A stretch of DNA of 64,000 nucleotides from Tubulanus polymorphus (taxonomy: Eukaryota; Nemertea; Palaeonemertea; Tubulaniformes; Tubulanidae), in contig NC_134031.1 of NCBI RefSeq assembly GCF_964204645.1, forward strand, positions 16,055,307 through 16,119,306, written 5' to 3'. The notes under the pieces are model-generated. The model was not told the origin of the DNA, ran no database searches, and worked only from the letters and a program-made list of their open reading frames with translations. Each line of letters begins with the position of its first letter. The first letter of the stretch is position 1. This document shows positions 1 to 64,000 of the stretch, one piece after another. Made by a program: the position numbers and the translations under genes.

Positions 1-1071
1 TTTACTGCAGGTTAGTATCCTTCGGTTAGCTTCACGAATAAACGCTAGAAAATTATAAGGAATACTCAAAAATCAGGAAAATCTTAACAAAATAAGGCAT
101 AACTGAGGGAATTTGACAAATTTTGTCAAAAACCTGGAAAATTCAGGGAATTTGTAAATGGTTGGGAAGTAGTTAGTTACCCTGTGTTACAACTGAAGTC
201 GTCATTATTTAATTTGTCATTGAATGATTGTTTCAGAAATACCCAGTCATGTGGCAAGGCATCCTGGCGTTGAAGAACGATAACGCGGCCGTGCAAATGC
301 ACTTCGTCTCCGGGAACAGTACGTTAGTGAAACTATCGATGCCCGGTATCATCGAGGGTTTACCGGCTCCTCTACGAATAGCGCAACGAATGAGACTCGA
401 GCCGACCCAACTGGACGGCGTTTCTAAACGAATGCAGGTTAGTGTTTGTAATGTTGCAGGGGTCAGGGGAATATCGCAGAATTTCGGATTCGCTGATTTG
501 TATGAACCCTGAAATTCAACGTTTATCCTTAAACTCTTTCGATTTTTTTCGTACAACTGAAACTCATGCAAATATTCAAATTCGGTCTTGTCTTTTTAGA
601 ACGACGAGGATTATTGTATGTTATTGGCGTTACCGTGCGGCCGCGATCACATCGACGTGATGCAACAAACCAGACAGTTAACAATCGGATTTATCGACTA
701 CCTACGACAAAAACAGGCAGCCGGAATTGTCAACGTGCCAGGTCCCGGTTCCAATCAGGTATGTAATGATAGAAATACGTTTTCTATCTAACTTTTAGAT
801 TCTTTACTCGGACAATTTTGCGAGTCCCTGTTAGTTGAGTTAACTGTTGATGAATGAATCAATTATTTCGAAATTATGACTTTTCTAATCATAAATCGTA
901 TTCCTAACTCTGATTTTCTCTGTTTTTTTGCAGACGGCCTACGTCGTGCATATCTTCCCGCCGTGTGAGTTCTCGCGAGCGAATCTCGCGCAGCTAGCTC
1001 CCGACCTACTGCAGAGCGTCGCCGGCGTCACCGAGGTCGCTCACCTGCTCATAGTGATCGCGACCGTGTGA
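1..1071 (+). CDS. SPEN: SPEN/SHARP (Split ends) homologue, C-terminal SPOC domain exons (5' partial)
   Basis: Seen: four exon pieces with consistent phase 0 junctions: 1-10 (end of an exon, ..LLQ), 237-437, 600-758 and 934-1071, with GT donors at 11, 438 and 759, AG acceptors before 237, 600 and 934, and a TGA stop at 1069-1071. The joined product matches the SPOC domain of SPEN from its KYPVMWQGILALKND start, through LRIAQRMRLE and NDEDYCMLLALPCGRD, to FPPCEF and the hydrophobic C-terminal end HLLIVIATV. Known of the family: SPEN proteins are large nuclear RRM proteins whose SPOC domain recruits NCoR/SMRT-type corepressors; in vertebrates SPEN acts in Notch repression and X inactivation. The arginine-rich stretch RIAQRMR lies in the region known to bind phosphorylated corepressor tails. 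The RRMs and the rest of the protein lie left of the window. Inference: true orthologue with an intact C-terminus. A shorter SPOC protein (RBM15 type) is less likely because the sequence follows SPEN almost residue for residue. Confidence 0.95.
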
Positions 1072-1107
1072 ACGAAACGACCGGCACACGGGAGGATCCA
1101 GGAACGG

Positions 1108-1113
1108 AATAAA
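1108..1113 (+). promoter_or_regulatory. Proximal polyadenylation signal AATAAA
   Basis: Canonical hexamer 37 nt downstream of the SPEN stop codon. It could yield a short-UTR transcript. No expression evidence is available. Confidence 0.3.
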
Positions 1114-3556
1114 AATTCACGCGGGATAAAGTCGCGTATCGGAAATGACGACGAATCCCTGACCTATAGTACGCGCGTGCGTGCGCGCGCGCGCGACATA
1201 GTCGAATAATCGCGACTCTAAAGCCAGATTCATCCGCACCGGAATTATCGAAACGACTTTATTATCCGTGGAGATATTTATCGTTGAGAAAACAGGACGT
1301 ATTTAAGCAGTGATAAAATAGAAGCACGTTATGATGCATGGATTACGTGTAATAATAGTTAAATGCTAGCGGAATAGTAAACATATTAACACAGACAAGA
1401 ATATTGACGTATCGCGGATATATGTAATGTATCTAATGGTTGTGTGTATATATATATACATATATATATTGTTTGTTTAGATCACTAAATGTGTGCTGTT
1501 TTCGTGTCATCATCGGCGTCGATCGAAACGCGTTTCGGGGATTATAAAAAAGCGTTCGCGGTCGTTCCGCTTTGCGACCGGGGGGACGTGTTTCTCGATT
1601 TAAACGATGAAAAAAACATAAGTGTGCGTAAGTTGTTAGTGATATATTTGTATATATTATTCGTAAGGCGTTGTTTCATTAGCTCGCGCACCGCGTGTGT
1701 ACACGCGTACGTGTCGCTTGCGCGCTGTAGTAGCCGGCACTGCCATCATTGTCACTCTTTTCGTTTCGATGACCGCCGAGGACGTTTTCATCGCCGATTC
1801 GTTCGGCTTACTCCGCGGAGAATTTGTAAATATTTCACAATCGAGCTGGGGTTTGGGTCACGTTAAGTAAACAATGGACCAGTTCGGGGGCGGGCGGTCG
1901 TACGTAAACGTGATTACGGGGGAAATTCAACAATTGCTGTACATAATTTTATCTCGAATGATTTTCGTATTTTGGGCCATATCTACTACGTACACTTCTA
2001 GCGAAAAAACGTAGTTCGTAAATTTTTTTTTTCTTTTTTGGTTAAGACTTATTCATTCAGATTCTTATATTTTTGCTAAAAGAAGGTTTGTGCATTTTCC
2101 TTAAAACACACGCACATACACGCGCATACACAAAATTTGTGCATAGTTTCATGTGAATATCATTAAGCTTGTGCATCCCCACTTTCTGCTACTAGAAATT
2201 AAGCAGTCGTCAATCGAGAGTGCCACCAGGGGGTGTGCAAATTAACGCCATCCGTCATCCTCATTATCATCGTCATTACGACCTTCATCTTCTCTTAAGG
2301 CAGCAGCAGATTTCGCTGTGTAAATAGTTAACCATATTATTGCTATTATTATTATCATTACCATTATCGATGATATTATTCGTGATCGATGAAATTTCTA
2401 GTTAGGATGTAATTTATTTCGTATCGGAAGAAAAGTGAAAGACCATTTGCGAATTTTCGATCACACCATTATTACGATTATTATTAGCATTATAAACTAT
2501 GGCATCGAGGTAATTAGATGGCTAATTTATCATGCATACAAACACGCTGTATATAATTTATTATACTGAATTAGATGAAGAATAATAATAATAATGATAA
2601 AAGTTATTATTGTTATTATTATTACTATGGATAATGTGTTCAACATCATATAGTGTATATAGCTGGTACATACGAAAAACGCTAGTTTGTATAAAAAGTA
2701 TATATGTATAATTTGTATATAGAGGTATATAAAGGATATATGTTCGAACATCAGCCGTTGGTGTGTATATCTGTGTACATAGAACGACGAAAACGGAAAC
2801 GAAAAAACGGCTCGTCGCGAATTATCAGAGTTAATAAATTGATATTACGAAAAAAATGTGGGCTTTTTCTCCGCGCGGCGACCTCGCGCGTACGCCGTTC
2901 GAACTGTCGAGTAAAATCGGCGCCGAGAATTTTCAACGCGAAAGTACTTAAAAAACCGACCGCAGTCGGATATCCGGGCGGGCGGGCGAACTTACTCGCG
3001 AGGTCGCGTGCCGCACAATTATTTGTTATATTCCATGTGGCATAGCCTGTTCCCCCCCTCGAGGGCACCCTATTTCTTTTCATTAGTTCACGCCACACAC
3101 CCATAGCAGCTTTCGCCTTCGGATAATGTTGAATATTTTGATTATTTTTCTTTTTTTTCCGGGTTTCGTAATCACATCGCTGAACGCTTCACTCCATTTG
3201 AAACTCCCCGAGTCTCGATAATCTAATTAATATATGATATATATGTAGCGTCTGTCCGTGTGCACGTTTCCATAGTTACCAGCTCGCTTCACACGCATTG
3301 ATTATTGCGATAGATTTTTCCTTCCTTGTACACTCGCAAAATGATCAATTTGGTTTTTTAATCCTCTCGCAGTACGATGAACGTTTACGTATTTTTTCTT
3401 TTGCGCTACTGCTGCTGATTCTCGAGACAACGCGACGAAATTAGTGATTGAATTAATTAAATATCGCCGTAATAATAATAATCGCTATAGAATATTATCG
3501 AATTCGAAATACAAAAATGAGTGCAGTGTAAAATTAGTATAATATTGATTATCATG

Positions 3557-3557
<1 letters not shown>

Positions 3558-3592
<35 letters not shown>

Positions 3593-3839
3593 GTTAAAAA
3601 TGAAAATGATCTCAGTTTTCTTTGTTCGGTTTATATAAAAATGAGTGTTTAGTGTGTATATTATGGGTGAATGATTAAATGATTGTTGTCGACACTGGTT
3701 GTCGTTTATCGGTGGTTTTACTGTGAGTAATTAGTACATTTAAAAAAAAAATGAACGAAATAGAAATATTCGAATCTACTGGTTTCAGGTGTGCAGGCTA
3801 TGCTACATGTATGATTATTATTATTATTATTATTATTAT
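3558..3839. repeat. AT and ATT microsatellites
   Basis: Simple (AT)n tract at about 3558-3593 and an (ATT)n tract at about 3812-3839. Further (TA)n tracts occur at about 1446-1469, 4095-4114, 11308-11322, 18343-18364 and 46601-46617, and a TA-rich palindrome at about 54180-54212. These are simple repeats only. Confidence 0.85.
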
Positions 3840-4892
3840 GATTATGATAATTATATATTAAAACGTTTGGGTACGAACGACGCGTTGCGGAATGGCTGGG
3901 CCTCCCGAAACCGAGTCGTGGACACCAAAACCGACCGAGTCAAACGCTACAAGCTCAGAAACTTCGTAACTCGCTGTTCGTGCCCGAACGTATCTGTTAA
4001 AAACTATTATGTGTATGTACTAGTGTGTACAAGACCTTTCGTTGTCACCAGTCAGTACATAAACCGGCCGTAAGGTGGCAGCAGCTGTTCTCTCTATATA
4101 TATATATATATATATGTTGAATCGGTGATGGAATCGAACGTAGAAAAGAATTCTCGACGTTCACGCTTCCGATACTCGAATCTTTCATCAGGGAGAATTT
4201 CCCACCTTTTATCCTAGATCATATACTCAAACGATAATTCTGAACGACACGCGGTCTCGTGTCCCCGGTTTAATACTCTTCGACGACGTCTTTTCGTTTT
4301 ACCGCCGGAGTTTCTATTCGAAATCGCGAAATGTAATACCGAAACGTTTTCTTCGAGGACGCTGCTGCCAGCCGCACTTTTAACACCTTGCCACCCGATT
4401 CGTTGAAATCGTAGTACGGTTCTGTAGTACTAGTAATATAACCAACCCTCGGATGTTAAATCTTTGGTGCTAATGTATAAACATTGTAGTTCGTAGTTTC
4501 AGAAAATTATTACTATTATTATTATAGTTATGAATTAACTTTTGTGTCTTCTTTAATTATTATGTGTAAAATACGCAGCCTACAATTCACAGATTTGGAT
4601 TTTGAGTTTTGTTTCGTTTTTTCGTATTTTTGAAGTTTTTCTTGAATTTGCTTTTCGCCAGATGTTTTTTTCTTCTTCATTCGTTCGGAATCCAGATGAA
4701 ATAAACAAGACAGATTCTTATAGTGTTTGTAGCACTCGTGTGTATTATAGACGTATGAACATCTCGGCGTGTGTAGTTCTTCTGATGTATTAGTGTCATT
4801 CTGTGCTGACTGGTGGCGCCACATGTGTAGAATGTACGTACATGTAATTTGTGCAGTTTTTGTACAATACAACCGAATCTATATTTGTATTA

Positions 4893-4898
4893 AATAAA
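4893..4898 (+). promoter_or_regulatory. Distal polyadenylation signal AATAAA (SPEN candidate)
   Basis: Canonical hexamer with a downstream GT/T-rich element. It is the last good + strand signal before a long region lacking genes, so it is the best candidate end of the SPEN transcript. Confidence 0.4.
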
Positions 4899-4914
4899 GT
4901 CTATTTTGACGCCG

Positions 4915-7900
4915 GGAACGAGTGCGAGTCGATGGCGTCGAATCTTAGAAAAATAAGACAGAAGAGAATAAAAAATTTATAAAACTATAAAAAAAGTTAT
5001 CACGTTTATTTAGTTTGCTGAAGGATGCATTGTGCCTTCGCGGAGTTTGTCTTCACAGTTTGGAGTAATCATCTGAATTAAGGTCTAGTAATGGACGAGA
5101 ATAGACGCAACAGCCACAGGAGTATGGGCAACTGGATCACATATTATTCAACTATCCGTCAACAGAAATAGCATGCATATATGCCCTGAATAATTTAGTC
5201 TCTACAAAATGTTCATTATCAACCTTTTTGATTACACCTGAAATGGTGAGGCTTGCCCTCGATACCTGTATTTTGACGAAATGAATTGGTCAAAGTTTGC
5301 ATCTTGCCCCAATCCAAACAGATGGTACTGCTCCCGACTCAAAAGAGCATGCAGATTTTTGCTCCCGAATCCAAATGAAATATTTTCAAGCCCCCAAATT
5401 GAGGCTAAAGCACTTTTCAGCACATCTAGTGTGGGAAAAAGTTGCACTTTTCTAGTGAATTGCGCCCATGGTTGAAATCATGGTTGTCATGATTTGTGCG
5501 CAGGGGCTTGTATTATGTATTGTAATTAGTAGAAGGTAATCATTTTGGATCTAAGCAGCTAGTCTCCCAAACTAAAAATACGAGCTGTAACCCTCACTGG
5601 ACAGACTGACCCTTTGACGAAAATCATAAGTCATATAAAACAAATTGAGGATCATTTATATTCATAAGTGGCTCCAGACTCTTAATCAACTGAGAGAATA
5701 ATTTCATTAAGATATCGTTGTTCTTCGCCCGCCACAGTAAGATCAGCGATAATAGCATTTCAACTATCTAGTGCTGCCCCAATGTATAACGATAGCGGGG
5801 AAATCGTAAACTAACACAATACTCGCTTGCCATATGCTTTGAGCGTCGACAACTGTGGCAATTTTTTGATGATAGAATTATTCTGTAATACAGTAAATTT
5901 GTATCGGGGGTATTTCTATTTTTGTTTGGGAGGGGGCGAAGGGTGTTTTTTATTCAATGTTTTTGGATGGAAGTTCATTCAAAGATTTTAATGAATTTCA
6001 ATGAATGATAATTCATTCTGTATATAAATACTAATTTATTGCGAGTTTTGCAAGGAATAACTTGTTCACGCTCAAACCCTACTCTAAATCTCCAATTCGA
6101 TTAAAAAAAATAAGTTTAACAAGGTCGTGAACAAGTTATAAAATGGTAAGAGGGCGTGGGGAGAATATGAAATCCACTCCTAGAATGAATCAAAACTATC
6201 AACATATATATTTTGTAAGTGTTTTATTTCTGCACTTAATACACGTAACATGATTAAGACTGTCATGGTACAAATCCAGCTTAGTTATTCATAAGTTAAC
6301 ATAAGCTATTAATCTACTTATTACTGTTGCCATGATGATGATAATGATTCAGACGTTAGTTCAAAAATTCTACATTTTAGACAATTTTCATCAACAACCT
6401 AGGTACAAGTGTATTTCTTGATGATAAGCCTCAACTAAACTGGTTGTATATGCATTTATTATTGCTGGCTTTACACTATATACAACCACATCTTATGATA
6501 CAGGATCGCCACTCTACTTAGCAAATTAAGTACCACAGTCTGTTTTTGGTCATTGGAAATTAAGAGATTAAACGATATAATATGTATATAACCAACCAGG
6601 TCAACGTGGTGACTTGGTAATGGTGAATTAATTGGGTACGTATATTTCTGTAGATTCCCTTTGTCACTCTGATACTCAAGTAATGCTTATTTCTATAAAA
6701 CAATCATTGAGGAATTTATGTTATAGTTTATGATCTTAGAGATCTTTGAAATTCAAATTCACTAGAACTACTGCTAGAGACTGCTAATGAAATCAATGGG
6801 TAGCTATCTTAATCATCACGAAGAGACGATATGCCAGCATTGTTGTTTTGATATTTTGGGCCCTGATCAAGAAAACGACCCTTTGATTCCGTCAAACATA
6901 GCAAGACTTACCTAGTAATAGCCAACTAATGGTCTTACAACAAATTGACGACAAAAGGTTTTTAGAACTCTCAGAAGCTCAGACAGTAGCAGATGAAAAT
7001 ACATTTGCTACTCTATGGGCATTTGAAGGTCAGGTCGGTGCAAGGGGTTAAACAGGGGGTCATAAGGGGGATAACAACATTATGGGGCGGGGTGTGGTTG
7101 GGGATGTGCGTTACGACAATTAAAGCGTTTTTTTTTCGGTGAGTGTGAAGTGCAAACTGTAGATAGATAATTAGATAGAAATGCTAATTTAATACTGCGT
7201 GTGGTACAACGAATAGTGATACGAACGAAGCCGTGATTTACAAAGCGTTTTACAACATTACGGGGGACAGTTGGCAGAGATATAGACGAGAATACAACGA
7301 ATAAAGTCAATACAACATGAAGGCATAAACTAAACTACGTATGATGATAGAGAATAGAAAGAGAGGTATCCAGGAGGATCGATTTTCTATGTTTTCAATC
7401 ATTTATTCCACCCATGCGTCTATTTTTCAAAAGACTCTCCACTTTTCCACTTTTCTGACCTCTAAAAAGCCTATTTCTTGATACTTGCAGATTTGAGACT
7501 GAATTTTAATGATAAAACATCGATGAATGCGAGAACGAATGTTTTTTTTTTCATTGAGAATATTAATTTCTTTATCCGTGGTGCCTGGACCCATCCCAGA
7601 AAAAGGGGGGTAGGAAAGAGAACATGTAGAGGGTTGACCGACAACGTGCGAGACGACAGCGCATACCTAAAACACCTTAATTAACAAACTCCACTAATTG
7701 ACTTTTACTGATAAATCCTGCCCTCTATTTAGTAGTCATGTGTCTAACTAATATCAGGGAACTGTCGCAAACAGCAAATGCTACGCATCGATTTACTTTT
7801 AGTGTTTCGAACAAGTACAAGCTCAAGATTATTATGTGGATACATTGATTTTTACCAGTCAGTACTGATACACTTAGCAATCTAAGTTGAAAACTAAAAG

Positions 7901-9413
7901 ACACCACTCTCCAGTGAAAGCAAGCAATTTTCCGTTATCTGATTATTTACACCCTATATTAAAGTGGCATTGAATTCTTATAAAACATAATATGACCATA
8001 CAATAAATATATAACAGACATAATCCACAGAAACGCAAATATCTCATGATGATAATGGTAATCATAATCATACGTTTTAAAAGATTTTAATAGAGCAATA
8101 CATGTATATTCTATTGAAATGTATGTTAGTTACTGATAATGATTGAGATATAAAACGCTAGTTCGATCTTTTCGAAAGTCTTGGTTGAACGCTTTTAACG
8201 AGATTGTTACACAGGACACGAGATTCAGATTTATACTGGTTCGTAGCCAGTATTTCTTCGTACCAAAAAGGGAAAGTTTCCACCATAAAGACAAAAGGTC
8301 GAAATATAGTACTATTCACAGCTCTCCCAAGCTGCAACCTAGGAGCTGCAACACAGGACGCGAATCCTAGAGATCAGACAAGACTTTTAAACGTGGCATG
8401 CTAAAGACTTGGAGTGGCAGGCGAAGTTTGTCTGGTCAGTGTGGCGACCACTTAGCTATAAGGTGACGAGTCAATCTCGGCGACGTCACAAGCTCGCAGA
8501 GTTTTTAGCTGAACTGGACTTTTAACGGCGGTTCGTACGAACGAAAAAACGAATCCCCCATGGCTACGAGCCTGATGTAAAAGGCTTTATTTCGAAAAGC
8601 CTAGAAATGCCCCAATACGTACACTTACAACATTGGAATGATGGATTTAAATATATAATTATTGTGATAAGCGTGTAAAGAATTTTTCATATTGTCGATG
8701 TAAATCATCGATTCATATCTCCGCTGTTGTATTTGCTGAAAGGGGTCGATGTTAAAGGAGAATAAATGTTCAAATAGGGCCCGGCTGACCATATAGATGT
8801 GGATGACACTGTAAGAGCATTATAAAGATCAAGATGTTGTTCAATTCATCTTGATTGGTACCATTGCCGTGACATAAGCGTTTACGTTTAAGGTTTGCGC
8901 ATTTTAATGTACAACATTTCTTAATATTAATAATCCCGCTTTGTTCCTGAATTTCTAAGGAAATATCATGATTCTCCCCCTCTTTCTAAATCGTTAATCT
9001 CTTAAACCTCATTCTTATTGACCATTCGAATGTCCACGGCTTTTTCATCGCCGGGTCAAATATGCAATACAATTCTAATGCTATATATAATATTTTTGAT
9101 TTATTCCACAATGCAGCAAGAAGCCTACATCGTAAATGCATATTTCTCTTTATTTGCCACAACCACAACACAAACAATTTAGACAAACTAACAGCAAGTC
9201 GAATCCTTGAAAAAAAGATATTTTCAAGGAGACAGTTTCACAGGACGTCAAACTTCACAATTGGCCAGGTTTGTAAAGCAAGGTCCGGTAACTGGACGAC
9301 AGATCCACGGGGAACTTAAGAATTTCTCTGGGGTTTTGTACACAAATAATAAATTTTTTTTACTTCTTAGATTAGCCACGACATTATGCTATAATTGATT
9401 ATTATCATATATA
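4915..9413. other. Intergenic region between the convergent SPEN and MEGF6 genes
   Basis: No exon-like frame with splice signals was recognised on either strand. Contents noted: an 83-bp foldback with 14-bp arms (6057-6070 and 6126-6139), a G-run cluster at 7044-7103, and scattered short open frames that look random. The block around 5230-5480 is open on both strands for about 70 codons but resembles no family I know. Confidence 0.6.
6057..6139. repeat. Short foldback with 14-bp perfect inverted arms
   Basis: The 14-mer at 6057-6070 is exactly inverted at 6126-6139, giving a 14-bp stem with a loop of about 55 nt. It may be the relic of a small foldback transposon. No target duplication is evident. 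Confidence 0.6.
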
Positions 9414-9519
9414 TTTATTATCACATTCAGCTCAAAATATCGCCCACAACGGCTGCATATGTGCCGCAATTGGAAAACTGTATTTTTTCTTCGAGTTCCC
9501 AGTCTCCTAGTTCGACGAT
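9414..9519 (-). other. Putative short 3' UTR and poly(A) signal of MEGF6
   Basis: Minus-strand AATAAA at 9419-9414 (TTTATT on the plus strand) lies about 100 nt after the stop at 9520. It is the nearest canonical signal, so the 3' UTR may be this short. Inferred. Confidence 0.4.
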
Positions 9520-10931
9520 TCATCCTCCTAAGTGTGCCGGTGTGTCACCACGTTGTGGACCAGTGAATATATTTGAACCTGAAATAAAAACAACGCAAGT
9601 CTTTAATATTTCAACGAAGGATAAAGTCGAGTATAGATTCTAGCGGACCTTACTTTTTACTTCTGTCAATTGAAATTTGGCAATTTGAAAGGCTTTAGAA
9701 TACATTGTTATATTCTGAGATGTATGCTTTAATTCGTTTTGTTTTTAAGAAGATTTTGGCTGAAAAGGTTGTGAAATTAATGTCATAATTTGCCACAGAG
9801 AGTCTTTAAGTCGAAATTTTTCTTTTTTTAATGTCAGATTTCTTGTGCAGAATGTGCATAAATGGTTAAATTTCTATTTCAACCAGACAACACCGAATCA
9901 ATGAGTGCAATAATCTAGCGAATTGTACCTGCAATCTGTATTTCTAGACTGAGTGAATGTTGCTATTGTTCACAGACAAATCACAAGACAAGACAACTAT
10001 ATATTCATGTAAATTAAGTCATATGTTTTTGGTTTAGTTTTCGAGTTTTGAAATCAATTGAATCAAATCAAATTCATCAAAACAGTTTTAAAACTTCGAA
10101 CTAGTTTCTAAAAAAAATCCGCATAATTTTACATATCTTATTAGACGCCGATTATTCAAGATGATTTAAGAATTATTTAGAGTAGATTTGTCTCTAGCTG
10201 AATGATTCTCTTCGAAAAAAGGCCAAAAGACAATGAGATATAAAAGAAGCTGTTTGAATGTATATATGTAGAAGCTACTGACACAAATCACGGACACAAT
10301 ATCGAAATCCACTTTTTTGTGGATGAAGTTTACCGACGCTCCATCGCGTATCAATATGTATTACTCATAGAAAGAAGTTCTACACTAATTCATCATGATA
10401 ATTATAGAAACACCTTAATTGATCGTAGTCGATCAATCTTAAGAACAACAGATGAATTTCTTACTATACGCCCTCTGCAGTTCTTCCCAACATATTGTTA
10501 ATGTAGTCTATTTATTCATCTGCTATTCTCAATCAGCCAATTCAGAAACATCTTCATACAATTACAATGATCAGACAATTATTTTATTCAAACACATTTA
10601 CCTCCTGCGAAAATGAAAAATAGATAATCCCCTCATACGACTGAGCACGGAAGTATATTACATCTTTTTTTCGTGCTCCGATTAAAAGAAAAATCAACCG
10701 AAATATTGAATAGTCGAAGTACGATTGGCCAAGATGAAAAAAGAACTCAGGCTATACCCTATTTTCTCTGGCTTGATGGATGACAAGGGATTTAAAAAAA
10801 TCAAGTAAATGGTCAGCAAGTGAAAAGGGTTCATGCGTGGCTGCTCTACTTACTGTTTTGTGGATGTTTTATGTGATTTAGGTGTCGCTTGGGATGAAGT
10901 TGAAATTCTTCGGATTCGAGATCAAGAGATT
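9520..10931 (-). CDS. MEGF6: MEGF6 C-terminal tail exons (non-EGF, RGD-containing)
   Basis: Two small exons follow the last EGF. Exon 10931-10854 (78 nt) has a T-rich acceptor and a near-consensus donor ACA|GTAAGTAG and encodes a charged, His-rich stretch ([12 protein letters not shown].., HLNHIKH). Terminal exon 9578-9520 follows the acceptor TTTATTTCAG and encodes [18 protein letters not shown] then TGA. Both phases fit the preceding exon and each other. The tail has no cysteines or hydrophobic helix, consistent with a secreted protein. It carries an RGD tripeptide and an NSS glycosylation sequon at the exon junction. These exons are short and were found by splice signals and phase, so they are less certain than the EGF exons. 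Confidence 0.65.
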
Positions 10932-13900
10932 CTTCGGGGGAAAATGAAATAAAAAACAACATCAAAATTCGCACGATAAACAAAATTCAAAAAAAAATCT
11001 AACTGAAAACATCGATGGGCTGTAATAGAAATATGAAAATGAATTACGTTTTTTATTTCAAAAGCGCCCTAGACATCGGGCATTCGTTTTGGAAACTAGA
11101 AAAATCAAGCAAATTGAAATGATCGTCTATCACCTAAGGGACGGATGGAGCGATAAGAAATTTACACGATTTCATGGTGGAAAACGGAGACAGTAAAGAC
11201 AGACACAAGATTCCAAGGGAGCAACGATAGATACCATATCATCTTTAAAACTGAGGGAAAAGTGAAGTAATTTCAAACCCAATCCCAATTAACAGTTAGT
11301 TTTCGAATATATATATATATATAAGTAAAGATGATTGCAAAAGGCATATCAATATCACGATCCCTTGGAAATAGATATTTTATTGAACTGCAAGGAAAAC
11401 GGGGAAGCTGAAAGTTGAAATCTCCAGCAATATTAAAAGTTAAGATTGTCATATAGGTTCAATGTGCTATATTTAAAGTGCAGTAGAATGGTTAAGTGCG
11501 TATGATACTTGAAAGCATGCTTCATTTGTGCAAAGGACAATAAATCACGACGACAGAGTTTTAGAATTAAAAAAAAACACATTTTCTCCTTCATTCTTCA
11601 CCGGTGGTTACCTCGTAGAGAGAAATAGTTATCCTGACCGCGTCCGTTTTCAGTTAGGCTTAGCAGAAGAGACAGATATCAGTAGATTTTTAAAGCGGAC
11701 AGTCAACAAGTAACGGGTCTGCATTCACGCCATCGCATGCTAGGTTTGGGCGTTCCAATGTGTCTGAAGCATATTAGCCGGTTTACAAAATGCATTTTCG
11801 CTTCTCTCATACTGAAGATCAAATATATTTTTGCTTCCCTCATGTGCGTACTGTCAAATACTGTCAAAATCAGCTCCAAAATGTTTAGAGTTTTCACGCT
11901 ATTGTACATACATACAGTATGAGAGACATTCGAAAAATTTGAAGGCCAGGTATTCTAAGTAACAAACTTTGATGGGATGAAGGTGTTTACGAAGCAATAT
12001 TAAGATTCCTTGCAGTTTTGATATTCATAAACATAGACTAGGACGCTGACCTACTATACATACATTTACATATAAAAGACTTGCACTGATTCACATGCGA
12101 AAAGTATTCAGTTTAGAACTGAATTCAAACTTCATGAACCAGTACAAGTACGAGTAATCGATCAATGTAGCAAAGGAGGGGAGGGTTAACATTAATTGAT
12201 ATGACCTTTCGTTAGTAAATTGGCCAGAAAATGTTAGTTGCAAAAACTTGCATCATTCACACACGTCGGCGAAAATGTTAAAAAAGATATTTGAAAACAA
12301 ACAGCTGAAAAGGAATTTTGTCATTCACATCTTTATGCGTGGTTCGAGCAATGGAATTTTGTATTACCTTCTTTGGTTTGGCATTGCGCGCCGATCCAGC
12401 CCTCTTTACACTTACAGGCGCCCGTAACGGAATCACAGCCAGAACTGTTCTCGCAGTCGCAAGTGAATGTACAATTAGGGCCGTACCTCGCTCTCGGGCA
12501 ATCTACAGAATATACAACAAGTCTTCATTCATTATTACCTTCAAATCGGCGTGGACACTGGATCAAATATTGCACGAGATCACAGATACGAACCTTTGAG
12601 ACATTTATTACCCATTTTACCAGACGGGCAATCGCAGTCACCTGTGATAGGATTGCAAACGGCCACATTTCCTTCACATTTACATTTCTTCTTGCATTTT
12701 GGACCCCATTTACCATCTTTGCAGACTATAAACGACACGGGAATAGTGAAACGAACGGTAATTTACGTATGAAGTCTACGTTGAAAAATACTAAATTATA
12801 TTTCGATTGATAACACACTCTATCCGTGTTGTGACGATAATGTAGAAAGAGTCCCACAATAATAACGAAAGAAGTTTACAATGTTTCCTGGAGCTAGTAG
12901 TTTATTCAACGTTTCCACTGTATTCTAATAGTCATCTTCAGGAATACTCAGTAATACAGGAATACAGTACTCCTGAAGATGACTATTAGGATATAGTCGA
13001 AACGTCGAATAAACTACTTGCTCCGGTAACATTTCTGTCTGTTTTTCGTTATTATTGTGGGATTCTCTCTACACTAAATTCTACTAATTTTTCAATATTT
13101 TACTGACCTTTTTCACATCTATTCCCACGATATCCATCTTTGCATATGCATTGTCCAGTTTCCGAGTCGCATACCGCGCCGTTTACGCAATCACAGCGTT
13201 TGCTACAAGACTCTCCGTACAATCCAGGCGGACAACCTTAAAGTGTGATTGAAAATGCTTGAATTTAACGATTAACTGAATTTCCATTGCACTGGACGTT
13301 TTGGGAAGTGTTTTCTTTTATAACTTACTGAATTCACACTGTTGCCCGTAAAATCCTGGTTTACAATTACAACAGCCAGAGAATCTACCGCAAGATGCGC
13401 CGTTCTGGCACTGGCAGTTCTGGGTGCAGTTGGGACCGAACAATCCATCTGGGCAGGGTTCTGTACACGCAGGACCCATCCAACCTATACCACAAGTGCA
13501 CATGCCAGTCTCGGGATCGCAAAAACCGCTGTTCTTACATTGGCAAATACCGCTACAATCTGGTCCAAATGTGTTATCGGGGCAAGCTGAAAATATCAAA
13601 ATTGATATAGGGAACAATAGTAAGTAAAATCCATAGGTGAACAACCTAATTTACTTAGCAACTTAGCTTTACCTCGATCGCAATTCTTTCCATAGTATCC
13701 CGACTGGCAGCCACACTGTCCTGTTACATGGTCACACGTGGCATCGTTCTCACACTTGCATTTCTTAGAGCACAAATGGCCGTAACTACCTTTCGGGCAC
13801 TTGTGCTTGCACGTCGGCCCGACGAAGCCCACTGGGCAGACGCACTGACCGGTGACAATATCACACGACGCTCCGTTTTGGCATTTGCATTTCGACAGAC

Positions 13901-16900
13901 AATCCGGTCCGTACATATTCACTTTACAACCTGGAAGAAGTATTCGTATATAGATAACGAATTCGTGAATAGATAATGTGTGATACTTCGGGCAGATCTT
14001 CAGGATCCAGGGCCCGGTTCCACAGTTGTGAGTTAGAGTTAACTACGAGTTAAAAAATCAGTTCATTTTCGATGTTTTAACTCTAGAGTCAGATTTAACT
14101 CAGAACTGTGGAACTGGATCCAGTTTAACAGTCGTGAGTTAGAGTTAACTCTTGGGTTAAAAATCAGTTCATCTTCAATGAACTAACTCCGAGTCAAATC
14201 TTAACTCACAACTGTGGAATTGGGTCCAGTAATTTACCTCTGTTACAATGTTTGCCTCTATGACCAGATCTACAGATGCAGTCGCCACTGATCGGGTCGC
14301 ACATGTAGTTACGCCCGCACTTGCACTCATTACGACAATTCGGACCCCATTTATCTTTAGAGCAACCTGCAATAAACGCACGCAATCAGTATCAATGTCT
14401 TCAGATCTTAAGATAAGAAGAAAATGTTCGCATCTTACGTCTATCGCACGCGAGGCCGGTGAAACCAGCTGGACAATCACACTCTCCGCTGATATGATCA
14501 CACGGTTCGCCTTGCGGGCAGCGACATTTCTGTTTACAATTCAGACCATAATAACCCGGTAAACAAGCTGCAAATCGAAAATAAACAACACATGATAGTC
14601 GTACGCAGGAACTAGAAAACAGCCATCCAACGATTTATACCTTTTTCGCAGAAGTGTCCTCTCCATCCAGCGCGGCAATGACAGTTACCAGTTTCAGAGT
14701 GACACTTCGCTTTATTCTGGCACATACATTTCTCCTGACAATCCTGACCATAGTAACCTTTCTTACATTCTACAATAACACGAATTAAAATGACTAACCT
14801 AACGCACGTGAACATGGGGTTTATGAAAGTTTACAAGTTTTTATGCAACATATCATAAGACAAGAGACAATTAGGACGTACTAGCATTGCATTTTTCTCC
14901 ACCAAAGCCAGGGCGGCAGTGACACTGTCCAGTGAATCGATTGCAGGAGAGACCATTTACACATTCACATCGTTCAGTACAATTAGATCCATATCTCCCT
15001 TCACTGCAAGCTAGAATTTCGAAAATTTCGAAATCATTATGAGTCTTGTTTTCATTCGACGTACCAACCAAAAGGTCGTATAACTTACATAATTCACAAG
15101 CCATTCCTGTCCAACCGGCCGGGCAATTACACTCTCCTGATACAGGATGACAAACACCACTATTTACACAGATACAAGGTCTTGCGCAACCCTGTCCATG
15201 ATAACCACTTGGGCAAGCTATGGAAATAAACCAGATTTAACTTTGGGTTCAAACCGTCAAATTTTAGAAGATGATTGCAGAGATCTAAGCTGCGCGCCTA
15301 CCTTGTTCGCATTGTAATCCCCTCCAACCAGGTTTACATACGCACTGTCCTGTAATCGGGTCGCATGCCGCGCCGTTTTTGCACTTGCATTTATGTCTAC
15401 AATCTCGACCCCATGTACTGGCCGGGCATCGTCGAAGACATCCTGAAAATTTAATCCTTCAACAGTAATTTGGATACGTTCATAGGAGCTTATATCGTCA
15501 TCATGCGAGCGTTTGAATCTTCATCTTGTAATCGATGTTCGAATTGATATAATTTATACCTGTTCCAATCCAACCTGCCGCACAACTACACTGTCCGTCA
15601 ACCGGACTACATCGGGCCCCGTTCTCGCAATTACAAACGTCTTTGCAATCGATGCCGAAAAATCCATCGGGACAAGGCTTTTCACAGTGAGTATCTCGCC
15701 AGCCGGGTCCACATCGACAAGCCCCGCTGATGTGGTCGCAATGGGCCCCATTCGCGCATTTACAAATACGCTTACAACCGGGTCCATATGTGCCGTTGTC
15801 GCATTCTGGTCAAAGCATAACGAGACTTATTATGAAATAATGAATTCAAACATCTTAGGGATGCATCTGGATGAATTGGGTCCCAAACTTACTTTCGTTG
15901 CAGCCAAGTCCGTGCCAGCCAGGAGCGCATATGCAATCTCCAGTTTGCGGGTCGCATTCAGCGCTATTTGAACAGTTACATCGCTGTTTACAATTGCGTC
16001 CGAAAGTTCCAGCCGGACAAGCTAAAATTTTACAAAACTTGTTATAAAATCGCGATATATGAAAATCTCATAATATACTGTCTTCAATCAGCGCTTTCAT
16101 TCTTATATATAGTTTTAGGCATAGGTTTTATTTAAGTTTTAAGTCTCCGTCTAAATTTTTTCAATTTCAAAATTAGTTTCAGGAAAAATTAAAATCTTCG
16201 GTTAAAACACTTTATATTCATTCATATCATTGTTAAATGATTGGAATCATGATGTTTTTCGTTTTCGTTAAACCTCAAAAGAATTAGTCGATGAAAAGAG
16301 ATGGAAATTCTAAAAAAAGATTATGCTAAAAGAAGTTTCTTTTGATTTGAGGTAAAATGATTTCAATTATTGGTTTAATCAACTTTTGCGACGATACAAT
16401 CAAAAGATGAATCATTAAACGAAAGCCATGCAAAGTTTTGCCCAGTTAGGAAGAGAGTATGAAATAAGAGAAAATAGTAAAGCTATTTCTACGAAGTTTT
16501 ATCTAAAAGAGACATTTACGTTTATAACAAATAATCGCATTTATCAAATCACAGTTACATTTAGCATTCACAAAAATACAAGAATCTGACGCCACAACTA
16601 CGTAACATGAAGCGCAGGTTTTTCCTTTTAAAACTTATTGAATGTAAAAAAAATCTTTTTAAGATTTCTTTTCAAATCTTCAAACTTTATTCATACGAGA
16701 TATTTTAGATAAAGATTGAATTAAAACCGAGAAAAACCAAGAAATTAATGAGATAAATTGAATAAAATTAAATCAAAAATATCGTTTTCTTAATCGATTT
16801 CACTGAGTTTGGTGAGATTCGTTAGCAAACTATCAGAATACGCAGTTTAAACACATTTTTAAACGATTTTAGAAATATAATTCCTATCAGATATTGAGCA

Positions 16901-19900
16901 TTTCCACAGTTTTTTCAAGCATGTATCTCAACATTATATACATGACGTGTATAATAGACGGACAGTATACATTGTAACAATATCAACTGCTCTGGTCTCT
17001 AACAGTTCCGTACCTCCCGGCCCTGGCCGTGCTTCATTACATGAAAATTTCAGAGAACATACAATGAAAAATCGTCTTACCATCACCTCGGACATATATA
17101 CAGAGCTTAGATTCTTGTTTCCATGGAAATCATGATACCAAGAAACACATGAATATACAATTTTCAAACGAAATAGAATTTGAAAAGTATATTTAGCTAC
17201 AAGGCGAAAATGTATATGATATAAATATTTTTGAATTAACTTGAGACATCACGACATCGAGATTTCGCCAAAAAGGAATCGTCCAAAGTGAGGGGTCCAC
17301 CCACCAATATCATTGTCAGTTAGCGGTGCCGCGGTTAAACCTGGTGTTTGTTCAGATTGTTGATGCATACCCCTATCGCATAGCTGACCAGTCCAACCGT
17401 TCGTGCAATTACATTTCCCCGACACCGGGTCGCACGTTCCTCCATTCTCGCAAAGACACCTCAACAAACACTGTGATCCATAGCGTCCCGGTGGACAACC
17501 TGAATTTGACGGAAAGCGTTGTTTTCAACGTAAAACTATCCCATACATTTCGAGGAATTATGATGTGACGCTGATGGAATTTCGTTGTTCCGACTCACCT
17601 TCTGAACAATGTTGTCCAAACCATCCCGGTTTGCAGACACATTCTCCGGTCTCGGGATTACACGTGGCACCGTTTTCACAACTACATTCATTCGCGCAGT
17701 TGATTCCCCATTTACCGGCAGCGCATTCTGCAAAACAAACCTCAAATCTGAATAGGTAATAAATGACATTTGATATCATCGAAAACCTGAATTCATCGTC
17801 CACTGATAATCAGTGATAGAAAAGAAGCTCTTCGTTTCAACAGGAAAATGCAATTTTCAATTTAAGATTATCTAGATTTCATTGATCGAAACAAATTCAA
17901 AAGATACAAGGAACAAGTAATTAGACTATCAAATACGGTTAAGTTAATTTTACAATTAGCAATACAGTATACATAATGCGTGTACAGAAATCGCGCGGAG
18001 TCCTGTATACGCAAGTTCATGAGGCTGCGTTCATGTGTAAAAGCAGAATTCGTAAGCAAACAGGGATCGATGAGAAAAAAGCAATCAAAATCTTCTAAAA
18101 ATAGATAGAGAGATAGAGAAAAAATGGGATGGGTTGGGCACATTCAATGTGGATGGAATAAAGAACTATAGCGAAAATTACCTGCGCTTTCATCCGGGTC
18201 ATCGACCGTCTGAAATGTACCTCTACACAACTACGTCATGAAATCGTCTACGATTTCACGCTAAACAATTATAAATCTGGTGGTAGTTTGTCACAGTTTG
18301 GTCAGTCACACGGTGACGGTATAGGTATATAAATATATATAGACATATATATATATATATATAGATACGGTTAGTTTGGATGTTGTTTGATATAATATGC
18401 AGTAGGAGTGAAAACTCTACGACCTACAGCGTTATATATACAGAATCTGAGACCACATGAAATCGTTCGATTCTCATAATTTCGGCAATGAATTTTTTCT
18501 TCGGAAATGTCCGCAGCATATTTCATTCGCTATGCATATAGGTTTACATTCGTTCGTTCGAAGTGAAAATCAACGACAGTTCAAGATCCATCGGTAAAAA
18601 CGTTTGTTGGCAATATGATTACGAACTATATAGTTCAGACGATTCTGTTTCGGTCTCATTCTACAGAAGTTTTCTCCTTTCGACGGAGCGCTTCCGTATA
18701 ATATCTTATGAGAATGAAAGCAAATTCAGTGCGGTCTTATCTACATACCAATATTCATATAACGTTCCTCTTCTTATATTTTTGTGAAATCAATATATAT
18801 ATACAGAGAGAAACTGAATTTAAATCTGATCTAATCATGTCAGATTACATCAGTATCAATTATCAAACCAATTTTGTTATGAATTGGTTTATTCATGTAA
18901 ATAGAATGCATTTCATTCCACAAGCAGATTTAGGTATTTTTGTAAATTTACTTCTTGTCATGTACGTAGCATGTTAGTATTCTACAAAAAGCCATATAAT
19001 GGAATATAGAATACGGAACGTGAATATAACGTCTAGAAATGTTTGTTTTTTCCATTATAAGTCTTTATTGTTTTGAGGAGACCATGATTAGTACTGCATG
19101 AAGCATATTTTCTGATAGAGCATATCATAACATATTCGCGGCGCGCACCCATGTGGTTAAAATAACATACTTCGCTATGCGGCGGGCTGTGAGGTAAAAG
19201 ATAGGTGGGAAGACCGGGCAATCAGATCAATATTCTGGGCCCGGAATCATCGAAATTTGATGAGATCATGCTTGGCAAATCAAAATTTAAGTCCCTATGC
19301 GAATGAACCAGTCACATTTCGGCAGAACTGGAAATTTTTGATGTAATTTGCCCAGAATTTGTCGAAGTAATCAAATCTTAAACATCGTTTGGCTTTGTGG
19401 ACCAGATTAGATAAAATTTACCGGTCTATCCCAATTATCCTTACGTGATCTGTGATGTGCTTTATATTTATTCACGTTATTCTATTGTTTTATTTATTTA
19501 CCTTGTTTGCAGTGCGGGCCCGTGTGTCCGGCCTCGCATATACATTCACCCGTTTCTGGGTCACAGCCGCTCCCCTCGCAACGACAATCCTGGAGACAGT
19601 TCAAGCCCCAGCGACCCTTGATACACGCTGGACCGAACGAAAAGAGATTCAGTACACAACAATCAACATGAAAATGGATGGCTGAGGAAAATGGGAAAGC
19701 GCTGATGATATTTGGGAATCCAGAAGCAACTGTCTTGTTTTTTTATGTCCTGTTTTTTTCGTGTTTCTTTCTGTTTTTTTTTCTTTTTATTCGTAGTATA
19801 ACAAGTGCAATGTCTGTGAGATGGTCGAGGCAAGTTTTGTATTCTATTGCCGACTTGATATTGCTGTATATCGGAAGGTGGATTCAGGTCGCTACGAAAG

Positions 19901-22900
19901 CTCTAGACACAAGCATGCAGACGATAATACAACATGGAAAAATTGTACGGAAGACAAAACAAAGACAAAGACGAAATAGCCTGCTACATCTGCACTAATG
20001 CCGGGGTTAATCGAAATGAATAGAATTCTAGATTTGGCGAGGTGATTTATCATCTATTCTGAAAGTTATTTCTTCAAACTAGTTATATATATTTCGAATT
20101 GAATTCATTCACCAGTTTTATACTGAATTTTATTTATAGGAAGGATGAAAAGTAATCGGATTTTGAATAGGGTAGACACACAATGGTGGTTTTAGATTAC
20201 AAGCAGCAACAGTTGAAATACGGAGGAAAACAGTTAACTTATATTTCAAGCTTTTAAAGGTTGAGTTATATGAATTTCTTCTGTTTTATTCAAGGCTGTA
20301 AGACATTCGGCGAAAAGTCTTAGGGGTCGCTTTAAAAAAAAAGAATTCTTAAGTTGCCAGCGTTGAATTTCGATAGAATCACAAAAACACTAAAGGTTTT
20401 TATACATTCGGCGGCTAAAACCTACATTTTCTATAATGTGTTAAACAGACACTGCACTTATTTTTCTCTCGATATTTTCTTATTATTTATTCGCTTTTAG
20501 AGGACCTCGCATGCAGAAGGAAAACCATCATGCAGGTTTCATATCGCGGGAATTGGGTTCAGCGAAAAGTTTTAAACAAGACATTCTTTTTTGTTGGACC
20601 GTTTATGTCAGGAATTGGCAAAATGTTTATGGAAAGTGGCGAATATCACTGCTGGAATGAGGTTTTGATAGTTAGATCCGGATTAGGAGTCATCAGCAAT
20701 GAATTCGTATTCATTGGACAATGCTACAATGAGCATTTTTAAAGTTTAATATTTATCTATTAATATGGAGCATTTTTGCATTGTCCAATGAACGTGAAAT
20801 GATACATGAATCTGAAAACAAGAAATATATAGTTTATGAAATTTATAGAAATTTGATAACGCACCTTTAATCAATCAATAACTTTAATCATATATTTAGA
20901 TGTTTTTAACTATGACATCGATGGCTTTTTGAGATAGATGCGCAATTAAGAAAATATTAAGTCATGGCCAAATTTCTTTTTATGGATTTTTTGATAGCAA
21001 ATGTTGGAAAATTGAAGAAAGAATGATTAACAGCTCTTCACAACGGGCAAAATCAAAACAGTCATGTTTTCGTATAGGATTCCAAGAATACAAAAAGGAC
21101 GAAGCAAAATGACCACGCATTTTCGCTGAGACTTTGCTTGGATTTTACCCGTTCGGTGTTGAAATACTGTTACGAAGAGAAAAAGCCAGAACGAGCAAAA
21201 AGATGAAAAAATTGGTAAGTCATAGGTCCCCTAAAAGTACCATTAACCTACACATGATAGTCCAGGCATGCCTACATGGCAGGCAGATCTCTTTTCAGAA
21301 TAAAACCATCACCTAATTGTTTTCTACACTATTCGGGAGGGGACGCATGTCAAATATCATCAGAGCCAACTACCAAATATGCCTGATAACGATGCCTATC
21401 GCCTGACGCTAAACAAAGCTCGTGAAGCGTGTCTGGTTTGTACAAATTTGAAATCATCTTTCGTAGTTGACTCTGGTATAAAAATCGGATGCTAAAAGAT
21501 CTCTAGAATCGTGGGAGTGATCGAAATAAAGAATCGAAAGTTCGCGTAGTAAGATATCGTCGACTTACGCTGATCGCAACGATCGCCGACCCATCCTATC
21601 GGACAATCCTGCATACATTGTCCAGTCTCGTGATCGCAGACGGTTCGCGAGCTACACTGGCACAATTTCGAACATCCTAAACCGTAGTAGCCATTACGGC
21701 ATTTGCTGTTGCATCGGGCGCCTTCGTAACCTTTCTTGCATTTACAATCACCGGTCTGCAATTGATAATTTCAAACAATTTCGATTACGGAACTGATACT
21801 TTCCTAAACCACCCGGGCAAAGTCGGTACCACGTAACGCCAGGTTTTTTGTATGTTATACCTCAGCATCACAGCCGGTAGACCTCTCCTGGTTACATTTA
21901 CACTGCTTAACGCAATTCGGCCCGTAGGTGTTTTTCGGGCACGGCAGGTTGCACTGAGGTCCGAAGAGTCCCGGGGCGCACTCGCAGTAACCGTACTTGC
22001 GATTACAATGGCCGCTAGCGCACGTCTGCGGGCAAGTCTTGTCGCAACTCGCTCCGTACTTTCCAGGCGGGCAGCCGTCCTCACAACTAGAGCCCTTCAC
22101 CCCGGGAGGACATCGACACGCACCGGTAGCGGGGTCACATCTACCACCGTTTTGACAGGAACAGATTTGGTTGCACCCTTCGCCATACATTCCCTAGAAA
22201 TACAGATTACCAGAAATTCCGCCAATGCCTGAGAAAATTCAGTTTCTACGTACGTACATGTTAACAGCAAATTATGAAAAGAAATTCTTTTCTTCATCTT
22301 AAAATTCTTGAATAGAATTCCACTTCAGGCGTTGAAACTTACCGTTGGACATGTATTATTGCACAGTTCCCCCATCCATCCAGGCTTACATTCGCAACCG
22401 TCCAGGGCTGCGTTACACATGCCACCATTAGCGCAGTCGCTACAACTGTATGTGCAATCCACACCAAACGTACCCGGTACACAAACTGCAATCACAGATT
22501 AAAACGATACCGAAATGAACGACCAAAAATGAACAAACACTTAATCGTTTGCCAGTATTACCTGGACAACTCGATTCATTCCCTTTTCGGGTGACATGAA
22601 CAAAAGTGGATAGATAGGTGGGTGGGGAACAGAGGACTCTGGTTAGTTTTATGAAAGATTTTGATTAGTAGGAACAAATCAGGTTTTCAATGCAACATGC
22701 ACCGTTCATATAAGCAATCATATCGTTATTCTAAACAATAAAATCTAAGTTTGGTTATAGAACCATTTTCCCAGAACACGGGCAACATTGTAAGTCTAGG
22801 ATGTGAGTTATCCATTCATGCAGCGTACAAGCATCTATCTATTTGAATTCACCGAGAAATGTGTCTTTATTGTCAATTATTAAGTGTATTCATGTGCGCG

Positions 22901-25900
22901 ATACAAAACAAAGTTTATTTCTAACTATGAGGCAAAAGCGGTGAATAGAACTTATAGATATAAGTCTATCTAGATTTCGATATTTAGAAATAAATCGAAA
23001 AAGAAACTTTTTTGTTTGTAACATAAATATAAAGGGTTTAAGCATTGCACCTGACTTCAACGATGGACTTTTGCGCGGTCCTTTTCTCTGAAAGAAAATC
23101 CCTTTGTATTCGATGTATATAAATAATGGTGCACGATTATAGAAAAACGCTCGAATAATGAAGAAAAAAAGAAGAAAATGAAACTGTGCATTTTGTGAGA
23201 CGAATGATGCTTTAGTGTTTGAGGTTTACCTCGGTTCACTTTTATTCCTACTCGGCAACATTTATATAGCAGCCACGGCAGCAGCAGCAGCAGCAGCAGT
23301 AGTAAAGAAGAACATTGATATTAACATTGAAGGGTGTTGGAATATTGAGGCTATGAAAACTAACAATGATCGTGGTGTGGATTCTAGGTAAGGATAAACG
23401 ATAACATGATGAAAGGTTTTTTGAATATTGGATCTTTTGAGAAAGCGGAGTTCGAGATTTTAATATGTTATGTTGAAATGTAGAGTTAAATGACGTAGAC
23501 AAGTTCTATGCCTGAAAAAATCGGTTCAAAGTTATTAGAAGTGATATCATTTGCACGAAGAGACTTTGTATTTTCAATCGTCATTTCATGCGTGGAACGC
23601 GATCATGCAAAAATAGATATCATTTTGGGAGACTTCTTATTCTGATGGATGTTTTTGAAAAAAGATAAAAGAGTTTCATTCATTCCATTTATTTCAGTCA
23701 TTGAAAAATGGGAAGAGAAAAACATTCGGTGCAAGAAGACAAACATGGTGAGATTGATCGGGAAAAGCTTGTGCTGAAAGCAGATTGTCCTCGCGGCTGG
23801 ATTCATGCATGGACATAATATAGACGAAATGTCTTCATTTCACTGCGCGTTACGTTCGTCCAAAGCGCAGTTATAGAATGAATAAATCGTATACATCTTA
23901 ATGCTGAAAACGTCACGATGCATGCACAAAAACATGACACAAACAACAAACGACCAAAACGTTAACAATGAAGGAGAAAAGACGAAGAAATCTATGACGT
24001 TAAATGACATGAAATTTTCAGGAAACAGGTGATTGCGGAATACCATCACGATACAGGCATAACCTTTATACCTCTATAGAGGTACAGTTTCTTCAAGTGA
24101 AATATTTGGAAGCTTCATATACTGATAACCATTTGTTCTTAAAGTTAATATCTTCTTCGATTCATTTTCTTAAACAGGTAAAACCCTTGGCATACTAATG
24201 ACACTCTGTATGTGTACTATACCTTTGATTTTAATTCCTACATTTAGAAAGCGTAAAATGTACAGAAAGTCTAAATGATATATACTGATTAATATTGCCA
24301 TCTTTTGTTATTGTATTATAAGTTCATTTCAAGAGAAATGATGACACTGTCTGTGTTACTAATATCAACTCTAAAAATGTCCCAAATGCAAAATCAAGTT
24401 TTAAACGCACAAATCCTTTGGAAATCCGGGGAATCATTTGAATCCGGTGCCAACGTTCTAGTTCCATATTTCTCACGGTGGAATTAAGAAGTATTCAAAA
24501 CTATTGAACTGATTCTGAAAACCTTGCATTTGAAGCATTTTATCTGTTTTTTTTAAGCCATGCATATAAATTGCCAAAATTACTACATTTTAGATCTTCC
24601 GGAGACAACCGTTCCTTTTTCTGCACGGTATGGACATTTATATAGATAATACGCAATGATTCAACAACTAGAACGCTTGAAATTAAAACGCGTGCTTTCT
24701 AAATCTTGAGAAAATATTTGATAATGAACGAAAATATCGCATTGCTGGTGGTGGTTGTAGTGTACTTTCGGAAAAAGCAGGGGACTGTTTGATAATTTTA
24801 GATCCCAATTTGACTCAAGATTCAAAATCACACAACGTTTACATACGTTTGGAAAAATATGTGACACCAAATATCTGTTATAGATCCTGAACTAGAACAT
24901 CGTGAATCCATTTATAATATCAGGACCGACTTCTCAACTGCGTGAACTTACCGACTTGAGTTGCCGGCTGCATCAACTCTTCGTGTAGATCGAGATTTTC
25001 GGTCATCGGAATGATAGCAGGCGGTGTCGTTTGGTATCGAATAGTGCCGGGTAACAGATCACCACGTACCGGTTCATTTTCATTACCTTTCAGAGAAGGA
25101 GCGGCTGAAATGGAAAATGAGTGTCGTTAAAGATACAAGGTCTACGTTTAGAAAACTTCGTTTTAACGTGTTCAGACATATCCCTCATTTCGTACGCATA
25201 CCGATACATCGTTTTCCATCCTCAGCAATGATATAACCCGCGCTACATATACACTGATACGAGCCTTCAGAGTTGACACATTTCTGTTCACAACCGGCGC
25301 GATTATCTTCACATTCATTTATATCTGAATAAAAAATAACAAGAAATATCAATATTTGTATAGACGATGTTCTTTGTGAGATTGACGCCTCTTTTACTGA
25401 AAAATCTGGTAAAAACACGAGCATAATTCCTATCTATCATTACACGCACCTTCACAGCCGCAGCCATCTGAAGCCAAACGAAATCCTGGTTTACAACTAC
25501 AACTGTATCGACCGACTGAATTATGACATAGTTGACTGCAGCAATCTGTCCCCTTGTTACATTCGTCAATGTCTGAAACAATCAAACATTCAAAATCCAT
25601 ATGATGACGTGAGTGAAGAAAATCGAGTTAGGAATAAAGAGACGCGAGATTAGATTATTCTCTATTGCTCCAAATTATACATAATTCTTTTTAGCACAAA
25701 GAAAGATAAGTATACCTTTGCACGTTTTCCCATCAGCTTGTAACATGTATCCCTTGTAACAGGAACAGATCGGGCCGCCAGCTCCGTGTTTACAAACGTG
25801 GTCACAATCGCCATTGTCGGTTTTACAGTCGTCGACCACTTCCACCTCAATTCCTGCGGATTAACAAAATACGTACAGATCTAAGATGCCATTTCTCGAA

Positions 25901-28900
25901 ATCGTTTTATTTCGAGTATAATCGTACATATACGTAGTAATCGTTTACGGGACTTAAACCCCTCTATTTCTAGACATCTTACCTTGGGGTTTGTGATCTA
26001 TTTTTATGCAGCGATAAAAATTCAAGAACAATTTGCATGTTTGATTATAACATGTATCGATGATAAATTACGAAACCTAGTCGCACAGCCGTGTATTAAA
26101 TGCATATTACTTAGAATTTGAATTGACAGCTGCGGAACTTTACTAACTCGACTAATTGAACGTGCAAAGAAACAAGATATCTTAGGAAGTTTCTAATGCC
26201 TGATATTGTCATCAAGCAGTTAGGATTTACCAAGGCGATTACTGTGTTTTTTTCAGTTTTTATTTCAAATGTGATCGATCTACAAAAGCGTGAAATGATA
26301 GTGAAAATCGACATGCAATGAAAGCCTACATACCTGGCAGTTTTTTAGGTTTAGCTAAGTGCGGCAAAGGGCAAGACAAAAACAAGTGCATCTATCATTA
26401 GTAACTTGTTCTAAATGACGTTTAAAATGTTTTCGTTGTTAGCGAATTTCGTATAGGCGGGTTATACAAAATGCGGACGACACGGCTATTGATTTCTACA
26501 TTCTAGCAGGATTTATGGTCGCCTGGTGATAACCACACATATCTACGTTAGGATGATGAGATTTTGATTTTTAAACAATTATGCATCTTCGGTTAAATGA
26601 TTAGGGAGTTAGTTGGACAGGAATAGTCTTATGGCACCCTATCATGGAAAGGCGTGATTTCTTATTCTGATTTCAACATGGATACTTCGAAAGTGTTATA
26701 AATGCAAAATATGTGCAGTCAAAGCTCGTTATAACGCCAGTCCTGGGACTGTTAAAATTTTGGCGGTATAACGAGCTTTGACTGTATGCGTGTGCAAAAA
26801 AGCTTAATCACAACGCCAGGCCATGGTGAAGTTCCATTGAGAGTAATGAAAGACCAAACAGGCGCATACCACCATTTTTTGCGATGAATAATATCTCACG
26901 CTGAAATGCTCGTTTTCAGCATAACTTACGGTAACATTTTCCATCCATTCCAGGACTGAAGCCTGGCAAACACGTACAAGCGAAACTACCCTGAGTGTTT
27001 GCGCAGGCCTGGCTGCATCCACCATTAGCTGCTGCGCATTCATCTATATCTATTGAACCCAAACAAGGACAACCAGATTGAATAAAACGAAATGACAAAA
27101 ATAGAAATTATATACCAATAAAAGAAGGAAACTTAACCGAACTCACTCGCTGGAGCAGAAAATCCAAAAATAGAGTAGGATTTCGAATTTTGACATACCG
27201 CTGCCAGTTTGAAATTTGGGAATTTACATTTGACTCTTGAGTTAGATATACTCTTACTCAGCTTCGGAGTCGAAATGTAACTAAAAATGTGGAACCTGGT
27301 TCGAAACCAGCTACAACTACTCCTGGACAAAATCAAACTAATATAAGGAGAAAGATAGGTAAAATAGTAGATGAACTATAGCAGCCACTATATCATCGCC
27401 TACCTTCACACGTTTTTTTATCTTGTCTCAGTCTGTACCCTTTATAACATTGACACCGAGCTTTTCCCGCGTAGTTGACACATTTCTGTTCGCAACCGGC
27501 GTTATTAACTTTACAAGGATTCACTTCTGTAAATAAGCGTTCGAAAAAAAGAACTCAGATAAAAAACTATAAGCTTAAGATTATATCGAACCCTTCATCT
27601 TCAAGAGTTCATTCACTAGGTCTTTTCTTTGGTTTCTCGTCAATTGACTTAATGTATGATTCAAGATTCGGAATGATTTAGATCCTGAAGTGTTTATGCA
27701 ATCTTCCAAAAGATTCTAAGTAATCTGCTTCATATGAAACGGCGTAATTATAATGTCATAATATCATCACCGATTACTTACGTATATTAGCATTTACATC
27801 AGCAACTTTTAGTGTAAATACTTTTGAAACAACATTCCGTGGATAACAAATGACGCAATTCGAATGCAAATTCAAAAAGCAACGTACGATATTCAAAAGA
27901 AATTGGTGCAAAAATAAATGAATGAAAGGGACTCTTTTATATACACCTACCCTCACAGGACTTAGCGTCGGCAGCTAGTTGATAGCCCTGATTGCAGCCA
28001 CATTGAAAATGTCCATTAAAGCCGGGCATGCAAAGCTGCTTGCATCCGCCGTTGTCAACGTGGCAACCACCATCCGCTAGATAACGAGGAAAACAGAAAT
28101 AAAAGGGTGGAAATAAAACAAAAACAAGGGGAGAGGGTGGGTTCGAGCGAGAGAGAGAGAAATTACTGAAAATTCTGCGAGGGCAAAAGAATGGCACTAA
28201 GACTACACTCCGTAACTATTGATAGGAAGGCAACAGCTATTGGAACTATTGACACGAAGGGAAGTGAGCATTATAATAAACTACTGAATTTAGCTTGTTC
28301 TTTTCTTATTTTCGACGGAGCAATTACATCCCTTTATACATAATTGAGTTTGCTTGCTGTATTGGCGTTAAGGGTCGGTTTCCTATTCAACTGTGTTAAC
28401 GCGGGAATTGGGCGATTCACGATAATTTGATTAATTAATGAAATGGGACTTATAGCCATCGTGGCGCGGTCAGATATACCGATTGATTTCTTTCCCTAGG
28501 GGGAAATAACTGATCGGACCGAAAGTTTAAACAGTGACCAGAAAATTCTTGTCTCATATGTTAATGGCTGAGCGTCTCCCGAGTAGCAACTGTTCGAAAT
28601 CTGTAAGCATCTTTTGGGACATGTTTATTCATAAGTTGTCAAAGATTTCGTCTGTTGGCAAATATGACCTTTCGCATGTGGGGGAGGCTGTAGAAAATTC
28701 ATATCGACCAGATATTCCTTCGTTTCTATATAGTATGATTAATGAAACATGGGAAATATATTCATTGGTAAATGTAGGCAAGACACTTCAAATCCGCACC
28801 CATTATTATCGAGATAGCAGGCGCGCCGAGCCGAAGTATTTTAAGAAGTCTATTAAAAGCGAAAATGCGTAAATCGACTTAATGGCTTTTGCTGTAAAAC

Positions 28901-31900
28901 TGATGCTGTACTCGGTCGATTTTTCAGACTGGCGAATTAAAGACGAAATCCCGTCGTGACCGACACAATAGCCACGACTCGAGGCAAAATCTGCCGAAAT
29001 TGCTTCCAACGTCACGAGTATGTATGCTATTCGAACAAACAACGAACGTCGATCATTCATCCGATTGGATTAGATCGGGAGATCCGTTGACATGGCTATT
29101 TGGATTAGTGTCGCAGAGATCAGTGAAACAGTCAACTAACGACGGATACACGCTTCACTTTGAAGTAGCCCATAGAACGACAATAGTTCCGCGTCCTGTT
29201 ATACTAAAAAAACGTATACCAAGAAATACGAGCGGGCTTCGATGAGAACTCGTGCGAACTACTATTGAACAAAACTACAGACTCCGAACCACTTCGCTGC
29301 TGAAATCGTTGGTGAACCCGAAACACGGCAAATTAGAGAAATCAAGGACAAAAAGAGCGGCACTAAATATAAATGCTCTCTTTTTTCTCACACTTTTCAC
29401 AGGGATATAGCAAATTATCAACTGCTGATATGAATTCTGATACATTATCTCTATACGCAGTGCAATAATTAACCGTTTTGTATCTCGTCTGTGACATAGA
29501 ATCATCAAACGCGCGCGACATACACTGCGGTCAGCATGACGCCAGTCATCCGAACAAATCGATGCCGCATAGATTTTTTAGACAGTCAGATCGACTGATA
29601 AACTTCCGGTTACATTTGCAGCGTCAAAAAATGTTTGACATCACGCGATTTGATCGCCTAAAGCCGGGGCTTCATGAATAGCGGCAGTGAAACTCTCTGC
29701 CGCTATGAGCCACGGAAAACTGAACTTAGAATCATATTACCGCCGTATCTTATTCTTTTTTCTTTTCTCTTTTTTTAACACCCTCAACCTGCTAAGCGCC
29801 ACGAAGGACATTATGAGTGGGTTTCTTTTTCCCAATGGGGAGAGACCAGAGAAGAACCTTCGACCAAGAAACTCTGTCGCCACCAGGGTTTGAATATCTT
29901 TTTCTTTCCGCCAGTTCCTTATTTATCATTTAAAAAAGCGATCCTAAATTTCAAGTATATCCAAGTTCATCGATTTCGATATGGGATTTTGCGCCTCAAC
30001 TTTCGAAAAAGTAAACAGCCCGATACTATAAAGGCGGGTGACGCGAAGCGATTGCCGACAGTTGTAAGGCCGACTTACAACCGTCTCAATGCTTATCATC
30101 GTGGTATTTCATATAATTAGTTTTCCGGTTTATCATCATTACATGCGTTATCTATGTAGATTTTCTTTAATTCATCGTTAAAGCTTATAGTACTTAATAC
30201 TAGAATACTTTTCGCCGAAAACTGTTTATCAAATATCACAGGGTCTTCGCCCGATCGATATTCTCTATCGAATTTGATTTCGAGTTCGATTTCTCTTTAA
30301 TCGGCGCATTAAAATCTCACGTCATCTTTCCGACGACAAAAACGGTCGATAAATTTAATCATTGTTTGGCAACGCATCTTCCAATTACTGATACGAAACG
30401 ACGACGGAAAATCTGTGACGTTTTCTTTCGATCCGTCGGCGTTATTGTTGACATCGGTGGCCAATCAGATTATAGGGTTTCGCAGACGCCGAATAAATCC
30501 AATACCGGGATACAGCGCCGAGGATCCTCCAGATTAATGGATAGCTACGTTGAACAAACAACGATTAAAACTGGCTATAATTGCGTTTTAGCCCAGACGA
30601 TGACAAAAATATCAACCAGCTCATTAGACTTTGTTCGTTGGAACTTTTCAAAATGCGAAGAGCCTTTCGAGATATTCGCGCTTCATATCATACTGTAATT
30701 GTGAACATCGCGTGCAGCGTTTTTATGACCCAAAATCGATACATATTCGAAATATAAATGGAAGCAATAATGTTGTCTTTTACGAGCTATGTTCGTATAA
30801 AAGGCGCTGACGTGAAGAGGTTCTTGAATCCGTCATACGAATTGTGTAACATGACATTATTTCGGAATAAATTCGATCGAATGCGTTATTCTGATATATC
30901 ACTATAATACAAAACAAGACCGTCTGGGGAAAATGATTTTCAGAGAATGTATACATGAACATGAACTGTATTTCGACTGGTAATATCCGGGATGCCGAAA
31001 CTTATGCTATATATTTGAAGCAATCTATGACCAAGTTTGAGCTCAGAGAAGTTTTCTTTAAAGATAAGCTTAGGTCTGCCTCTAATGGCCACCAAAGAAC
31101 CACCGAAGTCGGCTTACGTCTGGCTTTAAAGATGGAAAAATGTCCGCACAATCTTCAACGAATATCCTATTCAAAGATAATCAATCAACACGATATTAGA
31201 CAACGAATCGAAAAGAACATCACCGCAACCGCCTGCGAACCATTGAAAATAAAGAGATTTCACGGCGTATCGGCCTCATGGACTTGTAACTTGACAACGG
31301 TCGCTTCGATTTATAATATAAAGTCAAATAGCGGCGATAGAATTAATTTCATCGTATACTAATACATCGTACTGGGAATAAATATCGACTTGTGATTCGC
31401 GTATAATTCGATCAAGTAGTTCCTCCGATGCGGAGGGATGAGCGCATCAATTGTATCCGCTGCGGCTGCGACAAATTCCGGCGCCCGATCAGTAAATGCT
31501 CGAATCGATATCCCCGCCGCCATGGTTATTCGTCATTCGCTGTTGTCGATATGAAAGTTAGAAAAAAAGCCTAGCAAAATCCTGACATTTCTGTATATGT
31601 ATTTCTAATTCGCGTTTTGGAATGCATCGATAAGTTGTGTACTAGAGAAATGAATGTCATTACAGGGGCGGATCTAGGGTATGATTCAGGGAGGGGCGCA
31701 CCCCCAAAATAGGGCATATCATATGATTAAAATAAAAGGGCATTGGAAAACATTAACTCGTTTTTTTGGAGATACAGAGAAGAAGTTATAATTAATGAAT
31801 TTAAACTTATTTAGTGTAATGTTTCAATGTTTAATGTCAATTTAATGTTTTTGTTTTCCCGTAAAATTAAGGGCAACTTGATATTTTGACCCGCATCTGC

Positions 31901-34900
31901 ATTCAAGTAGGTACATGGTTACTAAGCTCAGGGGCCCTTCAAAAGTTGGTTAAAGTAAACCATCCTTACAGTGGAGTTTTGTGTCAGTTTGTTTGTTAAC
32001 TTCAACTTGTTATCTTCTAACTTATTTTTTCAAAAACTGCAGCTCCTGGGCTTTCTGGGTGAGCGCATCCATCCATGAAATCATTTACGATTCAGTGATG
32101 ATCAATTTAAGATGAAATTCTCATGAATCTGATGAATCTACTCATTATCACGTTACAGATATCTGAGCAAACCCAGCGTTGATGATATAATTAACCAGTT
32201 GAGTAGCGTTGCTTCATTTCACAAGTATTTCATATCATTGGACTGCGAGCTTTACTGCTGCTGGGATCAAATGATAGTCGTACTATGCGATAATCCCATT
32301 CAGGGTTTCTCAAACGTATCATTGATAATCATTTCTGCCTAGGTTTCCAGAGAGCGAGGCACTGATTGGTCTATATCGAGAAATGAATCTTCTGATTGGT
32401 TAATGAGACTGTTGATTATTGGTTGAAGCTAATCCCTGATTGGTTGTTATCGACTGGTCTCGTCGGGGGCTATCGAGAATTCAGAGGTGAAAACTGAGTC
32501 ATAACTTGTTATGCAGAGTGATCTAGGGGGTTTGTTGATATGTTTTTCTTGAGATTGTGTCAGTAAATAACACTGTCTGCAAACCTCGACCGCGAGATAC
32601 TGTAAAAAAAATCGCCTGAAATCACGATTTATGGGACGGGTTTATTGATGAGTCGAGACTCAAACGCAGACGAACTTTCTTCATCTCTTTCACAATCGAT
32701 ATCAACCAGTTTGATAACTTTACGACCGCCGCGAGATCGCGCAGAGAAAATCATACGCGCTCTGATTTTTCATTTCTCAGAAAAATATTTTCCTTTCTTT
32801 GATCCCGTTCATTCGCATTGATTAATGGTGGCCATTACTGTGCGAAAACTGCGAATGAAAGAATTATTGCTGAATTTGAAAAAATCCATTTCGTAACAAT
32901 TTTTCTGAATCATAGAACGCTAATAAAGATTTTTTCGAAAAGCATCTATTTAGCAGGGCTTTTAATTTTCGAAAACGATTTGGTAAATATTGAATCGATC
33001 GGAGCAGAAAGAAATTATATGAAATGATGAATTTCAATGAGCGTAATTTAAAAAAGATCCGTTCTTACGGTAACCCGTCAAAACGTGGCAGAAATGTTCG
33101 ACTTGCCGCGAATGGATTAATGTTTGCTGATCATTATATTCTCGAGAGATGCTCGATCGTGATTGGTTGACACCGACGTTGTTTAATCAGACGAGATTGG
33201 ATTAACCTGACTTTATGGGACAAGAGTAATCTCCCTTATCTCGTCACAGAGACCGTAAAAATAACCGCCGAGTAACCCCCTAATTTATCAACGCGGCTAT
33301 ATCCACAATCGGACACGAAAATGACAGCGTATTTCTCAAAGATACGATCACAATTCTAATGAAGTGCGGGATGAAATAAGATAGGTATCCCCATTAGTGG
33401 AGTCCTTGAAGAGACAAGCGATGCAATATTACTTACTACATGTCATTCGTTACATTAGATGTCCACGTCGACGCGAATGCAGCATTTTGACAGACGATTC
33501 ATGAGAAATATTCCGCAAGCTCTTAAACGGTCCCCAGCTATTTATCGCCGCAATTTAATATTCACGAAACAAGATCCTTGGTGGAGGCCTATTTGCAGCT
33601 GGTTGGCTCTAGAACTTAATTTTTCATATTTTCAATGGTATAAGTAAGTATAGGGCCTGTATTTTGTATTTTGTAATTGATGTCAGAAGACCTACGTATA
33701 TGAGGTGTATGAAAAGTAAGACAGAACAAAAAAGCGAAACGCACTTATTTTCAATCGACTGTATACGCGCTGATTGAGTTTGACAACTTCGGATGTAATA
33801 GAATAACGTTATCAGTTGATATTAGAGAAGTCAGCGGTGAAATAGAAACACAATACAAGCTACTGTTTCAAAAACAACAAATGACGCCAACGCATTAACA
33901 GCAACATATATAGCGACTTCAAAATAAAACCCGCTCTGTTTACAAGTATGGAACATTTTTACGATCATCGAAAACATTAAAAGCTGGTGAACATTGCCTT
34001 AGGAGGAAAACATGTTTCAAGATCGCAACTGTCTCTTGGCCACCCACAGAGAAACACTTAGTTCGTAGTTTGTATAGGTTTAGTCAGGGCCATCGACGAC
34101 ACGATCTTCATAATCGAAGAAATTGAAGACCTCTGATGAAATTTTAAGGACATTAACGTAACATCGAGGGGATTGACCCTGATTCATTAACCACCGAAGG
34201 ACGGACATAACTGGCCGAATTCTGCGTAATCAATAATTTAGGTAACTAGGTTTGTTGTGTGCCTAATCAAAACGTTTCTAATCTACGAATCAATCGGTGT
34301 TAGTTGATACGAAACGTTCGCCATTCGTATCACACCTTGTTAAACGTTATTTGACAACGATTTTGATTTCGACGCCGATTACAAGACCAATATCGAACAT
34401 CGGTAGTTCGTATTTCAAAAGTTTCAGCAAATGTTTATGTTTGACACTAAACTGTTTGATATCATATTCGTGTAAATATTTTCGTATGGCTCATTGTTGT
34501 TATTTGACTTCCTTATTACGAGTTCATTAAGGCTAGGATTGGAGACCTGGGCCTCGCGTTAAATTTATACAGCCAGAAATTGCAGATCTCAATATGATTA
34601 AATCAAATTATGTATTTCTGACAGATTCAATCTAATATACCGATTATTCTGGAACAATTTTCAATGTTATCTATTTTCAATTGTTATGTAACTTGGTAGT
34701 ATCATGAATGGGGTGTAATGTGTATGGATGTGAGTGTGTGGCCGATTGGGCCTTCTAGGTCATAAGTTTCTTTTAACTTCACCAGTCGCCCAACGTCTTT
34801 TTACAATATTTTGTATAATCTTTGCCACTTCCTATTGTAATTTAATTTGTGAGTAAACATTATCATTATTACAACTCTCAATGAAAAAAAGTTAATGATA

Positions 34901-37900
34901 GAATATTTTTAGATACTATCCATCGCTTATTGAACTCTAACTTGTTATTGTTCGTTTATTTAACAAGAACCTGTACATTCCATAAATGAAGAGAACAAAT
35001 AAATACATCCATCAAAAAGCCAATACCACGAAGTATTGAAATGATACGTACATTGAGAAAATAAACGCTTATATGTATTCAGCATATAAGAAATTCAAGA
35101 AATCGAACAGATTTTGTTGAGAACGAAAGTCGGAGAAAGGCTTAGATTTTCATATCGAATAGGCATCTAGATAGGAGAACCTATGGATCTATAGGTTTGG
35201 GATAGGTTATTGCTAAAAAAAGGTAAAGAGGAGCAAAGGAACGAAATAAATTCTAACTTACGGACACAGGATCTTCTGTCTGGACCGAGTCGTTGTCCAG
35301 CCGGACACTCACATCTGTAACCACCGTGAGTGTTCACACACCTACCCTGACATCCTCCATTCGCTTTGGCACACTCGTCAACATCTGGAAGTAAAACTCA
35401 ATACGATAATACCATAAATATTGATATGAGAATCGTCTTGGTGAAGATAAAATTTCTTTAGACTTTCTGAATTTTGAATGCCCAAGTCAAATATGGATGC
35501 GAAAAGTGGGATATGCCATTACTGGATAACTAGGATATTGGGAGAGATATTTTGCATAATAGTTCTTAGATTAAAGATGTTCTGGGTCATCCATGCATAT
35601 AGTAAAGAAGCTGAAAACCATAAATGATAAATGATACATTTTTTCAGCTTCATTGGACATGCTGGCTTACGATGGAATGATACGTTGATATCATAAAGAC
35701 TATATAGGAATTATTTGTTTTTATAGTCTATCATAATACTTTTGTTCGGTGACAAGACAGTGATAGCTGTGTCAGATATTTCTGAGAAATGTTAGTTCCA
35801 ACACCACGGACGAGTATAGTAACATGATGGAGCCATTACCAGAAATACAGGTCTGCTAGTGAGAGGTAAGTCCTCAAATGTGATACTAGTGATTCTCGAG
35901 TCGACTGATTACAGATACAATCTACGACATCTTTTCAACTATATCAGTCAACTCTTTGGCCCTAAGCCCCCACTGCATTTTTGGAAATGGCTCCACATTT
36001 CATTAACACAGGGAACACGGCACTCAGCGGACATTTTAGAATCACGGCAAACAAGGTTAGTTTTTACTTTTCGTTTAGCGATGCGATACCTTTACAATGA
36101 AAGCCATCCTCGGCCAATAATAACCCGGTCGGGCATTTACAAACGAATGACCCGACCGTGTTATGACACGTTATTTCGCAGCCTGCGTTATTCTCAGCAC
36201 ATTCGTTTACGTCTAAAATAGTAAATTTTTACAATCATTGAAATAATGACACGTGATGAACCATACGGAAGCCCATGTCTAAAGCCACGCGCTGCTTAGT
36301 CAGTTTTCGAATTGAAACAGTTTGAACTTTGATAAGGCGCTATAAAAATTTTCGAAACAGTTCAGACTGTCTAGAGGTTCAAATTTCTTTCACTACTCGG
36401 GACAATGATGGGCTCATCAAAATTATATGTGCAGCAGTATCGCTAAATCAGGTTTTCGAGTTCGATTTTTTTTCAAATTTTTGCTGATTCCAAATACCTC
36501 TCTACTGGCCGTTAATCGAGCAATTTCAGACACTGCGCCATTCATAGCGGCCTTATCAATCTCGGATGTAGTAAATTTGAAAACTGACTTTTTATATGAA
36601 GGCATCTGAATACATCGTAGCATTTTTGCAGCAGCAATGGTTAGCGCAGCCATGCAGCGAACCAGCGCCCGCTGGTCGAGGCAGTCAGTCAAGACAACGT
36701 ACACAGGATTCGGGCGCGGGCTGGATACCTTTGCAATGGATACCGTCGTAAGCTAATACGAGACCAGCTGGACATTTACAGTAAAATGAACCGATTGTAT
36801 TACAACAGTTCACTTCACAGCCGCCGTTGTTTTCAGCGCATTCATTTTTATCTAAAAACAACCAAACGGGAAAAACAACAAAAAGACACGACAACATCTT
36901 TTAAACAGAAAATGTTTTCTTTTTTCATACAGGATTTTCGTTGCTTCACAAATATTTTGGACACTTACCTTATGATATTCGGGGTTTGGGTGCGTATTTT
37001 TATTATCAATGGGGAATGATTTGGAAATTTATCCTAAATTGTGCACATCAAGCATAGTCATCTTTTATCTATATAATTTATGACATAACAAACTCTGGTT
37101 GATATAAAATCTTCAGAATCTTCGGAAAAAAATACCGCTGATTGTTTACTGATAGCCAAAGCACACGCTTTCATTTGGAACATTTTCAAGTATTTCGCGA
37201 AGAAAAAGTGGACGTTCTAAATTTAGCGAATGAATGTTACTGTTTACAAGTTTATGAAATAGATTCATTCTACCTGAAGTTGACTAACGCCTAGTATATG
37301 TAAAAACGAAAGTTCTTAAAAAGTTTCTTTAACTGTATATAAAAGTTCAATCGAAAAGTCTGCTAGATAGAACGTTCACTCATGCGTAATCTGGGTGTTT
37401 TAGTGGAGCATCCAATTCTGAATAAAATAAATGCGAACCTTAATATGTTAATAATGGGACTCGCTCTCTCTGAAGTGGATATGTATTTTCTAGGTATTTT
37501 AATGATTTTTCCTCCATACTGCGGCTAATTAGCATCGTTTAGCATAGAAATATTTCACCTGACCAGCACAAAAGCTTTGCCGCAGCATTCAGGAGAAAAT
37601 AAGTCGCCTAATGATAACGTGTAGAGTAAACCTAGTTGAGAAGTCCATAATTCAGTCCCGGAATCCAGCGTACATTACAGTTTTATTCTGGCGTTGAATG
37701 ATGCAACGAACTATGTTGATGTTAGCTTCGTCTGTACGGCTCTAATATAGAATCACTGACAAATATCATGATGTCAGTTTTGGTCTCGTTATGAGAATTG
37801 CAAGCAGGAATACACTCTCGTGAACCCGCATGGACACTCCTTATTAAGTGTAAAAGTGATATAAAGAAGCCGTATAATCCAGAGTGGTCTCATACAGATG

Positions 37901-40900
37901 AACGATCGTCTTAACAGTCCACTTCAACGCGATTGTTGGTCGATGTATATATACCCTGAGTAATGTCACCGTTTCTGTCGGCGTTGACTGTTAAAAGTAT
38001 ATCGACAAAAAATATCGATTTATGCACGAGCGTCTACTTTTCGAAAAAGATACGATTTATCAACTAAAAGCTTTTTCAAGTTGACACAAGTATGATGATT
38101 CATAAAACGAATCGGCAGAAAGGCCAATGAGGTCAAAGCTTCGATTGGGTAATTGCGCAATGTCGCGCTATTTCTGTTGATATTTCCCGAACGGAAATCC
38201 ATCAACATTCTGTGATCAATTCATTGATGCACTTTAAATTCCTAATAGACATCTCGTGAACTGCGTTTTCCTGTCGGTGTTGCGGCAACAGGCGCCGTCG
38301 GTATCGTGTCAGTCAGATTATATAGTTCAGATTTTACGGAGGGTAGGAAATTATTGGTATCACAAACAATAAGCATAAGGAAGCAAACTGGTCTACAACT
38401 CATTTGAAGAAGAAACCACACAGAAAACTTCAAAAGTTTCGAAAATGGCTCTTGGCATTATAGGTCGAAACGTCAATACGTCAACCCTCTATTAGTTTAT
38501 CTTCATAATTATGGGTTTTTCCAAGGGTCGAAAAGGAGTGCAAGGAACGTTTTCAATTTACAATTTGTGTCGATGTTGATTCACAGTTTTCACGGAAAAT
38601 GGGAAAGTCCGTAAATATTTACTGGCTCAAATCTTATAACGGCTCGGCTAAGTGTTGTGTTGATATTTACTGATTAATACAACATTGTATATCACACAAT
38701 AACACATACACAATCAAATTCAAAACCACGATAATTTCAGTAACTAAACATTTTGATATATAAGACCAGTCTGAGCCCGATCGGGTTCGACGAGAGCGTA
38801 TAGAAAAGGCTACGGGAAGTTCAAGGCACTTGACTCGGCTGGACCATAACTTCCTCCGAGTTCAATCAGCGCTGATATGCGGCAAATGTTAAATCCCCAT
38901 AACCTGATTAACTGTATATGTTAGAAATTCGATCAGTCATAACACTATATGATATCCAAAATCAGGGCCGCGGAGAAACTCTAGAATTCTGGTGGCTGTA
39001 TTTAGAATGTAGAGGACCTCCAAAAGTATATCCGTAGGAACATCACTTTACAAACTATTTACCGGTGCATCAGATGTTTATACGATGGAGACAGTTATAT
39101 TTTATATGATGCATTAAGAAAGCACGAAGAATGTACAACTTCAGGTTTCAAAACCAATGTTACTTTCATCGTGTAAACATTTTGCGGAACAAAAGTGATC
39201 CTCAAGGGCGATCAATCAGTCAGTAAAAAGTCTAGGTTTTGCCAGGTTTATCACATCAAATCCTTTTTAGCGAGCGGCTTACCGACGCGTTTACAAGTAA
39301 ACATTTACACAATGCTCGGTAATCTTTCTACAATCAATCAAAAATACATCAGAATTAACATTTTATTGTGACAACAACGCTAGGAATACGTTTTTAACAC
39401 CGGTAGAAATACAATTCAGTCTCTCAGGAAGGTTCTTTATTGGTTTGTGTTAATCTGTGACCGGCAATTTTGTTCCTATTCACAAAATCGTCGTTTTTGT
39501 TAGTCTTCTTTCCGCATAGACGTAAACACAAGTTTAAAAACACACGCAAGAAACAAACGAAGTCATAAATATGAAATCTACGCGTCTTGATGATGACGGA
39601 GGAACTATTTACGCAGGGTTTTAGTGGCGTGAAGTAGCGAGAAGTTACAAAAATAGAACATCTTGAACCTGTCCTATTAGTTACGCGTGTTGCGTAAGTG
39701 TCACTTTTACAACTTTTCCGCCGCGAAGAAATAAACCGGGTTTTCTGTAAGTTTGTATACTTTCCAGCGATAACTTCGCAATAACGTTAAGAATATATAA
39801 TATGCGCATTTAATAACCACTTTGAACAAGGAGAAAACGCGAATGAGTTTCTGATCATAGTACGTAGGTTTTTCCTTAAAAAGAAACTGAGCTAGCTGCG
39901 TGCCAACTTTCAATAACATGGGAACCTTTTTCTAAAGAAATCTGGCGACATTATCGGTGATTCATTGCACATTTGTCCGGTTTTGAATGAATAGGAAACA
40001 CCGCGTACGCTATTGTGACACTAGTCTGGTCAGCTCAGCAAGTTATTCATGTCACATGACGTACACACGCAACCGGTTTAGAAGTGGCCATTATCAAACC
40101 TGCGATATATATCCACTGCAGGTTGCTGTACCGCGCTACGCACGAACAGACTGACCGGACACCACCGTCAAATGACCAACCATACTTCGAATATTGATAC
40201 AAACTCTACTTCAAACGATGAAAAGGGATAGGGCTTGAATAGTACGAATTATGCTAAGATATGTTTCCAATATTCTCTCCTGTTTCCAGACCTCATCCAA
40301 GGCCTCTCGTGTGTGATTTTTTCCCACCTGACGATGGTGTTCAGGAAGCGTTTGTAGTATCAGTCAACTTTTATGTAAAGATTACTGTCATTTCATGTTC
40401 AGATTTTATCTCGAATTTGTATCGTCTAATTTGATAGATCTACTTAATCACGTAACAACAACTTGAAGGAGGTGAGATATATTACTGAAGGTAATGGACC
40501 GAAAAGCATCCTGTCGACGATTGTTAGTAAACAACGATAAATTTGTAATATTTCATGGAAATGTATTTTACAATGAGTGACTTCTGTATAGACAGAAGAA
40601 TATACAGAAATGGATAAAAAGGCTTTCAGCGCCAGTCGCAGTGGAAATAGGGAAAACAGAAAAAACTAAATCAACATGTACAAAGAAGCAATGAAAGAAA
40701 GTGATGGTGGCTGATTCGTATAGCAGGGATTTCTGGGACCTTTGTCATAAAAAAAAGGAAAATTGAAAACAACGGAATTACGATTCACAATAGTAAATGT
40801 TGAAATGAAAAGAAATTCATATCGCTTACCATATTGACACCTGGGTCCTTTGAATCCGGGGGCACATTGACACGGGTTATTCTGGTCGGCTGTACAGGTA

Positions 40901-43900
40901 CCGCCATTAAAACATCGACTACTATCACAAATTTCTGCAAACAAGAAACCAACAAAATTCGTGATTAATGTTGATGCGAGCTCATTTACAATGTTAATGG
41001 TCTTGAACTTGAAAATCCGAGTGCGAACGGATTTTTGCTTTCAGACGAGGTAGATAAGGTATCGCTTAAAAAAATATAATTGCTTTGCTCTTCATAATTT
41101 CATTAATACAGCTTCATAAAAAGTTGGCCGTGCGAAACACGAGGATGATGAATGGGGTAAGCTTTAAGGTAATGTATAAAGGATGAAAAAAGACAATGGC
41201 AACGTTACATAAAACCATACACAAAAGCAACTCATGTACACAAGGTATACGGAATACAATCATAAAGTCATAACATATAACAGGTTATTACGTAAACCTT
41301 TTGTGTGAATTGCGCTAAAAATATGATACATGCCACATTAAAAACTACCATTCGTGCTGACAAATATCTCAAAGGTTTTTCCCGTAGACTTTTCCTAGTA
41401 ATACGCACAGAAATATGTTTTGTCTGTCGGTCTTTTTTTCTACAAGAAATGTAGGGAAATTCTACCCGAAGTCTTCATAAAAACATTGATAGACTTCGTA
41501 CTCATTTCTTCGATGTAAGTCTTCATTATCTTAGACAAAAACAGATGGCCCATTATCTATTTTCATAGAGTCTTTTGTAAAGCAAAAGATCCTGTTTTTG
41601 ATAAGTTCATTTTAATTTCCCCCGCAACGCAGAAATTTGAAATTTAAAATCCAAACAGGTGAAGATGTTCCATCAAATGAAAGCCAGTACAAACTGTATC
41701 AGCGTATACAGAAACTCGGGAATACCGCATGACCTTGAGATACAAAATCGGTCAGATATACACCTTAAATCGATTCAGATCTCCTCACATCTTCTTACGC
41801 ATCATTGATGTAAAAAAAACTCTCCGAGTTCAGGTATAAAAGATCCCGCGTTTCACACACTTGTTTTACAAGTTAACACCAAGTACTTTCCCCCTTTAAA
41901 CATATACAACATCCAACAAGTAGCTCTCATAGTTCGCCGCACTGAAGGTGATGAAGTTTTTATCTCGGATCAAAGTGAAACTATTAAGTCATCGGAAGGA
42001 CGAGTGTTTACATAAACTGTAGAAAACTGGTTTTCAGTTTTGAGTCGGTGGCGAATCGTGAGTTAGGTGTAAAAGTCTCAGTTAACTTTACACTAAATAA
42101 CTCACCGACCATCGACCTACGAATCTATGTACCGGTAAATCGAAACGGATTCATTCAATGGAAAAGGAAATCGTTGAAAAATAGTTATCATATACACGGA
42201 AACGAAAAGGATCAGAAATCGGTGCAGAGCGTTGCACTGGCCCATATATACATAATACGATGGCAAATGAACCTCGATCTGTTGAATCGCGATTTATTTT
42301 AAGAACGGAATTTTCAAAAATAAAACACGTGATAACTCAAGACGCTATATCAAAAATAAAACATGTGTTGTTATACTGTGAACGTAAGGGAAGGTAAAAC
42401 TATATAATGTCTGATCAAACATTACCCGCTATTTCTACTATCTAAGTCTGGATGTGAAAGAAACCGAAAAAACTTTACTACTTGCTTTTTAGATGATATT
42501 TCATACTTCAATCAGCGTTTTATACGAAAATGATACCAACATTATATAGTAACGTAGCTTGAGAAATTTTGAAAATTGTAGGAGTTGTTTAGGGGAGGGC
42601 ATTTTTAATTCTGCGAGCACGTGTTTGCAATCGCGCGTATTTTTTCGACAGCTAATTGGCTTGTGGTGGAATCTTTACCTTCGACACACCTCGTTTGCCT
42701 GAAAAATTTGCCTAATTATGAGTAAATCTATTAGTATCATCGAAAATAAACTCATGGTTACCCGCATATAGACAGATAGGGCAGACACGTGCGGTAAGAA
42801 ATAGTTGCTAACTACGAGGAAATAGAAAAATAATTCGCCTGCTAAATTGCTATGTAATCCCGCAGATTTCGGAGTTGTAAATGTTGCGCGAGACCCCCGT
42901 AGCGTAGGCGAATTTTTGAAATTATCGGTATGAACGTTGTGTCTGCCAATGGATAACAATATTGTTTTCATGGTTTAGAAAATGAAGCATATTGGAAAAT
43001 TCTCGTGAATGAATTTAATTTGATAAATGTTGGTGTAAATGATATAAATAGAATTTTTAATGATATAGGTTGTCAATCGGAATTGGTAAATTTGGGGAAG
43101 TATATCCAATCGGGATTTGGATATTATATTTAATTTGATGCCTGTAGTTACAGTTTGTGCAGTACGGTGCTTGTCTCGTGCACTTTTTCTTTTAAATACT
43201 TTTGTAACTCTGGTATTGTATATATGTATATATTGTTTTCTTTTTCTACTGTTTCGGTGTTCATTGGCGATCATGTCATTTGATTATGTTGAAAAAACTA
43301 ACTTGTAACTTGTAACTTGTGATAAAATGGAAATAGTCACGACAGTGTTTAAGGACATCTCCGTAAAAGTTATTTACTGCAGAATAACGCCTTCACTTTT
43401 GCTTATTTGGACCCATCCCGTCGAATCTCATGTCGCGCGTGAACAAGTTGACAAATTTACTTCAATATCGGCCACTTCAGAATCACATATAAATATATCG
43501 CTATGGCAACGGCATTGATTCGGCAGGCAATTCGGACTCATCTCTCATCGACAACTCATCTCGGGAATGAGAAAGTTTCGTGGGACATCTAGAATATCGA
43601 GTCAATAAAACTGTCGAGCGATATTCATATATTGGTTTATCACGCTCGATGCGCGGGATCAAGAAGAAAAGTTGCGCGGTTGATTTTGAAATGGCTGCCG
43701 TGCTGTCTGATCGATATATTGCCACTGGAGTCATTCAGTGATGGATGGGGATTGAAGTTAGATTCCAATAACTTTGTTCTAGTGGTTGCAACGAGCTCGT
43801 TTCGCATAAAATTCAGTATCTACGATATGTTTTATGTTTCACAAGATAAGAATTGCCACCACGTAAGATCATTTTTTAAATATATATTTTCAATTTCGGT

Positions 43901-46900
43901 TTCATAAAGAAGTTTGCTTGAAAGATATTCGCTCTAATTACTCGCGATTTCGCTGTGAGTTTCAAAAATGCTAGAAAACTTAGTTAGATAAACTGATTGA
44001 ATTGTCTACTACTTAGTTTAAAAAAGAATCAACAGCGATAAGAATCTAGATGAATCTTATACCAGGAAACATTTGACGACATTGGCAAATCTAATGTGCG
44101 AAGAAACGGCCCTGCCTCCGTATTCACATCCAGATATCCCACGGCCTCTGAGTGAGAAGTGAACTGCAATTTTGACCAGAGAAAAATCTACAGTAACAAC
44201 CTCCCGCGGGTCAAATATCAAGCCGTTTTGGATGGTTTTTTGTGTAATGTATATGACAGTTGTCTCGTACGACAAGCAACAACCACGCAGAGCACACGCA
44301 GTACGAAGTCAATCAAATTAAGTCTCAGAGTGCCCAATCAGACAAACCCATCAGACACTTTGTCTACCAATAACACCAAGACATAAAGTCACTCGATATC
44401 GAATCATTTTGAGAAATTGCTACATCAGAGGGACCCATTGTATCGACATGTAACGAACTAATGGCGCGCGGTATATACGATCATTCAGAGTTTATGCATC
44501 GATTCCTAATAACATCAGAAAATGATTTGTCTCTCTTGCAGCGAAGAAAGAAATTAACTTCTTACGACAAATTCGGCTTAGATCGTTCTCGAGTAGTGTT
44601 TCATACAGATACATAAACATACATATACGTATAAATTCATGATTAGTCGGTATTCAACTATATCAGTAATCTGAATCACGGACGAACGAGCGTATATCTG
44701 CTAAAGGGACATTTCTATCTCACAACGATCCATTTGCGAATGAGCCTTTCAAGTGAAACTGCCAGTAACCAGCCGAAGAAGTTAAGATACGTTCCGGGCT
44801 CGGGGTTTAACTGTTACTTACATATGGTTGATAAACTGAAATTATCTCGAAAGGAAGACCATGCAGGGGCGGATCCAGCTTATCGCTATTACCTCTTGAG
44901 CCGTACTCACGAATGTAGAAGTGCCCTTCTATTTTTCAAGTTCTGGTAGAAGTAATTTAAAATGGCCAATTTGAATACCGGTAATTGAAAATGGGTAAAC
45001 TTCTTACTTTTTATGAATGATTTCTCTTAAATGGGTCAAAATATCATATTTTGTGGATGCAGAGAAGGATTTAATGCCCCAAATCGATTCAGATAGAATC
45101 TCAGAGCTCTGCAAATTCAAAACTTTCTGTGATATAGGTGCCCTTCCATAGAACTGAGCAGTATTTAAAAACCTAAGCTAGATCCACCCGTGCCATTGAT
45201 TCTAAAATGGCGAAATTTAATAAAGTATTGCCGATTAGAAATGACAGTTTCTTCGGGCAAGCTCGCGGATCGACGGGTCAGAAGGTCGGAGTTTGCTGTG
45301 GTGTAGTTAACACCGTTATTAGTAACGGTCTGTTTCGATTTACAGTGTCACAACAGGGTCATTTAAACCGGGTGACTGTCGTGGTATGTTACGTAATTGC
45401 ATGAAACGTTGATCAGTAAAGTTGATGCGTACTTTAGTGGCCAGAAATAAACCCCGGGATTCCCTCACAATGACAAAAACTGAAGAAAAAAAGGACATCA
45501 CGTTTATTTTCTAAAAAATTTCTATCTAATTTTTAGGCTTAGAAATGATACTTGTCAGATGTATTGTTTGCAATTACAGGAGGGTGGAATTGTCAAGTAA
45601 TTGCGCCCGGAAATAGTTCAATATTGATTGATATAGCGATAATTATGTCACTGATATATCGCCGTCATAATATCTATACACAAATCAAAAATGAGTTCTC
45701 TGTAATGATGAGTAAATACGCATTTTACAGCGAAGATCAAAACGGAAACCGTAATTATGTGGCATATATCACCTTTTTACAACAGAAAACTGTAGATATC
45801 GCATATGATCAAGATAAATCCCAGAATTTAGTGAATTTGGAAAGTTACAAATGGATTCAAGGTTAAACGACTTAATTTTTTGGACAAACGGACATAATTT
45901 TATGAGATATAAATCTCTACCCAGAACAAAGTTCATACCTTTCACCGAGAGACTCTTTGATAAGTTGATTGATAACTTTTTTTATGTACCGTTTTGAATT
46001 ATGATATATTGTGCAGTAGTAATACATATACATATACAAAAAAAGATGGAGGTACGCATGAAGAAACCTAGGGTTTACAAGAGGATAGACTGAGGATCTT
46101 GAGAGTGATAAAAGACTGATAAACTAACGGCTGATATGAAATTGTGTACTGATTGACTGATCGGACTTCGTGTGAATATTTTCATCGCGCAGGATTAAAC
46201 CATTCACATAAAACATTTATCGCTAGCGATCGAAATTCATTACATCTATACATCTATCATAGACACACAATTACGTCCGTCATCATCACAACGACTGAAC
46301 CTTTTTAAATATAACGGCTGTCACTGGGACGAGTTCTAATTGACAGTGTATATGTATACGCAACCAGTCAGTCGTCGGTCTTCAAAACCGATTCACTGAG
46401 CAAACAACCGGCTAATCGAATTAAACGGTAATCCCGACACTGCGTATCGCGGGTTCGGACCGCGGCGGTTCGAGACGCGTTATTATAACGCGATCGGCGA
46501 GGTTGATTGATCGAACCGTCGTGCGATACGATCGAAAATGTCGATCTAATGGGAATAGATCACCGGATAAACTTAGATTACAAAGATGACTTCTCTGAAT
46601 TATATATATATATATACATTGCAGCTGATCGAAGACACAGAAAAGTTTCCCTGCGTACCATTTAGTAAAAAACCAGAGACTTTAGAAAAAGTAGTTTATG
46701 GTAACACTGTATTCGTTTTGGGCTGGTTTTATAGATTGTGCTGACTTACACCCGAGGCGAACTCGATTCATACTCATATTCAGTCAAGTTGATTCTTGTC
46801 TATAAAACTGGCCCAAATTTTAATTTCGTTTCGATTAAAACTAGAATCTTTGATGTCTCCAAAGAAAATTGATACCTTGTTTCTCATTTCTGCTGAGGTT

Positions 46901-49900
46901 TAAAAGTTGACCCAGCCGGCCGCCTATCTACCCTGTACATTACTTTTTTTTAAAATCATGATAAGGCTAACATAGTTACAGACTCGGCAGCTATAGAAAT
47001 GAACTGATCACATATTTTATTACAGTTTACTAAAGCGACCCGGCCGGAGAAACAATGTATCATTTATCTAAAGCCTATAAGGTCAATTCCTCGCGGAAAA
47101 ATCCTAGTTATTTTTGTCTCTCACGGACCTGCACTCTTGACAACTCAATTCACATTTTTTCACAATATGACGCATGCATAGAAAAAAATATTTCGGGATA
47201 TCAAAGCGGCAATCAAAAAACTGCGAGTACGATAAAACATGATGAAAAGGTTATATACAGGGCAGCGGTGTACTTCTGATATAAATATTATGACTAGTCA
47301 TCATATAGGCAGATAGATAAATGATATTATTTGGTCCTGCAAACAATGAGTATCTAATTTTGTACCGAACGAACGATAAACAAAAAGATGCCGAACAAAT
47401 GAAATCTTTTTTCACACAGAAAGAAAAACCTTTCCTCCAGTTTTCTGAGGTTCGCATTGTAAAGACTTGTATTACGAATGTGGTTTATATGTTGTAATTG
47501 GGCCATATTGAAAGTAGGGGGTCGAGCATGAATCAAGTCTTTCGCGTAAAGGGATATACGTATCTATCATTATTATTATTTAGTCCGCAGGTGGGAGAAG
47601 GATGAATAAAATAAGCAGAATTCTAGAACTCAGTTCGCGACAAAATTCGGTGACACGTATTACTTCCATGAATGCAAAAACGAAGATCCCTGCGTCGTTT
47701 TGGAGATTTTTTTTCAAAGCAAGGAGTCGACGAAGAACAAATACTGGCTATACTTTTCCCGAACCTCTACGCGAAATTTCCCCCGAAAGCTCGCGCGATA
47801 GAAATATGATAATCATTTCCGAGCGAATTTGTGAAATCAGAAGAGGTTTATTCGCAGCGAGGTCAAATATTTCGATAAGGGGTTGCAGAATTAGCCTACC
47901 GAACGTGACTTTATGGTATTCGTTTAATCGCCGTTTATTTGCACTCGTGTAAACCCGAGAATCTCTCTGCACTGAAAGCCGACATTTCCTGATGACACGT
48001 AACAAATACCTTATTTCATATCTTCATTCGCCCGAGTATAAAATCTTATTGTTCCGAAATTACATTCTTTTAATGAGTATAAAGTACCGCGAAAAGTAAA
48101 GATGACGATAAACATCAAGATGAAAGGTTAATAGTAGCAAACCAGTTTTCGTTTTTTAATGTCAGCTAGATTTAGCCATTTGCCATACTTTTATTTTGTC
48201 ATTAAGTATATCCTGAAACTGATTCAAATTTTTTACAAAATATTGACATAGGTTATGTCGGCATATTTACATAAAGGATTTACTTGACTATTGGTTGGAT
48301 ATTGATTTTCCAAAATTTGGGATCAATGTCTCCAGTTATTGTATCGTGTGAAGGATAAGCCTTTATGATGTAATAGATAATTTATATCGATTCGTATCAA
48401 TCCCGAATAAATATTCTGACTCGATATCGGTGTAAAGGTTAAACATAAATCTGAAAGCTAAATAAGATAGAAAGAGATGGCAGTTTAAACCTGGGCTTTC
48501 TCTATTCGACATGATATAGCTATTGGGGAATTTTAATGGGCATAAGCTATTGTATCTTAATGATTAAGATCTTTGAAAACTAATACAAAAGAACACTCTC
48601 AGGCAGCTCAGAATGGCTGACGAAAGGGCAGCATTTACTAAAGTGAAAATTGATTCAAATCCAACATTAGACCAATATCGCGTTTGAAGTATTCAATAAA
48701 TCATGATTATGAATAAAAGGTTCAAAAGAGAGGGGTTTGAGTTTGTTTACAAGTTCGAGGGTATAGTTTGCTTTCATTTTGAGAAGGCCCGCGCGTACTT
48801 AATACTGCATTCTGCTTATAGAGAAAATAGAGCATATGACCAGAGAAAATGAATCGCGATTGCATATTCAATGTTTCTTTATTCGAAACGTAACAGTCGC
48901 TCACACTGGGAACCTGAAATCCTGAAGCTGTTTGTCACAAATAGCACGACATTCATCAGCGATCCAAGCCTCAATTATAAGGACACCACGCTACCGGTGC
49001 TTTGTGACAATAAAAAAAAAAACTGTTTTTCTATAATCGGTGAAAGGACGGTGCACAGTTGATTAGGCACTGTATACATAGGCAAGAATACAACCAGTCT
49101 TCCTACTATCATTTCACAAACACGTTTAACGCAGTAATTTCTCTTCAAAGGAATTTTTAGATTACGGTGTCTCTAATGCCTTGTTTACTTGTTTTCGTAT
49201 GAACATTTCGTGCTTGAGCATAGTAAAAAGAAAAATAAGCAATAGTAAAAGAAAAATCTTATTAAGGCCGTGGAGATTTAGTTGGTGGAGAAATGAATGT
49301 CTAATCGCTAAGTCAATCTTCAGGTCATTTATACGAAATACATTTACATATACCGATTGCAGCTTAATTAGCACCTGAATTAGCGCTGGTGCGGGCATTA
49401 TTCGAATTCATCAATATTTCATTTCAAGAGATGTGACACTAGAAGTAATTTTGACTTGGATTCTCACCGCAGATATATATGTCAATAGGTGATACATAAG
49501 AGCAGTACTTAAAATACTTCCTTCGGTGTCATATTTTAAGTGCACTAAAGAAATAGAACATATTATTTATTGTTCAATTTTATATAGACGATATCGAAGT
49601 ATAAATAGCCGTGTTAACTGTACCGTGGCAGAACGTGAGTTTTCTGTAACGAAAAATTACGACGCCAATATCATTAACTTCAAAGACCTTAGGTCTTTCT
49701 GGGAAAGTCAGAAATATTTCTTGCCTTATTCGATTGTTTTAAATATTGTCTTATTGTTCTGATTAAAACCCCCAAGAGGCAAATTCCGTCTGCAAGAACA
49801 AGGGAAGTAGTATTATTATGTATATGTGATTCCTAAGAAGGTATAAAAAGGGGTGCGATTCCTGTGGGGAAGGTATCTCTGCGTAAAGATCTTTTTTCGC

Positions 49901-52193
49901 ACGCTTTTTCGCACCCTTTTTCGCGTAAACCCCTTCTTATGAATCGTACATATCACGGACACTACTTTCAGGCGCAGATTTTTGGAATACCTTCTCAGGA
50001 AACGCGTATATGATACTACTAAGAGATGATAGAAGATTGGAAATTTTGTCAAACTGATTCCAACCATGGACTCTAAAACGAAGGCTTGTCGAATGACTGC
50101 GCACACAGATACTTTATCTACAGCTGATGCTTACGTCATTAATTCATTGGCGAAATTTGATTAATTAAGATTGGATCGATTGATTAATTGTTCGCCGTAA
50201 ACGCGGATGAATTAAAAGTTTATCTCACGTGTAGTACCCTTGATACACCCCTTGATACACAGCGCATCATCAATGAATAATGACGTAACACTTCACGAAC
50301 GTGCGAAGCTTCTAGTAAAGCATAGTACCAGATATAGCAGAAATTGTCATCTACAATTACAGATATTGTAACAAAAACTGACGGAAAAAAGCTAAAACTA
50401 TAAGGAGTGATATGATGCGAAAAAAATAAGTCAAAATTTTGAATAATTCATTGCTTAAATGGAACGCGAGTAACTAATAAGTGTGTTTCGAAAAATGGGG
50501 TATAACGTAATGGATCCCACGGTCGAGTAGCAGATGAGACAATGATGAATATCTAATTTCTGAACAGGCTACAACATTTAAACATCGGTGACAACATCCT
50601 CTTACCCTTATTCTTCGGAGGGTTTTTCGGCGAGGTTTCCGTCGTTCCTGTTTTTTTTTTATGTGGTAGCGATTAAAAAGTTGAAACAAATGGTGTTGTT
50701 GACTTCGATTCGAAATATGTCGAGATCAGATCTCACGAGTTAGTTGGGGGTAACCGACGGTTTTATTCATTTTTTATTTCTTACTTACGTTGAAAACAGC
50801 CGCTATCGCCGTCTCTTTGTTTCCATGTCTCGCAGCATTTATACTTAGTAACGTACGTCCTGTGGAAGGTTTGTCGGTACGTCGTGTAGTATCGTGTCCT
50901 GAAAATAGCAGTCGAATAAAACATACCGATACTCGAATCCGCGTGAAAATGTAGATCAAATGATGTCCCGCTATTCGAATTTTATACGATGGAATTTATC
51001 AAAATGAAACCACAACGATTTGGTTGTATTTTGTATCGTGATTTTCGATAAGTTGGTGAACTTTGTCGAGAAAATTGTTGTCCAGATTTCTGGTTACATT
51101 ATCTCGGTAGCTTACCGTGATTCCACCTGATGACGGCCGTTAGTCAACAACCGAAACGTTGTGGTTTCAATTTGATAAATTCTATCGTATGAAATTCGAA
51201 ATGTAACAATTTGAAAATTTGACGACAGGACGTATATATTTCGACTGAGCTCTTTGCATTTTTGGGTTTTAGTAATTGGATTGGGAGACCGGAGAAGTAT
51301 TTGGCGTGTGCGACCTTGCCATTTGCGCGAGCGATTCATACATCAAAGAAAAAAGGTTTCGATATCAACATCATCCGGTACAGATACGAGGGAACGGATA
51401 ATATTAAAAAAATACTAGTCCGAACGCACATTAACGAGCTATATCCTGTACAGTTAACAGGAAAGAATGTACATCAATTTAATTGAGAGCTACTCGAAAT
51501 AATGATGATTACTCATAATATTTTCATCATATGGATTTTGCATTCGTACTCCGCACTAGAGCTGAAGCATATATAGAAAAGCTCCATATATAATAGCAGT
51601 TACGGTAACTCCGATTTGTCGGGGTAGGGTTTGCGGTGCCCGAAGAGATAATTTGAACCCAGTTCCACGGTGAGAACGAAAATCAAAAAGTGATTTGCAG
51701 TTACTAAAAAATGAAATCTCGGAAAATACCCAATATATGTATATAAATGTGTATTTATATGGATATTTCAGTATTTTAGTGCTGTGAACGGTTCTGTTTA
51801 ATATCAATTATTCAGTTGTTGACGAAGTAGTAAATTTGATATATGTGATAATTTTCATGTCAACAACACTAATAGATCAAGATAATACGCGCCAGTAGTT
51901 AAATGTTTATAGTTAGAGCTCTGTAAATATGGGAGGTGATTGTTTGTTAAACCCGGGTTCCGCGAGGTTGTCAATTATCGACATTTTTTGGGGATTTAAA
52001 GATTGTCTTTAGGTTATTTCATCGATAACCATGTTTGGTTTATCATATAACTTACCTTCTTTCGTATCCGACACACCAGTTTCTCATATATCCGCAGTTT
52101 GGTTTCCATACTTTGACTAGTTGTGTAAATGCCCGCACACACGGGCGCCGGACTCCCAACATCTCCACCTCCTGATACGGGCAAACATTTGGC
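9520..52193 (-). CDS. MEGF6: MEGF6 homologue: secreted EMI plus about 34 EGF-like modules, 34 coding exons (first exon not found)
   Basis: Read on the minus strand from 52193 to a TGA stop at 9522-9520. The 34 exons total 4885 nt, and after one completing base this is exactly 1627 codons plus stop; every junction is phase-compatible. Order: EMI domain (2 exons), one EGF, three EGF-CA, further EGF/EGF-CA exons, a 51-residue non-EGF linker, about 24 laminin/Draper-type EGFs with the CPxGxYGxxC pattern, and a 45-residue tail. No transmembrane segment is seen. Known of the family: MEGF6 is an extracellular EMI/multi-EGF protein of about 1540 residues in human; the related Draper/MEGF10 proteins have one EMI, fewer EGFs and a membrane anchor. 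The EGF-CA block and lack of a membrane helix argue for MEGF6. Nearly all exons are symmetric phase 1-1, one module per exon. The signal-peptide exon must end in phase 2, upstream (right) of 52193. Detailed exon positions are in the block entries. Confidence 0.9.
12368..12725 (-). CDS. MEGF6: MEGF6 last two EGF exons
   Basis: Exons 12725-12594 and 12502-12368, each one laminin-type EGF in phase 1-1. The first reads [14 protein letters not shown].. with a weak donor (GTTCGT); the second reads [18 protein letters not shown].. and ends QTKE. Cysteine spacing is intact in both. Confidence 0.88.
12908..12941 (-). ncRNA. Minimal hammerhead ribozyme-like motif (copy 2, minus)
   Basis: On the minus strand: CTGAAGA (12941-12935), 19 nt, GAAACGTT (12915-12908). 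The flanks form a perfect 5-bp helix I (TATTC before, GAATA after). Helix II has two or three mismatches compared with copy 1. The two copies face each other within the 233-bp foldback. Confidence 0.55.
12973..13006 (+). ncRNA. Minimal hammerhead ribozyme-like motif (copy 1, plus)
   Basis: CTGAAGA at 12973-12979, then T, then a perfect 6-bp helix II (GACTAT / ATAGTC, loop TAGGAT), then GAAACGTC at 12999-13006. The fixed core residues CUGANGA and GAAA and the cleavage-type triplet GUC are present. Helix III would be only the self-complementary ACGU, as described for dimer-acting minimal hammerheads in Penelope-like elements. Helix I pairs weakly here (TACTC against GAATA, one mismatch). Activity is not demonstrated. 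Confidence 0.6.
13108..16021 (-). CDS. MEGF6: MEGF6 exon cluster encoding 14 EGF-like modules
   Basis: Eleven exons on the minus strand, transcription order: 16021-15893, 15805-15560 (two modules), 15442-15302, 15217-15089, 15010-14882, 14769-14641, 14567-14439, 14366-14238, 13930-13673 (two), 13586-13329 (two), 13236-13108. All are phase 1-1 with GT-AG borders. Each module has the form CPxGxYGxxCxxxCxCxNGxxCDxxTGxCxCxxGWxGxxC. The intron at 15559-15443 cuts inside a module: the preceding exon ends at AAGWIGT and the next supplies GCLRRC, so this pair departs from the one-module-per-exon rule. Double-module exons of 258 nt look like simple intron losses. Introns here are only 60-350 bp, the tightest part of the gene. 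Confidence 0.9.
14002..14229. mobile_element. Tandem pair of palindromic repeats (small MITE-like)
   Basis: In the intron between exons 14238 and 13930. Unit 1 (about 14002-14124) runs from GATCCAGGGCCCGGTTCCAC through CAGTTGTGAGTTAGAGTTAAC to its inverted counterpart GAACTGTGGAACTGGATCC. Unit 2 (about 14125-14229) repeats the same pattern with changed bases. Each is a foldback whose arms read CAGTYGTGAGTTAGAGTTAAC. A decayed relative may lie near 27220-27310. Non-coding. Confidence 0.75.
16022..17370. other. MEGF6 intron, no recognisable feature
   Basis: AT-rich sequence between the exons ending at 17371 and starting at 16021. No exon, RNA gene or clear transposon was recognised. Confidence 0.7.
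17371..19627 (-). CDS. MEGF6: MEGF6 exons encoding three EGF-like modules
   Basis: Minus-strand exons 19627-19502 (126 nt, [19 protein letters not shown]..), 17727-17599 ([20 protein letters not shown]..) and 17499-17371 ([20 protein letters not shown]..). All are phase 1-1 with good borders, and the joins give normal CxxxC spacing. The module of exon 19627-19502 is three residues shorter between its third and fourth cysteines. The intervening introns (about 100 and 1770 bp) hold only AT-rich sequence and a TA repeat. Confidence 0.9.
19628..21568. other. MEGF6 intron, no recognisable feature
   Basis: About 1.9 kb of AT-rich intron. Short open frames (for example about 19678-19998 plus) lack splice context and family resemblance. 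Confidence 0.65.
21569..22485 (-). CDS. MEGF6: MEGF6 exons with phase-0 introns encoding five EGF-like modules
   Basis: Minus-strand exons 22485-22343 (143 nt, phase 1 to 0, begins [14 protein letters not shown]), 22193-21861 (333 nt, phase 0-0, from [13 protein letters not shown] to STGCDAE) and 21755-21569 (187 nt, phase 0 to 1, from [15 protein letters not shown] to GDRCDQ). These are the only phase-0 introns in the EGF array, and both interrupt modules. The 333-nt exon covers about two and a half modules. The last module has an additional cysteine pattern ([11 protein letters not shown]). The array is otherwise regular. Confidence 0.9.
22486..24951. other. MEGF6 intron with a (CAG)n tract
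   Basis: About 2.5 kb intron. A seven-unit GCA/CAG repeat lies at 23278-23299. No exon was recognised. Confidence 0.7.
24952..25104 (-). CDS. MEGF6: MEGF6 non-EGF linker exon with RGD
   Basis: Single 153-nt exon, phase 1-1, GT-AG, between the last EGF-CA exon and the first laminin-type EGF exon. It encodes 51 residues with no cysteine: acidic, Pro/Thr-rich ([32 protein letters not shown]). It separates the two EGF blocks of the protein and carries an RGD tripeptide. Both borders have good splice signals (TTTCAG acceptor, GTAAGTTC donor), so it is almost certainly real despite lacking a domain match. Confidence 0.8.
25202..28076 (-). CDS. MEGF6: MEGF6 EGF / calcium-binding EGF exons (six modules)
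   Basis: Minus-strand exons in order: 28076-27951 ([16 protein letters not shown]..), 27526-27404 ([15 protein letters not shown]..), 27049-26930 ([16 protein letters not shown]..), 25853-25716 ([14 protein letters not shown]..), 25572-25450 ([16 protein letters not shown]..), 25324-25202 ([16 protein letters not shown]..). All are phase 1-1. D-[IV]-[DN]-E-C starts mark calcium-binding EGFs; others lack the calcium ligands (ADGGC.., VNPC..). Exon 25572-25450 has extra cysteines (DCC and CGC), giving an atypical bonding pattern. A long intron (28077-35261) precedes this block. Confidence 0.92.
26716..26784. mobile_element. 69-bp pogo/Tigger-like foldback
   Basis: The 5' arm CAGTCAAAGCTCGTTATAAC at 26716 is inverted at the 3' end (CGTTATA..GAGCTTTGACTG on the opposite strand, ending 26784). 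The terminal sequence resembles pogo/Tigger-family termini. Only the two ends survive, so it is a minimal solo foldback in an MEGF6 intron. Confidence 0.6.
28077..35261. other. Long MEGF6 intron (7.2 kb), possibly regulatory
   Basis: No EGF or other recognisable exon. Open frames of 100-135 codons occur on the plus strand (for example 28534-28872, 30366-30698, 30955-31362), but they match no family I know and lack splice context. Parts are CpG-richer than neighbouring introns. A cluster of ATTGG (NF-Y type) boxes lies at 32365-32443, with more at 33162 and 33196 beside GGATTA and TTATCT motifs. A one-sided hAT-like terminus starts at about 31672. Confidence 0.55.
31672..31760 (+). mobile_element. 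hAT-like terminal fragment
   Basis: CAGGGGCGGATCTAGG at 31672, followed by a G-rich then C-rich stretch (AGGGAGGGGCGCACCCCC), resembles the terminal inverted repeat of hAT-type elements. It is nearly the same as the end of the element at 44864. No partner terminus was found, so this is a fragment; the right boundary is arbitrary. Confidence 0.45.
35262..40934 (-). CDS. MEGF6: MEGF6 N-terminal EGF and three EGF-CA exons
   Basis: Minus-strand exons: 40934-40830 (105 nt, classical [13 protein letters not shown]...[12 protein letters not shown]), 36851-36729 ([17 protein letters not shown]..), 36212-36090 ([16 protein letters not shown]..) and 35384-35262 ([16 protein letters not shown]..). All are phase 1-1. 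The first follows the EMI domain directly, as in vertebrate MEGF6, where a GPRCQY-type EGF precedes the calcium-binding run. Exons at 36.8 and 36.1 kb encode modules identical at 31 of 42 positions, so they look like a local exon duplication; the first has a CC pair where the second has CH. Confidence 0.92.
36852..40829. other. MEGF6 intron, with degenerate hammerhead-like relics
   Basis: About 4 kb. Contains a 53-codon minus-strand frame with a signal-peptide-like start (38403-38242), a degenerate GAAACGTC motif at 38467-38474, and a CTGACGA followed by GGTG at 40328-40339 that resembles a decayed repeat of the same kind. No further MEGF6 exon is needed by phase. Confidence 0.55.
38242..38403 (-). 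CDS. Doubtful small ORF, signal-peptide-like, ends with a dibasic GKR
   Basis: ATG at 38403-38401, stop at 38244-38242, 53 codons. The first 14 residues, [14 protein letters not shown], are hydrophobic; near the end is [11 protein letters not shown], where GKR resembles a prohormone cleavage/amidation site. No homologue is recognised and no poly(A) or promoter signal was found, and it sits inside an MEGF6 intron. It may be chance. Confidence 0.12.
   Translation of the reverse strand: MSCRPVCFLMLIVCDTNNFLPSVKSELYNLTDTIPTAPVAATPTGKRSSRDVY
44864..45192. mobile_element. 329-bp hAT-like foldback element
   Basis: The left end CAGGGGCGGATCCAG (44864-44878) pairs with the right end CTAGATCCACCCGTG (45178-45192), 12 of 15 bases complementary. 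The terminus resembles hAT elements. A clean 8-bp target duplication is not visible (CCATG against CCATTG). No transposase, so non-autonomous. Confidence 0.55.
46430..46550. promoter_or_regulatory. CpG-dense block with a perfect 17-nt palindrome
   Basis: Unusually CpG-rich compared with the flanking intron. It includes GCGTATCGCGGGTTCGG, ACCGCGGCGGTTCGAG and the palindrome CGCGTTATTATAACGCG at 46476-46492. Could be an intronic promoter or enhancer, or a CpG-rich repeat. No transcript evidence. Confidence 0.3.
50789..52193 (-). CDS. MEGF6: MEGF6 EMI-domain exons
   Basis: Minus-strand exons 52193-52056 (138 nt, phase 2 in, 2 out) and 50898-50789 (110 nt, phase 2 in, 1 out). The first encodes [28 protein letters not shown] and NWCVGYERR; the second continues [20 protein letters not shown] then [13 protein letters not shown]. 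The cysteines, the WCVGYERR motif and the YKCC end are diagnostic of the EMI domain and closely follow vertebrate MEGF6. The exon before must end with two bases of a codon and should carry the signal peptide; it was not recognised. The intron between the two EMI exons contains a hammerhead-like motif. Confidence 0.93.
51127..51160 (+). ncRNA. Minimal hammerhead ribozyme-like motif (copy 3, plus)
   Basis: CTGATGA at 51127-51133, 19 nt, GAAACGTT at 51153-51160, in the intron between the two EMI exons. The flanks form a perfect 4-bp helix I (CCAC before, GTGG after). Helix II is shortened (GG / CC, plus GTT / AAC). Same 34-nt spacing as the copies at 12.9-13.0 kb. Lies antisense to MEGF6. Confidence 0.55.
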
Positions 52194-52881
52194 CTGAAAA
52201 AAACCCGAATTAATAGAGCAACTTTTAAAAAACCGATAAATTAACGACCAGAATTATTTATGAGTTTAAAAACGATATCGTATTTAGGGCCTATTCAGAA
52301 ATTAAGGTTTTTGAACATTTTTGCACCCATGAGACATGAAATGTGTATCATACAATAAACGACTCCTAACTAAGTTCTATTTTGCGATCCCCGACATTGC
52401 AGCATCAATATTGACTATTAGTAATAAAGAAGTCAATTATCTGATCAACGAAAGTCGACGTAGCTGCATCAATGAACCACATTCTCATTAGTCAATCATA
52501 CTGGTGATTCGAGAGTAGCTGAGTTCATGGCGTGGGGCATTTTTTTACGAAACAGTTGTAAATTGATGTAATTCATCGGCTGTAACGAGAGTTACTACAG
52601 CGCGAAAACTCGGGCAGCCGAGCATCAATCAATCAGACAACGCTGTATCTCATCATGCCGATGAACTAATATCACTCAATTCAACTACAATGCAATTAAT
52701 CTTTATTCTCTAGTGCCAGAATCAGATTTCTGTGAGATTGTTGACGCTGTTATGCTTTGAAATCGGAGAAAATTGTATGTCTAGGATGAATGTATGTAAC
52801 TTTTAATAGAAATGTGATCATGCAGGCTAATGCGGGTAATGTTTAGATGTTGAACTGAAGGCATTGGCTAATAATAGACGA

Positions 52882-53060
52882 TATGATTCAAATACGATTT
52901 AGGATTCAAAAGATTATACTTTCTCTATAGAACCAAGAACCTAGAGAGTCTATGACTATGTATAAATCAACTATGATTCAAACACAATTTAAGATTCAAA
53001 AGGTTACAGATTTCTCTAGAACCAAGCATTTCTACTAGAGAGTCTATAACTATGTATACA
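52882..53060. repeat. Two-copy tandem duplication, about 90-bp unit
   Basis: Both copies start TATGATTCAAA (52882 and 52972), share AGATT/GATTCAAAAG, TAGAACCAAG and AGAGAGTCTAT, and end ACTATGTATA. They are diverged but clearly homologous. Non-coding. Confidence 0.75.
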
Positions 53061-56000
53061 TTTGCTGAGTCTAACGTCCCATAACCCTCCGTGACATCTC
53101 CGCGAACCCGAGCCCTCATCAGTTACATCGGGCTCTCATTTACAACACGGATAGAAAATATGATTTTCTCCTGGCGGTGGTCGTGATGAGGTGGTTTGGC
53201 AAGAAATTCTTAACGAATTAGCATCGTCATACAAATGAATCACAGCGCACGCATATAGGGGCCAGTTTACTGAAACTTCCACCGACAATGAGAATAGAGT
53301 CGGTTAAATTCATTACAGCCGATACAAATTCCGACAATTATTGGTCAACCCGTTGGAAGCAACAGTTCTCGCCGCAATCGGGCGAAATTCGATTACGGAA
53401 ATAGACCGAAAGCAAGTCATTCATTACTAACAACTCCGAAAGTCAATAATAGCGGTTGAAGATGAGGAATGGAAGAGGGCTAAAATTCATCATCTGATTT
53501 AATGCAATTTTCACCACGCTCCCAAATTATCGATTTATACCTATGAATCACGAAGGTTTCGTGAGCGGCGATGTCGGGGAATGACCAGATCCCCCGATAA
53601 CCCCTCAAATGAAAAGAAATACCGTTACCATTCGAATCTATCTCTCATGGGGCAATAAAATATCGTGTTAACGCGAAGTAAAAGAAGAGGGAAATGGGAA
53701 CACATGACGAAATAACAAATCAAACAAAACAGCGTTTCTGATGTAAGCATGTTTGTCTTATCATCGATTAGATGGAGTGAGACTTATACAACTACCAGTA
53801 CTAATCTTGCGAATAAAAACTTTTATTGGATTTTAGGCTTGAAGTTGGCTGGCTGGTGGAATGCCAATGAACCATTATTTCACCGGGCAAAGCTGATAAC
53901 AGGTACTTTTCTTAATTTTCACGTATATACAAATCAAACCATCGTATTCATTTTTGTGAATGTTGTATTTTTCGAAAAAAGCGCCCTGGGTCTGTTTTTA
54001 TTACCAATGCTTGCAAACACGATGATAAATTATCATTAATTGATTGGAGCCGAGGCGATTACGGGCGATTGACCCGTCGATCGTCGCGAGTGGTTTTGCG
54101 CGGTGGATTTTGACAGTAAAATTACCTCGGTACAAACGAATACGCGTATAGACATAACCATTAACGTAAATGGTTGGCAATATATATGTATATATTTATA
54201 TACATATATACATTAAATGATCAAGTCAACGAGGACAAAATAAATATCGCTAAAAATTCCCGCTAGCAGGGATTTGTTTCGGGCATCTGACCAATATTCA
54301 ACATTATTCGAATGAAATTGTTTCTTGTGTACTTAGCGGCTAGACACTATGTACATACTCAAAAAGCTCTTCCTCGGTGGCCTGGTACAAGGAAACACAC
54401 TTTAGATGAAACGTTATATCACAATGGACCAAACACGTTCTCTGGTCATCCTTGGTCACAGATGATCTCTAATAGCAAAATTATAGTGGCTAGATTTGCA
54501 TGGTCATTAAGGACCAACCCGAGTCCGCCCGAAGCCTGGGGGATATACACTTCATCAATGCAGAATGAGATCCTTGATTAATGGATCACACATCTGTTAG
54601 TATTGCCCATGGGCAGCAATGAAACTGACCATAGATCTATCATAGGCTAATACACCTTCTGAAGCGTGGCATCCTCTTAATTGGAATTGAATAAGAAATA
54701 CCCAGAAAACATCCAAATACTTTGGCGCAGAATAGAATATGTTTGAATATAGATTGGTGTGTATAAAGTACTCTAGTCTTGGTAATTTTGACCACACATT
54801 CCTCCGAACGACCGAACTATCAAAATCACAAGCAAATGTCCAATTTGACACTTAACCGTGAACAAACCGTGAATGTTAAAAACTAATTTACTCATGGACG
54901 GGCCTCTGACTTCAATTGGCTTCACATTACATGCCTGGTTGCCGGTTTCATGGATTTAATACAATACGTATTCTCCATAAATACAAACACCGCTTATTAT
55001 GAATAAACAATAGTGAAGCATTATATATATTTAGTCTTCTACGGTGGATAGTGTTAGTAAAAGTACCTTGCCATATCCAGAAATTTTGAAGTCATATCTA
55101 TTTAGTTGCACAACCAGAAAACAACAATTTCGATGAGAAACAGTTTCCCCAACAACAGAAATACTTGTTTTAACTTCTTTTCGATAGGGTTCGTTAGGAA
55201 ATCAGGATATTGACTCTCGACCCGTGCATGAAGAGGTAGGCGCAATAAAAGTCGGTTAGAAAGACGAATCTAGACAGTGTACAGATTTAAAGTTCATAAA
55301 CTTCCAAAAAAGCCCCGGATCGGTAAACATATAAACTGCTCATTGGAATTGTAAATATTGAACTAATTGATTTAGGAAGGATTATCCCTTAAAGTATTTG
55401 GCCATCGGTGACACGGGAAAATACAGACGATTAAAAATTCTGGAGCACTTGCTACCTACAGTTTGTTCCATGCAGGGCAAAATTCTTTGACAATTAAGTA
55501 ATCGCAGTTGGATAATAGAATGTTGATAAGAAGGGAATTTGATCAAGATTTTTGTCATTTTATCTAATAGGTTCGGACTGGAATATGTCGAACAACGAAA
55601 TCGCCGTTGAGTCAGTTTGAAAATGTAAAGATTGGAATTTTTTCATACAATATCGCATTGCCAGTTTTAATATTCATTTGATCATGTAGTCAAAGAAATT
55701 TGATCATACTTAATAAAAACAGGGCATTCGGTGCGTTGTATGATTTGACGGTTTCGGAATCTTACGGGCAAATAATTGCCTATAGACCACCTGCTTGTTT
55801 CAACAAAACGATTTGACATTTGAAATGATTCAACTGAAATTTCCTTCAGTCATACAAAAGTTCCTGGTAAGGAGACCTGGAGAGTTCAAGGGATCCGCGG
55901 TCAAGTTACATCGACGTCGAAGTTTTTATGCACACTTACTGCGGGCCAGGGCAACTTTCTAATGATTTTTTTCTATCGAATACAAATATTATAAACGTTG

Positions 56001-57324
56001 TTAAATACACATGATGAAGAAAATGAAATCTTGTATTCACAACAGTAAAACGATGCCAAACCGCTAATTTCGTAAATTGATTTGTTTGTATTGCTTTTCT
56101 GCGGTGCCATTACATGTGACATAATTTGAAATCTGAGCACATAATAGAAAATACCATGTCAACAGTTAAACTCATCAAATTATAAACTCGTATGTGTCAT
56201 AAGCCAATGCGCAAACCTAATAAACGTGATTTCATTCTCGAGCCCCTAGGTGTAAGTCAGGCCAAGTTAAAAACAATTATTTCGCTCGAATACGAAGACA
56301 TTTCTGCACCACCCACGTTCAGCGATGTCTTCGCGATAAATATTACGTGATTTTCCTGTGGTCAGTGCATCTCAATCGCGGAGCTCAAAACTATATTCAA
56401 AAGTTTTATTCATTATAGAAGAATAAAGGAGGTCCCTCTATTTAGTCGGCTGGTTAATAATTCCCCCAATGATTCCGGGGTCACAGAATTCACAATGATG
56501 AGGCATACATCATTAATCAAAGTCCAATAAATCCATTGCTTTATCGAGGAAATTACAAGCTGCGGGTTACAATAGAAAATGAAACATTATCATGCGAGCT
56601 TATTGTCCATATCCACAGTAAGTTCAGATTCGATAAAGCCCGGTTTTCACAAGGAGAGCATTGCTTGAATGTCACGAAAAAGAATTTAAATTTTACGATC
56701 TTCGTGCAAATTGTAATATTTTGTCTGCCCGTGTTGATTACGGGCCAATTAGTTTATGTCACACTCCAAGATAAACCTCGTACCTCAAGTTTTTTTTTAA
56801 GTAAGACTTTTGATAAGACTTCTACAAAATTCTACGACTTTCTGGAACTCCTCAAGTATAATGAACATTGAATCAGTTTTATGGAAATTACTGTCATATA
56901 AATTAAGGTAGGGCGCTTTTTGCGGTCGCATAGCCCATTATACTCTTCAATTCTAGGAAAACACTTAGCAAACTCGTACAAAATCACTTTATGAAATACA
57001 AAATATACAGGAAGCAGATTCTCTTTCTATTAGATCGCGCTTTAAAAGTGAGTTTGACGCTCAAAGATACTATGTTATTGGCTTTATATGAAAGGTTCAA
57101 GTTTATCTATCTGTTTTTATACTTACATTCCTGCTTTTAATTCGACGGCCGAATTCCATTTTAATTTCAATAGATAAATTAATAAAAAGTTCTGTAATAT
57201 CCTATTTATCCAATGCGTAATCGACGTCATTTTTGAAGTAGAAATAAAACACGCGCTGATAAATACTTCGTCAGTAGTTTTTTCTGAAGGAAGGATGAAT
57301 AAGAAAGCGCTCGCTATCAATTGA

Positions 57325-57689
57325 CTATCTGACGGGCGACTTATATTCTAAGTCGTAAAAAGAGTAATCAACTTTTATTCCGAAATCGGACGCTAGTCCG
57401 TAGTTGACACAAAACTTCACTAAACTCCATTTAGGATACTGGCGCTCTGTGGAAATGATGCGGTGTCGATGATATCTCGATATCTCTGGCGGCTTTACCG
57501 CGACCGAGCGCTCGAGTGTTGTTATCTGTTCGCGTAATATCAACACAAGCACGTGGGACGTCCCGAGGTCAGAGTTAACTGCGAACAATAAATAATCGAA
57601 TTTGAATTGAATATGATTCACTCTCCGGTTAGAGAGCGAACGTAGCTGTTTCGGCACGCGATCGTTCAAGGTCAGGTAGAGCAGCGGCA
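57325..57689 (-). other. CpG-richer open frame next to the C3orf33 start; unexplained
   Basis: A minus-strand frame is open for about 120 codons from an AG acceptor-like site (TTCGAACCAG before 57689), reading EVFVPLLYLTLNDRVPKQ.. to a stop near 57325. Base composition is more coding-like than its surroundings. I do not recognise the product and found no partner exon. It ends about 65 bp before the C3orf33 ATG, so it may instead be the CpG-rich promoter of that gene, or the relic of a divergent gene. Confidence 0.2.
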
Positions 57690-57753
57690 CGAACACTTCC
57701 TGGTTCGAAAATATTGCAAAAATCGGTAAAAATCATGGCGTAAAAGACAGGAA

Positions 57754-59980
57754 ATGGGAAACAGAAGATATTCATTGAATGAAGATAATCAAGATAATGA
57801 ATATGACATTGTTTATAGCGTCACTAAATTATTGGATAAACATGTGAGGCTAATCAAGGCAAGTTGTTGTTGTTGTTGTTGTTGATTTAACGCTTTGGCT
57901 ACTCTACTCGTACGGACCCGTACGGATTACTCTGGAGACTATTCGTACGGGACTAGGATCTGTACGCTAATAACTGTCGCTGATTGGCCGATTAACGCCG
58001 CGCATGCGTACAGAGGTGCACGACTTAGAAAATTCAAGGAAAGTGTGGAGAATAGAGTTAGAGAAAAATAGCGGATAGAGCGAGACTCGAACCCGGGCCA
58101 ATAAATTACTAGCACAGCAGATGACCACAGAGTTTACAAGATGGATCCTCCACTAGACCACCGAGCTCGTTGACAGTCGGTCGAATGTTTTAACTACATA
58201 TAACCTCACCTTACCCTAACCCTATCCCTTCCCGTACACATAATTCCAGAGTTATCCGACGGGTGCGTACGAATAGCCTACGGAATTATTCGTATACGAG
58301 TAGCCACTTCGTTGATTTAATGCCTGCAGCTGCATTGGCCATCACGTAAATCCTCCTATTCCTTTCTTTGATGATTTTAATACGAGTGGTCCACGTATTG
58401 TCTTGGTTGGTCATGAGGGACATCCGTCCATGGCGGATTGCTGTCAAAATCTCTGGCTTCTTGCAAATTCCTACATTCATAAATCACATGCTGCAAAGTC
58501 TCCTCTTGATGACCACAGAGTTTACAAGATGGATCCTCCACTATACCAAACTTGTGAAGGTAGCTCTCCGTCGGAAAGCAGTAGTAAGTTTCAAGGCAAG
58601 TTTCAGGGTTAGAGGGTCCCTGACCCTGCGCCCCGATTCTCTGTATATCATCAATCAGACAGGATATGCAGTGGCAGATCCAGGGCCCTATCCATCTGAT
58701 CTGAGGTGTACTCCTTTCTTCCATCCTGAATTTGTCCCCTGACTTACTAACCAGTAAGTAGATTAAAGGTTATTCAGTACCTGTCAGTGTAGTTTCACAA
58801 TTGGATATTTTCACAAACAAGCCCATCCGATTATAAGATCTTCCCACCAACGATTAGGACACTAACTATTTCAATGTGGACTATTTATGTAATTGTTTAC
58901 TGTATTTCAGTGGTTTTGTTATGGAGTTGGCGTGGTTGGTGTTGTAGTTATTGTAAAGAATGTTTATATGGTTAGTTCTAGTATTATCCAATATACATAA
59001 TCATTGGACGTGAAAAGATCTACAAAAGTATATTTTCCGACATCCTATTTTTTTGCAGTTCAATCAGTTCGCTCATGCCACTGAGATTCCTGCTAGATTC
59101 ATTCAACGTAATGTCCGTCTCCGTGGCACGGTTCATAGTATCTCAGCTGATGGGATTCTTCAAGTTAAGCATATTCCGATAGCTACATTAAAATGGTTGA
59201 AATACTTCAAACCAGGTTCGCTAATTGAAATATAATTACCGTTGTCTCATTTCAGAAATGAATTTGTATTCAAATACATGTATTAAAAACCTTGAAATGC
59301 AGAAATTTTGCAACTAAAGTAATCTCAGGAGACCATTCATCTTCAATTTCAGCGAAAACTGGATTACTGCCAGTTAAGTTGGCGGCTGTGAATCTCACCG
59401 AATCGGCGTATCCTTGGATACACGATACACTAACGTCGAAGCATATCTGGTTTAGACTGATACATCGTCCTGATAGCGCAGAGACTGTACACTGTATTGT
59501 GACTACTGATAAGGTTTGTTAATATGATTAATAATATGAAATCCCACACTAAAGCTAAGCTCAGGTCGACTTAGCCGAGCTGCTTACGATGAAGACTCCG
59601 GAATGTTTTTGTGGCTTAATGATTTATTCGAAGTTTCGACTCAAGCCTTTCAGTTATCTTCACTGAATATACTTGAATTGTTTATTTTGTAGAGTTTTTG
59701 GAGCGCAATCAAAGTTAACGAAAACTTGGTCCGAAATGGTTTGGCAAATGTTCACGACGTATCTGAATACCCGAATGAAAATAAACTTGTTCTAAGATTT
59801 ATAGATAAACTTCACAAAGCAGAATCGTACGCGAAACGCAAAGGAAAAGGCGTCTGGAAGCGGCCATCGTTGAAAGAGAGAGTTTCTGAGAGGATTTCCG
59901 ATTATAAAGACGATATTCGAGATTGGTTTCACGGAAAATTGCAAACCATACGAAGCTTGTTCCCATGGAAGAGTAAATAA
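57754..59980 (+). CDS. C3orf33: C3orf33-like protein (single-pass membrane, SNase-like fold)
   Basis: Five exons: 57754-57858, 58911-58970, 59059-59215, 59353-59513, 59693-59980; 771 nt, 256 residues, stop TAA. The first in-frame ATG after an in-frame stop (57727) is at 57754. Exon 1 encodes MGNRRYSLNEDNQDNEYD and ends LLDKHVRLIK; exon 2 is almost entirely a membrane helix (CYGVGVVGVVVIVKNVY); exon 3 has HATEIPARFIQRNVRLRG and LQVKHIPI, the family signature; exon 4 has GLLPVKLAAVNLTESAYPW; exon 5 is basic and ends WKSK. Intron 1 uses a GC donor (AAG|GCAAGT), the only choice that keeps phase 0. Known: vertebrate C3orf33 (AC3-33) was linked to ERK/AP-1 signalling, but its biochemical role is poorly defined. 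Length is slightly below human (about 290). An ATGGCGTAA mini-uORF lies at 57735-57743. Confidence 0.9.
57863..57884. repeat. (GTT)7 microsatellite
   Basis: Seven GTT units plus G directly after the GC-type donor of C3orf33 intron 1. It may influence donor recognition (inference). Confidence 0.9.
58077..58178 (-). mobile_element. tRNA-derived SINE head with an internal LINE-derived segment
   Basis: On the minus strand: GAGCTCGGTGGTCTAGTGGA provides a pol III box A (TGGTCTAGTGG), and GGCCCGGGTTCGAGTCTCGC a box B (GGTTCGAGTCT) with a good T-arm. Between them the spacing is stretched by a segment that is identical over 35 nt (58121-58155) to part of the LINE fragment at 58509-58543. Lies in C3orf33 intron 1. 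Not a functional tRNA: the anticodon region is replaced. Confidence 0.6.
58286..58724 (-). mobile_element. Non-LTR retrotransposon 3' fragment (zinc-knuckle end of the reverse transcriptase ORF)
   Basis: A minus-strand frame at 58724-58377 encodes SYLHKFGIVEDPSCKLCGHQ followed by EETLQHVIYECRNLQEARDF. The CxxCGxxEETxxHxxxxC pattern is the zinc-binding motif at the C-terminal end of many LINE (I/Jockey/RTE-type) reverse transcriptase proteins. Upstream residues are decayed, and a frame change near 58480 continues the homology-like reading (KEPEIL.. region to 58286). A hAT-like end (CAGTGGCAGATCCAGGG at about 58669) is embedded. A dead fragment inside C3orf33 intron 1. Confidence 0.65.
59630..59663 (-). 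ncRNA. Decayed minimal hammerhead-like motif (copy 4, minus)
   Basis: On the minus strand: GTGAAGA (core C changed to G), 19 nt, GAAACTTC. TATTC lies just before (offset by one base) and GAATA after, the same helix I as copy 2. Same 34-nt spacing as the other copies, and followed by ATAAA as in the 13-kb copies. Located in C3orf33 intron 4. The core and cleavage-site changes suggest it is inactive. Confidence 0.45.
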
Positions 59981-60019
59981 CGATTGCATACTCGTGTACA
60001 CACACTCTTGTTTTGTTGA

Positions 60020-60025
60020 AATAAA
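60020..60025 (+). promoter_or_regulatory. C3orf33 polyadenylation signal AATAAA
   Basis: Canonical hexamer 40 nt after the stop codon at 59980, followed by a T-rich stretch. Confidence 0.65.
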
Positions 60026-60851
60026 TTTTCAGTTTTAAGATATTATAGGAAAGTGTCATCTCTGCCATTGGGATCATCCAGATTTGTAATCAGGAGATTG
60101 AATTCGGTTAACTTACAAAATCTTCATAGCTGCAATGGAGGTTTTACCAGTATTGGTCCAGGTTCATTCGAATATGGAGCAACAACAAATTAACAAATAC
60201 TCCGCATTTGATTTTCAAAAATGCATTTGTATATTCTTCATTATCATATAAATTATTTGGAATAACAATTAGCACATAAAACGTATACATTTGAGTAGAC
60301 ACACTTTTTACTGCAATTACGACGTATTATCGAATAAATCTCTTCTTGATTGCGTACTGATTATAATAATTATCTCTTTAACATCCTAACAACCGAAGTA
60401 CTTCTCTACGAGTACAAGTCATGAAAACACAGCATTATGCGAGTGTCGAACCAATGCAAGAGAAGTGTCCACGTGAGCGTGTACTACAGTCAACTACCGA
60501 TTATGGCGGTTAATGGATCATCTTTCAAATGACAACGAACTAAATTTTTGCAATCCGATCGGGGATTGAAAATTTGGGAGGTAAAGTAACCAAGGGGGCA
60601 GCGCATAATCGATGGTTGACTGTAAAAGGAAACTTAATTAAAGAAACGTTTTTGATTAAAAATAGGATGAAACCAATGTTTTACCACGTGTACCGAACTA
60701 TGGAATATAAGGCCGCATGTACACATAGTGACCCGGTATCTTATATGTGAGTTCTGAGCTGATGTGCGGCAGTAAATATAAAAATGTTTTTTGATCATCA
60801 CAGTTCGAATGTGGACGACTTTTACAGCATTGATCGGACACTCTTTATATC
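60026..60851. other. Convergent intergenic / PGD 3' UTR region
   Basis: Lies between the C3orf33 poly(A) signal and the PGD stop. Contains a pogo-like MITE (60487-60622). No canonical AATAAA for PGD was found on the minus strand. Confidence 0.55.
60487..60622. mobile_element. 136-bp pogo/Tc1-like MITE with TA target duplication
   Basis: Terminal inverted repeats CAGTCAACTACCGATTATGG (left) and its near-complement ending ATCGATGGTTGACTG (right), flanked on both sides by TA (60485-60486 and 60623-60624). A mariner/pogo-type non-autonomous element at the 3' end of PGD. Confidence 0.75.
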
Positions 60852-63632
60852 CTATGCTGAGTACGTAGAGGCGGAAACGTTTCCTCCCTTGCCCGTCCAG
60901 TTAGTGTGTACGAACTGACCCGGATTACTGAGCAACTCGTACGTATGAGCACCGAAGTAATCGCGTTGAGCCTGAAATAGAAAATGTAACGTAGCAGTGA
61001 AAAGTTAACAGGGAACGAGTTCATAGGCTGAGTATCAAAGTTACCCCTAGGGGATCATTCATTTATTACGTACGCGTAAAATTCGAATTTTCCAACCCCC
61101 CTCCCCCTCAGTACGCAAAATCGGCCATTTTTTCATATACATTAAGCATTACAGTACGCAATTGCACTGACCCCTCCCCCTCCCCTAATGCGAATGTAAT
61201 AAATGAATGGCCCCTAGAGGTAACTCCTCAACTTGGAAATAACTGACAAATTTCAAAATGTTTCCAGGGATTACTTTGCCCCCACATTCAAATAATATGC
61301 AACACCTAGGTGAAAACAGGTACGTCTGAAAAATTATTAGGATTCTGAACAAAAGTTTGTAGCAATCGAAGTTTAGAATATTAAAAAAGCAGACTTAGAA
61401 ATAATAATAACCTGAATGAGATTAGCCGGAAGACGTTCAGATCGATATCCGTCGTAAAAAGCCAAAGCACAACTAAACGCCGGCGTCGGGATTCCTAGCA
61501 TTACGGATGAAGAAACGACTTTCCTCCAGGACTCCTAGAAAATATGTATAATTAACCATAATGAATTTTCTTTCCGAAAAAAATATGAAAGAACGAAAGG
61601 GTCAAATTCCTACTTGCCTGGCAGTTATGAATTGCTTGCTTGAAGAAATCATCCATTAGTAAATTGTTCAAATCCGGGTTTTTATCAAAAGCCTCTTTGA
61701 TATTCCCTAAGAAATCGCTGAAACATAAAAAAACAAATCACCGGAATTAAAATCAATTATACTGATTTTCCATTGTGGTATAGTTAAGAGAGAGATATTA
61801 ATAGTTAGCTACCTTCTAATGATGCAACCCCCTCGCCACATCAGCGCGATACCACCGTAGTTCAGTTTCCAGCTAAATACTTTCGCCGCCTCGCGTAACA
61901 GCATAAATCCCTGAGCGTACGACACGATCTTCGATGCATAGAGCGCCTACAATCCATACAAATAAACACTCGAAATCAAGATCTTCGATTAGTTTCAAAA
62001 CCTACGTCAAGAACGGAGACATTCTCTACGGTTACGCACCAGTCTGATTTGTTCGATAAATTCCGTTTTGTCGCCGGTATATTTCGACGTTTTCGGCCCG
62101 TTCAACGTTTTGCTAGCTTCGATGCGTTCCGCTTGAAGCGACGAAAGACACCGCGCGAACACCGCTTCCGCTGAAATATCGAGAAATTATTTTATAGGAA
62201 CTGAAAATTTGACGATAAGATATATTGCAGAACCGCTTACAAATCAGCGTAGCTGGAACTCCGTATTCTAGAGCTGATATCCCTGTCCATTTACCAGTTC
62301 CTTTCTGAAATAAAAAACACAGATTTCTGGTGTGATTTGTTTAACATGGAATTTCACATACGGTATCCATTTTTTCCATTTTCAGATTCACACACATGCA
62401 TATATCCTTCTGAGGTTAAAACAAAAATAACATTCTGCAGGAAAGCACATTGAAATTCTATGCAAACTAAATTCTGAAACATTTCACACATTCTTTTTAC
62501 AGAAATTTCTTAAATTTTTCAAATTCAAATTTAGTTGCTATCAATCCCTTAACAAGTGCTTCGGAAAAGGTTTTGTTCTCACCTGGCCGGCGCTATCTCG
62601 TATTTTTTCTACCAGCGGACTGCCATCTGTGTCCTTGTAAGCCAGGATTGCGGCCGTAATTTCAATCAGGAATGACGATAGTTCACTCTTGTTCCATTCG
62701 TTGAATACCTAAATGAAAACAGCCTCTTCAACTCTGAGCCGTAATGACTACTGGAATCTATCAGTTATCTGAATCTATCAGTTACCTTGCTCATCTCATC
62801 GGGCTTCATTCCTAACGCATCTTTCATTACGTGATAAGCTTCGCAAATCAGCTGCATGTCTCCGTATTCGATACCGTTGTGTACCATTTTAACGAAGTGT
62901 CCAGCGCCCTCGGACCCGACCCAGTCGCAACAAGGTTCGCCGTTCACTTTGGCGCTAATACCCTGGAATATATCCTTCACGTGAGGCCAGGCTTCCTCGG
63001 CACCCCCGGGCATGATACTCGGCCCGTAACGAGCCCCTTCTTCGCCTCCGCTTACACCGGTGCCGATAAACAGTAAACCCTTCTCCTTTAATGATTGACA
63101 TCTCCTCTGAAAAGAAAGGACTTTAACTTGAATTTCAGAATAATAAATTATTCATATGATAGATGAAAGGCGCCTCATATCCTCATTTCATTGACGCCGA
63201 TCCTTCTCAGTAAGACAATCTACTAGTTCAATTGTATTTCATGCCATCTTATTCATACAACTTACATTGGAATCGAGATATTCGGAGTTTCCTCCATCTA
63301 TGATTATGTCACCGGCTTCCAACAATGGAACCTGGAAATGTCACAAATATTCATTCTTAGACAACATTATATTGTGTCAATCACTGACTATGATATACAG
63401 TAGTACTCAAAAGAAATGAATGTGAACTTTATCTAAGCTTAAATTCACTTACAATTCGATCAATGAACTGATCGACTGGTTTACCAGCTTTCACCATTAA
63501 CATCACCCGTCGTGGTTTCTTTAATTTGGCGACCATATCCTCGAATGAGCTGGCGCCGATAATCTTCGTACCTTTCGCTTCATTCGCGAGGAACGCGTCA
63601 ACCTTTTCGACGGTCCTGTTAAACGCACAAAC
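60852..63632 (-). CDS. PGD: 6-phosphogluconate dehydrogenase, decarboxylating (N-terminal about 30 residues beyond the window)
   Basis: Ten exons on the minus strand: 63632-63453, 63331-63266, 63106-62786, 62708-62583, 62304-62241, 62170-62040, 61946-61813, 61717-61618, 61534-61412, 60971-60852; 455 codons including TAG. Catalyses NADP-dependent oxidative decarboxylation of 6-phosphogluconate to ribulose 5-phosphate in the cytosolic pentose-phosphate pathway. Motifs seen: [30 protein letters not shown], the catalytic lysine/glutamate segment [18 protein letters not shown], the PGDH signature IRDSAGQKGTGKW, and the C-terminal NADP/substrate loop [14 protein letters not shown] with TNWTGKGG. 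The human enzyme has 483 residues; VCAFNRTV here corresponds to about residue 30, so only the start of the Rossmann fold is missing. The donor after NCQ (61617-61616) is GC rather than GT. All catalytic residues visible are intact. Confidence 0.97.
61039..61225. mobile_element. 187-bp MITE-like foldback in a PGD intron
   Basis: The left end AGTTACCCCTAGGGGATCAT then TCATTTATTACGTACGC is inverted at the right end as AGTTACCTCTAGGGGCCATT then CATTTATTACATTCGC. The arms also contain C-rich runs. Non-autonomous DNA-transposon-type repeat in the last PGD intron. Confidence 0.75.
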
Positions 63633-64000
63633 CTGAAATTCAATAAAACGTTTTCATGTTATTTATTCAAATTAAATCAGATAGTAGTTTACAACTTTAC
63701 ACGATTGTTATTATTCATGGTAACACAACCTGTTACATTTTTCATACAAGTGAATGCAATAATTTTGTTACTTTAAGAAACAGGCAAAATATACAGAAAC
63801 TTTAGTTAATTCAGAAACTATAGATTGATAAATCATTTTCTTATCTAAGGTCAGATGGTCACAAGTCGAGGTTATAGGTTATCTCAAGTGTGAGGCTATC
63901 ATATCTTGTCTAGTCTCAGAGATAGCGATAAGTAAAATCATACCTATACTAACTAATACTCTTGTAAGAGATCTTAGACGCCTTAATAAATTTATCAATT

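Follow-up and report, generated by a model that had tools for sequence, protein, structure and literature searches.

A foldback in a 64,000-nucleotide window of the Tubulanus polymorphus genome (the window being the whole stretch of DNA analysed) goes back to a Penelope-like element (PLE) that was active in recent times and encodes a reverse transcriptase (RT) and a GIY-YIG domain in one open reading frame (ORF); the copy has decayed, and as such it is ordinary and of a known kind. It consists of a tailed pLTR arm joined head to head to a tail-less pLTR arm, both enclosed by one flanking target duplication. The foldback is interpreted here, with a probability of about 0.7, as the product of a single PLE retrotransposition in which both ends of the target break prime the copying of sense mRNA from two adjacent starts, followed by end joining. 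The interesting part is the genome-wide record of both arm ends in hundreds of copies, which favours two separate reverse-transcription events per insertion, argues against ribozyme-cut templates, and bears on the formation of PLE inverted repeats, on the tail at one end and on the role of the hammerhead.

The first-pass annotation had outlined a 233-bp foldback at this place; the foldback is real, but that frame was too small, and the element extends over about 12798-13072 with a one-sided tail and a target duplication. A spacer of 17 nt separates its arms (12838-12948 and 12966-13076), which show 81% complementarity, and the foldback reaches -133.5 kcal/mol (z = -20.7 versus shuffles). Positions within the family are given relative to e0, the first base past the hammerhead cleavage site in the reference L088:2525-3037. 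The arm and tail of L088 (e-57 to e100) align at 12963-12804 with 77% identity, and this alignment together with the arm complementarity places a tailed arm (pLTR) at 12841-12948 on the minus strand, ending in the one-sided PLE tail at 12798-12840 (minus strand, aligned part 12804-12840). The tail-less arm occupies 12966-13072 on the plus strand, e-42 to e62 of L088 aligning at 12965-13069 with 80% identity, and the junction loop of 17 nt lies between the arms at 12949-12965. With only 77% and 80% identity between its arms and the L088 arms, the window copy is old. The 8-bp repeat ACTAAATT is found on the left at 12790-12797 and on the right at 13073-13080 (coordinates counted by eye from the printed sequence) and is taken as the target-site duplication, with a score of 8 that shuffled flanks reach in 1.2 of 95. 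The surrounding minus-strand gene carries EGF-like repeats, and the copy sits in one of its introns, between two of the exons with laminin-EGF-type repeats seen at 12580-13650. Elsewhere in the window, a second foldback at 50974-51200 has arms (50974-51027 and 51147-51200) that are 91% complementary and contains the hammerhead-like motif CTGATGACGGCCGTTAGTCAACAACCGAAAC at 51127-51157 on the plus strand; it looks like a member of another PLE family with the same mode of insertion. A weak similarity to the hammerhead part of the arm (76%, E = 0.33) at 59623-59662 on the minus strand is perhaps a third, decayed copy.

Two opposed motifs of CTGAAGA, 19 nt and GAAAC had been claimed within the foldback and are indeed present, at 12911-12941 on the minus strand and at 12973-13003 on the plus strand. 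In the minus copy, CTGAAGA-19 nt-GAAACGTT (12908-12941), stem II is broken with four of six pairs, and in the plus copy, CTGAAGA-19 nt-GAAACGTC (12973-13006), all six pairs of the perfect helix II described earlier were found and stem I is mismatched by eye. Following hammerhead rules, cleavage is presumed to fall between 12908 and 12907 and between 13006 and 13007, respectively. Both copies have the core CTGANGA and GAAA together with a cleavage triplet ending in H (GTT and GTC), and neither has stems I and II both intact. Folding of the single arms produced a hammerhead in neither case (z = 0.44 and -0.02). Both window copies are degenerate, and the suggestion that they are minimal Penelope-type hammerheads holds for their kind, which is type I without stem III, located in a PLE pLTR, with a fold and a stem II covariation seen in the family, and is not supported for these two copies as working ribozymes. 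Within the window by itself the motif is only modestly over-represented, with three occurrences versus 0.81 expected, and three were reached by 5 of 100 shuffles. Rfam gave nothing at gathering score in the whole window. The covariance-model search that had been proposed found no hammerhead model at E≤10 in 12000-14000, yet young family copies were equally without a match, so this null result is uninformative; the 16 weak matches obtained there at the same threshold were mostly microRNA-precursor models fitting a hairpin. The hammerhead model RF00008 had no match genome-wide, and 14 controls were likewise silent.

The identity of the family was established by searching the genome (268 Mb, 77 contigs). 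The pattern CTGANGAN{12,24}GAAACGTYGAA gave 1068 + 1045 = 2113 matches versus 0 for the reversed control, so the window motif is not a chance occurrence, and the foldback used as query had at least 110 matches once 40 of its 1227 candidates had been scored. In L088 an open frame of 637 aa lies between these same arms, and in L186, a more complete copy, the frame measures 833 aa. Both frames matched RVT_1 (1.3e-07 in L088, 6.3e-10 in L186) and GIY-YIG (1.3e-05 and 1.6e-05), and an RT and a GIY-YIG domain in one ORF of a relative with the same arms is characteristic of PLEs, as are the tail of 30-40 bp at one end and the short target duplications of variable length. The pLTR order is direct (pLTR-ORF-pLTR) in L187, and an inverted arm lies 5' in L088 and L188. 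On visual inspection, the tail continues in frame into the ORF, with a methionine following closely. On these features the anatomy is that published for endonuclease-bearing PLEs in the available text of two reports (PMC3846280, PMC11167929). The protein search gave 72 matches, the 833-aa frame being present in 8 of them; the best 24 had 97-100% identity, and 23 of these 24 lacked an internal stop. Such near-identical and mostly stop-free matches indicate that the family was recently active. The RT of the family had no match among PDB sequences.

At the level of the family, the hammerhead motif belongs to the pLTR, the PLE as a whole encoding RT and GIY-YIG domains. The motif of young copies folds as stem I, core and stem II without stem III, its energy being little below that of shuffled sequences (z = -1.2, 26 of 200 shuffles as good). 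The same core with another stem II had 753 matches versus 0 for the reversed control, and two of these motifs adjoin more distant PLE ORFs of 63-71% identity. The comparison of genomic relatives, which had been proposed as a check, came out in favour of the fold, as stem II pairing is kept by covariation across PLE families. Among 77 variants, comprising all those collected with a 19-nt spacer, 58 double-changed cells were counted versus 20.9 expected (0 of 2000 shuffles), and the three pairs free of the search pattern gave 28 versus 8.3 (0 of 2000). A smaller set of 21 hand-picked variants had 20 double-changed cells versus 7.5 (0 of 500 shuffles), with two of five measures, pairs with double changes and pair types, not above shuffles. 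In the first family alone the count was 6 versus 1.6, reached by 7 of 2000 shuffles. The covariation supports the hammerhead fold at family level. Minimal type I hammerheads in PLEs were reportedly described by Cervera in 2014 and Lunse in 2017.

The ends of the copies were recorded in three overlapping samples, namely 39 loci from the foldback search, 60 fetched motif loci on contig C1 (from 100 listed of the 2113 matches) and 95 tail loci (from 100 listed of 363; one of the other places shares L129 and four lie in a segmental duplication), of which 93 remained after removal of duplicates. Because the tail search accepted exact tails only, it under-represents old copies, and its listed places reach contig C3. 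The C1 motif clusters L020 and L045 came from another sample, and the array at C1:31400180-31400697 was left out. The duplicated copies L040, L177 and L178 were excluded from the counts of tails and arm ends, L133 and L134, with flanks in common, were both retained, and L129 was excluded from the comparisons of closest arms, duplications and arm lengths.

In total 96 head-to-head pairs were found, and the only other order, in L109, seemingly represents two elements side by side. Exactly one arm is tailed in 94 of the 96 pairs (32/33, 20/20 and 58/59 by sample, the samples overlapping and the last being selected by the tail). In the two samples unselected for the tail, 52 of 53 pairs are one-tailed, for which the chance under free choice is 6e-15. 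The two exceptions are L003, with a partial tail on the right arm by eye, and L129, where the right arm continues into the ORF. Tail, arm, loop and arm lie inside one duplication; L048 is one of the copies in which the tail is visible. A duplication enclosing the entire pair was detected at a score of at least 9 in 78 of 95 pairs versus 0.8 in shuffled flanks, and 17 of the 95 had no clear duplication; the duplications measure 10-18 bp in the family (median 13), compared with 8 bp in the window.

This arrangement also bears on a MITE-like derivative of a DNA transposon that would move as a fixed foldback. Such an origin would suit a short, multi-copy inverted repeat without an internal ORF and with a TA close to either end in the window copy, but a duplication that varies between 10 and 18 bp instead of having a fixed length, the tail at one end, the same arms around RT-bearing copies and the absence of any non-empty loop common to copies, where an inherited interior would be expected, make it the least credible of the explanations considered and a very unlikely one.

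The loops and the 5' ends of the arms were informative on how the two arms of a pair came about. Among 41 loops between arms both ending near the start, 2 were empty and the other 39 were all different. Loops were no more alike where the arms were more identical: their median likeness was 0.46 at an arm identity of 0.98-1 and 0.47 at 0.80-0.90, versus 0.40 and 0.41 for shuffled loops; loops were slightly more alike than shuffled ones at all arm identities except the lowest, as shared arm-derived filler would produce. Matches of 7 nt or more to the arms of the same copy were found in 19 of 29 loops versus 3.5 in shuffles. The loops look like the result of end joining with templated filler. Of 94 pairs, the tail-less arm extends further 5' in 32 and the tailed arm in 14 if a difference of 8 nt or more is required; for 40 nt or more the counts are 16 and 8. 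The published alternative is self-priming, by which an RNA or the first cDNA loops back on its 3' end so that one arm templates the other; for the Penelope elements of Adineta vaga, the palindromes seen where arms meet head to head led to the proposal of an antisense RNA in this role (PMC3846280). Self-priming would agree with 5' ends no more than 7 nt apart in 48 of 94 pairs and with the haplotypes described below. However, a copied arm can neither exceed its template at the junction nor own a tail that is missing from the template. This refutes simple self-priming or snap-back for the pairs with the longer tail-less arm, and self-priming gives no reason for the fixed end of the tail-less arm or for ends at the start site. 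Self-priming is accordingly considered improbable as the general mechanism, though the least so of the rivals.

Two separate copying events per insertion raise the question of their templates. A haplotype test was applied to 72 of the 96 pairs and then to 44 young pairs, and 37 of these 44 had the same haplotype in both arms, with a per-site discordance of 3.2% versus 24% for random pairing; an origin of the arms from unrelated RNAs was thereby rejected. Discordance was 3.2% at polymorphic versus 1.5% at other sites (P = 0.018), and the partner was the closest arm, ties included, for only 62 of 144 arms; the doubled discordance and the low share of closest partners weaken the case for one RNA per insertion. 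Pair-private alleles were shared by the two arms in 3 cases and confined to a single arm in 14, too few to separate one RNA from one locus. The data point to one RNA, or to RNAs of one source locus, as the origin of both arms.

The 5' ends of the arms are strongly clustered, with 61 of 153 arms in the tail sample ending in e-45 to e-38 versus 4.1 expected. Among 128 arms of this type from the three samples together, agreement with longer copies was 0.84 at e-41, then 0.59 and 0.48, down to 0.08 at e-44. A TATA box, TATATATA, starts at e-72, 31 nt upstream of e-41, and about 31 nt is the usual distance from TATA box to transcription start. Because of this spacing and the pile-up of ends, e-41 is read as the start, and e-43 to e-41, TC/ATTATTCCTGAAG, is the probable transcription start of the PLE RNA as judged from genome sequence. 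One-armed inserts with their own duplication have the same 5' end (L052, L096, L131 and L133/L134). Beyond e-61 extend 39 of the 153 arms, into the 3'UTR and partly the ORF of an upstream unit, as a template RNA of several units would yield. A further 43, with scatter near the peak set aside, neither end in the start peak nor reach beyond e-61.

At the ribozyme site, the ends show no such accumulation. Only 3 of 153 arms end at the cleavage site (e-2 to e4) versus 3.6 expected, 4 end in e-5 to e8 versus 7.7 expected, and 134 of 153 begin upstream of e-5. The 5' ends of long copies were sought at 26 loci, of which 9 gave an end, 6 extend past the reference and 11 were uninformative; none of the nine ends lies at the cleavage site and one, L188, lies at e5. 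These counts speak against the view that the hammerhead cuts multimeric PLE RNA, that the cut RNA is the template, and that the head-to-head pair is kept for ribozymes acting as dimers. A core kept across PLE families with a covarying stem II, and a family motif that can fold, would be in line with it, but besides the missing excess of ends an insertion at L035 contains an array of uncut motifs and both window copies have decayed, which leaves this view very improbable. Cut RNA is not usually copied and most copied templates are uncut, which does not imply that the ribozyme is inactive. Integration of the element accounts best for the head-to-head arrangement, better than a design by which the transcript of either strand would obtain a ribozyme.

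Arrays of 69-bp units with one hammerhead per unit were seen at L032, L035, L048, L050, L110, L111 and C1:31400180-31400697, and those of L032, L035 and L048 sit within the loop of a two-armed insertion. They could derive from arrays of the source promoter or from multiplication at the RNA level. The loci L183 and L184 (C3:25082400-25097100) were considered as a tandem PLE array and rejected; they form a segmental tandem duplication with a period of about 3.58 kb, in which each unit seen has one tailed PLE arm and no long PLE frame.

According to the favoured reading, the PLE protein would make a staggered cut in the target, and each 3' end would serve as primer for copying sense PLE mRNA, one at a distal site at the tail end beside the ORF start and the other at a proximal site about 37 nt upstream. 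Copying would run toward the 5' end of the mRNA, often halting where transcription begins, some 7 nt on the 5' side of the hammerhead core, and the two cDNA ends would be joined by end joining, often with bits of the arms copied into the loop. The hammerhead would thus lie within the first 40 nt of the mRNA and be uncut in most copied templates. Extension of both target strands from two adjacent starts has a parallel in PAc, a Poseidon-type PLE of Anolis, which, as reported without a strand difference in start site in the available text, does not itself predict the one-tail rule (PMC11167929). More tentatively, and with the odds somewhat against it, a single PLE mRNA may serve two reverse transcriptases, a protein dimer priming at both ends, its two subunits starting about 37 nt apart, one at the tail end and one further upstream; if true, a dimer on one mRNA would explain the one tail, the one haplotype and the ends at the cap site. 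Such an insertion would amount to paired, convergent target-primed reverse transcription without a classical second-strand step and with a hammerhead kept uncut in the 5' end of the template.

Other PLE families of the T. polymorphus genome probably insert likewise. Among the first 100 listed places of each of two motif patterns, 11 and 10 had opposite-strand neighbours within 300 bp, all 21 of them head to head, and at larger distances both neighbour orders were found (e.g. C1:15903717 and 15904164). A second family, inspected by eye at the seven loci L211-L217 (L212 and L213 being the same place), also forms foldbacks; its junctions abound in fragments of the arms, some loci carry a comparable tail, and some arms extend beyond the expected start.

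The combined result of one tail, independent arm lengths and start-site ends was not found in print in the open-licence literature. The discrimination between origins of PLE inverted repeats has been said to await further experiments (PMC3846280), and the role of PLE hammerheads has been called still a mystery (PMC7761336). The motif described here resembles the minimal type I hammerheads of PLEs in core, in stems I and II and in the lack of stem III, and differs from those in the available descriptions by one unpaired base between core and stem II and by the degenerate state of the window copies (PMC7761336, PMC7229834). With metazoan retrozymes it shares the multi-copy, non-coding nature and the type I hammerhead, but those are direct tandem repeats of about 150-450 bp moved as circular RNA, whereas the elements here are inverted and tailed; as the pairs are head to head and the arrays have a 69-bp period, a metazoan retrozyme was rejected, only the 69-bp arrays bearing a resemblance (PMC7229834). 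Adineta vaga Penelope, as far as described in the available text, has head-to-head inverted pLTRs with an optional 31-bp tail at one of them, target duplications of 8-10 bp, a TATA box and an initiator-like sequence in the pLTR and an ORF with RT and GIY-YIG domains, and the present family is like it in the inverted pLTRs, the one-sided tail, the duplications, the TATA box and the ORF (PMC3846280). In contrast to the few copies of A. vaga, whose junction palindromes were read as antisense self-priming, hundreds of young copies are available here, with arms that differ in length, loops that are each unique and 5' ends that lie at the start site (PMC3846280). PAc cuts and extends both target strands, and has two adjacent reverse-transcription starts near the ORF start with the tail between them in an AC-rich stem-loop (PMC11167929). 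Its hammerhead, located around the ORF start, is dispensable for insertion in vitro, with which the uncut templates found here agree (PMC11167929). The tail between two start sites near the ORF start and the extension of both target strands would thus be common to PAc and the T. polymorphus family. In the in vitro work on PAc, as available, the start site was the same on both strands without a strand difference (PMC11167929), whereas in the genomic record of T. polymorphus nearly every two-armed insertion has one site per side.
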